This document shows positions 1 through 64,000 of a stretch of DNA of 64,000 bases, piece after piece. A program made the position numbers and the translations under genes. This stretch comes from Diphasiastrum complanatum (taxonomy: Eukaryota; Streptophyta; Lycopodiopsida; Lycopodiales; Lycopodiaceae): the NCBI GenBank assembly GCA_029204225.1, contig CM055100.1:33507645-33571644 (forward strand), given 5' to 3'. A model generated the notes under the pieces. The model did no database searches and had not been told where the DNA came from. It was given only the letters and a program-made list of their open reading frames with translations. Within the stretch, counting starts at the first letter, position 1. The number at the start of each line of letters is the position of its first letter.

Positions 1-1158
1 AGTGGCCAAGTCCACTATCCCTCTGGAACGAGGATGCGTGTTGTCTGAAACCACCTTGTCTTGCAGCAAAATCATCAATTATGAGAGCATCCTACAATAG
101 GAAATTTGTTAGCAAAAACACATTCAATGATTAGAAATGTTCTAATGGAAGGAAGTTTAAACACTTACACATTCTTCATCATCAGCAGCAACTAGATCAG
201 GATGATCAATATAATGACCACGTACTAAAGTGGAATCATCAGTGAAATGCATTAATGATGTACGAGGGAAGCCCATCTGGGATTGAAATGCCGTGAATTC
301 TTCATCGGATGGTCTGTCTCGCCCATCCTCAACAATATTTGATAAAGTCTTAGTCAGGCATTCTTCACTGGTCATAAAGCCCTCATCATCATCAAAATCA
401 ATACCAGCAACAAGGTCATCTGTTTCAAAATCTACAAAGTCGGAGAATTCAAAAATTGTGCCGGATAATAAACATAGAACCTCATCTTCACGATAGTCAA
501 AAAATTTAGATAAATCAGCAGTAGTAAAATATACATTGTCATTAATATAATATACAGGCAAATTGAAAAGAGATTTAGACTCCTCTATAGGGATCGATTC
601 ATCAACAGATAAACTTTGGCCAATAAAAGAATCCTGGAGAAAATCAGTATTTACATCAATAAAGTCACTTTCCTTATCAGGAGTGTCAATAAGAAAGTGA
701 TTGATATCCTTAATGGTTGAATGAACAAAGGATGATGCAAAAGGAGGGTCAGCAACAGAAACTTCCTCATCATCTAGGATCTGAACTAAAAAGAAAAGTA
801 CGAAACCACTCTGATATCCTACCAATCAACATTTCTTGTTGTAATAAGGATACATTGAACTGCTTTTGAATAGACCAAACAATTTGGTGAACATTCTATC
901 TAGTCTATGTCTGAAAACTGGGAAGAAATGAACAAGATCAGTATAGTGCATGTACTGGGAGAAAACAGACTTACTAAGTATATCTCTGAATCTAACAAAA
1001 TGATCATAAAATACATCAAAATTTGGTCGTGCAGTCTTGAAAACATGTAGATATGGCCTGAATAGGCTATGGAAGTAGTCTGAATTTGCAGTAATCCCAA
1101 ATTCACTAAGAAAAGAACTCAAGTCTGAATCTCGTGAGGATCCCGAGGAAGAGGCCAT
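1..1158 (-). CDS. Unrecognised acidic spliced gene, 3' end cut by window edge
   Basis: I do not recognise this protein. The first ATG that looks used is at 1158 (start MASSSGSSRDSDLSSF) and has a purine-rich setting. The first ~110 residues are rich in F, Y and R. The part encoded by about 169-800 is strongly acidic, with runs such as DDDEGF and ADDEEC. A GTAAGT donor at 163-168 and a TTGTAG acceptor at 92-97 join it to a last visible exon, 1-91. One in-frame TGA lies near 828, so there is either another small intron there or the copy is damaged. The gene points away from the Ulp1-like exons at 1717-2049 and shares with them a 5' region full of CACRTGTG palindromes. That layout suggests a two-gene mobile element, but no transposase motif is visible. 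Confidence 0.45.
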
Positions 1159-1389
1159 GGAAGTGACGTAGATATCACACTTGTGCGCAATGGAAAACTG
1201 AAACAAAACTAACTATCAAGATCGCGCACAAAAGGGATATGTACAACATGTAGATACCGATATCGCACTTGTGCGCAAGTAGATATAGAAGCATACAAAC
1301 GGACAACAATGGGCACACACAAGAGCGATATATCGTCAATTTCAAGAAGGAAAAAGGTAAAAAGTTAATCGAGTTTCGTGCCATTTATA

Positions 1390-1645
1390 CTAAAATTTCA
1401 CACGTGTGGTCAACGGTCAAAGGACATGTGTCTACTTTCAATTGGAGTGCAAGCACTGGCACGTGTGAGGTGACATCTGGACACGTGTGAAATGACACCT
1501 GTACACGTGTCTCGTGTTCATTCGTTTGTTCGACAACATGTGTCGCTCCCGCATTTGCCCGTACCTATCCCACACGTGTGAATTGACAGGGCAACATGTG
1601 TCGCTCTCGCATTTGATTGTACAAGTCCCACATGTGTGACAGGAC
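1390..1645. repeat. Cluster of CACRTGTG palindromes
   Basis: At least eight copies of ACACGTGT or close variants (CACACGTGTG, GCACGTGT, ACATGTGT) occur within about 250 bp, with looser ACTTGTGC copies continuing to 1165. They lie between the divergent genes at 1-1158 and 1717-2049. The core is G-box-like (CACGTG), so it could bind bHLH or bZIP factors, or an element-encoded protein. Confidence 0.7.
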
Positions 1646-1716
1646 GTTGTTTCGCATGTGCGAACTGCGACATAAAATCACATAATTGATTTCTTGTGTG
1701 CTGAATTTTTTTGCAG

Positions 1717-2049
1717 TCACCCCAGCAAAATGATTCATTTAGCTGTGGGTTATACACTGCAAAGTTATTTTTTGAGTGGTTCAACCTTCAACAAGATGTT
1801 GATATTTCTAAGGTAATAAAGTCTGTTTATTCTTATTTTGGAATCATCATTAGTTTTCTATTTTGTTGATGTTTTTAGCCATTACTAATACATGAATGTT
1901 CTATTTTGCAGTTTACACTTCCTGAGTACACATCAAGCCAGGTGTACAGATTTAGACAAGAAATTATCCTGAGTATACTGGCTAGGGCAAGGCTTCAGCC
2001 TCCCGTTATTGATGATGGTGCAAAGGATGATGTAATTATACTAAATTAA
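1717..2049 (+). CDS. Ulp1-type (C48) cysteine protease, C-terminal exons only
   Basis: Two exons, 1717-1812 and 1912-2049, join in phase 0 through a TTGCAG acceptor, an AAG|GTAATA donor and a TTTTGCAG acceptor, and end at TAA. The first carries QQNDSFSCG, matching the Q-x(n)-D-C-G end of the Ulp1/SENP peptidase fold, where the Cys is the nucleophile and the upstream Gln forms the oxyanion hole. The second has the usual tail (FRQEIILSIL). Known family role: cleaving SUMO-like modifiers. Such domains are also commonly carried by plant MULE and CACTA transposons. The His and Asp of the triad should lie upstream, but I see no matching exon before 1717, so this is a fragment or its 5' part was replaced. 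The bacterial-like methyltransferase of the 24-kb element is unrelated to it. Confidence 0.6.
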
Positions 2050-2373
2050 GAACAGAACATATATAGATAGCATAGAACAAAAATACATGTATAGAATTCA
2101 TAGAAAAATATATATTGATATATCAAATGCTGCTCCATTTTATGAATTTGGGAGCACAAAATACATGTACTGATGCCCAACTTGGGCTTTCATTTATTGA
2201 ATGAAAGAGTGTATACACAGATTTTTACTAAAGTTTATTTGAAGCTATTGTTCTCCCACAATGGTGATTGTTGTAGGTAGATCTTTGCAGCACGTTATCA
2301 ACTCATGTCTTTTTCGCATCTGTGACATGACAAATATTAGTGAATGTGCAATTGTAAATGATGACATTTTCTA
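2050..2373. other. Intergenic, no gene seen
   Basis: AT-rich sequence after the Ulp1-like stop codon, with many short TATATA runs. No coding signal, repeat or structured RNA is apparent. Confidence 0.5.
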
Positions 2374-3675
2374 TTATTTTGTTCTATTTTGAAATGGCAA
2401 TAAACATAAAGTACTTACGAGTCTTCCGTTGATGATAAATTTGAAATATGTTGGTAGATTGGTTTGTAATAGCATGAGCTCTGTTCTAATAAAATCAAGC
2501 TTCCAATGCTCTTCCACCTCAACCATAGTCAAATATTCCTCATTGTAGATAATGCTTATCTCCATTCGGTTTGTGTGACCATTTAGTTCAAACTCTTGAT
2601 CCAATGGTAGCCATGTACCTGCAGTTTTCTTGTATCTCTAGTAGCTAAATGTGAGACTGAGCATTTGCTTTTTGATATGATAACAAAAGATCATTGGGGA
2701 CTTTTTAATCCTACATTCTATGTCATTATTTGTTTTACTATCCCAGCCTTGATCCATGAGATCTGACAAAGTTTCATCTGATAAATCCTTGCAAACAAAT
2801 AAAGTTGGTGTCCTACGAACACTAGCACTCGAGAAAAAATCAACAAATATATGTAATGAGATAAACCAACTTAGGTGAATAATTTTTGAGCCTATGCTTA
2901 TCTTCATAGCATTTCTAATATCAATGAGTAGCTTGCATCTCAAGGATTCAGAAACAATGCTGTCAGGAGTAGGCCACTCATCACTTTGAAAACTAGGCAA
3001 TGGAATTGCTTCGAGCTTGCCAAAACCTCCATCTGTTTGTGGCATATATAAAGATTCATAAAAATAGATACCACAATCTGCAAGTTCCTTTGGACTTCTT
3101 CCTCATCAGAGTGAATCACATCTAATATTCCTACAAGTGATTGTGCGGGTTCCCATTCACTTATGCATGATGGATATAAATTTGAAAGAAAAAACAATCT
3201 TGAAGCATTTAAATCATAATCTGAAGAGCATCAATAAAGGAAATCACCTATGATTGCTGTAGAGTGCATATGTTTTGATATACTTACAATTACATTTTTT
3301 ATGATCATGAGGATTGATATCATGTACTTTGATTTCTAAATGCATATATACATGTTGTACTAAGACTTTTGATATCGATTGACCTCCCGGGGTAGTCTTA
3401 AACTCCAAATTTTTTGCTTTCCAATAAGATATGTAAGCCATTTTTGCTCTTTTCTTTTGTCAAAAATTGCCCTTTAATGATGGATGCAGCAATACCCATG
3501 AGTTCTTCGTATATTTTGTTGGCTTCCAGTTATCAGCTTCATCTTTCTCATTGTAAAGAATCACATAATCGATTGTAGATCTGGGTCTCCTTGCCATTGC
3601 TATTTTCAAAGCTTGGGCGTCAATAATCTCTCTGATATGATACTTAATTTCAACTTTTTGTATCACAGACAACAT
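2374..3675 (-). pseudogene. Unrecognised degenerate multi-exon ORF cluster
   Basis: Several minus-strand open segments follow one another (3675-3460, 3441-3244, 3197-2940, 3045-2638, 2604-2374) in shifting frames. The compositions look coding: for example IDYVILYNEKDEADNW near 3560 and GWDSKTNNDIECRIKK near 2710. Splice-like AG/GT pairs sit between some of them. I cannot match the product to a family. It lies between the Ulp1-like fragment and a copia scrap and may be the remains of a transposon-carried gene. Its exon structure is uncertain. Confidence 0.3.
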
Positions 3676-3906
3676 AAGAGTATTCGGGCAACATAAGAGT
3701 ATTCGGGCAGTAACTGTGGTCCAATCACAATTGTTTGTTCTGTCCGGCGGAATATTTGAAAATCACAAAAATTTGGTCAAATACAATTTCCCTCCGTCAA
3801 CCACTGTTACAGTTCGTCACAGATGGACACCATTCATTGGGACACATAAGCATTGAAAGCATGCAAAGTAAAAAACAACATCTTGACAAAGGGCTCATTT
3901 TGAGTT

Positions 3907-4224
3907 CTAATATCTCCTATTGTTAGTAATGAAGCAAACATCCCCAACAAACTTTGTCTTGTACCCTTTCTTTAACATTTGACCAACACTTTGCAAATTC
4001 CTTGAAAGTGAAGGAATGTAAAGAACACCATCAAGCCTTGCATTCCTATTAGTAGAAAGGCAAATAGGAATTGAGCCAATACCTTTGATCATACACTCAC
4101 CACCATTTGGCATGTGAACCACTTTCTTGGTTCCAACATAAGAGATCAAAGAAGTAAAGAACTCCTTGTGACTAGTCATGTGTGAACTAGATCCACTATC
4201 TATCCACCATGAATCCTTTGTCAC
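3907..4224 (-). pseudogene. Ty1/copia protease fragment
   Basis: The translation contains WWIDSGSSSHMT, the retropepsin D-S-G motif typical of copia polyproteins, followed by the usual protease C-terminal stretch (GIGSIPICL, GVLYIPSLSRNLQSVGQ). No gag, integrase or reverse transcriptase is attached, so it is a short fossil. The equivalent motif in copia-1 (near 21230) is WWIDSGASSHMT. Confidence 0.8.
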
Positions 4225-4261
4225 TTCTACTTGACATTAGACTTGTGTCTTAAAATAGAAG

Positions 4262-4616
4262 TTATTCAATATAGGATTTTAAGATTGGTGCATGATATAT
4301 AAGCGCACATGCATAATGAAAATGATCAGTTGCATGTATAGTACATGTACACAAACACATGCCACATGGATTAAACTTTATGATTGCTTGATACACATAG
4401 CTACATACATTAATGTTTGAAAATATGCATGTACTGGATCTATATATACGAGTTTTGATAACATGTGAGTTGTTAAATTTTTTTTTATGATTGCACAATG
4501 TGCTAACATTACTAGAATCAATAGGAAAAATAGTTTTGAATTTCTTAGATAAAATAGTTACACAGATATCTGCAAAGTACATTTAATTTCGAGATCACTC
4601 TATCTCTAAATCATCA
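4262..4616. other. Spacer, no gene seen
   Basis: AT-rich DNA between the copia scrap and the CACTA pseudogene. Many CATGTAC and ATATATA words occur, but no gene is recognisable. Confidence 0.4.
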
Positions 4617-7600
4617 CTACTTTGGGAATCTTGTGAGGAGATTGATAACACGTCCTTCAACAATATCCACATGAGATGTACATTCCTCTTCATCCATGAT
4701 AAGATCTACTGATGTCGTGCAAAAGTTCTCGACCAATGAAAAATCCATGACATTATTTTCATCCTTACCATCACATGTTCCCCTAGCATAATGATGCAAT
4801 ATAACATTCCAATTCGTTGCCATTGGGTCCTGGACATAAAACACTTGTTGCACATGCCCAGGAATAACAAATGGCTGATCTTCCATGCTAGTTTGTTGGA
4901 GTGTTTTTGTTACATCTATCAAGCAAAAACCATTGTTGTCCATCCTCATGCTTGCATGCTTTCTGACTATATTTGGTTTCACCCATTTACCATAAAGAAG
5001 GTAACTGAATTGAAACCATATTCAATTTCCAAATTTTTTGTAAATCCATCCAAAATTACCGCGTGCTTTACAACTTGGAGCTACAGTAGTGTGAGAGATA
5101 GAAATCCTATTTCAACCAATCTTCATAATTTCAACCAGAGACCTGAATATGATGTTGCACGGTGCTTTGGTCCTGTTGCCAAATCAATCAACATGGAATC
5201 TAGCATCTTGCCTACTTCATGAAGTTCATTTACCTAGTATTCAAAAGAAAAGCTAATTATATTAATTTCATGACAAAGCGTGAAAATAAATGAAATGTTA
5301 GAACTTCGAAATATCATGTTCAGAACATAAAGTAGAAAAAACCTTTTTCAAGAGCCATTTTGGAAAATCATTTGCATTGTAATCGAAGTTGATGGCATCT
5401 TTAGTCCTTTTCTTTTGCAACATAGCCATATCTTTTTCAAATTTCTTGTTAATATAACAAACACATTATATGATTTCTTTCAATGATGTCTAAAAAAGAC
5501 AAGGTAAAGAATAAAAACTTGTATTATTGCAAAATATGGTGGTCAATTAACTTGTTGATTACCTCTTCCATTCTTCGATGACTATTGAGTTGTCCAAGAT
5601 ACATACATGAGCTTGATGACGCATTATTGAATCAAGATAAAAGATTGTGCCTTTTCCTTCAGGAACCACACTGTTCATTCGTGGATCTTCTTCTCCATCC
5701 CATACTCTACGAGAAGTACCTTCATAGGCTTGGATGTATTTTGTATAAAAGCCAAGTGCCTCTTCAATTGCAGAAGTTGCCGCCAGGGATTCACACCATC
5801 TATAGCAAGTCCAAGTCGAACATTTCTAGGTTCTTTAGCAAACGGCTGCCAAGTTGAATCCACATGCTTCCAAGCAAGCGAGTCTACTGGATGTCTTAGC
5901 ATGTTGTCATGGCTTCTACCTTGTGTATGCCATAGCATTAGATTTGCAATAGTTGGACATCTACAAAATAACAAATAAAAAAGACATCAATATTAATATA
6001 TGTGTGTGTGCATATATATATAATATACACATATACGTGTGTGTTTGTGTTTATAAATACATATTTGAAAATGAAACATAAATTTGTTGTTCAGGTTTAA
6101 TGATGAAACTCAAAATTCTATCTTGCATTGATCAAAGAAAACTAGAGCACCTGTACATTCGAAGAAGGCGTGGTATCAATGAAAAATGTCTTAATACATT
6201 TTGTGGTATTTTTTCTTTTCGTTCCTTCCATCGACTAGCCCCGCAAATAGGACATGATTGCAATATAGAATGCTCCCCACGATATAATATGCAGTCATTA
6301 ACACATGCATGAATGCTATTATAGTGCAACCCAAGATCTTTGATCATTTTCTTTGCTTGGTATGTTGATGGTGGAAGCTCGTTTTCTAATGTCTTTCTTC
6401 AAAAGATGTAACAACTCATCCATGCTTGCTTGTGACCAACCATGTACCACTTTAAGATTGTAAAGTAACAACGTTGCTGAAAGCTTGCTAACTTTACATC
6501 CTGTATATAAGGGTTCACTTGCATTATCCATAAGGTTTTCAAATTCCAAGTTATAATTATCTGTTGGTTGGTTATCTTCCATATGTTGGTCTTGCATAGA
6601 TGGTTCGATATCCTCATGATCAAAATCCATACTAAATGTTGTGTGTCTAGGTGCTTCTTCTTGATCTAGTGAACCATCCAGCTTGCCAGTACAACCATTA
6701 ACATTTTCAAAAGTATTTTGTATCATCCTTTGTAACTGCATATCAAGAGAATTTACAAACATGTCATTATCAAATTTCCCCTTCGATTCTTTGTAGTTGG
6801 AATCTTGTGTTGTTGGCAAAAAGTATGAGATTTAAGAGACATAAGCGAACCACATGTCATGAAATTCCTACCAATTCACATATACACAAAGAACTGTCAA
6901 GCAATCTTTTAGTATTATGACATGTACATCCAAGTAATTTGTACATGACTTTCATATTCACCCACTTCACCAATAATTGCTTATACATTAGACTTAAAAA
7001 GTTTGCAAGTTATTAAGAATATGCATGCACGTAATCTAAAATCACATCATAGATGTATATCAACTCAATGTGATGGAGTATAGCATTAAAATATAATATC
7101 AAGAGACAAATGATAGACATGTACAAGACGATTTAGAAAAGTTAGTAAAAGGTTTTTCACAAAAGGCCATAAAAAATCAAATGCTTAATTTCTAAAATCA
7201 ATAACATACCGTGTTTCTAGTACATTAATAATGCATAGTTTCGTATAATACCTTTGCATTATCTTCTATTTTTTTGACCAGCCTCTTCTCAACAAATGCT
7301 TTTCATTTACATCAAGGGACATAAATCCCAAGCCTCTACAATTGGCACATGGGCAAAGAACCATGGTCACACCCCGTCTGACAGCATCCTCTCTAATTTT
7401 CTCAAATGACCAATCATGCACAACATTTGCTCCATGATCTACTCCATAAAAAGAAAATTAATACTTTTATAAAATGTGTAAAAAACCTAAACAAAAAACA
7501 TGCCTACCAACATAATTACCTAATGTATCTTCAATTTTTTCTTTTCCTCGTTCTTCCATTCCACTGGTAGGTGCGTTCTTTTGAAATGTAGAATCTCCGT

Positions 7601-7661
7601 CGAAATTGTGATAACACCTCGTTGATTTGAAATAACAATTCAAGAAAAGTCGATTTGCCAC
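4617..7661 (-). pseudogene. CACTA (En/Spm) TNPD-type transposase, degenerate
   Basis: Domains run in TNPD order down the minus strand. About 7440-7270 is a transposase-associated domain (MVLCPCANCRG, then HLLRRG). About 6600-6132 is the start of the catalytic region (EPLYTGCK; IHACVNDCILYRGEH; CPICGASRWK; VLRHFSLIPRLLRMY). About 5974-5700 continues it (LRHPVDSLAWKHVD; FAKEPRNVRLGLAIDGVNP). About 5220-4640 matches the C-terminal domain (PGHVQQVFYVQDPMATNWNV). The middle of the catalytic domain is missing, and the pieces are in different frames with stops, so it is dead. Family role: cut-and-paste transposition of CACTA elements. I could not find CACTA-type termini. Confidence 0.85.
6820..7265. 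other. Intron or spacer within CACTA pseudogene
   Basis: AT-rich DNA between the transposase-associated domain and the TNPD core. It fits a large intron of the former gene, and nothing else is recognisable. Confidence 0.4.
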
Positions 7662-7739
7662 AACATTTCGAGAATACCTACACTGCGCGACCCAGTTTTC
7701 CAGTCCACATCCATTAAGTTCTATGGATCGACCAAATAA

Positions 7740-7965
7740 TTGATGCTAGCAGCATCGAATATATAGTCGATTTCCAGATACAAAATGACTATGTTTGACG
7801 TTAGCAGCGTCGAATATATGGTCAATTTCCAGAATTAAATAGACTATATGCTCGACGCTGCTAGCGCCGAATATGTGGTCGTTATTATTCTGTAGATCGA
7901 CTATATGTTTGACGTTGCTAGCGTCGAACATATAGTCGATTTGCAGAACTGAATGGACTGGCGGG
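7740..7965. repeat. Four-copy repeat with GACGCTGCTAGCGTC palindrome
   Basis: About four imperfect units of 50-57 bp each carry a dyad around GCTAGC (forms GATGCTAGCAGCATC, GACGTTAGCAGCGTC, GACGCTGCTAGCGCC, GACGTTGCTAGCGTC), followed by CGAAYATATRGTCGATTT. The block sits just upstream of the CACTA pseudogene, where subterminal transposase-binding repeats would be expected. It is flanked by a weak inverted repeat (GCGCGACCC near 7686, GGGTAGCGA near 7965). Confidence 0.6.
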
Positions 7966-8099
7966 TAGCGATTTCTACTCATTTCTATTTTCAGTTTTTG
8001 AGCACAAGGAGGAGAATATTTTTGCACCTAGCGGAGGGTGGAGCTGCTCTCTATGTCTCTTCTAATGATGCTTCGTTCTTCTGTTTCTTTTTTTGCAAC

Positions 8100-8392
8100 G
8101 CCAAAGCTCTCTACCTTTTCACCATAGCCAGGGCTTGGAGAAAAAGTTGAGCATTGGACAAAAAGGTGAGCACCATAGCCAACATTCAAAAGTTTACTAG
8201 TTTTTCTTTGATACTTTTGTGTTTATTGTTGTTTATGTTCTTTTGTCACAGCCAAAGCTCTTTACCTTCTCACCATAACTAAGGCTTGAGCAAAAAGTTG
8301 AGCATTGGACACAAAGGTAAGCACCATAGCTAGCATTCAAAAGTTTACTTGTTTTGCTTTGTTACATTTGTGTTTATTGTTGTTTATGTTCT
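8100..8392. repeat. Tandem duplication, period about 151 bp
   Basis: The stretch starting GCCAAAGCTCT at 8100 repeats at 8251 with few differences. Shared words include GAGCATTGGACA, AGCATTCAAAAGTTTACT and GTTTATTGTTGTTTATGTTC. No coding signal is seen. Confidence 0.8.
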
Positions 8393-8563
8393 TTTTTCTC
8401 TTTTATTGACACTATTTTATTTTTTTATTTCATCAGAGTTAAAGCTTGTAAACCTTTTCCAAAGAGAGCATAAGAAAGCTTCTTAGAGAGAGTAAAACTA
8501 TCTAAAAGGGTGTAAAGCGACATAGAGGCTCCATCTCTTATCCAGTACCGTGGGACCTATGAA

Positions 8564-8573
<10 letters not shown>

Positions 8574-8612
<39 letters not shown>
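8574..8612. repeat. (TG)n microsatellite
   Basis: A (TG)n run, mirrored as (CA)n at 32352-32376 in the other arm and much shorter there. Confidence 0.95.
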
Positions 8613-8614
<2 letters not shown>

Positions 8615-8812
8615 GCCTAATATAGCATTTGCAAGTTCAATATTCTTGTCAGCTAATTGGTATCAGAGCCATGTCTCTTGACCTTTGAGTTGTTGTACTT
8701 TTTATCTATTTATTTTTGCATATGCTATCTCTTTCTTCTTGTAGTTAACTTCAACTTAGCACATTGCTCAATACTTGTTTTGAAACTCTATTTGCCTTCG
8801 TACAATTGCTAA
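8613..8812 (+). pseudogene. EPRV leader with primer-binding site, left outer junction
   Basis: TGGTATCAGAGCC, complementary to the 3' end of initiator tRNA-Met, is followed by about 150 bp nearly matching the EPRV-1 leader at 34326-34470 (TCTTTCTTCTTGTAGTTAA; TTAGCACATTGCTCAATACT). Just before it, read on the minus strand, is a scrap of EPRV capsid-region coding (VDKNIELANAI), so two viral pieces meet head to head. The same join occurs reversed in the right arm. Viral identity ends at TTCGTACAAT. Confidence 0.8.
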
Positions 8813-8815
8813 CTT

Positions 8816-9240
8816 ATATGAAATAATAATACTATTCAAAACAAAATCATTAGATACACACCCACTAGAATAACTAAAATAAAACTTTTTGCTTATTTAA
8901 AACAAAAGTTTAATTTTAAAATTTTTTTAAATTAAAATTCTTGCATCAAGAAAATGACAAAAACTTTAATCAGTATTTAAATCTTTACTTATTTTTAAAT
9001 ATTAAATGATTGCAAGTGAAATTGTTTCCAAAAACTTATTATAAAAACACAATAAAAAATTAAAATAAATAAAACTTGACAGTTTATCGCAATTTTAGCT
9101 TTGCCAATATTCAAATTATCAAAAAACTGCTAAATCTATTTTTTCAATACAAACAAATTTAAAAATATTAAATTAATCAAAAAGATTACACAATATTTCA
9201 AGAAATAAAAATGCAATTGTTTCCTACAATAAAAGAGAAT
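8816..9240. other. AT-rich arm sequence downstream of methyltransferase gene
   Basis: Very AT-rich DNA, mirrored at about 31705-32150 in the right arm. On the minus strand it is the 3' flank of the methyltransferase-like gene. No gene is seen. Confidence 0.6.
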
Positions 9241-10448
9241 TTATTACTCCCAGAAATCATCAAGGTCATTTACATCTTTCTCTTTTTCTCGAGGAGCCAC
9301 TGTAGTGTCAACTGGCAGCTCTTCCCCAATTTCATCGATAACTGTAACCACATTATAGTCCTGAACTAGGACATCAGCAAACTTCCCTGTATCACCCACT
9401 TTTCCGCTAGCAGGAGGTTGGTGTTCTTTGGACAAGAAAATTATTGAGTTCTCGTTGTTTGAAATCTTTTCTACCTCAGCCAGTTCATCTGGCAAAACCG
9501 AAAGAGATTTCATTCTCATTTTTACAAAATCAACTAAATTGGAATCTAAATTTACTACAACAACGTACTTGCCTTTCTGAACAGCACATGCGCTTGTAGT
9601 GCCGCTACCGCTAAACAAGTCCAAAACCCAATCAGTTGGGTGAGAAAAATATCAATTAAATGAGTAATTAATTTTTGTGGCTTTTGGTAGGGACAAGCCA
9701 CGAAACCCGTCATTGGATTTTTAAGTTTTTTTGTCACGGTTGGCTATTGAAACAAGTTGCCAAAACTTGTCAGTCTGAAGGTGTTGTAAATGAAGCATCG
9801 AGCGCTTGCCGTCCAAAGAATAATAACCAATGGTTATACATTCTATTTCATTGCAAAGTCGTGCTCCTCCCAAGTTTCTGACATTGGGCTTGTACCTGAA
9901 AAAGAACATTACAGCTAAAATAAACAAAAAAATTTATATTGTTTAAGTTAATATTGTTGCTTATACTAAATTTAAAATAAAACTTTGAATTAATACGAAT
10001 TAATAAATTTTCAATTCTCGCATTATAGAAAATTAATAAAGCTTTCCGTATTGAAGCTGATTGCCAAGAGAGATGAAAAATAACAGGAGATGTTGTGATT
10101 TCAAGAAACCCTTGCATGAAACTATGGATTTCAGTGAATTTGAAAGGAGAATCATCATTTAATGATTCCTTCATCTGAAATCCATATGATATATCGGCAA
10201 TGTAGAGTGTGTAAGGTCTTTTTTTTAGAAATTTTGAAATTTCTCTACAATCGCCCTCCGCAACTGTGTAAAAGCATGGCTGATCATCGACATTTTTGGG
10301 AAGGTAAGTCTCTAAAGGATCCTCCTCCGCAATGGTCTCACCCCGTGCTAGTCTTGTCCTTTTTTTCTGCCTTCGCTCTCAAAATATGTCTTTTGAATTG
10401 CTCTAGAAGGACTTTGTTTTTCTAATCTTCGGGGGACTGAGAAAAAAA

Positions 10449-10610
10449 AAAGCAATGCTTAGCATAGGAGATAAAACATAAAAGTATAAAGAAAAAGCTA
10501 TGCTAAGCATAGGAGACAAAACAGAAGGAGATAAAGAAGAAGCTAATATGCTTAGCATAGGAGATAAAATATAAAGAGATAAAGAAGAAGCTTTGCTTAG
10601 CATGGGTGAA
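10449..10610. repeat. Intronic minisatellite built on TATGCTTAGCATA dyads
   Basis: Four units with centres near 10459, 10505, 10553 and 10598 (about 46 bp apart) each contain ATGCTNAGCAT followed by AGGAGATAAA-like sequence. The block lies in a presumed intron of the methyltransferase-like gene and is mirrored at 30340-30495. Confidence 0.85.
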
Positions 10611-11423
10611 GTAAATATCACGTCTTTAAACAAAATAAAAAATGGACTTAATGCCTCGTTTTGGCTGCTCAAAGGATAGAGCCTTTGGCACTCTTCGAAA
10701 TCCTGACAGTTTAACCTTGTACAACACAAGTGTGAAGAATTGAAAAAGATTATCTATGTTAGATATATGGGGCCTTATGTTTTTTACATCAAGCATCTAG
10801 GTGTAGGATGTTGATAGGAATAAATTTGGCATAGATGGCAAATTATGCATTTTCACTTGTAATGCCACTATTGAGCCAAAATAGAGTAAGAGGCTAAACA
10901 CTTGCTAATTAGAGTGTAGACAAGTGTAAAGTTTTTGTTTGATGAATTCCAAGAGGTCCAATAGGATTTAGAGGTGGAACCTTGTGAGGTCCAATAGGAA
11001 ATTGAGGTGTGCTTGAATATAGTCCAATAGAATTAAGAGGTGCATAGATCAATGATCCAATAGGATCAAGAGGTGACAAAATATGGTCCAATCATAGTTA
11101 AGCATAGTGGTAGCTCGTGGACCTACTAGTATCATTGTACTCCTCATTTTGAATGCAATTGATTTGGTGATTTCATGGATTTTGTGAGTTATTGGATTTC
11201 TAGCTTTCTCTCTCTACCTGAGAGCTCATGATGCATTTTCTCTCTCTACCCGAGGAGAGCAGCTTGTTTTTACTTAGATTATTTTTTGAACACTTCCCAC
11301 ACGTCTGAGTGAGAGTTGGAAGTGATTGAATGCATGTAGTAGTGTGTTTTTGCCATAGGATTCAAGATTGATCTTGAATCTCAATCTAGTCTTGATCTTG
11401 GTGCATCTACACACCTTAGGAGA

Positions 11424-11700
11424 TCACATGGAGATGTTCTTAGCCTCATAGATAGCCTTGAGACAATCCCAAGCTTCTTTGGCTATTGTACAAGTACCTA
11501 TCTCCCTCAATATCTCATTAGAGACATTCATCTTAATGTAGTGGAGAGCCATCCTAGCTCTCTTTTTGTATTTTTGAACCTCTTGAAGAACTTGTGGTTC
11601 TTCTTCAAGGCCAAGAACTATGTCCATCACGTCTTGAAGGATTAAGATGGACTCCATCCTCATCTTTCAAATTGAATAGTTTGAAGTGGAAAATCTTTCA
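11424..11700 (-). pseudogene. Ty1/copia gag fragment
   Basis: The segment MALHYIKMNVSNEIL, then GTCTIAKEAWDCLKAIYE, is the typical copia Gag (UBN2-type) core. It is isolated inside the foldback-like element and has no zinc knuckle or pol. Confidence 0.75.
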
Positions 11701-11723
11701 CTTGGTTCCAACAAAGATGAACT

Positions 11724-11732
<9 letters not shown>

Positions 11733-11767
<35 letters not shown>
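11733..11767. repeat. (TA)n microsatellite
   Basis: An uninterrupted TA run within the foldback-like element. Confidence 0.95.
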
Positions 11768-11771
<4 letters not shown>

Positions 11772-13439
11772 TACAATAAATGTTGCTACACACTCTCAAT
11801 AGGATCCAATAATGAAGTACTATCTCCTCCTATGAAAGAACTTGCAACTATTTGTGAATTGATTCTCACTAGCTACACAAATCTCTCTAAAACAAGATCT
11901 ATTTCACATCAAATGATGGACTATAGACAAAGTTAGGATCATTTACTCTTAGCATGTGTGAAATACACTAAGTAACCAAATTTGACTCGAACTCAATGAT
12001 ATTGCATGAAACAAATTGGCTATGATCTCAAAACAATGTCTAGATCACTAATAGGTGAGATTGGTACCATACAACTGTGAACAGAGATCTAACAAGCAAT
12101 CTCTTGACCAAACCAAATGTGTCCACCCAGGTCTAGGTGCCCTACCTAACCCTCTTCAAAAGCTTATAACTTCTGATTGGCTCAACCAAATGGAATGAAA
12201 CTGATTGCAACAGAGACTAGAAAAAATAGTTTCAAAACAAGCTATCAAGAAAGATAAATGGATCAATCATGAGAGAGAACTCTCAAAATAAAATTGACGT
12301 GTGGGAAATGTTCCAAAAATAATCTAAGTAAAAACAAGCTGCTCTTCTCCGGGTAGAGAGAGAAAATCATCATGAGCTCTCGAATAGAGAGAGAAAGCTA
12401 GAAAACCAATTACTCACAAAATCCACTCAATCTCAAAATCAATTAGATCCAAATGAGGAGTACAATGATACTAGTAGATCCACGAGCTACCACTATGCTT
12501 AACTATGATTGGACCACACTTTTGCCACCTCTTAATCCTATTGGACCATTGATCCATTCATCTCTAAATTCTATTGGACCATTTTCAAGCAAACCTCAAA
12601 TTCTATTGGACCCCTCAAGGTTCCACCTCTAAACCCTATTGGACCTCTTAAATTTCATCAAACAAAAGTATTATACTTTTCTACACTCTATTGGCACGAG
12701 TTTAGCCTCTACTCTATTTTGGCTAAATAGTGGCATTACAAGTGGAAATGGATAATCTATGCCAAATTTGGTCGTATCAACATTCGACACCTAGATGCTT
12801 GATATAAAAAAACATAAGACCCCTATATCTAACATAGATAATCTTTTCAATTCTTCACAGAATCTTCATCGTAGTCTCGTTCAAAATGAAAATAGAATGA
12901 GACTTATCCATCTCTTTTACCAGGATGTTCACAAAACCTTCTTCCTCATCCTCATCCGGTTGACCAGCAAGCAATCTGCCTGGAATATAAAAGTGTGAAT
13001 CCCGCCTGCCAGGCTTCTCTGCTAAATGAATAAAAAACTCAGAGAGCTTTGTGTTGTTAACTCCTCTGGTAAAGTAGTACATGAATTTTTTGTTGTCTTT
13101 CATTGGGACATCTTGAGGTTTGTCCGATATTTTGAAAGAAATCTTCAATATTTTGAAAATTAGCATAAAGAGGACACAATCTACAAAGAAGAAGGTTCTT
13201 GAGTAAAATTTCAAACATCATCTTAATAAAAATATTGAAAACTTAAAAAAAAAAAGCAATTTTAGACTAAAATCTCTAAAAATTACTAAAAGCCATGTAA
13301 TTTTTGTAATATTTAATAATAGATTCAAATGATTTACAAGTATCTAAGACCAAGGAGAAGCACATATTCTTGCAAAAATGTCTCAAAATTTTCACTTTGA
13401 GAAACTGAGGCTTGCAACAACTGTGGAATACGAGTCCTG

Positions 13440-13960
13440 ACCTATGCTGAGCATAGGTCGGCTCTTCGATCCTCTTCTCACCTATGCTCAGTATAGGTGG
13501 TCTCTCAAGTAATCTCCAACCACCTACGCTCAGCATAGGATGTCTTCGCACCCCTGACTCTCACCTATGGGAGAGACTATGATGAGCATAAGTGAGAAGA
13601 GGATCGAAGAGCCGACCTATGCTCAACAAAGGTCAGATAAGAAGTAAGAAGCAGAACTATGCTAAGCATAGGTGGGCGCTTAGTACCCGAACACATCCTA
13701 TGCTGAGCATAGGTGGTTGGAGATTACTTGAGAGACCACCTATGCTGAGCATAGGTGAGAAGAGGATCGAAGAGCCGACCTATGCTAGCATAGTTTAGAT
13801 AAGAAGTAAGAAGAAGAACATGAAGGGGACATGTTATGTCCCCTTCAAGTTCTGCTTCTGTTAAGCATAGGTGGCCGCTTAGTACCCGAACACATCCTAT
13901 GCTGAGCATAGGTAATAGGAGGAGACTCAAGCGACCACCTAAGCTGAGCATAGGTCACCT
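13440..13960. promoter_or_regulatory. Left array of ACCTATGCTNAGCATAGGT palindromes
   Basis: About eleven full or decayed copies of a 19-bp dyad occur here, with centres near 13449, 13489, 13530, 13623, 13663, 13704, 13747, 13786, 13904 and 13947. Neighbours are about 40-43 bp apart, roughly four helical turns. A decayed copy lies near 14025, and another (ATCTATGCTTAGCATAAG) at 15335, just before the transposase start. The array separates the methyltransferase-like gene (minus) from the transposase gene (plus). That position and spacing suggest cooperative protein binding on one DNA face. The binding protein is unknown. Confidence 0.8.
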
Positions 13961-15380
13961 ATGTTATAAAAAGTGAAACTCTTTTAGACAAATGAATATT
14001 CAGTAGTTTCCATAACTTGTTACCCATGCTAAACATAGAAAGGAGTTTAGAAATGACACGAGTCTTACCGTGAAGGAATGTGAGCATGGGAATGTATGCA
14101 AATAACTATGGGAATCCGTGATTTGTCACAACGAGAGTTCTGGCAGCATGTGTGCTTCTGAATTTGCAAATGAGCTGACTAGGGTCCTGAAATAAATTCT
14201 TTTTTGGGACACCCGCCTCACGTCACACGCCAACTTGGAGTTTGTACTTTTTTTTTTTTTGGAATCCCGCCTCAGGCCTCACGCCAACCTGGAGTTTGCG
14301 TCGGAACCGAATTAACGTGGCTCAATCTGACTCACGCTGAACTCATGGGCCTATGTCGAGACCGTGCTTGCCTAAACCTAAACCTAATCTAGACCTAATC
14401 CTAGGTTGACCCTAACCCTAAGGATGCACCCATATAGTATTTAAGGCTTGGTTGTTCCCGATTCCAATTGACTGCTCTATTTCTAGGCTTGTTTCTTATT
14501 TGCATTTAGCTATTTTCCTTATTCGAGTCTATTGAGATTCGCATAGCTTTTTTTCTTGTTCTATGACCAGCATATGTTAAATTTACACAAGCTAGTTTGC
14601 ATAATTACCACTTGTAAATGACTTTGAGGCCATGTCGTGGGATGTCACACATGCCAAAAGAATAGGACACCTGATTCTAAGTCAAATCATTAACCTATCT
14701 TTAGAATGGTACCTTTGGGATATGTCCAAAGAGTGTATAAATAGGGTAGAGAAAAAGTAGGAGCTAAAAATAGCATTTTTCTCATTGTTTTTGGATCTAT
14801 TTTTGGTGTTGTGCATTTTTGGATTTTCTAGATATTTTTGCAAATGTTTTCTGAATGGTGTGAGATCGAAAAATGGGATGGTCGAAACTCGATCAACATC
14901 AATGACCAAGGTCAAATGGAACGAACAACAAAAAATAAAAAACAAAAACTGAAAGGTATTCAAGGAAGATAAAAATTGTAGATGGAGTCAGATCAGATCT
15001 ATCATAAAAAAAAATTGCAATTTTTCTAATGGCGAGTAATAGGTAAGTGCGAGTAATTGATGAACAATCCTAATTACTCACCAAGTATATTGTGAATGAT
15101 GATCATAACTTACTATATAAAGTGCGAGTAAAAAAAAAGAGCCTCTTTAGGCTAGATGTTAGGCTTAGGTTATGATGAATACATAGAAGCCCTAATATCT
15201 TCAGATCCAAGCACAACGTATAAATATGTGATGGGATTTTCATCCAATTATGAGCAAAATCGAGATTTTCCTTCTTGACTAGTTTGAGTCTATGATCTGA
15301 TTGATGAATGCTATTGGCATAGATTTTTCTTTGAAATCTATGCTTAGCATAAGTCTTAAGTAAAAAAAAATGTAAGGTTA
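13961..15380. promoter_or_regulatory. Intergenic arm region with likely transposase promoter
   Basis: No gene is visible here. The stretch holds a short duplicated CCGCCTCA...CACGCCAACYTGGAGTTTG block (14205-14300), telomere-like CTAAACCTAAACCTAA words near 14385, and TATATAA at 15114-15120 followed by GTGCGAGTAA. That TATA box is about 265 bp before the ATG at 15383, suiting a promoter with a leader. About 320 bp including the TATA (roughly 14810-15135) are absent from the right arm. Confidence 0.5.
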
Positions 15381-15382
15381 TG

Positions 15383-17433
15383 ATGTCAAGTAGTTCTACC
15401 TCCTCAATTCTAGTAGTTGTAACTCAATATATTGCAACAAGTGCATCATCTTCATCTGAAATTCCCAATGATAGTTTTTTTTTTATAAAGTGACTCTTGA
15501 TTCTCAACATGTTTCTGTAAATGATGTGGCATCATTATCATTTACCCATTCATCATCTGAAATTTCTCATGTAAGTACTTTTCAAGAAATGACACGTTTG
15601 CAATCTATTTTAATATCATGATGGTATCTTTATTTTATTAAATATGTTCATTGTATTTTCAGTGGATGCTGCAAAAGCCCTTCAAGTGCACAGAGATCAA
15701 CAAACAATTGAAAGACAAAAGTTGGCCAAGCACCGAAAGAAATGTTTGGAATGTCCACAAAAGTATCTCGGCCTTGTTATTGACGACATGGACCAGAAGA
15801 AAACAATATTGCCTCATTCTGTTAGAATGCCCAAATATTTAAAGGAGACAAATTTTATTCAGGTTTATCTCGTTAGAGCACTTGTGTTTAATGGCACTTT
15901 GGAGTCCAAACTCTTTTTCAATTATCCCAACATTCAAGATCACCATTGTACATAAGATAATTTGCAAATTTGGTGAAAATCTTTTAGAAATACTTTACTT
16001 ACAACTTGACAACACTGCTAGGAAAAATGAAACCAAACTGTTTTGGCATATTTGTCTATGCTAGCAAAGAAAAAAAATCTAAAAAAAATACAAATAGGAT
16101 TTTTGTTGGTAGGGCATACCCACAATCAAATTGATCAAATCTTTAGTTGTTTTTCTAAGAGGTTGAGATGCAAGAAGGCATTTTATCTACCAGTGTTTCA
16201 AAGCATTGTCGAGGAATTGTATGTGCCAAAGCCAAACGTGTCATTAATCAGACACACATATGATTTTCGTGATTATGTTAAGGCGTACAATGAAATAGAG
16301 CGATGTCTAGTTAATATTAATGATATTAGATTTCAGCACCAATTTAAAATCAAATGTAATGAATCAAACATTATATTATTATGGGAAAAACTATTTTCAA
16401 ATTTAGTTTCATGGCTGCCTCTTAAAGAAGTTCGATTTTTGCTTAGCATTCTATCGAAACAAATCAAGCTTGTTGTGTTGTCTCCCTTGAAGTCCATGCT
16501 AGAAGAACAAAAGGTGCAAAGAGAACATCGTGAGATCGATCCATTTGCCTCATTAAATTTTTTTGGAATCAAGTATTCAAGCAGCTTATCATTTTTTTGA
16601 TGAGGTTGATCAACATTGGTGGATGGACTTTTTCGAGAAACAAAAAATTAGTTTGCTCAATCTCAAACATGCATCAACAATTGAAGAATTTTATTGGCCT
16701 CATAAAATGGGAACTTCAACTACAATTGTCGAACCTTCAAATCTTCCTCGAGATAATAATTTCTTGCAGCTTCTGCAAGGTGAGGAACGTGAAAGTTATG
16801 TGGGCTCAAGGAAGAATAGGCAAAGTGTAAAAGCTGCAAAAATAAAATGGCACGGTGATTTGAATGAAATCCAAATTGAAAGCCTTGTTGCACTTCTAGC
16901 TTCAGAAAACAATGAAGGACATCCATTTTGGATTGCCAAAGTACTTGGATTTATTTAAAATAGCAATCAGACAAAAGTACTATGTGTCCATTGGTTGCGC
17001 ACCACTTCAACGAATGTTTTTTTGAGAAGGTATAAATTTGAAATGTTGCAAGTAGATCCAAAGGGCAAAGAGAAAGAGATTGCCAAAAATTCAACCAAGA
17101 GTCGACGATTTGAATTTACCAGATGTAGATTTTTTGGCATTTAATTTTGAGTTAACAATGACCAATCATCTACAAAAGTTAATTATATCTATATTAAAAG
17201 AATGACTTGGATTAATGAAAAATCCATCATCTTCCACTCGTCATCAACAGAGAAAAGCTGATTTACAAGATTTTTTGTTAACATTAGGTGCAAATTCTAA
17301 GAAAGATATGCCAGTTGACTTTGATGAAGAAGATGGGTCTTCCACTTCATCAGCTGAAAACGAGAGTGTTGAGAATATGTCAAGTTTTGAATTGAGAGGC
17401 GTCAATGAAAATTCTATAGAAAATGTACTTTAA
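15383..17433 (+). pseudogene. DUF7869-like DDE-type transposase
   Basis: The gene starts MSSSSTSSILVVVTQY at 15383, inside the left arm, and passes a GTAAGT donor near 15571 into the loop. The RNase H-like core has the ordered acidic motifs expected of DUF7869 proteins: VIDDMDQ near 15780, LQLDN near 16000 and VGHTHNQIDQIFS near 16110. A C-terminal part (about 16563-17100) has HPFWIAKV and VHWL, resembling the reader-like tail of such proteins, and an S/E-rich end stops at 17433. Two compensating frameshifts (about 15955 and 16050) and another near 16580 make this copy inactive. Family knowledge: DUF7869 proteins are repetitive in several eukaryotes and look like transposases, but I recall no demonstrated activity. 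Confidence 0.7.
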
Positions 17434-17464
17434 AAACTTGTGCTTGTAGACCCATTTACACTTG

Positions 17465-17467
<3 letters not shown>

Positions 17468-17520
<53 letters not shown>
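17468..17520. repeat. (TC)n microsatellite
   Basis: A clean TC run just after the transposase stop codon. Confidence 0.95.
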
Positions 17521-17522
<2 letters not shown>

Positions 17523-17589
17523 TATGTAGATAGCTAGGACCGTTCCAAGTTTCAAAAGAAAGAGATGGAGAGAGAGAAAGAAGAAATGA

Positions 17590-19042
<1,453 letters not shown>

Positions 19043-19499
19043 TTACATTCCAATCATGAGTTTAAATAACACCTCTTATTTATATTTTGTGAAGAAGCAC
19101 ATTGAATACATATCTTGCATGTTTTCACTATAATGCACACAGACTAAATAACTCTATCTATGACTCCTATTTCTCCTAAGTGGTTGCTTTTGCCGTGCCG
19201 AGCGAGTTGAAGCAGAACGGTTGAGCGACACCGCCCTGCCGCATAAACTCCTGCATAATTATAAAACAATAGAGCTTCTATTAGTTTACCAACGTGTTCA
19301 GAATAGGTAGGTAGAGAAAAGAGATACAACGAGAAATGATTTAGGGGAGAAAAATGGTGGAGAGAGAAAAGGTACAATACCTCCTCGCTCTCTTCGTGCT
19401 CCGGCTGAGAAACAGAAGATAGTATGAGGCTTTTTTTGACTAATTGAAATCTCAGTGAGGACATTACATGTGAAAAACAGAATACAAATATATGAACAC

Positions 19500-19735
19500 T
19501 CTAGCATTCGCAAGTTCAATATTCTTGTCAACTAATTTTTGTAACACAAGAGTAGAAAACGAAAGAGGAAGCTTATGTATAAAAGCAAGTTAAATGGCAT
19601 GTTCATGATGACCTTGAAATTTGTAAATCAAATGTTTACAATGCTGGACAAATTCTGAAATATGATTAATATCACACAATTGTGCACTATTAAACGCTTC
19701 TTAAGCAAGGGCTTTATCGTTTTATTACTGGCCAC
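19500..19735 (-). pseudogene. EPRV capsid-region fragment at right inner junction
   Basis: The minus strand matches EPRV-2 on both sides of its solo LTR (before 44110 and after 45022): words for ISEFVQHCKHLIYKFQGHHE and then VDKNIELANA. Here no LTR interrupts it (continuous at 19665-19676). The fragment begins exactly where pairing between the two arms stops. Stops and a frameshift make it non-coding. Confidence 0.85.
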
Positions 19736-19874
19736 ATCATTCACAAAAACATGTTGAGAATCAAGAGTGACTTTATAAAAAAAACTATCATTGGGAATTT
19801 CAGATGAAGATGATGCACTTGTTGCAACATATTGAGTTACAACTACTAGAATGGAGGAGGTAGAACTACTTGAC
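19736..19874 (-). pseudogene. Orphan first exon of the transposase gene (right arm)
   Basis: MSSSSTSSILVVVTQYVATS and what follows is the mirror copy of the start of the transposase gene at 15383. It runs into the EPRV fragment instead of the catalytic exons. The upstream TATATAA found at 15114 is missing in this arm. Confidence 0.8.
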
Positions 19875-19931
19875 ATCGTAACCTTAATTTTTTTTTTAAT
19901 TAAGACTTATGCTAAGCATAGATTTCAAGGA

Positions 19932-22908
19932 AACAGTTGACACATAAAACTAAATGATTTGATTGAGGCATCAACAAGTTTGTGCATTTATCCTCATCAA
20001 AAATGATATCTCTTGAAACACAAACTTGTTGGAAAAATGGAATGTATACCTTATATCCCTTGCTTGCTTTGCCATACCCAAGCATAATACCTTTGATTGA
20101 TGATGGATCTTCCTTGGTCCTTTTCTCCAAAGGTGTATGCACATAGCAAATGCATCCAAACACCTTTAAGTCATAGAGATTTGGCTTCCTCCCATACAAG
20201 ACTTCAAAGGGTGTTTTGCCTTCAATAGAGCTACATGGAACTCTATTCATCAAATGGTTAGCACAAGCGAGAGCTTCTCTCCAAAAAGCTTTTGGTAAAC
20301 ATGCATCAATCCTTAAGTCTTTAGAACATTCACACAATGTCCCGTTCCTCCTCTCGGCTACCCCATTTTGTTGAGGGGTGTAGGGACAAGATAATTCTTT
20401 TTTGACCCTTCTTGATCACAAAAATCTTTAAAAGCATTGGAGATATACTCTCCACCATTATCACTTCTACAAGTTTTGATCTTGTGATCAAGATGCTTCT
20501 CAACAAATGCTTTGAACTTAAGAAAGATTTCAAATACTTGTGATTTAGATAAAAGTAAGAATACCCAACAAAACCTTGAGTAGTCATCTATAAATATAAC
20601 AAACATGGTGGCACCTCCATTGGACGTTGTACTTGCAAAGTAGTGTATAGCCACTCAAGTTGATGAGTTGTCTTTGTGATTGAGCTTGAGAAGGGCTTCT
20701 TATGTACTTTTGAGAGAGCACATGCTTCACATATTTTCTCCTCTTTTGCCAAGGATCTTGGAAGTTGTAAGGCAAGCTCCTCCTTGCACACGACCTCCAT
20801 GGACTTTGAGTTGACGTGACCAAGTCTTTTGTGCCAAAGACTATGGTTGGATAGTTTGGTCTCCTCGGCTAGCGTCACAATATTAGCATCCACATAGGCA
20901 TCTAAGTTGAATAATCTTCCAAATCTTATGCCTCTAGCAATGATCTTGCCATCCTTCTTGATGTTACATGCATTTGTGGTGAACTCCACAATCAAACCAT
21001 TGTCAAGCAATTGTCCTACACTAAGCAAGTTCTTAGTGGTACTAGGAATGGAAAGTATTCCATCAATCTTGATCTTCCTTGAAGATCCCAAGCATAAAGG
21101 TATGGATCCTATGCCTTCTACCTTACAAGCATAATCATTTGCTGTAAAAACTGACTTGATAGGTCCATCATAGGTAGATAAGTTTGAGAAATACTCCCTC
21201 TTACTTGTCATGTGGGAGCTAGCCCCACTATCTATCCACCAAGGGTCTTCACCTCTTATGCTTGAAGATGAGAAACTTGACATCATGAGTGAATCTTCAT
21301 GAGAGCTCTCCTCTTCCTCTCTGACTAGGTTTGCTTGACTTTGAGATTGCTTCTTCTTGAAGCACTCCGAGGCATAGTGCCCCATCTTGCCACAAAAGTA
21401 GCATTTGATCTTTGACTTATCCTTCTTTGGCTTGCTCGAGCTTGGACTTGAAGATCCTTCTTGGTCTTCACCTTTGACTTGATTCTTCTTGAATGCATCA
21501 CCCTTGCCTTGGATTTGCTCTTGCTCTTGGTGAAAAGAGCCTTGTCATCTCCATCATTGAGGGAGAGCTTCTCCATCCTTAACTTGATGTGAGTTCTCCT
21601 ACTCTCCTCGGCCATGAGGACTCCTTGGAGATCTTCAAGTGAGGGCAACTTGCCCATAATTGCATAGCCTTGCACTAGCTAGCAAAGTCCCCACTCAAAC
21701 CATTCAAGATTAGTTGAACAAGTTTACTTTCCTTAATGGAATCTCCTATGTAAGCAAGCTCCTTGTTTAAGTCCTTAACTCTCAACACATATGAATGTCC
21801 ACTCTCTCCTATAGCTTAAAAACATTGAAGGATTTAATTCTTCAAGTATAGCAACCTTGAAGTATTCTTGGATTCATAAATCTTTTGAAAAGTTTCCCAT
21901 GCTTCTTGAGCCGAGGTGCAAGCACCTACTTCCTTAAAATGCTCATTAACTACATTCATTTTTATACAATGGAGAGCAACCTTGCACCTCCTTTTGTATT
22001 TTGTAGCTTCTTGAGGGTGAATGGGCTCATCCTGTCAACAAGAATGGAAACTAGCTTGAATTTGCATAAAAAATGGATCTAGAATTGCCTCCTCCTTGAT
22101 CTCGACTTTACAAGGATATAAGATTCACCTAACTTGACCAAAAGGAATATTATGCACATAAATGCCTCTTCAAATCATTCCTACGAGATCAGGTTGAATC
22201 ATCATGCAATAATCAATCCAAACTATCTCACAAATCAAGCAAAAAATTGAACACAATCTTGACTAGAATTGCATTTGTTGATGAGCACTTATCAAAGTCT
22301 TTGAGCTGACCCCAAAATTGAATTTCTAAGACCTCAATAAGTCTAAGAATGACCTATTACAGTACCAAAGATAAGGATCTACCTTTCTTTTGATTGATTG
22401 AAAACTATTCCTTGTGATAGACTCCACAGATCGAGTAGCATCAATACTTGCTATTTTGATCCAATTGATAAGAGATGACCATAACTCAGATTTTGAATCT
22501 AGAAAGTCTATAAATAGAAAACCATTAGATCCATCTTCACTCAAATTGATCAAGATTTGAAGGTACTACTCATAGATTATGTCTAGATAGCAATCAATGC
22601 TTGAGTTGCATCAAAGTCTATGATTCTAGCATGAAGTGAAGCTCATTTCTTGGAATGGCTCTGATACCATGATAAAAATGCAGCAAAATAATCCCATTTG
22701 ATCCCAGAAATGATGGAGAAAGCACCTACTTAAGATCCAAACAAGATCTAGAAGCTAGATTACTAATCAATGCATTGATTCCTAGCTTATCTTGGCTTGA
22801 ACTCCATGAATTAGCTCCAAAACTCTTCACACGTGTGAAAGTATGGCCTACTACTACCTGTGTACTGTACCTACAACTCCAAACTCATTCAATCATCACA
22901 ATTTTTTT
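19932..22908 (-). mobile_element. Ty1/copia element, copia-1 (3' truncated), nested in right arm
   Basis: Right-arm identity with the left arm stops at about 19931 and resumes at about 22908. The PBS complement GGCTCTGATACCA is near 22658-22670, so a 5' LTR of roughly 230 bp lies at 22675-22908 and contains TTCACACGTGTGAA. Gag follows (about 22080-21325), then a zinc knuckle (CYFCGKMGHYASECF near 21400). The protease has WWIDSGASSHMT near 21230. Integrase begins with LWHKRLGH and CEACALSKVHKKPF, and its core (20654-19912) shows FIDDYSRF and CRSDNGGEY. Reverse transcriptase, RNase H and 3' LTR are absent. Frameshifts occur near 20620 and 20340 and in gag. Confidence 0.85.
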
Positions 22909-23879
22909 ATGCCAATAGCATTCATCAATTAGATCATAGACTCAAACTAGTCAAGAAGGAAAATCTCGATTTTGCTCATAATTGGATGGAAATCCGATCA
23001 CATATTTATACATGTAGAGCTTGGATCTGAGCATATTAGGGCTTCTATGTATTCATCATACCTAACCCTAACATCTAGCCTAGAGATCCACTTGATCCTC
23101 AGGGTCAATGCCTCGAGATCCAAAAACAATGAGAAAAATGCTATTTTTAGCTCCTAGTTTTTCTCTGCCCTTTTTATGCTTGGACATATCCCAAAGGTAC
23201 CATTCCAAAGCTAGGTTAATGATTTGACTTAGAATAAGGTGTCCTATGCTTTTGGCATGTGTGACATCCCACGACATGGCCTCAAGGTGATTTACAAGTG
23301 GTAATTATGCAAACTAGCTTGTGTAAATTTAACATATGCTGGTCATAAAACAAGAAAAAAAGTCATGCGAATCTCAATAGACTTGAACAAGGAAAATAGC
23401 TAAATGCAAATAAGAAACAAGCCTAGAAATAAAACGGTCAATTGGAATCGGAAACAACCAAGCCTTAAATACTATATGGGTGCATCCTTAGGGTTAGGGT
23501 CAACCTAGGATTAGGTCTAGATTAGGTTTAGGTTTAGGCAAGCATGGTCCCGACATAGGCCCATGAGTTCAGTGTGAGTCGGATTGAGCCACGTTAATTC
23601 GGTTCCGGCGCAAACTCCAGGTTGGCTTGAGGCCTGAGGCGGGATTCCAAGACAAAAAAAAAAGTGCAAACTCCAAGTTGGCGTGTGACGTGAGGCGGGT
23701 GTCCCAAAAAAGAATTTATTTCAGGACCCTAGTCAGAGCATAACTCACCTCATTTGCAAATTCAGAAGCACACATGCTGCCAGAACTCTCGTTGTGACAA
23801 ATCAGGGATTCCTATGGTCATTTGCATACATTCTCGTGCTCACATTCCTTCACGGTAAGATTTGTGTCATTTCTAAACT
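22909..23879. other. Right-arm intergenic sequence, no gene
   Basis: Mirror of about 14020-15320. Retained features are the CCGCCTCA-type duplicated block (23610-23710) and telomere-like ATTAGGTTTAGGTTTAGG words near 23520. The stretch with the transposase TATA box is missing. Confidence 0.6.
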
Positions 23880-24510
23880 CCTTTCTATGCTTAGCATGGG
23901 TAACAAGTTATTGCAACTACTGAATATTCATTTGTTTAAAAGAGTTTCACTTTTTAGAACCTAGGTGACCTATGCTCAGCATAGGTGGTTGCTTGAGTCT
24001 CCTCCTATTACCTATGCTCAACATAGGATGTGTTCGGGTACTAAGCGCCCACCTATGCTTAACAAAAGAAGAACATGAAGGAGACATAGCATGTCACCCT
24101 CATGTTCTACTTCTTACTTCTTATCTAAACTATGTTGGCATAGGTCAGCTCTTTGATCCTCTTCTCACCTATGCTCAGCATAGGTGGTCTCTCGAGTAAT
24201 GTCCAACCACCTATGCTCAGCATAGGATGTGTTCGGGTACTAAGCGCCCACCTATGCTTAGCATAGCATGTCCCCTTCGTGTTCTACTTCTTACTTCTTA
24301 TCTGACCTATGTTGGGCATAGGTCGGCTCTTCGATCCTCTTCTCACTTATGCTCAACATAGGTGGTCTCTCGCATAGGTGAGAGTCAAGGGTGCGAAGGC
24401 ATCCTATGCTGAGCATAGGTGGTTGGAGATTACTCGAGAGACCACCTATATTGAGCATAGGTGAGAAGATGATCGAAGAGCTGACCTATGCTCAGCATAG
24501 GTCAGGACTC
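23880..24510. promoter_or_regulatory. Right array of ACCTATGCTNAGCATAGGT palindromes
   Basis: Mirror of the array at 13440-13960, with about twelve full or decayed dyads (for example near 23890, 23972, 24010, 24052, 24168, 24212, 24252, 24310, 24348, 24406, 24446 and 24489). It lies 5' of the right methyltransferase-like gene. The dyad centres survive better than the sequence between them. Confidence 0.8.
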
Positions 24511-25733
24511 GTATTCCACAGTTGTTGCAAGCCTCAGCTTCTCAAAAGTGAAAATTATGAGACATTTTTGCAAGAATATGTGCTTCTCCTTGTCTTAGAT
24601 ACTTGTAAATCATGTGAATCTATTATTAAATTTTACAAAAATTACATGGCTTTTAGTAATTTTTAGAGATTTTAGTCTAAAATTGCTTATCTTTTTTAAG
24701 TTTTCAATATTTTTATTAAGATGATGTTTGAAATTTTACTCAAGAACCTTCTTCTTTGCAGATTGTGTCCTCTTTCTGCTAAATTTTTAAAATATCGAGG
24801 ATTTCTTTTAAAATATCGGACAAACCTCAAGAAATCTCGTTGAAAGACAACAAAAAATTCATGTACGACTTTACCAGAGGAGTTAACAACACAAAGCTCT
24901 CTGAGTTTTTTATTCATTTAGCAGAGAAGCCTGGCAGGGGGGATTCACACTTTTATATTCAAGGAAGATTGCTTGCTGATCAACCAGATGAGGATGAGGA
25001 AGAAGGTTTTGTGAACATCCTGGTAAAAGAGATGGATAAGTCTCGTTCTATTTTCATTTTGAACGAGACTATGATGAAGATTCGACTCTGCCAAAATGAC
25101 GCTATCAAAACTTACTTTGATAAAGCTCTTGTGACTTTGGTATGTAATCATAAATCATGTTTTGAATTTTGTTTATTAACATGTGTTCTATGCTTAGCAT
25201 AGTGTTTGACTAATTATAAAATTCCTAGCACCTTGCAAGCAATAGATCTCTTATTAAAATTGAGTAGTCTTATCCTGAGCATAACTCATATAAACTTCTT
25301 TGCTCATTATGCTATAAACCTGTATTTTGTTTGTGTTCAAAGCATAAAGCAATGCTTAAAATTGGTGCTAACTGCTATTGCAGAGGGGAAAGGTCCAGTA
25401 TTTTCATTACAGAGTGCTAAATCTGTATCTATGGGACCTCACAAGCCTGCTTCTACCACTGCTCAGGTCACAAAACCCACCACTGAAAATGTTGAGGCCA
25501 CCGTAGCTGCCCCTCACCCAAGAAAAAAAAGATCACACAATATTTTTGAATCCTCACCCACGAGACCCAAGTCCCGCCCAAAGACCATGGGCCGCCATAA
25601 GGCATTCCTTCAGTTGAAAGCAAAAAAGATGTATCTGGACCTACTATGTCTTTACTTGGTGCTTCCATTTGCCCCCTTCAAGACACCTCTAAAATTGCTA
25701 AATTTAGAGATGAAATTCATAAGATATTGACCA

Positions 25734-28700
25734 TGTGATAGGCCTCCTGTTGATCCAATAACTGGAGATAGGCCAATGGAAGTAAGAGAACCTAACGAAA
25801 TGTGAAAAGTACAGTACTAAGGACCGTAAATGGATCTTTGAATGATGCACAAGGTTGATTGTGTGCTTGTTAAACAATCTATCAGATACTAATCATTAGA
25901 AAACAAGATTTAGTTTAGCAGCTTGATAGAAAACAAGTAGAGACAATCAGAGCATTAATCAAAAACTATAATCCAAGTTCCCACGTGTGAAAATCAAGCT
26001 GTAGTAGCTCCAAAAAGTTTCTATTTTCTCACTATGGAGAATGGGAATACATAGTTAAAGACACTTCTTTTGCCAAGTTAGGTGAAAATCCAGCATGTAA
26101 TAAGGAAGTAGACTCAACTTTCTTGCCCTAATGTGAAAACCCTAGCCTAGATCCAAGAGTCATGCTTGGTAGGTGCATGGTAGGTACAAATCTCATCATG
26201 AATCATGGTCTAGATCCTACAAAGTAGGAATCACTACCAAATGGACACAACCACTCCTCTTGACTCGTGGTAACCTACTTTAGGTGTGGATTTAAAGTGG
26301 CATTTTGGCCATTCAAGTGACTAACAAAAAATATTGACAAAATGTGCAATATTCTACATGGCTAGATTTGCCAATGTAGGCAATTTTTCACACTCCTACT
26401 CAAATCTAGCCTTGGAAACCACAATACTTTTATCAATCACTCCAATTGAAGATCTAAGCTTGATAAATGAATCTTTAGGTAAAGATTTAGTAAACAAATC
26501 AGCCAAGCAACTCGATGATGACACATGTTGGAGCTTGATCTCTTTGGCTTGCACTTTCTCCCTCACAAAATGATGAGCAATATCGATGTGTTTGCTCCTT
26601 GCATGGAATGTAGGATTAGTTGCAAGTGATTGGGCTGATTGGCTGTCACAATAGATGATAGGGATATCCTCCTCCATGACATGAAGCTCCACCAATAGCC
26701 TTTTGAGCCACAAGACCTCCTTGCATATTGATGTCAAGGCCTGTGGAAGATTCTTCCTTTTTGGAAAGCCATGATATTACTCCATCACATAGAAAGGTGG
26801 CAAAAGCACTTGTTGATCTTCTATCCACTTTGTCACCTGCAAAATCCGAGTCACTATAGGATCTTAAGCCAAGATTAGTCCCTCTATACAAAATGACAAA
26901 GTTCTTAGTAGATGAAATGTATCTAAGAACTCTTTTGGCCATCTTCCAATGTGAAACTAGAGGACTTTGCATGGATTGGCTTAACTTTCCAACACTGTAA
27001 CTTAGATTAGGTCTAGTTATAGTTAAATAAATCAAGGAGCCAGTAAGCCTTCTATATAATGTGCTATCCTCAAAGGATGTTTCATCACAACCAATAGATG
27101 CTTTTGCATGTTGCTCCATTGGTGTCTCAATGCCTTTACAATTCCTCATTCCAAATCTATCTAGGATGGATGTGGCATATTTAGATTCACAAATAACTCT
27201 AAAATCACATCCTCTAATAACCTCTATTCCAAGAATGAAGCTCAATAGGCCGAGATCTACCATCTTAAACTCTTTTTCTAAAGCAATTTTTACATCTCTA
27301 ATTTCATCTAGATCATTACCACTCAAGATAATGTCATCTACATACAAAACAAGAATAATGATCATGCCATCATGAAATCTTATGTACAATGATGGATCAT
27401 AGGCACTCAATACAAAATTGATGGAAATGAGAAAAGATTTTAGCCTAGAGTACCATGCTCTAGGTGCTTGCTTGAGCCCATAAAGGCTCTTCTTCAAGAA
27501 ACACACCTTTCCTTCATGCTTTGCCTTGATGAACCCCTCGGGTTGCCTCATGTAGATCTCTTCCTCCAAATAACCATTGAGGAATGCATTTGTGAAGTCA
27601 AGTTGGAATAGCTCCCAATTGAAGGTTGTAGCAAGACTAATGATCAACCTGATAGTAACAAGCTTAGCCACAAGAGCAGAAATCTCATCATAATCAATGC
27701 CTTTGGTTTGTAAAAAACCTTTGGTTACAAGCCTAGCTTTATGCCTGCTTATTGATCCATCTTGATTATACTTCAATCTAAATACCCACTTGCAATCAAG
27801 AGGTTTCTTTCCTTGAGGAAGATCCACAAGATCCCAAGTATGATTCTCAATGAGAGCATCATACTCTACTTGCATAGCATTCACCCAACTTTTAGATTTA
27901 CATGCATCTTCATAGCATGTTGGCTCATCTAAAATTGAAGTAAGAAAGGTGTAAGATGTGAAAGATGATGAGCCTTCCCTTTGATCACCTTGACCATCAT
28001 AGGTGAGCCTCAGTGGCTCAGTCCTTGCCATTGTAGATCTTTTTGGAGTTATTGCATCTTGAGGTGGATCCTCAAGTTCTTCACTTGGAAGCTCCTCCTC
28101 CATCCTAGCATGATCCTTGGCATCAAGATGATTAGTAACATTATCGTCCAAATCACAAGCATGTCCTCCATAAAAAATAACATCCCTACTCACTATCACC
28201 TTGCTAGTGACTGGGATTCAAGACTCTATATCCTTTGTTATTCTCAACATATCCCACAAAGATGCCTTTGATGGATGTTGCATCATCCTTCTTCCTCTTA
28301 TCCAAGGATTGGTGTACATAGCAAGTGGATCCAAAAACCTTGAGATCCTTGAGATTCAAATAGAACTTCAAATGGTGTGATTCCTCCAATGGCTTGGTTA
28401 GGCAATCTATTGCAAAAATAATTAGCACAAGTTATTGTTTCACCCCAAAATGGTTTGGATAGAGAAGCATCTAGCCTTAAGGCCTTAGCACACTCACAAA
28501 GAGATCTATTTCTTCTCTCACTCACTCCATTTTGTTGAGGGGTGTACGGACATGACAACTCCCTCTTTATGCCATTAGAACTACAAAAGTCAATCAACTT
28601 ATTGGAGATATACTCGTCTCTATTATCACTCATTAATACCTTAATCTTGGTACTAAGTTGATTTTCTGCCAAAGTCTTGAACTTTACAAAAGAATCAAAC

Positions 28701-29389
28701 ACCATAGATTTGCTCGACAAGAGTACATCCAACAATAATTAAAATAGTCATCAATGAAGATTACATAATATTTGGCACCACCATTAGACTCATGTGAAAA
28801 GCTATGAACATCCAAATGGATGAGTTCAAGAAGAGAGCTTGATCTTGATGTTGATCTTGAGAAGGGTAGTTTGTGAGCCTCTGAGAGGCTGCATGCTTCA
28901 CATCTCTTCCCACACTTTGACAAATGCTTGGGGAGTTCAACTGCAAGCTCCTTTGCAACCATAGATTCCATGGCTTTGAAGTTGGGGTGGCCCAACCTTT
29001 TGTGCCATAGTTCCACCTTTGATAACTCCAACTTTGCCAAGTTAACACTCTCCACTATAATATTAGCATCAAGCTTAAAAAATCTACCTTGCTTAAAGCC
29101 TTTGGCTATACATTCATCATTTCTAAGGATGGAACAAACTCCATGCTTAAATTGTACATCAAGCCCATTATCCATTAATTGGCCAATACTAAACAAATTC
29201 TTGATTAACTTAGAAACATAAAGAACATTCTCAAGATTCATCCTTTTGGATGATCCAACATACAATGAAATGGTTTCTATTCCACTTATCTTACATTCTT
29301 GACTGCTTGCAGTATAGATTGATCTATGTAAATTATTGTAAGAAAGTAAATTGGAGAAAATGTCCTTTTGATATGTCATGTGGGACAGT
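25734..29389 (-). mobile_element. Ty1/copia element, copia-2 (5' truncated), nested in the methyltransferase gene
   Basis: It reads integrase (29379-28300; LWHKRLGH, GVSERRNRSL), then reverse transcriptase (28199-26760). The RT shows QLDFTNAFLNGYLEEEIYM and LYVDDIILSGND, with a complete YVDD box. RNase H (26737-26400) has YCDSQSAQSLA and HVSSSSCLADLFTK. The 3' LTR is 25734-26392, starting TGTGAAAAATTGCC and ending TATCACA. The protease is cut within its S-H-M-T motif at 29389, so the 5' LTR and gag are gone. The RT frame is long (about 490 codons), making this one of the least decayed pieces of the window, though INT/RT frames are broken near 28200 and 26740. Confidence 0.88.
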
Positions 29390-30339
29390 TATCCCAAGAA
29401 TATCCTCATATTCCCTCTTTCCGAACCGTTAGTGCCATTGCATTTACTGGCATGATAGTGGAAGAAGTAATATTGCTCACTTGAAATCATAATATTGATT
29501 AGGACTACCGCATGAAAATGACCGTAATACAAAGAATTCAATTTTTTCATAAGGAATATATGAGAGTCTCAAAAATTGGAGATGTGAATCAATTGGAGCT
29601 TAAGGCAGTTTGAGCTCAAAACACATGCCTGCCGTTTGATTCAAAAAAATCCTACGTAGAGCCTTACAAAATACGACAATTTTTTTCAACTTGCTTTCCA
29701 TAGTGGTCAGGTAAATTTTTTTTTTAAGCTTGGCTTGGAATGTTCTGTTCAAAATTTATATTATTAGATTCAAATTTTGAAATTTATTTTAGTATTTCTA
29801 ATGCTTTTAAATAATTAAATTTTTTTTTGATTCTAGGTATGGACCCTTGTTGATAAAATTTTTGACAAGTGGGAGAATTTTCAAATAAAAGGCCAACCTA
29901 CTCAAGGTGCCTCGAAAGGAAAAAAAAAAAAGTTGTCATCTCTCAAACTCTAAAGCCAATCCCTACAGAAATGGGAATATCAGAGTGGAAGAACATGCAA
30001 GGGATTAGCTTGTCGGAGCTAATAATAAGTGTTCTTTCTAGAGTTGGTGATAGTCAACTCTCCCTTGCAAAAATGGGGAAGGAATTTCAGAGGTGATATT
30101 TATTTTCAGGTCTTTTTTTTTATATGACGATTATCAAGATTTAGAAGTATTTCTAACAATTACATGTTTTTAAATGCAGACATAAATTGTTTATGAAAGT
30201 TCGAGAAGCCCTTGTGTTGTACAAGGTTAAACTGTCAGGATTTCGAAGAGTGCCAAAGGCTCTATCCTTTGAGTAGCCGAAACGAGGCATTAAGTCCATT
30301 TTTTATTTTGTTTAGAGACATGATATTTACTTCACCCAT

Positions 30340-30495
30340 GCTAAGCAAAGCTTCTTCTTTATCTCTTTATATTTTATCTCCTATGCTAAGCATACTAGCT
30401 TCTTCTTTATCTCCTTTTGTTTTGTCTCCTATGCTTAGCATAGCTTTTTCTTTATCTTTTTATGTTTTATCTCCTATGCTAAGCATTGCTTTTTT
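30340..30495. repeat. Intronic TATGCTNAGCATA minisatellite, right copy
   Basis: Four units mirrored from 10449-10610, spaced about 46 bp, within the intron before the motif-IV exon. A T-run follows the last unit. Confidence 0.85.
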
Positions 30496-31700
30496 TTTTT
30501 TTTTTCTCAGTCCCCCGAAGATTAGAAAAACAAAGTCCTTCCAGAGCAATTCAAAAGACATTTTTTGAAAGGAAAGGCAGAAAAAAAGGACAAGGAAAGA
30601 CTAGCACGGGGTGAGACCATTGCGGAGGAGGATCCTTTAGAGACTTACCTTCCCAAAAATTTTGATGATCAACCATGCTTTTACACAGTTGAGGAGGGCG
30701 ATTGTAGAGAAATTTCAAAATTTCTAAAGAAAAGGACTTATACACTCTGCATTGCCGATATATCATATGGATTTTAGATAAAGGAATCATTAAATGATGA
30801 TTCTCCTTTCAAATTCACTGAAATCCATAGTTTCATGCAAGGGTTTTTTGAAATCACAACATCTCTTGTTATTTTTCATTTCTCTTGGCAATCAGCTTCA
30901 ATATAGAAAGCTTTATTAATTTTCTGTAACGCGGGAATTGAAAATTTATTAATTCGTATTTTAATTCAAAGTTTTATTTTAAATTTAGTATAAGCAACAA
31001 TATTAACTTAAACAATTTGAAATTTTTTATTTATTTTAGTTGTAATGTTCCTTTTCAGGTACAAGCCCAATGTCAGAAACTTGGGAGGAGCGCGACTTTG
31101 CAATGAAATAGAATGTATAATCATTGGTTATTATTCTTTAGACGGCAAGCGCTCGATGCTTCATTTACAACACCTCCAGACTGACAAGTTTTGGCAACTT
31201 GTTCCAATAGCCAACCATGACAAAAAAACTTAAAAATCCAATGACGGGTTCCGTGGCTTGTCCCTACCGAAAGGCACAAAAATTAATTAATCATTTAATT
31301 GATATTTTTTTTCACCCAACTGATTGGGTTTTGGACTTATTTAGCGGTAGCGGCACTACGGGCGAATGTGTTGTTCAGAAAGGCAGGTATGTTGTTGTAG
31401 TAAATTTAGATTCCAATTTAGTTGATTTTGTGAAAATGAGAATGGAATCTCTTTCGGTTTTGCCAGCTGGCTGAGGTAGAAAAGAGTTCAAACAACGAGG
31501 ACTCAATAATTTTCTTGTCCAACGAACACCAACCTCCTGCTAGTGAGAAAGTGGGTGATACAGGGGAGTTTGCTGATGTCCTAGTTCAGGACTATAATGT
31601 GGTTACAGTTGTCGACGAAATTGGGGAAGAGGTGCGAGTTGACACTATAGTGGCTCCTCAAGAAAAAGAGAAATATGTAAATGACCTTGATGATTTCTAA

Positions 31701-32150
31701 GAGTAATAAATTCTCTTTTATTGTAGGAAACAATTGCATTTATATTTCTTGAAATATTGTGTAATCTTTTTGATTAATTTAATATTTTTAAATTTGTTTG
31801 TATTGAAAAATAGATTTGGCAGTTTTTTGATAATTTGAATATTGGCAAAACTAAAATTGCAATGAACTGTCAAGTTTTAATTATTTTATTTTTTCATTGT
31901 GTTTTTATAATAAAATTTTGGAAATAATTTTACTTGCAATCATTTAATATTTAAAAATAAGTATAGATTTAAATACTGATTAAAATTTTTGTCATGATTT
32001 AAAAAATATCTTTGTTGATGCAAGAATTGTAATTTAAAAAAAATTAAATTAAACTTTTGTTTTAAATAAGCAAAAGTTTTTATTTTAGTTATTCTAATGG
32101 GTGTGTATCTAATGATTTTGTTTTGAATAGTATTAGTATTTCTTATAAGT
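31701..32150. other. AT-rich 3' flank of methyltransferase gene
   Basis: Mirror of about 8816-9240. It is AT-rich, with no gene seen. Confidence 0.6.
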
Positions 32151-32345
32151 TAGCAATTGTACAAAGGCAGATAGAGTCTCAAAACAAGTATTGAGCAATG
32201 TGCTAAGTTGAATTTAACTACAAGAAGAAAGAGATAGCATATGCAAAAATGAATAGACAAAAAGTACAACAACTCAAAGATCAAGAGACATGGCTCTGAT
32301 ACCAATTAGTTGACAAGAATATTGAACTTGCAAATGCTATATTAG
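32151..32345 (-). pseudogene. EPRV leader with primer-binding site, right outer junction
   Basis: Inverted copy of 8613-8812. The complement of the PBS (GGCTCTGATACCA near 32293) is joined to a plus-strand scrap reading VDKNIELANAILGF, which belongs to the EPRV capsid region. A (CA)n run follows at 32352-32376. Confidence 0.8.
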
Positions 32346-32421
32346 GCTTTACACACACACACACACACACACACATATTTCATAGGTCCCGCGGTACTGG
32401 ATAAGAGATGGAGCCTCTATG

Positions 32422-32985
32422 CCGCCGCTGGGCCACATACGGTTGCAGCATCATGTCTGATGGCTGGGGAGGAGGCCAATTCTCAACATCTTGGCTCCAG
32501 CTGCATGGGCACACCGGTTTTGAGGGCCATGGATTGCAGTAGGGGGGGAAGAGTCATATCTGCAGAGTTCATGTTTGATGTCATCAAGTCTTCCATCATG
32601 TCCATAGGCCCCCAACATGTCGTTATGGCGATGACAGACAATGCCACTAACTGGGTTCAGATGGGTGTCCTGCGAGAGGCCGAGTTCCCTCACATCGTTC
32701 ATACCCCCTGTGCAGCGCATGGCATAGACCTTCTCATGGGGGACATGGTGCACGTTCTTGGGTTAGAGCCATTGTCCGTGAGGCCCTCTTCCTGGTGACT
32801 TTTGTGACCAGGAAGAGGCGTGTTCTGGCCATGTTTCGGGTGTTCAGCCAGTTGGGCCTCAAGAAGCCAACACCCACACGCTTTGCTTTTGACTTGGTGG
32901 TCATCGACCGTCTGATCAGGTGTAGGGCACAGCTTCTACAGATGGTTGTTGCCAGCGATTTTTGGTGTGCTAGTACGTTTCAGCT
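32422..32985 (+). pseudogene. hAT transposase fragment
   Basis: The order is typical of the hAT catalytic region. ATYGCSIMSDGW is at the very start, then FMFDVIKSSIMSIGPQHVV, then AMTDNATNWVQMGVLREAEFP, and PCAAHGIDLL near 32710. A later piece, LKKPTPTRFAFDLVVIDRL (about 32860), follows in another frame. It starts abruptly at the inverted-duplication end and stops at the EPRV-1 junction near 32985, so both termini are missing. Similar motifs occur in the larger hAT pseudogene at 47511-50256. Confidence 0.85.
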
Positions 32986-33165
32986 AACAGTACATCCACC
33001 TAAAAGACCTCGTGCTAACAAGCAAGCTGAATCGTCTTCTTCATACCAACAATCATCTGTTTCTAAAATCAGTGACATGATTGTCTACAACATTGATCAG
33101 TCTTCTCCTGACGAAATCATTCAAACTTTACAATACATGTCCGCTAAGACATAGCATCAATTTCA
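32986..33165 (+). pseudogene. EPRV-1 capsid-region fragment
   Basis: MIVYNIDQSSPDEIIQTLQY matches the EPRV-2 capsid-region reading frame at 43780-43850 almost word for word. It is fused directly to hAT sequence upstream and, at about 33165-33215, to reverse-transcriptase sequence downstream, so a large internal part of the viral genome is deleted here. Confidence 0.8.
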
Positions 33166-33209
33166 AGAATTTTTTTGAAAGTCAAGCTGTCACTATTGCC
33201 ACAATCGGT

Positions 33210-33835
33210 TTTCAGCCAAAAATTAATTTTCTTGGTGTGACAATTTGCAATGGCAAGATCAAGCTGCTTCCACATGTCTTGAAAAAACTTACTGATATGA
33301 AAGATTTTACATCTGTTACCGGTTTGTAGAAAATTTTTGGTTGTCTTAATTGGATTAATTGGAGCCTGCCAAATCTCGCCATGTTAACACAGTCGCTTTG
33401 ACACCTTCTGACTAAATCAGATCATCCGCATCAGTGGACGTCTAAGCATCAAGAATGTGTTAAACTGATTTAGCATTATTGTGCCAATCTGCCTCCTCTT
33501 CGGCCGACCAATGGCAAAATGTCGTTTTGTGCATTATCTATGTTGATGCAAGTTTACATGCTTGGGGCACTATCTTGTGCGAAGACAAACCCAATCAACC
33601 TATGGCAATATGTCATTTTGCGCATGCTTCTGGTAGTTTCACATCGACACAAAGCCACTATTTACCTCATCACAAAATCCTCGCTGCCAAAAATGCATTT
33701 TTCGCTTTCAGATTTTTTATTGTGCAGCAACAATTCATACTCTCGTACTGATATGAAAATCTTTAAATCATTTCTTCAAAGCAAGAACACTCCAGGAATC
33801 AAAAACAACATTGCGGATTTCTTTAATTGACTCTA
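33210..33835 (+). pseudogene. EPRV-1 reverse transcriptase C-terminus and RNase H remnant
   Basis: INFLGVTICNGKIKL marks the end of a caulimovirid reverse transcriptase (thumb region). It is followed, after a frame change, by an RNase H domain with IYVDASLHAWGTIL (first catalytic Asp) and HKILAAKNAFFAF (around the catalytic Glu), ending NIADFF near 33825. The palm with the catalytic YxDD box is absent, and stops and frameshifts occur at about 33329, 33470 and 33828. The copy cannot encode an active enzyme. Confidence 0.85.
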
Positions 33836-33884
33836 TCCTCCGCCAGATGCAAAGACACTTATATTACCAAAGCCTCCACCTTGA

Positions 33885-34312
33885 CAATCGCATGTCGACC
33901 TAAGCGTCCCAGTTTTTGTGGGGAATCTTTTTATGCTGATGTCATGCTGGTAATATCATGTTGATGACATCATCCCACTAGAAAAATATCTCAATAGTGC
34001 ATGCCAGTTGTCGCACACTAATGCACCACTTTAAGTGCGCCACTGTAGGTACAATTATTCCTTCTTGTCACATCTGTCAGTGACACCTAATATTCCACTA
34101 CTTAGCGGACTCACTCGTGAATCAAGCCCAACTCGAGTATATAAGAGTCTCTGAGTTCTCTAGGTTTTTGAAGTTTTCATTTAGTTTCATCATGAGTCAT
34201 CTATAGCTATCAAGCTCTTACATTGTAATCTCTCGTGTCTTTTTGTATCCAATCTACTTCCATATCTGTGTGTCTCTTTAATTGTCTCTTAATTGTCTCG
34301 CCTCTCATTAAT
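33885..34312 (+). promoter_or_regulatory. EPRV-1 intergenic region with pregenomic promoter
   Basis: TATATAA sits at 34138-34144, about 170 bp before the primer-binding site. Upstream there is a GATGACATCATCCC element (near 33961) resembling the TGACG-type activator sites of caulimovirid promoters, and EPRV-2 keeps a related TTGACATCATCCC near 41422. The position, between RNase H and the PBS, matches the large intergenic region of Caulimoviridae. Confidence 0.65.
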
Positions 34313-34325
34313 TGGTATCAGAGCC
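34313..34325 (+). other. EPRV-1 primer-binding site (tRNA-Met)
   Basis: TGGTATCAGAGCC, the standard caulimovirid minus-strand start site, complementary to plant initiator tRNA-Met. Confidence 0.85.
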
Positions 34326-34583
34326 ATGTCTCTTGATCGTTGATTTGTTGTACTTTTGCTTTGTCTATTCATTTTTTTGCATATGCTATCTCTTTCTTCT
34401 TGTAGTTAATTCAACTTAGCACATTGCTCAATACTGGTTTTGAAACTCTACCTGCCTTCGTACAATCACCCATACAGCCACCAACAGTTGCCTCCTAGAC
34501 GCAAGGCATTAGGAAAGGATTCCACAGAGCCGCAGTCATCGCATCGAACACTCTCGCTCCCACCTGTACGCGTGTTTTGTATC

Positions 34584-35027
34584 ATGGCAGTTTCATTCAG
34601 ATTGGTATTAATCCGACTTCCTGGTTTAATTCAGATAGGTATTATTCTGTTATTCCGTAAAGGACTTCTTGTCTCATGCTTACTTGCTATTCTTGATAAG
34701 AGGCATAAGTCTTTTGAAGCCCAATATATTGGTGGTTGTGAAGGCAACCTCGCCAATGGCCCGCTGTATTTGGAAGTAAACTTCAAACTAATGTTTATCC
34801 TTGACAGATCCTTACTTTCCAAAAATCCTTACGTTATACAATACCGGCCTACCGGCCTACCGGTTGTATACAAAGGTTCAACCTCGAAAGGAACCAACGA
34901 CAACAATAAAGGGCAAGATATTGTCATTAAAACTGATTCTCAGAATCACGTATTAATGTTCGACCAAATTTCATGGTCTGATGTCAAACTTCCAGCTGAT
35001 TGCAAATTGATATTAGGCCAACTTTGA
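34584..35027 (+). pseudogene. EPRV-1 movement protein, internally deleted
   Basis: The frame opens MAVS at 34584 in the same leader context as EPRV-2 (TTTTGTATC before the ATG). It then skips most of the N-terminal third seen in EPRV-2 and resumes at LIQIGI. GGCEGNLANGPLYLEV and LPVVYKGSTSK follow, in the order of the caulimovirid 30K-type movement domain. In plants this protein lets virus pass through plasmodesmata. The deletion and the truncated C-terminus make it non-functional. Confidence 0.75.
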
Positions 35028-35039
35028 CATTTGTTGCGT

Positions 35040-35940
35040 TAAAACCACGGGTATTTCAAGCTCAAATTCCCTCTAGTAGATTTATTGAAGCCCTGTATGC
35101 TGAATTTGTTGGTAATAAAACGGATGAAGCCCACCTCCTGATCCTCGTATTGCAGATATTCTAGCTGGTCGAACTCTTGCCAAAACAATCCATGATATGA
35201 GCTCTCTAGATCTTTCCCTAGTTCATCATGCTCAAAGTGCATTTCGTACTCCTGCATCTGTACATCCATCTCTACGCTGCTCTTCTTGGCAAGAACCTCC
35301 TCAACCTCGTCGACGTCCCTCTACACCACCGTACACTACCTCTACACCTCTTCGGCCACCCAGTTCTCATCAACAGCCTGCTCGAACATCTCTTGTTCCT
35401 CCATCTCCAGCCCGTCCTCGATGTTATCCTCCTATCCCTTCTGAAGAAGCTGGTTTCCTTGAAGCACTTCAGAAAACGACAAATGTTGCATTATTCTTAG
35501 CTCATAATCTGCTCTAGAAAATCAAAATCCAAGTTGACAGATATCTGATTCATGCCAGAGCCAACATTCCTATTTCATCCAGGGAAACATATACGGTCAA
35601 TACTAGAATTGCTGTTCAAACTCCTCCAGGTTATGTCTTTCAAGTTCAGACAATTCATTAGCTAAAATTATCTCACACTTTACTGCCGTTATTGCAAGCC
35701 TACACATCTCTACAAAACTTTGTTTAATAAATCTAGAGCTTTATATCTGATACAGAAAAGAGAGATTGTAGCTGAAATCATTTTTATTCCGGTTCCCAAG
35801 ATTGATTTTCATAGAGTTCATAAACGCCTTGCTGATACTCTATCTAGAGAAATCTCATGTTCATGATCCGAAGATATGCCACATTTAGAACCAATCAATG
35901 TCATTCGTAGATCTTCTAGTTCTTTCTCTGATTGCTAAGA
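35040..35940 (+). pseudogene. EPRV-1 capsid / proline-rich region, broken
   Basis: After the movement frame the sequence jumps to the capsid-region words at 35050-35140 (matching EPRV-2 at 43970-44060). A P/S/R-rich stretch follows (about 35160-35430). ARANIPISSRETYTVNT (near 35555) and IPVPKIDFHRVHKRLAD (near 35790) are also present in EPRV-3. Several stops interrupt it. The exact function of this region in the virus is not clear to me. Confidence 0.6.
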
Positions 35941-35989
35941 ATCTGATTACTTAGAACCTTTAAATGTTCTCCATAAGTCTGTTTCATAT

Positions 35990-36300
35990 GTTCCTCACAT
36001 TAACATTTGTTGTCTGATCTCCGAAACACAAACTCCTAGATTTGCAACTATGATTGATACTGGAGCAGCTATCTCATGTGCTAATTTGAATTTATTTCCT
36101 CCGCACATGATTCAGAGCAAAGAAAATCCAATCAAAGTAATCTATTCCAATAGCAAACCTGGCTTACTCCATTGCAGTATCACTTTTCCAATCCTTTTTG
36201 GATCTTTAGAATTGAATATTAATTTCGAAGGACTTTAACATCATTCTACGAATTTCATTATCGACTATGATGTTTTAAGAAGATTATGCCCTGTGATTTT
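35990..36300 (+). pseudogene. EPRV-1 aspartic protease remnant
   Basis: MIDTGAAISCANLNLFPP holds the D-T-G-A active-site loop of a retropepsin, followed by NPIKVIYSNSKPGL and GSLELNINF. EPRV-3 has the same layout at 58118-58681. It stops at 36236, then decays (YDVLRRL near 36270). Confidence 0.85.
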
Positions 36301-36419
36301 ATAATTGTACTCATTTAATTCTGTTTTGTTTTGAATCAATACTATCCTTTATTGCATTCAGCTTCGTCTCAGAATGTATGCGTTTTTTGGAGTTCTTCAC
36401 GACTAATCATTTGTCTGAT

Positions 36420-37575
36420 AATTTTCGATGCTTAATTGTCTGGCTACGTAATCACTGTAGTACTGGCGATTTCAAAGTTAGTTACTATAAGTTCAAACAT
36501 GATTTCTATCACTATTGTCTTGTTTGAAATTAGTCATGCATTGGAAATATGAAGATAGTTTATTCCGCAATGCACAAAATTTTTTATTTCTAGACACATG
36601 AATTATTTCCATTCGTTTCTTTTTTAGCTAGACCTATCCTCTACACACCACTTTTCAACAGATTAAACCTAGTCGCTTGTTAGTATAGGTCTTAGGTTAC
36701 TTAGTTTTTGAAGACTGATCGAGATCCGTAGATTAAAATAGTTACTGACCGAGGCCCTTAACGAGATTAGTAAAGGTAAATTAGATCAGATAGGATTCTC
36801 TTAGATGAGTTAATTTTAGTCTAGTCTAAGTAATTAGGAGTAGTTAGCTTAGTCACTCTAGGGACATTTAGATCAGGTTGAAGAAGATAGTTAGCCTGGG
36901 ATATTTTAGAATAGATAGACCCCTAGAGTAGATGTAGACTAAGATACGTAATTGGATAGCCCAGATAGATTGCTAGGTTAGCCAGTAGTGTAGATTACCC
37001 TAGGGTAGAAGGTCTAGGTAATCTGGATAAGTTAGAGCAGATGATAGATCCACCCAATTTAATAAGGGACTTGTCCCAGACCCTTAGCATGAATAGGCTA
37101 CGACTTTCGCAATAGGTAGAAATTGGTTAGGTAGATTAGGAAGCCCTCACGAAACCTTGTATACAACAAATCCCACTTTGTGCAAATTGTCAATGTACAA
37201 ACCCTTGTACAAACCCAATGTGAAAACCCTAGCCCTACTCCCCTCTCTCTTTTTCCCTGAAAAAATGCCCAAAGGAACTCCAAACGGTTAGTAAGGGGCC
37301 ATATTGCTATTTTAAGCAGTCACTATCATTGTTACAGTTGCCCACTATTGCACTGCATTGTATGATCAAATCTGTCTAGCAAAATCCCGATCAAAAATGC
37401 AGGTTAGGCTCAATTTTAACGTTAAATGTTATTTTTAGTAAATGACGGGATGTTCTGATTCGAAAATCCCACAAACCTGGCAGTCAATCAGAACATGGAT
37501 TGTGCATAGTGCAAACAATGGTGACCTAGCATTGATTTGATCACTGTTTAAAAATAGCAGTGTGCGAGTAATAAA
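36420..37575. other. Non-coding, unusually TAG-rich stretch
   Basis: No gene is visible. From about 36640 to 37100 the plus strand is packed with TAG words (TAGAT, TAGTC, TTAGGT, GTAGAT), like a decayed short-unit repeat. From 37320 the sequence probably belongs to the 5' flank of gene A. Confidence 0.5.
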
Positions 37576-37578
37576 TCC

Positions 37579-37899
37579 TCTATATATATGAGGGCGAGTT
37601 ATCACATTTTTTTCTGATTACTCGCGCTCATTACTCGCCGATTACTCGCCAGTCATTACTCATGCCCGCAGATCTGATTACTCGCCCATAGTGCCTATTA
37701 CTCGCCATCTGATCGTTACTCGCCATCTTGTCATTACTCGCCATTACTCGTCATCTGATTACTCGCCATTACTCGCCAACTGTTCATTACTCACCTTCTA
37801 TCTATTTTTTGCCTTTTGTGTATTTTTTGCCTTTGTTTATTTTTCACTCGTCTGATAACTAGCCCTCAAAATCAATCCTTATTGTACCCTTCTCCACCA
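37579..37899 (+). promoter_or_regulatory. Gene A promoter and ACTCGCC-repeat leader
   Basis: CTCTATATATATGAGG near 37579 is a good TATA box. Starting about 25 bp downstream, roughly a dozen copies of ATTACTCGCC or close variants fill 37610-37860 at about 10-30 bp spacing, right up to the ATG at 37900. Fewer copies (GCGAGTAAT, ATTACTCACC) lie near the transposase TATA box at 15030-15130. Confidence 0.6.
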
Positions 37900-40477
37900 A
37901 TGGCACCGAAACGTCGTGTTTCGAGCTCTACCGCACCTCTTGGCCAACAAGCCAGAGTAACTTGAACTACTGCTACACAAACTGGACCTAGCCATTCCTC
38001 CAGCCCATCTTCGTCCTCCCGTACCTCAACCTCACCATCCGCATCCCAACAAACCATATCCACCTCATCCACCTCCACAACCTCATCCCCAAGCTGAGAG
38101 GAGGGAGAAGCATCTCCCCGATCTGTCGCCCAACCTACTGTTGGTGCCGCACACACACCTTTGTACTATACCATTCTGTCGTTACTTACGGAATGGGAGA
38201 TTGTTGCTCTTCGCACCGACGGCTGCCTTCTAGCGGTCCTAACCGCTACATGCCTCCATGACATGCAGGTTCCACTCCTACAGGACCTTTCCCTAGTCCG
38301 GCAGGCGTTCTTTATCTTTGACAAAGACATCTTTACTATCACCTACAAGGGCCAGGACCAGGCGATCCCCCTTGACCGACAGCTAATCTCCATTGCACTC
38401 ATGCTTTCGCATTCCGCTAACCTACCAGCTACCCGAGCCCTTGCCAAATATGATATCTCTTTCTTCCTACATTCAGACCAAGACGATGTTAAGACCAAGA
38501 CCAATGATGGGTACTTGATATCACAACTCCGGAATCCAAACCTTCTTGACACGATAGATTTTCTATCCGCCACCATCATTGTCAGTTCTCATCGCCCTCT
38601 TCGTATGTCCAAGCAAGTCATCATCATGACTACCATGATGGGAGGACCGGACACAGTCTATGATTGGGCCTCATTTCTCGTGAAAGAGTTACAGGCTGCT
38701 TCAAGCACCCCTCACAGATCACTTGTGGTCTAGAGCATCTAGGTGTAAAAATGTCACCACCTTCCTCCCAATCAGCCAGTCTTTCACCGCAAGACTCCCT
38801 CAAGCAACTGATGGCCAACCAACAGTCGTCAGCCTTCTCCTCCTCTACGCCATCCCCTAAACAACAAGCTACCTCTGCCCACACGAGCCCCACCCACTCT
38901 TCCCCTATTGTACAAATAGTATCCCCTCCCTGTACATCTTGTAATTTCCACCCATATCTCTACGACAGTCTCAAGCCCTATCTCATCTGCCATCACCACT
39001 CTTGCCATCACCACCTCATCCCCATCTTCTGTCTTTATTCCTCTTGTTTCATCTCATGTTTGTCCCACCCTCATTTCTACCATCACTATTCCAATCCCCT
39101 CTTTCGTCACCCCGATCATAACTCCTGTTTCCACCACCATAGTTTCAAGTCCAATCACTATCATTTCTCTCACAACATCTCTTCCACCACCCTTCGCAAC
39201 TCTGCCACTAGCGGCTGGTTGGGATACTCAGGCACGAGGATGCTGGACCACCGTAACAGGCCTCCAAAGTCAGCTTCACCAGATGCTCCCTGAGAGAGTT
39301 GTTGAGCAATCCCACAACTAATTGGTGGCGGGGCAACCGCTGTAGACCTTGACTGCTCAGGTCACATAGTTGAACAAAGAGAGAGAAAAAGAGAAGAAAG
39401 AAAGCTAGGAGCTGATCCATCAGCTGACCGAGCAGCTCAAAAAGGTGGAAGTTCATTGCATCCGCCTCCACCTTCGACTACCACCAACTTCAGCTCACCT
39501 TCCTGCACTTCGGCCTTCAAACTAGTGGAGACCGCACCTTCGACCATAATCTTCTCTATGCCTCGTAGGCAGAAGCGTCAAATCCCCTCTGATTGATCCA
39601 AACATGCCCGAGCTCGAGATTGTATCTCCACCTCGTGGCCTCTCACCGCCTTGCACCATTTCTCCTCCTCGTGCTTCTACCCCACCTATCACCTCTTTTT
39701 TTTTCGCCCATGTCTGATCTCCCATCCACGTTCACAATTCCTCCTAACCCAGTGCCTGATCTTGTGGTGGTACACAAACACTGGTATTATAAAGTTTTTA
39801 CGGTACCTGACTCTAAACAGTTGGCCCTCTTCAAAAAGCAATATCCAAACACTAACACAAGAGGCGGCTATACACTACCAGGAAAGCTCGAGGAGCTCCT
39901 CAAAAAGAAGACAGATGTCCTTTCACTCCTACATCCTAAACTAGAGTGGAGGAAGGCGGCACTTCTGCGCAATCATCAAGGAATATTTACAGCTCCGATG
40001 GTTCTACATGTTGATCCCGCATATCATCCACTACCCCGAAGAAGGTCATGGTCCGCACTGAAAACTCCAAGTGTAGGGGCTTATAACTGGCCAATTATTA
40101 AGTTTGCAAAGGGTTGGAGCACAGCGGTTGACTTCCAACATGCCCTCAACCGATTCCTCACTGAAGCGGCCAATTCACCGGACCCAATAGTTCGAGAGGC
40201 CTACTACAACGTGGAAATCCTTTTGATGTCCAGCAAAGTTGAAACCAAGTGGGACAACTATTTTGGAGAGTATTGTTGCGACTCCAACCTGGCCTTCAAA
40301 ACCACGGTGATCGTGGACCAGCTACCGCTATACCGGACCTACCATCGTCTATCAACAACATCATTTGTCAATATAGCCCAGTTGTGGTCCCGATTCATTC
40401 GTATAGTTGCAGACACCCATTGCAAGAACCACGACACTGAAGATGCCAAGGGCAAACAGCTAAAAAAGGGTCAATAA
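37900..40477 (+). pseudogene. Gene A: unrecognised repeated gene family, degenerate copy
   Basis: I do not recognise the family. It opens MAPKRRVSSSTAPLGQQ at 37900 (context CACCAATGG), with two in-frame stops before 38100. A folded-looking N-terminal domain spans about 38160-38720 (ends YDWASFLVKEL). A low-complexity S/P/H region follows (38750-39290), and a C-terminal domain at 39720-40477 contains YNWPIIKFAKGWSTAVD and KVETKWDNYF. Gene B (61003-63952) has the same order: YDWHSFFIREL, a low-complexity region, a coiled coil, then FNWPIIQSNYG and GIETKWDNFF. Length near 850 codons. Frames change near 38720 and 39300-39590. No protease, polymerase or DDE motif is visible. A purine-rich GTGGGAGCA before TGTTAGAAG at 40727 could be a polypurine tract with an LTR start, hinting at a gag-like role, which is inference. 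Confidence 0.55.
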
Positions 40478-41055
40478 AGAACTCTCTTTCAAAAAAAGAA
40501 GAAGCATACAAGGACTCGACTTTTCTTTTATTGTGTTTCTCCATTTTCTCATTTTCCTTCTTGTATTTATTTATTTCTTTTCTATTTCCTCTTTAGAGCA
40601 GCTCAACCTTCCTGTCCATATGCCTCTTCTCTCTCTTCCGCAACGATTTCACATCCACGCACGCTAAAGCCAATGCCATACGCAGGTGCCAAGGGACTGA
40701 CACCAAAATTGCAGTGGGAGCATGTTAGAAGATTCTGGCAAAGATTCTTCCTTAACAGATAATTCCAGTAAAGATTCTTCTAAAAATGAGATCATGCCGC
40801 CAAACTACGCCAAGGAACGTTGACGAACAACCAAAAAGGAGTTCCAAAATTCAGATTCATCGGAAAAGCCAAAATCAGAAAGTCAACAAGATTGCAGACC
40901 GGCCAACGAGCCATGACCAAGCCCAGCGTCTCCTCAACAGATTTCACAGCAATGGGAAAAGAAAAGCATGGCCTAGTCGGCTCAAGAGTCAGATCTATTA
41001 GTAATGTAATGTCAGACACCCTCAATCGGTGCACTATACTCGCAAGCCAAAGGCG
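40478..41055. other. Gene A 3' flank and unassigned DNA
   Basis: T- and C-rich sequence after the gene A stop codon. It contains a GTGGGAGCATGTTAGAAG word (about 40718-40735) and repeated AAGATTCTTC units. The second half, up to the inverted EPRV piece, has a different, more GC-rich composition, and no gene is recognised. Confidence 0.4.
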
Positions 41056-41345
41056 CGCTTCGATCTCTTCGGTGGTCAGAACTACATTAGCCAAAGATTG
41101 ATAAACATTTTTGAATGTTGAAACTGCCATGATACAAAACACGAGTACATGTGGGAGCTAGAATGTTCGATGTGATGACTGCGGCTCAGCAGAACACAAT
41201 CCTAATGCCTTGCGTCTATGAAACAACTGTTGGTGGTTGTACATAAGATTGTAAGAAAGCATGTAGAGGTCCAAAGAAGTACCGAGCAGATAGCTAATGA
41301 TCGTGTAGAACAAAGAAAGAGTCAGAAAGCACATAAGCATCATAA
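41056..41345 (-). pseudogene. Inverted EPRV leader and movement-protein start
   Basis: The minus strand reads leader words (CGCAAGGCATTAGG; CGTGTTTTGTATC) and then MAVSTFKNVYQSLANVVLT starting at 41142. This is the same start as the plus-strand copy at 41715 (MAVLAFKKVSRSLANVVLT). Viral identity is lost about 27 codons in. The two copies stand head to head. Confidence 0.8.
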
Positions 41346-41389
41346 GACATACATCCTACGGATCCCATCTCCTGCACTGGAGTAATCTC

Positions 41390-41487
41390 TGCTGATGACA
41401 TTCGGCTGATGCATGCTATTGACATCATCCCACTCACAAATACCAAATAGTGGGTACCCTCACATTTATATATATGGTATCAGAGCC
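41390..41487 (+). promoter_or_regulatory. EPRV-2 truncated intergenic region and primer-binding site
   Basis: The primer-binding site TGGTATCAGAGCC is at 41475-41487. Only about 85 bp of upstream viral intergenic DNA remains, with TTGACATCATCCC near 41422 and TTATATATATGG just before the PBS. Confidence 0.7.
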
Positions 41488-41714
41488 ATTTGCTTTCATC
41501 TTATAATGCTTATGTTGTCTGAGTCTTTCGTTACTCTACACTCACATTTGTTTATTGTTCTGTACTATGTTTGAAACTCTATCTGCTTTCTTACAATCGC
41601 CACTACAGCCACCAGTAGTTGATTCACAGATGCAAGGCATTAGGATCGGATTCCGCAGAGCCACAGTCGTTGCATCAAATATTGTAGCTCCCATTTGTAC
41701 GCGTATTTTGTATC

Positions 41715-43141
41715 ATGGCAGTTTTAGCTTTTAAGAAAGTTTCCAGATCATTAGCCAATGTTGTGTTGACAATCGAAGAGACTAACGCACAACATCAATG
41801 GAACTTACCTACATTCTCTCCTTCTCAGGTTTATCAACATCGTTCTCTCTTCTCTTTACGAGCTTCTACTTTCTTTTTAGATAATCGTATGATCACAAAA
41901 CTTCTTCTTGATACTACTGAACATTTCATTCATTTAACGGAAATTTGGAAAGTAGGTCAAAATCTAGCAATTGAAAAATGTTATAACTTTGTCCATCTTG
42001 GTTTAATTCAGATCGGCATTAATCTGTTATTCCGTAATAGACTTCCTATCTCCTACTTACTTGCTCTTCTTGATACGAGGCATAAGTCTTTAGAAGCCCA
42101 GTTTATTGGCGATTGCGAAGGCAATCTAGCCAACAGCCCCCTCTATCTTGAAGAAAAGCCCAATTATTATTTGTGAAAATTGTCAACATTTCCTAGCTAG
42201 TTTGAGGCCTAAGTTGGCAATTTTTGTACATAGTTTTGGATCTAACCTTTCACATGTGTGAAAGAGGCCTAGATACTTTTATTTTAGTATATATTTTATG
42301 TTGAAGAAGTCTCAAACTTCAGGACCTTTGAAATGACACCAAAATCATGTCATTTGGACATATAGGCCAAGATTGGCTATTTTAGGCTACTGGTGCCCTA
42401 AAATTGGGTCTTAAGTTCTAGAGAGAGGAGAGAGAGTCATCTCTCTCACCTATATTAGGCTGAAATTCGTGGAGAACAGTTTGGAGAAACTTTTTGTATT
42501 GTTGAGAGAGATCAATAGATCATTGTCACAGTTTCTTCCTCCATTGAGAGCATTGCTTTGTGCATTGTCTTCAAGCTTTTGTGTATGATCTTAAGAGGTT
42601 TCCAAAAGTGGTAGGCTGCTGTTGTAGGGCTAGTATGTTGTTGTTTTTGGCTGCCATCAGTATCTTTCATAAGTTTCTTTTGTCTCTTGAATGCTTTGTC
42701 AAGTTCATGTGTATCAAAGGTAGCATTAGGATGCTTTGCCATTTCTAGCTTTTGTAGCTTGTTGTGCAAAGATCTTAGCCAGAACATTTGAGATCTTAGA
42801 TCCATTCAAGATCCACTTTTATCACAATATTTATCTCTAATGAATCCTTACTTCCCCAATATTTTGATGTTATATATCAAACTTTTGGGTTTAGATATCA
42901 AACATCAGACAGATAATCTAGAAGTTGCTTATTCCCTATTAGGTAAAGCAATCAATATTGGCTTACCAGCCGTATATGAAGGTTCCACCTCCAAAGTACC
43001 CAACCAGGGAAAAGACAAAGGAAAAGATATTATTGTCAAAACTGATTCACAAAATCAAGTGCTATTGTGCGACCATATTTTATGGTCTAATGTCAAACTT
43101 CCTTTTGATTGGCAAATTGATATTCGGCCAACGTTGATATA
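41715..43141 (+). pseudogene. EPRV-2 movement protein, split by a solo LTR
   Basis: The frame from ATG 41715 holds the fuller N-terminus of the caulimovirid movement domain (FFLDNRMITKLL; LTEIWKVG; VHLGLIQIGINLLFRN; GDCEGNLANSPLYLE). It is interrupted at 42172 by a 655-bp solo LTR. After 42826 it resumes, in another frame, with GLPAVYEGSTSK and VKTDSQNQVLLCDHI to about 43141. The insertion and frame change inactivate it. Confidence 0.85.
42172..42826 (+). mobile_element. Solo LTR in EPRV-2 movement gene (copia-2 family)
   Basis: It starts TGTGAAAATTGTCAACATT and ends TATCACA, framed by 5-bp repeats TTATT (42167-42171) and ATATT (42827-42831). Both termini and the length (655 bp) match the copia-2 3' LTR at 25734-26392 (659 bp, TGTGAAAAATTGCC...TATCACA). 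It contains CTTTCACATGTGTGAAAG near 42248. Confidence 0.8.
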
Positions 43142-44495
43142 AAAAATCCAACCTCCTGTTGCATATTCTCCTGAATCATCTAAACCTCTTGTTCCTAAAA
43201 CAAAAGTTCCTAGATTATAAAAAGTTGCATCACAATGCATACGTTCTGTTCAATGTCTGCATGAGCCAACATTTAGCAATCATCTCTGTAGATATTGTTC
43301 TCAATCTTTTGTCGTCCCCTCATAAGCTTCTTCTTTATCCTCTCCTCACTACCCTCTCAACATCCTTGAGATCCCCGATACCCATTCATGGCCCTATGTG
43401 TATTCCATTTCCGATCAAGATCCAACCCTCTCCTATGAATGTCAACCCTACCTCATCCCTGCATCCAAAATTTTTACCTCCCGATCAAAGTGTTTTAAAT
43501 TTTTAGTCTCGAGCCCTATATGATTTGTCTGAACAGCTCTGAGATCTTCATTCTTAATTCGAAGCCCCTTCTTTGCCAGATCTTATAAATATTGATCCCG
43601 GTTTTCGGTTTTCTTCTTCATACCATCCACCTCCTCTAGAATACTTTTCTCTTAATATGATGGCTAAATCCGAAACAGGTGACACCGGTCCAACCCCTCC
43701 ACCTAAACAATCTCACTCTGAGAAACAGCCTGAATCGTCTTCGACATTTCAAACATCGCCTTCATCTGTATCCAAAGTTGGAGATATGATTGTTTACAAC
43801 ATTGATCAATCGTCTCCGGAAGAAATCATTCAGACTCTCCAATACATGTCTGCTTGGCTTATACACACGATCAATTTTAAGAATTTTTCTGAAAGTCAAG
43901 TCGTCATTATTGCCACAAAAGGTTTTATGGGCAACTTACAATTCTGGTGGGAAGATTTAGATCCTGCTCTTAAGCCTCGGATCTTCAAGCTTAGATTCCC
44001 TCTAGTTGATTCATCGAAGCCCTCTATGCCAGATTTGTTGGTAATAAAACAGATGAAAACATAGCCGCGAAAGAAGCATTTAGTTAATCGAGCACAATTG
44101 TGTGACATTTGTTAGCAATTGTGCTAACACATAGAAAAATAAAAAGAAATAAATAAAACTCCATGACACGTATTTTATAAGCCCACGTATGAGTATATGT
44201 CAATAAACTTCCACCATGGCATGTGTTTTGTAAGTCCATGAGTAGAAGCTTAAAATAGTAATAAAATAGCTTAAACTTAGATTTAGAACTTAGACTTAGG
44301 AAACTTAAGCTTAGAAATATTTGTCTTAAGTTTTTCTAAGTTAGAAACTTTGAAGTTCTAAATCCTAAATCAAAAGTTTTAGAATGGCTAGAAATAAGTT
44401 AGTCCCATAAGTTAGTGGATACTTATGGAAGACCCTCCTTGCCATAAAAAGAGGGTATTTGCCATGTAAATAACACTTTTGAGATTATGCTAATT

Positions 44496-44578
<83 letters not shown>

Positions 44579-45330
44579 AGATTATCTTGCTATTTCACTT
44601 GTGTTCCCTTTGGAAAGGTGCATAGCTTGAGGGAAGGTGCTCGGGCCTCCTCTTGCCTCCTTTTCATCGGTTTCTATATTGTGGCATGTTCTTATTTGCT
44701 ATTTGCTTAGTTAGCTGCAATCTATTATTTCTATCTCCCTTTTGGGTGTTAAATTAGAAGTAGTTTAATCTTCTTGCTAGTTGGGTACCGCCTTAGCAAG
44801 GTCTTATTATTTTGTTAATCTTGGTTAGTTGGGAAGCCTTAGCCAAGCTAGTTCTATTTCCGTATCGAGCACCAATAAGAAAAGCCTTGGTGCTCCCGTT
44901 CTTGTTTGTTTATTTCCATTTGAAAGCTTTGGTAGGCTTTTAAAAGGTGGACGATCCTCTCTACACTATACTACACCCGTAAGTAGATCTAGCCATCGCG
45001 TAAACTAGAAATACTTCCAACAATATTAATCGTATTTCAGAATTTGTCCAACACTGTAAACATTTGATTTACAAATTCCAAGGTCATCATGAACATGCTG
45101 TCAAGTTAGATTTTATACATAAGCTTTCTCCTTCTTTTCCATATCTTGTTTTACAGAAATTAGCTGATACGAACATTGAACTTGCCACTACTATTTCTCA
45201 CAATTGTTGCAAGGATGGAATTGGCAAATATGATCTTTCATAGAGCATGGATGCTAGACGGAGAAAAGAACTTTGGGTAAAACTTTATGTTCATGATTTA
45301 TAGGTTTGGTAATTCAAAATAAATAAGAAA
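43142..45330 (+). pseudogene. EPRV-2 capsid region, split by a second solo LTR
   Basis: The N-terminal part (about 43573-44064) includes MIVYNIDQSSPEEIIQTLQY and GNLQFWWEDLDP, a Gag/capsid-like tryptophan-rich stretch. The C-terminal part (45023-45300) has ISEFVQHCKHLIYKFQGHHE and DTNIELATTISHNCC. Order and homology with EPRV-1 place it after the movement protein. No zinc knuckle is evident. Stops and frameshifts are present besides the LTR. Confidence 0.65.
44110..45022 (+). mobile_element. Solo LTR in EPRV-2 capsid region
   Basis: The 913-bp block starts TGTTAGCAATTGTGCTAACA (itself a near palindrome) and ends ACTTCCAACA, with ACATT (44105-44109) and ATATT (45023-45027) as the 5-bp target duplication. 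The uninterrupted viral sequence at 19665-19676 shows the empty site. It carries an (CT)n run at 44493-44577. Confidence 0.85.
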
Positions 45331-46000
45331 GCCATGTAATAAATCTTAGTGTGGGTCTGCTCATTGATGGTGTTTTTTTAGGTGGAGTGACAGGAGAAGG
45401 GGGAAACATATGGGGTAAGCGGAATGCAGGTGTGCTCCCTAATTGTTAAGAGCAAGTTGTTTGGGCAAGAGGCCGATGGTTTAAGTGCTCGGGGAAGATG
45501 GGTGGATGGGTTTTGCCATGTGACAAAAAAGGCAAGAGAGTGTTAAAAAAAGATATGCTCATGCCCTTAAAAATCTTAGTTTTTTGTTTTTTTTGGGAGA
45601 GGGGTGGGTGGGGGGGGGGGGTGTTTCTTTCTTGATGGGGACTTTTTTTTGTCTCCTTTTTAAAAAAAAAAAAAGAAAACTTAGTTTATGGGGAGCCAAA
45701 AAGCCCCTTCACTTTTTTTGTTTTATGGTGAGTGGCGGTTCACATTTTTAAGGGGATTTACATTCATATTTTTTTTATGAGGGGTTTATGTTATAAAGAG
45801 GAAGTGTTTTACATTTATGAAAATGTGTGTGTGTGTGTGTGGGGGGGGGGGGGGGTATATATTGATTTATTTTTAATGGAATGGAGGCACCCCCTTGCTT
45901 GTTTTATATATCTACACACACACACACATTTTAACCTTCTTAACTTTTTTGTAGGGGCATGGAGGGACCTCTCTCCCTCTATGAGTGGTTGATCAGCCTG

Positions 46001-46090
<90 letters not shown>

Positions 46091-46165
46091 ATGAGAAAAA
46101 AAGACTCTAGGCTCTCCATACTTCATACAATATACCTCATCCACAAAAAGTTTTTTATATGGAGA

Positions 46166-46199
<34 letters not shown>

Positions 46200-46280
46200 C
46201 ACACACACACACACATTCGATGTGTCGGGAGAAGCTCTACACACACACACACACATAGGCACACACACACACACACATAG

Positions 46281-46320
<40 letters not shown>

Positions 46321-46846
46321 TCCAAATCTCCCCTTCCCCCCTATTTTTCTCTTTTTATTGTCTCTTTTGCTCCCCTCACCCCATCTCCCTCCTTTTTTTT
46401 CAATTGTGCATTTTTTGGCCCATGGATAAAAGCTTGTGGGTAACGATTTAGGAGTTGAAGCTAGTGAGTTTGGGCTTGTGATTAAACATTCCTGAACATG
46501 GCTGGCCGAGATAGGGATTTGAAGGATTGAAAAAAAAAAAGGTAGTTTAAGATAGTCAAGAAAACTTTGGTAGACTAGGAAACAGAATCAAAAGCTTGTT
46601 ATCCTTTTGAGTTATCAAAGTAGGAGTCTGAGACTGCCGTAACAGTAGGATTGCGAAGCATTAGGCATGCGATCATCTGTCTCTGATAACCGTGTTTGTG
46701 TGCAGGAGAGTGAGAGAGACAATTTCATGCAATCAAGAACGTAATAATTGAACAGTCTGTGTAAATGAGAGAATTGGAACACAATAGAATAGCGCTGATA
46801 AGCGCGTATTCCTATGTACAGATTCTGAAACAATGGCCATAGTTCT

Positions 46847-46927
<81 letters not shown>

Positions 46928-47510
46928 TGTATAAATCACTAGCTCTAAGGAGCTAGTTATTTAAGACCTTTTGGTTATTTGGCCACTCTGTACATCTACA
47001 GATTGTTCAACTCAACAAAATCTATCCCTCTTTCTCTTCACTCAGATACTATCAGAGTCTTTTGATTTATTGTAATTACAGTTTACAAGATGATTAACAG
47101 TCGTTTAAACAAGATCCGTAGATCCGTTATTGGAGCATCGTGAAGGAGGAGAAGTGCAGAGTAACGTATTCTCCGTATGCATCATAGTGCAAGGATGTAG
47201 GCCGTGATGGCCATAGTCTGTCCGCAATCGTTTGAACAACCGATGGTCGTTCGATCAGTTATTGATCGTTTGCTTTGTAGGTGATCGTTTGCTTCCTTCG
47301 TTGATAACCATAAGTGATAACTTACGGAGCTAAATGATGAGATGGGTCAACAATCACCCCACAGAGCACGCCAAACGACATCGTCTGGATCAACCTCTGG
47401 CTCTGCCTCATGATCAGCCATGCAACCAGACACTCATCAAGATTGACCTGTAGAAGTCAATCATTCTTGAGAATAGCCAAAGCAACCGTGAGGGCAATAA
47501 ATTGAATGTC
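45331..47510. repeat. Microsatellite-rich region without genes
   Basis: This region holds (G)n near 45610 and 45842, (TG)n at 45827-45840, (GA)n at 46010-46087, compound (TG)n/(CA)n at 46165-46315 and (CT)n at 46850-46924. The long reading frames across these runs are artefacts of dinucleotide repeats. A degraded PBS-like TACTATCAGAGTC near 47047 may mark an old LTR element. Confidence 0.7.
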
Positions 47511-50158
47511 TTAAACTAATACGAAAGCAATCGATAGAGCATAGACATATACCTGCAAGAGTAGGGAGCCTACGCCTCCTGCCCTCATGTTGTCCATGAT
47601 GCGTCGAACCACCTTGGTGTTGGTGTGGCAGTACACCAAGTCATTGCATCGCTCAGTCATCAGACGGTTCCGCCTGTTCGTGTGAACAAGGCTGAACGCT
47701 GACCAGTTCCGTTGGCACATGCAAGCAGAACAATCCTGCATTAATTGACAACCACTCGAGTGAGTACCGACCTTGTAGAGAAAATGCGAAAACTGGTTGG
47801 ATGAATGAGATTAGACAACATACCTGTAAAGGACTCGGAAGGCGAGCGTCCTTAGGTCTAGTTGTCTAGCGTCGTAGCTCTCTCACCATGATACCGGCAA
47901 GAGCCTGTTCTCTCGAACACGTGCAAGGTCCTCGCTGAACAGCCCCAGATAGTGCTTCAAATAGAGCAGTGATACGCATGAGTACAATTGAGTCTGCGCA
48001 AGGAAATTGAACGAACGAAAGCAAACGATAGAGCAAGAGTCTACATGTAATTGAGCCTCTGCTCCTCGAGCCTGCTGTGAATACCAGTGTCACTGTTGAG
48101 GAGGTGGATGTGTGAGAACCAGTCCGCACGTAGCTTTGCATCGCCATACTGCCTCTTGCTCTGATGCAGTATGTGGGCCACACTATGAATGGGCCGGTGA
48201 AACTTATCCCATCGTCACCGCCACAACCGCCTAATAGGCTCCAACCTGTGGACCATACCAGGTGGAGGCAATAATTACATACCATCGTGTTGTGGTAGCA
48301 GGACAAAACAGAGTGTGAAATGGAAGAAAGGATGGTGAGACAGAAAAAAGTTATAGTTGGCAGGGTTCAGCTCAGAACACTGGAGAGACTCGCCTATGTG
48401 GTCCACGAACTTGTATATGAGGCCCATCGTGCACCCCTCACGATCAACGAGCCTCAAAAAAGAGTAGATGGGACGCATGACATCCATCAGCTTCTGCATA
48501 TCCACCCAGAAAGGCTCCATGAAGAGGATGTCGTGGAGGGCCAATCCCTCTGGGGTCGTAGACAGGTCCATGGCGGTGAACTGTGCAGAAGTAGCCATGC
48601 GCCGCAAATCACCCTTGAGCTTGTGTAGCCACTCAAGCATGATGAACTGGAAGGCGAAGCGGGTGCGAGCGGGCTTCTTCAAGTTGAGCCTGCATTGACG
48701 AGAGGCACATATGAAATGAGCCAAAAAAGAAGAAGTATCTTGAACGAGCCAAAAAATAAGTAGCATCTTACCTACTGAATGTGCATAAAAGGGCAAGCAT
48801 GCAGTGCTTGCGTGTGACGAAGTCCACAACCGCAAGTGCCCTCGTGAGAATCTCACTGACCCAAGATAGGCGCCCAATGGAATGCAGGAGGAGGTCTAGT
48901 GATGTGCGACACATGTAGTCCACACAATGGAGGGGTACTCTACCATAAGAAGCTCCCCCATACCGCGGCAGTGGGACACATTGTCTGTCATAATCTTTCA
49001 TGATACGTTCACACGATCAGTTCACAGCTTGGAAACACATTGCAATCAATTGAAAACTATGCAAAACTTTTGTATCAACATTAAGCAGTAAATTTCCAAG
49101 CAACCAATGAAAGAAAATTTACCTGGACAATGCGTTGTGGCCCGACCTCCTCTATCACTTCGAGGATGATGCCGTAAATGTACTCGGCCAAATGCACTCT
49201 CCCTGCCTCGGAGGCATCGATGCTTCGCAGGAACATGAAATCGTAACATCTAGAAATATCACGTTGATGAGTGGACGTCTACGACGATCAGTCCACCCAT
49301 TAGCCATGATGGAACAGCCGTATCTATCCCAAGCCTCATGCAGTGTAGCCAGTCTCTCTCTGACTGATGCAACCCACTACTGGAGCAAAGGGCCGCATAG
49401 TGCATCGGTTGTGGGTGGTGTGTAGCTGGGCCCGTAGACTGCAACTTTCGAGATAGCCTATCGAAAGATGCGGAATGATGCCATGATAAAGGGGAGGTTT
49501 AGGTCATAGAACATCTGTGCTATGGTCCTGGTGGCCTCTCTGTGCTACCCCTCTCTGAAAGATCCCGGCATGGACATCTATCTGGTGCCTCGTGATGTGG
49601 ATGGCTGGGAGGATGTGGATGGACGATGCGGACCTGGAGGTGGTGGCATAGGTGTAGGTGTAGAAGCAGAGGATGTGGACGGGTCGTGCAGATTTGACGG
49701 TGATGGCACAGGCGTAGGTGCAGCAGTGGAGGTCGTGGATCCATGGGGAGTACTAGCGGAGGGGTATGGGTGGCTGTGGCGGTGGCGGTGGCAGTGGCAG
49801 TGGCGGGTGCAGATGCGACAGTGGGGGTGGGGGCGGTGGCGCTGGATGTACTAGTGGCAGGGTCGGTGGAAGTGGGTGCACCAATAGAAACAGAATCCGC
49901 GGCATCTGTGGACGGCTCATCGGGCTTAGCACCTGGCTCAGCACCTGGCTCAGCATATGCCTCGAGAATGTGATCCCTCTCCGTAGAGGGGATGACCATA
50001 CAAACGCCGATCCCGTAGCGTCCCCCGTGGGTCGGACTCGCAATCCCCCCAAATGTGCTCAAACCCGAGAGGCGTTCCTTGTGAACTGCTTTTGACAAAA
50101 AGTGCAACGCCACTTTTTGTCGGGCATCAACTCCACCTCATCCCAAATGGGATGAGCG

Positions 50159-50252
<94 letters not shown>

Positions 50253-50256
50253 GCAC
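47511..50256 (-). pseudogene. hAT transposase, near full length but decayed
   Basis: From high to low coordinates: a BED zinc finger (WDEVELMPDKKWRCTFCQ, about 50160-50060), with a stop replacing a residue just before the HL pair. A P/A/T-rich linker follows (about 49950-49520). The DDE/RNase H region shows YGCSIM near 49310, LRSIDASEAG near 49230 and CVAHHLDLLLHSIG near 48900. Then comes ARTRFAFQFIMLEWL near 48650, and the C-terminal dimerisation domain CQRNWSAFSLVHTNRRNRL near 47690. Frames shift between blocks; GT..AG introns explain some gaps but not the stops. Family role: cut-and-paste transposition with 8-bp target duplications. I could not define its termini. Confidence 0.85.
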
Positions 50257-50571
50257 ACAAATCTAGTATCTCTCTCTCTCTCTTCTCCTAGACCCCAAAC
50301 CCAAGCACCCTAAACCCTAAACCCTAAACTCACACACACACACCATGTCTCGTACACGTGCGCACACCCACAAATCCTCTCTCTCTCTGTCTCTCACACT
50401 CTTTGTCTCTTCCTCTCTCTCTCACACACACACAAATGACCACACACACACACACGTGATACACAAATCAACTAACCCACACACACACACACGCATAAAT
50501 TATCACACACACACAATCATCACATACACACACACAATACTCATCACAAACACACACACACACACACCATA

Positions 50572-50640
<69 letters not shown>
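50164..50640. repeat. (TC)n/(CA)n repeats with short CCCTAAA tract
   Basis: (TC)n at 50164-50208 is followed by (AC)n to 50250, scattered CACACA blocks to 50570, then (CT)n at 50573-50638. At about 50307-50329 there are three CCCTAAA units, the plant telomere repeat. Confidence 0.9.
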
Positions 50641-50645
<5 letters not shown>

Positions 50646-51500
50646 TCACTCTCTCTCTCTCCCTCTCCCGCCTTCTTTCTCTCCTCTCGGACTTCTCGGA
50701 CTTCTGCGGAACAGTCTACTGCCTGCACGCCTTTTTTTTTTTTTAATGCGTTTAGGGTCCGGACACGTTCTGGGCCCCGGACGTGTCCAGAAAAAAATTT
50801 AAATTTTTTTTTTGGACGCATCCAACCTCGTGTTCGGGGGTCGAACGCGTCCGGGTCCGGACATCGAACGCAGACGCAAAAAGTGTCAGAAATGGTGAAC
50901 TCCTGCAACTTTGTCGCAACACGAACAATACACAAAGGTCAAATGAGAACAATTCGCGACAGTCAACGTGTCTTTGACTCGAAGCACGAATGATTCGCGA
51001 ATCAATCGCGAATCGTAAACACAACTCTAGGACCACGAAACAAAAAGAGCGAAACAAACAAAGAGAAATCCTTCGCGCTGACAACTTTCAGCTCAACGGG
51101 CTTCATGCCCAGCTGAAACGAATAGCAACGACGAAGACTAACTAATTAGTTGATTAGTATTAACTAGTCTTTTGATTCTATGTTTAGCTATCTTGTAAAC
51201 TCCACATAGTGGAGGTATAAACAATCCTCTCTGGATCAGAAAAAAAAAAAAAGGAAGAGTGATAGTATATACAGAGATCTGTAAGAAATAGAGAGAGACG
51301 TAGCGAATAGAGTAAGAAAGCAAAAATTACCATAGTTGTGCATGAAAGTCTGCCAACGAGCAGAACACAGCAAAAGAGCAGAGAGTCAATCCGCCAACGA
51401 GCGAGACACTGACGATCTCGCTCCAAAACCAAACTGACAATATAGTCGCTCTATTTTGTGTATCTCTTGGCCTTGTGCTGTGTCTCCTGATTGCTAGAAT
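50641..51500. other. Unassigned DNA before copia-3
   Basis: The first part (50750-50870) is rich in GGTCCGGAC, GGACGCGTCC and related words that can pair with one another. The rest is probably copia-3 LTR. No gene is seen. Confidence 0.4.
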
Positions 51501-51711
51501 AAAACATGTTCTGTGATGCGTAGTCGAGTGTCTGGGATCCCGTAAGAGCTTTCGCACGAAAAGAAGATTCAAGGACAGAAAATTGTTTGCGAATCAGAAT
51601 AGAGGACGAACACAAAAAACAAGAAAGAAAAAGCGCTTTCGCGACATGGTATCAGAGCCGACAGGTTATCACTATTGATATCTTAGCAGTGATTCTTCCA
51701 GACAACACAAT

Positions 51712-52782
51712 ATGGCTACGACAATCCAGGCCAGAGTAGCAATCAGTCTTGATGGTGCAAATTACAAAATCTGGAAATTCAAAATCAAAACACTCCTAAA
51801 GGACGAAGGCATCTGGTCGGTGATTGAGCTCTCAGAGGTGCAGCCTCCAGAGGGAGACCCGAGGAGAGCTGAATGGATCATAAAGGATGAACGCGCAATG
51901 GCGATCATCATTTCGTCCATAAGTGAAGATCTACTCATGCAGATTGAATACTGCAAAAGCAGCCATGCAGCGTGGGATAGATTAAAACAGAAGTATGAAG
52001 TGAGGATTGCAGCTTCAGTCATGCACCTTCACAATCAGCTGCAATCCATACGATGGGATGGCAACCAGTTAGATCAGCATATTGAGAATATCAGAATGAT
52101 CTTCGCTCAACTCGCTGCATTAGGACATGAGCACCAGGTCCCAGCACCACAGTAGCTGATGTACTTCATGAAATCTCTACCGATGTCCTATCAGTTACTG
52201 AGAATGCTCATACTGAGTCTACCAGATATGACATTCGACAAAGCAGTCAGTCTTGTCGCTGATGAGAGACTGATGAGAGACGAAGGAGAGGGAAGCAATG
52301 ATCAAGAGAAGGCTCTCTTCACGAAAGGAAAGAAGAAGAACACAAACAAGCCAAGATTCAAGAAGACGAAGTCCTCAAATCAACAATCTTCTTTTTGTGA
52401 TCACTGCCACAAACCAGGCCATACGGCCAACAAGTGCTGGTTCAATCCAGCAATACCTTGCATGCACTACAAGAAGAAAGGGCATTCTACGTATGACTGC
52501 AAATTCAACCCAAAAAGGAAAAACAAAGATGAAAAGGCAAACGTTGCAGAGTCATCAAAGGATGTTGAAAGAGGTGACGAAGCTTTCACGATATTTGATG
52601 AAGCTTCAACAAGCTACTCTGAACACGACTACGATGTAGTCATCGATTCAAGAGCAACATCTCACATAACCTGCAACAAGAAAATCTTGAACAACTTTTG
52701 CGAACTCGAAAATGACAAAGTAGTGATTCTAGGCCATGGAAGTAGACACGATGTCAAAGGCATCGGCTCTCTACAGCTATGA
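51712..52782 (+). pseudogene. copia-3 Gag and protease
   Basis: ATG 51712 (MATTIQARVAISLDGANYKI) starts a typical copia Gag with YKIWKFKIKTLL and SHAAWDRLKQKY, stopped by TAG at 52153. The frame continues with a CCHC knuckle, CDHCHKPGHTANKC (near 52395), and a protease site VIDSRATSHIT (near 52640), where the usual Gly of DSGA is Arg. That substitution alone would be expected to abolish activity. The protease frame ends early at 52782. Confidence 0.85.
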
Positions 52783-54001
52783 ACACTGTCAGGCCAAGCA
52801 GAGCTGCCAGGAGCACTCTATGTGCCCTCACTCAGAGAGGATCTGCTATCTGTATCCAAGATGACAGATCTAGGCATTCGAGTTTTGTTCGACAGAAACA
52901 CTTGCCGTATGATCGAGAAGACGACAAACAAGTTGCTGAAGGTCGAATGCAGAGAAGGAAATCTCTACCAGGCCAAAATAATCAGCAACTCTAAAAGCAT
53001 ATTAAGTGCTTCAGAAAACGAAGATCAGCTCTGGCATAGAAGAATGTATCATCTGAACATGCGGAGCCTGTATGACATGAGCATAAAGGACATTGTCACA
53101 GATTTCAAGATTTCAAGGCCAGAGGCTGAGTTCTGCGAAGCTTGTCAGAGAGGCAAGCAACATCGGAATCCATTCACACACGAGGAAAGAAGAGCCAAAG
53201 AAGTTTTTGAGCTTGTCCACTCTGATGTGTGTGGACCAATGAAAACAGATTCGCTCTCAAGTTCGAGATATTTTCTAATAATCATAGATGGTTACAGCCG
53301 AATGACCACGATCTACTACTTGAAGAAGAAATCCAAAGTATTTAATTCTTTCAAGAAGTTCGTGGCATTCGCAGAGCGACACACCTCAAAAAATACAGAT
53401 CCTTAGATCTGACAATGGAGGCGAATACAAAAGCATAGAATTCTCAAGATTCTGCGAAGAACAGAGGATCAAACACCAGTTCACTCTTGCATACACACCA
53501 GAATACAACGGTGTGGCAGAAAGAAAAAACCAAACGCTAGTCGAAGGAGCCAGATGCATGATGGCACATGCTCAATTTCCGAGTCAATTTTGGGTCGAGG
53601 CAATAGCTGCAGCTGTACACCTGCAGAACAGATCTACAATGACAACGTTGGAGAACAAAACAACATATGAAATGTGGACAGGTAGAAAGCCTGATCTATC
53701 ATACGTACGAGTGTTTGGATGTGCAACATACAAGCACATTCCAAAGGAAAAGAGAAGCAAGCTCGATGACAAATTCGAGCAAACAATCATGGTTGGCTAC
53801 TCGAACGGAACACATGTGTACAGACTCTACGATCCAACCACAAAGAAGGTTGTTTCGAGCAGAGATGTGAAGTTCGATGAGTCCACATTCCCTGGACTGA
53901 AAGATGAAAGAGGCCATGAAATCTTCACACTGCTGCCTATTCAAGAGGGAGATCGAGGACATACATCAAATCAGAATGCATATCCCCAGACTCCAGAGTA
54001 G
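52783..54001 (+). pseudogene. copia-3 integrase
   Basis: The H-H-C-C finger is recognisable (LWHRRMYHLNM then CEACQRGKQHRNPF). The core shows SDVCGPM and IIDGYSRMT, RSDNGGEY near 53410 and GVAERKNQTL near 53515. A C-terminal domain follows (VRVFGCATYKHIPKEKR; MVGYSNGTHVYRLYDP). A frameshift at about 53400 separates the D and D,E parts. It runs to a stop at 54001. Confidence 0.85.
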
Positions 54002-54114
54002 CAGGAAGCAGAGGATCGACCCCACGAACAAGAAATGTTTGAGCAACGATGAAACGAACCTCGAAGGTCAACAAGACAAAGAAGAGCTCCAGACCGCTAT
54101 TCTAACAATCTTCA

Positions 54115-55020
54115 ATGGAGCAAAGACACGCAGTTCGAGTAGTGCAGCTTCACAGAAGAGCCAGCAACATACCAAAAGCCTATCCAGAGTCCATAGGGAG
54201 AATTCTGGAAGTAGGCAATGTTAGAGGAGATCGAATCAATGAGATATGGACATTAGAGCCACTACCAGAAAATAGAAAAATAGTTGACTACAAGTGGCTG
54301 TACAAGAAAAAGCTAAAATCAGATGGCACTATTGGTCGCTACAAGGCAAGGCTTGTCGCAAAGGGCTACACGCAGAAATATGGTGTCGACTATTTTGACA
54401 CATTCGCCCATGGTGAAGATGACAAGCATAAGGCTACTCCTTGCATACGCCACACAGTACAATCTGGAAATTCACCAAATTGATGTGAAAACAGCCTTTC
54501 TCCATGGAGATCTAGAGAAGGAAATCTTCATGAAGCAACCTGAAGGCTATGAAGACTCCGACAATAGACAATATGTCTGTCGATTGCAGAGATGCATCTA
54601 CGGTCTAAAACAGGCATCACGGGCCTGGTACAAAAAGCATGATGGTCTTCTAAAGTCTCTAAACTTCAATCCTACTCACCCAGACTGTAACGTCTACATT
54701 AAAAGAGTAGGAAAGGATTTTGTGATACTGACCATTTTTGTGGATGATTCGCTGATAATAGGAAATTCCTTGATGCTGATCAAAGAGACGAAGAGTCAGA
54801 TTTCTGAAAGCTACGAAATCACAGATCTTGGAGAAGCAATAAAATGCCTAGGGCTGGAGATCAACAAATGGCGAAATGCACTTGAGTTAGTCAGAATACG
54901 TCTAAAAAGTGCTGAAGCAGTACCACATGATGGACTGCAAAGAGAAAGCCACACCAATGATAGCTGGAGCCAAGCTCACGAAACAGGATTGCCCAAAAAC
55001 AGAAGAGGAAGAACAGAAAA
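54115..55020 (+). pseudogene. copia-3 reverse transcriptase, C-terminally truncated
   Basis: [20 protein letters not shown], then [30 protein letters not shown] (the YVDD position reads FVDD) and DLGEAIKCLGLEI. A frameshift lies near 54400 and another near 54900, after which sequence runs into LTR. The RNase H domain is missing. Confidence 0.85.
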
Positions 55021-55164
55021 TGGCACATGTTTTGTGATGCATAGTCGAGTGTCTGGGATCCCGTAAGAGCTTCTGCACAAAAAGAAGATTCAAAGACAAA
55101 AAATTGTTTGCAAATCAGAATAGAGGACGAACACAAAAAACAAGAAAGGCCGCGTCCAGCCCGG

Positions 55165-55174
55165 ACCCTCATGT

Positions 55175-55213
<39 letters not shown>

Positions 55214-55505
55214 CTATATATGTATATATATGTGTGTGTGTATATATATATATATATCTCTGTGTGTGTGTGTGTGTGTGTGTGTGTCTATTATAGAAAA
55301 ATAGAAATAAGCAAAATAAGCAAAAACACAGGCGAAATTAGATCACAGGATACACAAAATAATAATCACCTAGCTAGGAAGTGGATACCAAAGATAGCAT
55401 ATAAAAGAAAACCTGATTGGCTACAAAAGACAAAAGAACTGAATAGATCTTTAAGCTCTATCTTCTCGACTTCTTCACAATATTGCTTCTTCTACCTCTT
55501 CCTCT
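55165..55505. repeat. (TA)n/(TG)n microsatellites and spacer
   Basis: TA repeats at about 55177-55255 and TG repeats at 55260-55287, then A-rich sequence. No gene is seen. Confidence 0.85.
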
Positions 55506-55509
55506 AATT

Positions 55510-55785
55510 GAGCGAGGTTAGCTTCTTATATAGGATTCATGGGTTTCAAAGTCCGTTTCATTATTTTAATAGCACATTAGTTAGTGGCACATTTACAAGT
55601 AACAGTTGTTGGGACAGCTGGTATCCACTCAATAATATCTGCCAGGTGTTATGCACCAACTATAAGAATATTCACATTTTTACATAGTGGGTGTGACATC
55701 AGCTGGTATGACGCTTGTGAGTTGATGTCATTAAGTGTGTGAGCTGGCCAACTTTTGACCAACCATTTTGACCGCGTTCAAAGTG
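55510..55785 (-). promoter_or_regulatory. EPRV-3 intergenic region with TATA box
   Basis: On the minus strand this follows the EPRV-3 RNase H. It contains TGATGTCA-type words (near 55695 and 55725), equivalent to the activator-like sites of EPRV-1, and TATATAAG at 55525-55532. A PBS is not found, so the copy ends in the leader. Confidence 0.55.
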
Positions 55786-56900
55786 GTTTAGGTGGTGGAT
55801 ACAACTGGCTTAGGAAGTCTGCAATATTAATTTTTAATCCAGCAACATGCTGTGTCTGAAAATCGAAATGGTCAAACCATAACGACCATCAAATTAAACG
55901 GGCATTTCCAATTGCTTCGACATTCTTGCTTTGCAAAACTGATCTGAAATTCTTAAGGTCTGTTCTTAAGACAAACTGTTTCTATATCAAGGAAAATCGG
56001 AAAGCCGTGAAAGCATTCTTTGCAGCTAATATTTCTCGGTGAGGAGATGAATATCTACTCTGAGTAGGTGTGAAGCAGTGTTGGGCGGGTATATAGGATC
56101 ACGACTGGTATCAATAATGGGTATCAACATGGAATTACAAAACTGACCCACTGGTATATGATTTCTAATACCAAAGTTTAGAACCGGACACCCAGTATTA
56201 ACTATTTTACTCTTCATGTTGATACCCAGGTTTGGGAGATTTTGTGGATTTTTGTTGTGGTATCAATAGTAGTACTATTTTTTGTATTTTTTTTATATCT
56301 CAGATTTTTTATATTTTAAATTATGATATTACACTTTAAAAAATATATTTATAATAATTCGTATATTATGTTGATACTCGGGTTGATAACCGGCTGGTAT
56401 CACAAGGATTTTTTGTATTTTTTTTTATATCTCAGATTTTTTATATTTTAAATTATGATATTACACTTTAAAAAGTATATTTATAATAATTCGTATATTA
56501 TGTTGATACTTGGGTTGATAATCGGCTGGTATCACCCTTGTGATACCAGCCCGGTCTATACCAGTCTACAAATCCTATACCTCCTTATGTTGATACCCTA
56601 CTGGTATTACATTTTCTAAAAAACTGCAATACCCTGACCCGGCTGGTATCAAAAGTTTTGATACCCGCCCAACATTGGCGTGAAGCTGCCGGATGAAAAC
56701 CTACAGACTGCCAATGTTAAATCTGGCTATTCTTTTCTTAAAATAGCACCCCATGCTTGTAGACTAGCGTCTGTATAAACAATCACCTGTCCGTTGGGAG
56801 TTGTAGAGGTGGTAGGTTGGAACAGTAGTGTTTGATCAAGTCAATGCTTTGTTGATGTTGATGTGTGCACTGCTCTCAAGGCTCCTTTTGTTTGAGCAGA
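55786..56900 (-). pseudogene. EPRV-3 RNase H, split by a hAT-type MITE
   Basis: Upstream of the MITE the minus strand reads VIVYTDASLQAWGAIL, the first catalytic Asp region. Downstream it reads EILAAKNAFTAFRF, then HVAGLKINIADFLSQLYPPP. The 602-bp MITE and several stops disable it. This copy keeps the RNase H C-terminus better than EPRV-1. Confidence 0.8.
56076..56677. mobile_element. hAT-type MITE, 602 bp
   Basis: Termini are CAGTGTTGGGCGGGTAT and the complement of CAATGTTGGGCGGGTAT, flanked by 8-bp repeats GTGTGAAG (56068-56075) and GCGTGAAG (56678-56685). The CARTG start and 8-bp duplication are hAT hallmarks. Inside, GGTATCA/TGATACC words recur more than ten times, and a block of about 120 bp is duplicated in tandem. 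It has no coding capacity, so it would depend on a transposase elsewhere. Confidence 0.9.
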
Positions 56901-56955
56901 TGTCTGAGTGGTTGAGTGAGCATTGCAATATTTGGAATGCTCCAATTGATTCAAT

Positions 56956-57762
56956 TTAGCAACCGAAAAACTTTTGAATATCTGTAACAGATTCAAACTT
57001 TGTGGTGTCTATGATCTTTTGAAATACGTGTGGTTGGAGTTTAATCTTCCCATTGCAAATTGTTACACCTAAAAAATCGATTTTTGGTTTGAAGAACTGT
57101 ACTTTTTTATGTGACAGTACTAAACCATGCTTGTTGATGCAATTATAAAATTGTTCTAGATGCTCTAGATGCTGACTGAATGATTTACTAAAAATGAGTA
57201 AATCGGCAATGTATGCAATCATAAATTTTTGCTAACTCTGAAAAGATATCATCTATCTTTTTCTAGAATTCTGATGGGGCTTTAAATCGAATGGCATTAT
57301 GCCAGTCTTCTGGAAGGATTTTGAATTGCCAGGCACCTGACTTGAGATCAAATTTTGAAAATATACATGCACCTTGTATCTGATGTAATATATCATCTTT
57401 GAATGGCATGGGATATTTGAAATCTTTGAGATATTTGTTGAGGGGCTGATAGTTGATTACTAGTCTCTTTTTCCCTCTCTTGCTCAGCACGGTTGTTGAC
57501 ATAGATAGAAGGCTTTGCAGCTCCAATTGCTGTGACTAGGTTCAATGATTCCTTGCTTGAGTAGCTGCTTGATTTCTTCCATTAGAGGAGTTCTAAATCC
57601 AAAAAAGACCCTTGTAAAGATTCTTCTTATATTTTTTCTCAATTTTTTCTTACACATGGACCAATCAAAACACTCAAATTTGAAATCTACGTAACATAAC
57701 TTTTTGAGTCCACATTTTGATTCCACACTAAAAATGGCATAACTTTTTAGTGGTAAGTCCAA
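56956..57762 (-). pseudogene. EPRV-3 reverse transcriptase, damaged
   Basis: Recognisable blocks are LLKQGIIEPSHSNWSCKAF, RLVINYQPLNKYL, FSKFDLKSGAWQFKI, then YIADLLIFS where the catalytic box should read YxDD, and INFLGV-like IDFLGVTICNGKIKL. The stretch between the palm motifs (FGL..AP..FQ region) is partly deleted, and a frameshift lies near 57240. The lost Asp and the deletion mean no activity. A Stowaway-type MITE interrupts the N-terminal side. Confidence 0.85.
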
Positions 57763-57951
57763 ATTTAACGGAGTTTAGTGCATTGGAAAGCGCTTGACAA
57801 GGGCTTTCCAATGATATGTCACATGATATACTTCTAAGCTACGAATAAAAAGTTATGGCAAGTCAAAAGTATGAGTGTTATAATATTTTAATAATATAAA
57901 CTACATCTTGCACGAATTCTTAAAGGGTCTTTTTGGAGCTCAAAACTCCTC
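57585..57951. mobile_element. Stowaway-type MITE, 367 bp
   Basis: It begins GAGGAGTTCTAAATCC and ends with the complement of GAGGAGTTTTGAGCTCC. Similarity continues for about 33 bp (CCAAAAAAGACCCTT against CCAAAAAGACCCTT). It is flanked by TA on both sides (57583-57584 and 57952-57953), as expected for Tc1/mariner-derived MITEs. It interrupts EPRV-3 polymerase coding. Confidence 0.8.
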
Positions 57952-58117
57952 TAATGATTGCATAAACTCATGTCTGATGAGACATGTATGAATAGGATGC
58001 TTTTGTGGGGTTGCTATGTGGAACTTCAAGCAACCTGACGAAGTATTGTTCCTTTTCTCAAAATTGAAGAGGATTGTCGTTAGCATACTGCATAATCTTT
58101 TGAGAAATAGCTTCAAT

Positions 58118-58681
58118 CTAATTGTGATACTGCAATAGCTGAGATCTAAACCAAGTGAGGTATGTTTCTGAACAATAATTTATTTGGACTAGAGAAAGGT
58201 TGTTGCATTGTACAACTACAGGATTAACAAAGGAAAGGTTGTACTTGAATTGATCGTACGTAATCGTCAAACTTTCTCTTTTGAAAGAAAAACAACTGAG
58301 TCTTTGTAGAACATCATAACCAATAATAAAGTCTATAGAATGATGATTAAGACCTTTAAAATTGATATTCAGTTCTAATGAACCAAATCGAACTGGAATG
58401 GTAACACTCTGATGAAACAATCCAGCTTTACTATTGGAATAGATCACCTTTATTGGATTTTCTTCTTTCTGAATCGCGGAAGAAGGGAATAGCTTAAGAT
58501 TAGCACGGGCGATGGTTGCACCTGTATCTACCATGGCCATGAAGAAAGGTGACTGTTTGGGATTGATGACACATTGAATGTTGACATGTAGGACATAGAA
58601 AACAGACCTCTGTATTGTGTTGACGGTGTCTGACTGATGATCTGGGAAATCATAAAACCATTCTTCAAAGGATTTATTCAA
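58118..58681 (-). pseudogene. EPRV-3 aspartic protease region
   Basis: An open frame of 187 codons contains MAMVDTGATIARANLKLFP (D-T-G-A active site), NPIKVIYSNSKAGLFHQS, GSLELNINFKGL and FIIGYDVLQRL, aligned with EPRV-1 at 36040-36290. It is the longest uninterrupted viral frame in this copy. In the virus it would lie between the capsid region and the polymerase, as seen here. Confidence 0.85.
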
Positions 58682-58689
58682 AGTAGTCT

Positions 58690-59650
58690 AAAGAACAGTA
58701 ATGGGTTTGAGAGGAGGGATGTCTTCTTCAGAAGAGGTGGAGGAGTCTACTGAAGTAGGGTTAATGTCAAAGAGTAAGTTCTAAACTTGATGTAACTGAA
58801 TCTTTGCTTTATGAATGAATAGAATTTCAGCAATAGCTTCGCCTTTCTGTATTTGATAATAGATGGATGACAATGGTCTGAGGAGTAGAGTATGCTTGAA
58901 GTAACAACAAAAGCTTATGAGTCAACTGAAGTTTATGAATCGTCTAAACATAGTAATAATCTTCAGAAGGCTGAATAAATATTCCTGTATTGATGGTATA
59001 TGTTTCCTTTCTAGTAATAGGAATGTTGGCTCTGGCTTTGATCACATGATGATTCATAGTGGTCTTGATTTTCCAAAGTGGATTCTTTGCAATGAACACT
59101 GCAACATCTGGTAGAGTTTGATTTGCTGCATGAAAACATGCATCTTTGTTAGTTGGGCTGTAAGTGGGGGTTCTTGATAAAGGATGATTGAAAACGGAGG
59201 GTCTTCGGAGATTGTTTCTGGAAATAGGTGTCTCTGGTACATTTGGTTATTAGATTAGTGTAGGGGATTCAGCTTTACAGATTGGATTAGAGGGTGTGTA
59301 CGGAGGTGTTCTTGGGCATTGACTTGGTCTGGGAGATGAACGCTTCGGTGGTTCGGGCTGGGAACTGGGGATTGTCAAGGCATTCTTCTCATTGACGGAT
59401 GTACTGGGTGAGGTTTTCTGAAATATCTGAATGGACTTTGAGGTTGGAAATATCTGGAGTGATGATTGGTAGGGGTTTGTTCTGGCGAACTCATCTCTTG
59501 GATATTTTTAGCTGGAGTTCGTCCGACTAGTATATCTTATATTCTCGGACTAGGAAGTTGTTGATCAAGGGCGTGCTTGTGAGTGATCTTATTAGCCATG
59601 GGGAAGAAGGGTTTTGTGGAGGAAGGAGTGAACTGCCTTTGAAAATGGGC
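58690..59650 (-). pseudogene. EPRV-3 central polyprotein region, broken
   Basis: From 59650 downwards it reads EPRV-1-like words: DILVGRTPAK (near 59545), a P/H/R-rich stretch, ARANIP and ETYTIN equivalents (near 59020), and IAEILFIHKAKIQLH (near 58820). Stops are frequent. EPRV-1 35140-35830 is the matching region. The capsid part proper is absent, replaced at about 59690 by a plus-strand movement fragment. Confidence 0.65.
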
Positions 59651-59699
59651 TAATGAGAAGGATTCTTTTTTAGTGTAGGCAAGGGAGGTTGTCCGCTTA

Positions 59700-59998
59700 G
59701 TCGCAGGTTCACTTGCTAATGTTATACTTAGAATAGAAGAAGCTGATGCTTAGCCTCGGTGGTTCTCCTCTTCTCAGATCTATCAGCATCAAAGTTTCTT
59801 TAGGTTACGTGCTTCAACTTTCTTTCTGGATAATAGATCTATTGCTAAGCTCTCTATCGACTCTTCTGATCACTTTCTACATTTAACAGAAATTTGGAAT
59901 GAAGGCCGTAAAACAACCATAGCCCAAAATTATCACTTTGTACATCTAGGCTTGGTTCAGATAGGTATCAACCAATTGTTTCGTAAAGCCCTTGCGTA
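59700..59998 (+). pseudogene. EPRV movement-protein fragment
   Basis: SLANVILRIEEADA, IYQHQSFFRLRASTFFLDNR, LTEIWNEGRK and VHLGLVQIGINQLFRKAL align with EPRV-2 41740-42045. It stops abruptly at about 59998. It stands on the strand opposite to EPRV-3, and the join is within about 50 bp. Confidence 0.85.
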
Positions 59999-60017
59999 GT
60001 ATAGCCCTCCCGCCTGT

Positions 60018-60798
60018 CAACAAAGGTTAGATCACTGGATAGGTATCTAACTATGCATAGATGCTAAATTTAGTTAGTTTCCTACTTACTCCCTAACTCT
60101 ATTCACCACTAACACTATCTCCCTTAACTCTACTCCTCTACACTAACATTCATCATGATTTGGGTGAAGGAAAGGGATAGAAAAGGAGAGGAAGAGAGAA
60201 GAGAAGAGAGAAAGAGAGAGAGAGAGATGAGATGGAGGTTAACTCAAATGCTCAATGTCATTGCTTATGGAAAAACCTTAACTAGCATAACCAAAAAGCA
60301 TGGGAAATGAAAATAACAAGCAATCACAACAATAGCATAAGCAAGATTGATTAGCAAATGAGGATGTTTGGGCTCTCAAAATGGTAGAGTCTCCTCCTCT
60401 CTATTAAGCATGAAAATAGTGTACAAATGGTGTCTTTTTATAAAATGGAGAAGGCCCTTGTCCCTCAATCCTATTGGCTAATATTCACATTGATCCTATC
60501 CATTCATCTTGGACCCAACTTGATCCAAGGGTCCACAAAAAGTACATTGGAAATCACAAGATTCATGTGAGTCCAAAATTGGACCCAACTCTAAAAAGAA
60601 AATCTAAGTTTAGAATTGACTTTGGGCCTCAAGTTTTATTTTAATTACAAAGGGGCCAAGTCTATTATTTTATTTATAACTTCACTTGCGTGCTCATTGG
60701 GCCATGGGCTTATACACGCAGAATATCATGCCCTCACCACACATTTTATTGGATGACTTTATTTATTTACACTTTGTTGGAAATACCCCCAACAGGAC
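60018..60798 (-). repeat. Possible LTR
   Basis: On the minus strand the block starts TGTTGGGGGTATTTCCAACA, a palindromic start like that of the solo LTR at 44110, and ends with TTGTTGACA. No clear 5-bp duplication is seen, and the flanks differ (EPRV on one side, gene B flank on the other). No coding is visible. A GA-rich run lies near 60200. Confidence 0.35.
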
Positions 60799-61002
60799 CC
60801 ACAGCCTGAAGTAGTGTCGGTCCCTCGGCACTCTACCGGTTTAGTATAGTGTTTTCTTCGACCGCCTTTGCTGGATTAGATAGGTGGTGACGTCCTCCAT
60901 AAAGTTGAGGCGGTGCAGTTTCTTCAAGTCCTTGGGTGTGTGAAGGGACTTGTGAACTCTTCGTGACCAATCTTGGTCGACCCATGTTTGGAATCTCCGT
61001 GT

Positions 61003-63952
61003 CTATAGATCGCCCAGAAGCGCAGCTCGGTAATACACACGAGCGATTGGCAGCTGATCTTCGACTTTGTCTGAAGGTAGCACCTTATTAATGTCAAAAA
61101 ATATGGATGGAAAAAAATTGTCCCATTTAGTCTCGATCCCCATTAGATGTTCTAAGTCCCGGGCGTAAGTGGTTGTCGCACGGACTGTTGGATCAGGGCA
61201 ATTCATATAATGGTTTGCGAACGCAGTGAGAGCCCTTCTGGCATCTACATCCATAGTCACCCATAGTTTGACTGTATGATCGGCCAATTAAAATTCTGAA
61301 GTGTGATCTTGTCTAGAGGGGTGCCACATTCCGCCCATTTGGATCTTCGTGTACATGGCAGGAAGTGCGCGTTCACCCGTAATTGTTGTGGACTTGTCAC
61401 GTAGGCCTTGATGGCCGTAGGGTCTCTTTCGAACAACTGCTGATGCCACTCTAGTTGTGGTTGGAGGGCGGGTAATGCTTGCAATTCTTTGCCCTTTATG
61501 GTCTGGGCTGAAAACGATATCTGTCAGTTGCCTCTTGATGACTCGTGGGGATGTTGATTTTTGCCTCCACGGACTTGGGTCTTTGGAAGGCCCGGCTGGG
61601 AGATATCGTGCGCGAACCTCTGGATGATGTGGCTTGGCTTTGGCTGGTATCTGTGCCTTGGCCCTGGTCTTGCGTCTCAGTAGTCATATCTATTTGCTCT
61701 TGATCTTGGCCTTCAGACCCTTGATCTTGGTTAAATCCCCCTGCTGCCTGCTGGCTTTGGTCTTGTCTAGTACTGGCCTGTGCAGCGTCAAAAATTGGTG
61801 GTGGTGGAATTACCACAAGGGTGGGTTGGGCCTTCGTGTCCATGAATTTTTGGCATGCCTTGAGGGCTTGTTTGGCCTGGGCAAGCTCGTGAGTTGAGCT
61901 TGTCTGATATTTGTTGAACTCTGTCTGGTAGCTATTTAAGGTTTGGCTATAAACCTGCACCTGATGTCGAAGAAGGTTCAATTCTGATTGAAAAAGCGGC
62001 CTTGAGTATGGTGCAGGTTGAGCTAACCAGGCGAGCTTTTCATCTTGGAGGGCTTTGACCTCCGTCCCCAGGCATGTATTCTCTGCTTCCAAAAGGTTTA
62101 GTTGCGTCTGGATGGGAGCAAGCCATTGGGACGCTTCAAATTGAAGCTCCCGCACCTTTGTGGAGACCTCTATCAGCGCTTTGGAGAGGCTTTGGATATA
62201 TTTGTTGAGGCACTCTTCCTTCTGGTGCAGCTTGGCAAGCTCCTGGTGCCCTTCTTGTTCATGTTGTTGCATCAGAATCAGTTCGTGCTGCAGCTTGGTG
62301 AGGTCTGCTCGTAGTTGTGTGTTACTCGTCGCCAGGTGTAGTATCCTACTTTCCAGATCGACTTTGGTCGCTACCGCATCCAGGATGTAATTTTCCAGAG
62401 TCTAGTACGTCGTCGTTAGGTCTATGGGAGCAGCTGGTACACTGGCACTGATAGGGGCCTTTGTTGTATCGGCCCCGATGACTTGTGGAATACCCTCGTC
62501 ATTATCTTCGATCAGGTTCTCATTGGACCTGATGCCATCTGGGGCGGTATGATCAGTCCGATCTGGCGATGGTACGAAGACTGTTTGAATAAATGCGTCA
62601 TTAGGCAATAGTTGGTTGCCCTCGGCAACCTTTGGTGGCAAAGCAGGTGGGGTCTAAAAAGCAACTGTGGAAACAGGGGTGAGGACGGTTTGTCCGAACG
62701 AGAGGGTGGGAGGAACAGAGGGGAATTGAAGGGTGATGTGGAGTATGGAAGCAGGCGAAGATGGAGCAGAAAGGGTCTGGCGTGGGGGTGAAAAATTGAT
62801 GACTTGCATCCACGCCAGAGTGTCTGAAGACAATTGAGAATCAAAAGGATTGAACGAAATGGAAGCAACGGTGGCGGTAGGAGTGATGGAGGATGCGATG
62901 GTGATGGATGGAGTAGTGGATAACAGAACAGAGATAGGAATTGTATCAACAACAGAAACAGGGGTGGACATAGAAACAGATGTGGATGGAACAGAAAGAG
63001 AGGTAGTGACAACAGAGATTGGAGTGGGGGGTTGCATGGAAGAAGAAGTGGCGGTGGTTGATGGGGTGGTTAGTGCAGTCGTGGAGGTGCGTCTTCGGGT
63101 AGCAGGTGGAGATGTGGATGTAGAGGCTATGCCACGCATTCATTTGCTGGCCGTTGTGTTAATAATTGCAGGTTGGGAGGAGGTGGATGCTTGAGATGGC
63201 GGATAAAGGTTAGTGTGTGGCACAAGGGTAGACAAAAGGGATGAGCATTGGAAACCGCGCACTTTCGCCTCAAGAAGTGCATAGGCAAAGTTACACAACA
63301 GGGGGCTTGCTGCGATACGCTCACGGTTGTTGGGTTTGATGGAGTTGGTTAGTTCACGAATAAAGAAGCTATGCCAGTCGTATGGCACAACGGAGGGGCC
63401 AAGGAATTCCAGAAAGGATTTCACTATCTGACTCAGCAGCTTAGACTGGATTTTGTCCTTGCGAAATGTTGAAATAACCAGAAAGTTATTCAATAGATGC
63501 GCAGCCGTCTGAATGACGGATTCCGTGATAGCATCTATGAGATAATCATTGTTAGTCTGAATTGGAAATTTTGGTGTAGCTTGGGTGACGAAAGGCTTGA
63601 TCAGAGTTTTGGCGTGGCGATGGGAGATGGGCTGAAGGTCACCGGACATAATGCCAATGGTGACCATCGAGTCTGCATTAATCCTGACCTTGTACGTGAT
63701 ACCTTGGTACAAGAAGTGAAAACGAGGCTTTTTCTTGTCCCAGGTGGCGTAAGCGTGAAGGGCAAGGCCCATGTTAATCTCAGAATGGAAAAGCATCGGG
63801 TAAAAACCCATTGCCTCTAGAAGTGGGCCGGCTGTCTGCAGCCATGGTTGGATCAAAGCATCAAAGGGTAGAGGCCAAATTTGTGTGGCCTCGGGGATTT
63901 CACGCTGGATCACCTGTTTGGTGCCAGAGTCTTTAGAGGATGAGGAGGCCAT
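61003..63952 (-). pseudogene. Gene B: second copy of the unrecognised gene A family
   Basis: The start is MASSSSKDSGTKQVIQREIP at 63952. The N-terminal domain (about 240 codons) includes HFLYQGITYKVRINADS and VPYDWHSFFIREL. A T/S/P-rich region follows, then a strong coiled coil (about 62400-61960; LHQKEECLNKYIQSLSKALI). A Q-rich linker leads to a C-terminal domain with FNWPIIQSNYG and GIETKWDNFF. One continuous frame runs from 63952 to about 61500, broken only by three stops (63140, 62654, 62402). Frameshifts near 61495 and 61270 follow. Length would be about 980 codons. No enzyme motif is recognised. The shared order with gene A, and being repeated, suggest a mobile-element protein, possibly structural. 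Confidence 0.6.
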
Positions 63953-64000
63953 GTTAGCAGTGATGATTAGAGGTCGAAAAAGTAGGAAAAATAGTGGAAA

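Follow-up and report, generated by a model that had tools for sequence, protein, structure and literature searches.

Whether a bacterial-type DNA methyltransferase (MTase) gene that lies next to a transposase gene in the genome of the lycophyte Diphasiastrum complanatum forms a mobile element together with that neighbor, and what such an enzyme would do for the element, are the questions raised by the locus analyzed here. The initial annotation of this locus, in a stretch of 64,000 nucleotides (hereinafter, the window), described a minus-strand gene resembling beta-class amino-MTases and a plus-strand DUF7869 gene, both decayed and diverging from an intergenic region rich in palindromes. Both family assignments hold in profile searches. 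The segment 16031-16600(+) matches the Pfam DUF7869 profile with 87.8 bits (gathering cut-off 26; E 8.9e-25), and the segment 9244-9651(-) matches N6_N4_Mtase with 27.1 bits (cut-off 26.7; E 4.7e-6). A better preserved copy elsewhere in the genome (L024) reaches 49.8 bits to this family (PF01555), and all 150 scored MTase candidates in the genome, on large and small contigs, pass the family cut-off. Several of the small contigs look like duplicates of chromosomal element copies. In the PDB search, for which block 7M3 alone served as the query, the top matches were RsrI (2.3e-8) and CcrM (2.4e-8), with MboIIA next (9.2e-7). The MTase is a member of the beta-class DNA amino-methyltransferase family, with a predicted activity on DNA. 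The DUF7869 protein, with its conserved acidic motifs and profile match, is a probable DDE transposase; a sequence search with one DUF7869 protein of a different family yielded no relative of solved structure.

Block-wise tblastn mapping confirms the divergent arrangement and the decay, with remains of the MTase at 9247-13145(-) and of the transposase at 15383-17427(+). On the minus strand, the MTase consists of block 7M3 (9247-9897; motif X, motif I DLFSGSGTT and the C-terminal tail; also the site of the Pfam match), block 6IV (10001-10403, with motif IV as DISY), a remnant of block 5K2 (10619-10750) and the N-terminal block 1N (12861-13145), in which no known domain is detected. A foreign insertion with a copia gag fragment (11424-11666) occupies 10780-12830, with approximate borders, in place of blocks 2L-4K; the loss of these blocks and of transposase block tA from the left copy had been overlooked. 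The plus-strand gene comprises a Ser-rich first block (15383-15534), the DUF7869 core defined by profile and mapping (15662-16558), which contains the previously noted motifs VIDDMDQ, LQLDN and VGHTHNQIDQ, and a C-terminal part (16569-17427). The element is contained in a long inverted repeat (8587-32375), the matched arm segments of which are 89-97% complementary. The right arm carries a second, fuller MTase copy (24792-31703(+)) that also had escaped notice: an open block 1N (24792-25142), block 2L with the start of 3P (25341-25799), the rest of 3P with 4K and 5K2 (29386-30322), and blocks 6IV and 7M3 (30544-31703), with block 3P interrupted by a minus-strand copia insertion (25800-29385, borders approximate; RVT_2 at 26646-28217). 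From the transposase, only the first block was found in this arm (19727-19876(-)). What the window preserves is thus a relic of the element, decayed and duplicated in inverted orientation.

The two genes recur as neighbors. Neither of the outcomes named in the initial annotation as a refutation was obtained: the genes do occur together elsewhere, and the MTase match persists in profile searches. Among 20 genome loci of 9.9 kb each that were picked by an MTase match, 8 contain the DUF7869 gene, and the order is divergent in all 8. Crossing the top 150 matches to the MTase with the top 150 to DUF7869 gives 3 pairs no more than 12 kb apart against 0.31 expected, two of them divergent, which is weak by itself. 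The ends of the element were delineated in two complete copies (L024 and L022; 8.8 and 8.5 kb), which carry both genes, can be aligned over the entire element and cease to be similar at both termini. Each has the 11-bp terminal inverted repeat (TIR) AACAYRRTGAC at its ends and is flanked by 4-bp target-site duplications (GGAA and CTAC; two of two copies, a small number). The TIR is common to five left and four right ends from 7 loci with mutually dissimilar outer flanks, which, together with the duplications, places the element among the TIR cut-and-paste DNA transposons. Across the 1.74-Gb genome, 346 exact matches to the right terminus were counted, against 0 for the reversed control, and 7 pairs of a listed DUF7869 match with a listed right end, where 0.21 would be expected, all lie on the same strand at a near-constant distance. 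Recurrence of the unit, its shared termini and, for two copies, its target-site duplications can be regarded as established from sequence comparison, and the MTase-DUF7869 pair is, on the same grounds, a relic of a two-gene DNA transposon with divergently transcribed genes.

This association does not appear to be a general property of DUF7869 transposons because all 8 fetched best-scoring DUF7869 matches belong to another DUF7869 family, 32-53% identical to the transposase blocks of the element; these loci span 3.6 kb, so that an MTase gene 5 kb away would fall outside. When copies are compared with the window or with L014, the MTase half of the element shows 2.2-4.3 times the synonymous divergence of the transposase half, which may reflect an exchange of halves between lineages.

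The bacterial affinity of the MTase class is what would be expected of contamination by bacterial or phage DNA, or of an accidental neighbor. Against such an origin, the MTase gene is split by introns, most block borders in the three copies examined showing GT or AG, so that the presence of introns is likewise established; the 150 scored matches are spread over both large and small contigs; and no close prokaryotic or viral relative was found. In tblastn searches of phages (63 records) and plasmids (at least 5000 records), all matches were below 60% identity, and the 40 matches listed are 24-36% identical over 33-71% of the query; none of the pattern matches in the viral_contigs (89) and genome_contigs (57) sets was confirmed by tblastn. 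Contamination is refuted by these observations, and its residual probability is negligible. A ParB-like domain spotted by eye in block 3P (VLGGIHNLQAWKQL) was dropped: it obtained no support from Pfam, PHROG, NCBIfam or PDB and no phage match, and a scan of three of the four fetched MTases from phages or plasmids (all but L035) revealed no ParB domain. The AlphaFold2 models of block 3P (pLDDT 34) and block 1N (pLDDT 34.5) are both worthless.

A passenger role, in which an MTase fragment was captured by chance (Pack-type) and serves no function in the element, might be suggested by the decay of the gene: no stop-free copy is present among the fetched copies that carry most of the MTase, and the five fullest contain 3 to 9 stops. 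The divergence pattern argues otherwise. The median dN/dS of the MTase is 0.19 over 233 pairs, and in pairs with dS above 1, a range where the NG86 method used here is unreliable, dN/dS is 0.09-0.27 for the MTase and, similarly, 0.09-0.25 for the transposase. These values in deeply diverged pairs indicate that the MTase was kept by selection, and long-term purifying selection on both genes is shown by the sequences. The same gene order is found in diverged subfamilies. Because dN/dS is well below 1, we consider chance capture very unlikely.

What has been maintained could be catalysis or DNA binding. The predicted MTase protein is about 940 aa long, with the N6_N4_Mtase domain in its C-terminal part, and wherever a mapped copy contains both blocks, 6IV (motif IV) lies N-terminal to 7M3 (motif I), i.e., in the beta order. 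The motif IV consensus of beta-class amino-MTases is [DNS]PP[YFW]. The element enzyme has DIPY in 9 of 17 copies and other variants in the remainder; DIPY, as opposed to the canonical DPPY or SPPY, departs from the consensus at the second position only. This departure, along with the conservation of a long unique N-terminal part for which the Pfam scan of its blocks gave nothing convincing, would fit a protein that recognizes a specific DNA sequence to activate or repress the element and in which catalysis was lost or never needed. Motif X (PYQK..QQ), however, is conserved in 13 copies with a nearly invariant K, as expected if AdoMet binding is under selection. Motif I is conserved in these copies as well, but they were chosen by a motif I pattern, so its invariance is in part a selection artefact. 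We regard a purely regulatory protein as unlikely; an active enzyme would more probably methylate N6-adenine than N4-cytosine.

The palindromes suggest where such an enzyme might act. Several copies, although not all, carry repeats of the palindrome ACCTATGCTNAGCATAGGT in the region separating the two genes and within MTase introns. Matches to CTATGCTNAGCATAG with at most one mismatch number 25 in the window, against a mean of 0.01 per shuffle (n=100), so the palindromes reported earlier are real. All fall inside 8.5-32.4 kb; there are none in the 40 kb of the window beyond this interval or in 20 kb of flanks (L029-L033). Eight form an array between the genes (13442-13953), three lie in the intron between MTase blocks 5K2 and 6IV (10453-10560), one (15338-15352) starts 45 bp 5' of the transposase open reading frame, and a further array is located in the right arm (23885-25202). 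Spacing is mostly 40-42 bp in the subfamily of the window and often 28 bp in one deeply diverged copy. Seven MTase loci have no close palindrome match, including two with both genes (L016 and L026), in which a laxer threshold gives 4 matches and 1 match, respectively. Pairing clearly exceeds the expectation under independence for a single position pair of the palindrome, 4/18 (114 of 143 vs 97.9 expected); the remaining positions show plain conservation.

Combining these features, we tentatively favor, at somewhat below even chances, a self-addressed anti-silencing system in which the MTase would write a foreign amino-methyl mark on the DNA of its own element, directed by the palindrome array. 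The N-terminal part of the MTase, or a partner, would read the array, although the transposase could be the reader instead; the enzyme would then place the mark, more likely on N6-adenine than on N4-cytosine, onto the element; the mark would keep the bidirectional promoter open or shield it from host cytosine methylation; and the open promoter would allow the element to express its transposase. Such a system would write a foreign mark rather than remove that of the host. Where 6mA is present in eukaryotes, it accompanies permissive chromatin, and plants have lost the AMT1 pathway (PMC12695648). A somewhat more doubtful extension is that the element represents a land-plant DNA transposon family with its own N6-adenine (or N4-cytosine) writer, aimed at its own promoter through the iterated palindrome, that is, a private bacterial-type epigenetic code in a nucleus that lacks the AMT1 6mA pathway.

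The same palindromes are compatible with a control of transposition, whereby the MTase would mark palindromes in the promoter or in transposase-binding sites, and jumping or transposase expression would depend on the methylation state, timing the jumps rather than resisting silencing. Dam exerts methylation-dependent control of this kind on bacterial IS10. The location of the palindromes in the shared promoter region, 45 bp 5' of the transposase open reading frame in the window, and in MTase introns is consistent with this role, as is the selection on both genes, but neither complete copy has a palindrome (at most one mismatch) close to its ends, where a transposase acts, and we deem such control improbable. 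The mark could also be self-limiting, with host readers using it to silence the element and so lower its cost. In bdelloid rotifers, 4mC deposited on transposons promotes silencing (PMC8885841). That enzyme, N4CMT, is encoded by a host gene and has a chromodomain, whereas the MTase considered here belongs to the element and a scan of its pieces gave no Pfam chromodomain, which makes self-limitation quite unlikely.

A plant transposon that is present in many copies and carries a beta-class amino-MTase under selection would offer a direct test of the contested question whether 6mA or 4mC can work in plants: the mark should sit on these elements. It would also provide a natural means of placing a foreign mark where it is wanted. 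An N4C MTase is also known from Marchantia. In the literature searched, no report was found of a TIR transposon combined with a beta-class amino-MTase. Epigenetic enzymes or regulators have been described in transposons before, and the cases in the papers covered involve C5 methyltransferases, TET/JBP, SET or VANC (PMC5890265, PMC12730594, PMC5735166). Dinoflagellate and charophyte retrotransposons carry C5 cytosine DNMTs and, like the present element, are multi-copy mobile elements that bring their own DNA methyltransferase; unlike these retrotransposons with host-derived C5 enzymes, the element described here is a TIR DNA transposon with a bacterial-type beta-class amino-MTase (PMC5890265). 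Fungal DNA transposons (KDZ, hAT, IS3EU, EnSpm, Helitron and others) similarly combine their transposase with a DNA-modifying enzyme acquired by capture, a TET/JBP dioxygenase for which escape from silencing has been proposed; TET/JBP oxidises 5mC, whereas the enzyme of our element is predicted to add an amino-methyl group (PMC12730594). In its protein, the element resembles N4CMT of bdelloid rotifers, a permuted (beta) PF01555 MTase whose gene likewise contains introns and resides in a eukaryotic nucleus; N4CMT, unlike the element MTase, is not mobile and is reported to have no eukaryotic homologs (PMC8885841). With the bacterial RsrI, CcrM and MboIIA, the element MTase shares the motif order IV, X, I, and it differs from them in DIPY and in its fusion to a unique N-terminal part, about 580 aa long. 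In its architecture, the element is comparable to VANDAL (MuDR) transposons, in which VANC, likewise a second element-encoded protein, binds motifs arrayed in tandem within the non-coding DNA of the element that encodes it and relieves silencing; as in these transposons, short motif arrays occupy non-coding parts and introns of the present element, although the motif bound by VANC21 has 9 bases (YAGTATTAY) and VANC21 is not presented as an MTase, whereas here the motif is a 19-bp palindrome and the likeness is that of the array (PMC5735166).

The methyltransferase and transposase genes, proposed in the initial annotation to form one element and described there as diverging from a common intergenic region in the window (C9:33507645-33571644), indeed recur as neighbors elsewhere in the Diphasiastrum complanatum genome (1.74-Gb assembly, 5176 contigs). 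We compared 20 stretches of 9.9 kb around methyltransferase matches, hand-picked from a scored list, mostly for long open frames and blind to DUF7869; one of these (L009) was taken on the side away from the expected transposase. Block-wise tblastn identified transposase blocks at eight of the 20 loci (L014, L015, L016, L019, L020, L022, L024, and L026), and the divergent order is conserved in all eight. Transposase blocks are absent within the 9.9 kb of 11 other stretches, and L012, left out of the count, matches only the Ser-rich first transposase block, over a short length and on the same strand as the methyltransferase. Among three further stretches, the divergent pair is present in L039, possibly a duplicate of L020 (39 kb away), and is not found in L038 or L040. 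No block of either gene was detected in 60.1 kb of control DNA (flanks L029-L033 and the window outside 8.5-32.4 kb).

The borders of the unit are apparent from two copies, L024 (contig C4, ~8.8 kb) and L022 (contig C5, ~8.5 kb), that align end to end apart from gaps, with similarity ending at both borders. The terminus AACAYRRTGAC is present at five left and four right ends in seven loci (L012, L015, L019, L021, L022, L023, and L024), and the outer flanks of these nine ends (up to 600 bp each) show no mutual match at E 1e-5. Both complete copies are flanked by a 4-bp duplication immediately outside the ends, read by eye from the sequence (GGAA in L024, CTAC in L022). Taken alone, L022 would also be compatible with a 10-bp terminal inverted repeat and a 6-bp duplication; we favor an 11-bp repeat with a 4-bp duplication because the outer A is present at 9/9 ends. 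The 25-bp right terminus GTCCCAAAACAAATGTCATYGTGTT has 346 exact occurrences in the genome, and the reversed control has 0. When the first 100 of these 346 right ends were compared with the listed gene matches, seven paired with a DUF7869 match, all on the same strand (0.21 pairs expected), at 1.86-1.89 kb (+) or 1.28-1.37 kb (-) from the low coordinate of the match (matches are ~0.55 kb long). Five of the 100 paired with a listed methyltransferase, in each case upstream of that gene and on the opposite strand, as expected from a two-gene unit; four of these are L015, L019, L022, and L024, where the terminus was already known, and one is new.

The proposed family assignments also held up. In the window, the transposase matches the Pfam profile DUF7869 at 16031-16600 (+) with 87.8 bits (cut-off 26), and the methyltransferase matches N6_N4_Mtase at 9244-9651 (-) with 27.1 bits (cut-off 26.7), which, taken alone, is marginal. 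All 150 candidates that were scored, from 1605 first-look candidates in the genome profile search, pass the latter cut-off, and one fetched copy reaches 49.8 bits. With one copy or a 13-copy profile as the query, the top PDB matches are CcrM and RsrI, followed by DpnA and MboIIA, all of which are adenine enzymes; DpnA and MboIIA are so named in their PDB entries and CcrM in the NCBIfam search. The cytosine enzyme PvuII is a weaker match (E 0.0031).

The METHYLTRANSFERASE protein, ~940 aa from an ATG start, consists of seven homologous blocks whose order is constant (1N, 2L, 3P, 4K, 5K2, 6IV, and 7M3). There is no intron between 2L and 3P, and GT or AG is found at most other block borders in the three copies examined (exceptions are the lack of GT after 5K2 in L022 and of AG before 2L in L015); the gene is therefore eukaryotic, and its introns together with the copia elements mark the host as a eukaryote. 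The N-terminal part (blocks 1N to 4K) gave nothing convincing in Pfam, and block 3P alone gave no result in PHROGs, NCBIfam, or PDB. Motif IV, within 6IV, is DIPY in 9 of the 17 copies; the rest have NIPY, YIPY (2), NILY (2), DITY, or DISY (both window copies). In 13 aligned copies, motif I (DLFSGS.TT, within 7M3) is invariant, as is motif X (PYQK..QQ) except that its K is nearly invariant; for motif I this is partly circular because these copies were chosen by its pattern. This circularity makes slightly more probable the alternative, which we still consider unlikely, that the protein is a non-catalytic regulator.

NG86 estimates from codons aligned by tblastn, with stops excluded, indicate that both genes have been under selection in the past. 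In pairs with dS > 1, a range where NG86 estimates are rough, dN/dS is 0.09-0.27 for the methyltransferase and 0.09-0.25 for the transposase; in young pairs (dS < 0.2) it is 0.36-1.02 and 0.40-0.98, respectively, as expected of dying copies. The medians are 0.19 (233 methyltransferase pairs) and 0.36 (27 transposase pairs), over non-independent pairs and excluding those with saturated dS, which have no ratio. Across the 22 pairs in which dS is finite for both genes, their divergence ranks are concordant (Spearman 0.95). Measured against the window copy or L014, synonymous divergence of the methyltransferase half is 2.2-4.3 times that of the transposase half, and the halves have possibly been exchanged between lineages.

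Several methyltransferase copies have twins of equal score or near-identical sequence, frequently on small contigs (e.g., L004/L005 and L010/L011), suggesting retained haplotigs or recent duplications; such twins could show empty sites. The near-identical copies L001/L002 (C24:5145209 and C24:5185290, ~40 kb apart) and four matches clustered at C22:12333634-12347135 in steps of ~4.5 kb are local or tandem duplications of the methyltransferase gene.

The window copy itself is a relic, enclosed in a long inverted repeat (8587-32375, 23.8 kb overall) whose matched segments are 89-97% complementary. The left arm has lost transposase block tA and methyltransferase blocks 2L-4K, the latter replaced by an insertion; the right arm retains the first transposase block only and remnants of all seven methyltransferase blocks, interrupted by a copia element. 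Neither element terminus is recognizable in this copy at ≤1 mismatch. Near 8.6 kb, the left end passes into microsatellite and LTR-type TGGTATCAGAGC sequence. Because this damaged end lies inside the matched arms, the inverted duplication is probably younger than the damage; the element had apparently been damaged before it was duplicated in inverted orientation. A repeat with TGGTATCAGAGC, which resembles a tRNA-Met primer site, is found at three places in the window (8654, 34309, and 41471), which suggests remnants of LTR retrotransposons.

The window contains 25 matches to the palindrome ACCTATGCTNAGCATAGGT and its variants (≤1 mismatch in the 15-bp core), all within the inverted repeat of the element. 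In other copies, palindromes are located between the genes and in methyltransferase introns, e.g., directly after 5K2 in three of three examined copies, and one precedes the transposase ORF by ~45 bp in the window, L015, and L024. The spacing is mostly 40-42 bp (sometimes 53-54) in the subfamily of the window. In L027, which is saturated at synonymous sites relative to the window copies, it is often 28 bp. At ≤1 core mismatch, the palindrome is absent in seven methyltransferase loci (L012, L016, L017, L023, L025, L026, and L038). It is also absent in the 3.6 kb fetched from each of L041-L048; all eight of these loci, fetched from among the best DUF7869 matches in the genome, represent a second family, 32-53% identical to the transposase blocks of the window, with an open frame of 471 aa retained in L047. 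Genome-wide, DUF7869 yields 2953 first-look candidates.

The sequence data show that the two genes recur as a unit with common ends, that both were under selection in the past, and that many copies contain an iterated array. The mechanism, from catalysis by the methyltransferase through the methylated base and the target to the effect on the element, is putative at each step. By analogy with VANC, the anti-silencing protein of VANDAL elements, which likewise carry a tandemly evolving motif array in their own non-coding DNA according to PMC5735166, we tentatively prefer self-addressed anti-silencing by the methyltransferase of the element, a possibility somewhat short of even. This preference also follows from the indications in PMC12695648 that plants have lost the AMT1 6mA pathway and that permissive chromatin accompanies 6mA in eukaryotes that have it. 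Methylation-timed transposition appears improbable, as does a non-catalytic regulator.

We found no mention of DUF7869 in the literature searched, which extends to few subscription journals and preprints. Among the matches listed there, with Repbase likewise outside the search, no title or abstract describes a beta-class amino-methyltransferase carried by a DNA transposon of a eukaryote; an earlier report is possible. An N4-cytosine methyltransferase of Marchantia has reportedly been studied. The nearest known systems, as outlined in the respective sources, are retrotransposons with C5 methyltransferases (PMC5890265), fungal DNA transposons with TET/JBP (PMC12730594), and N4CMT of bdelloids, which is a host gene (PMC8885841).
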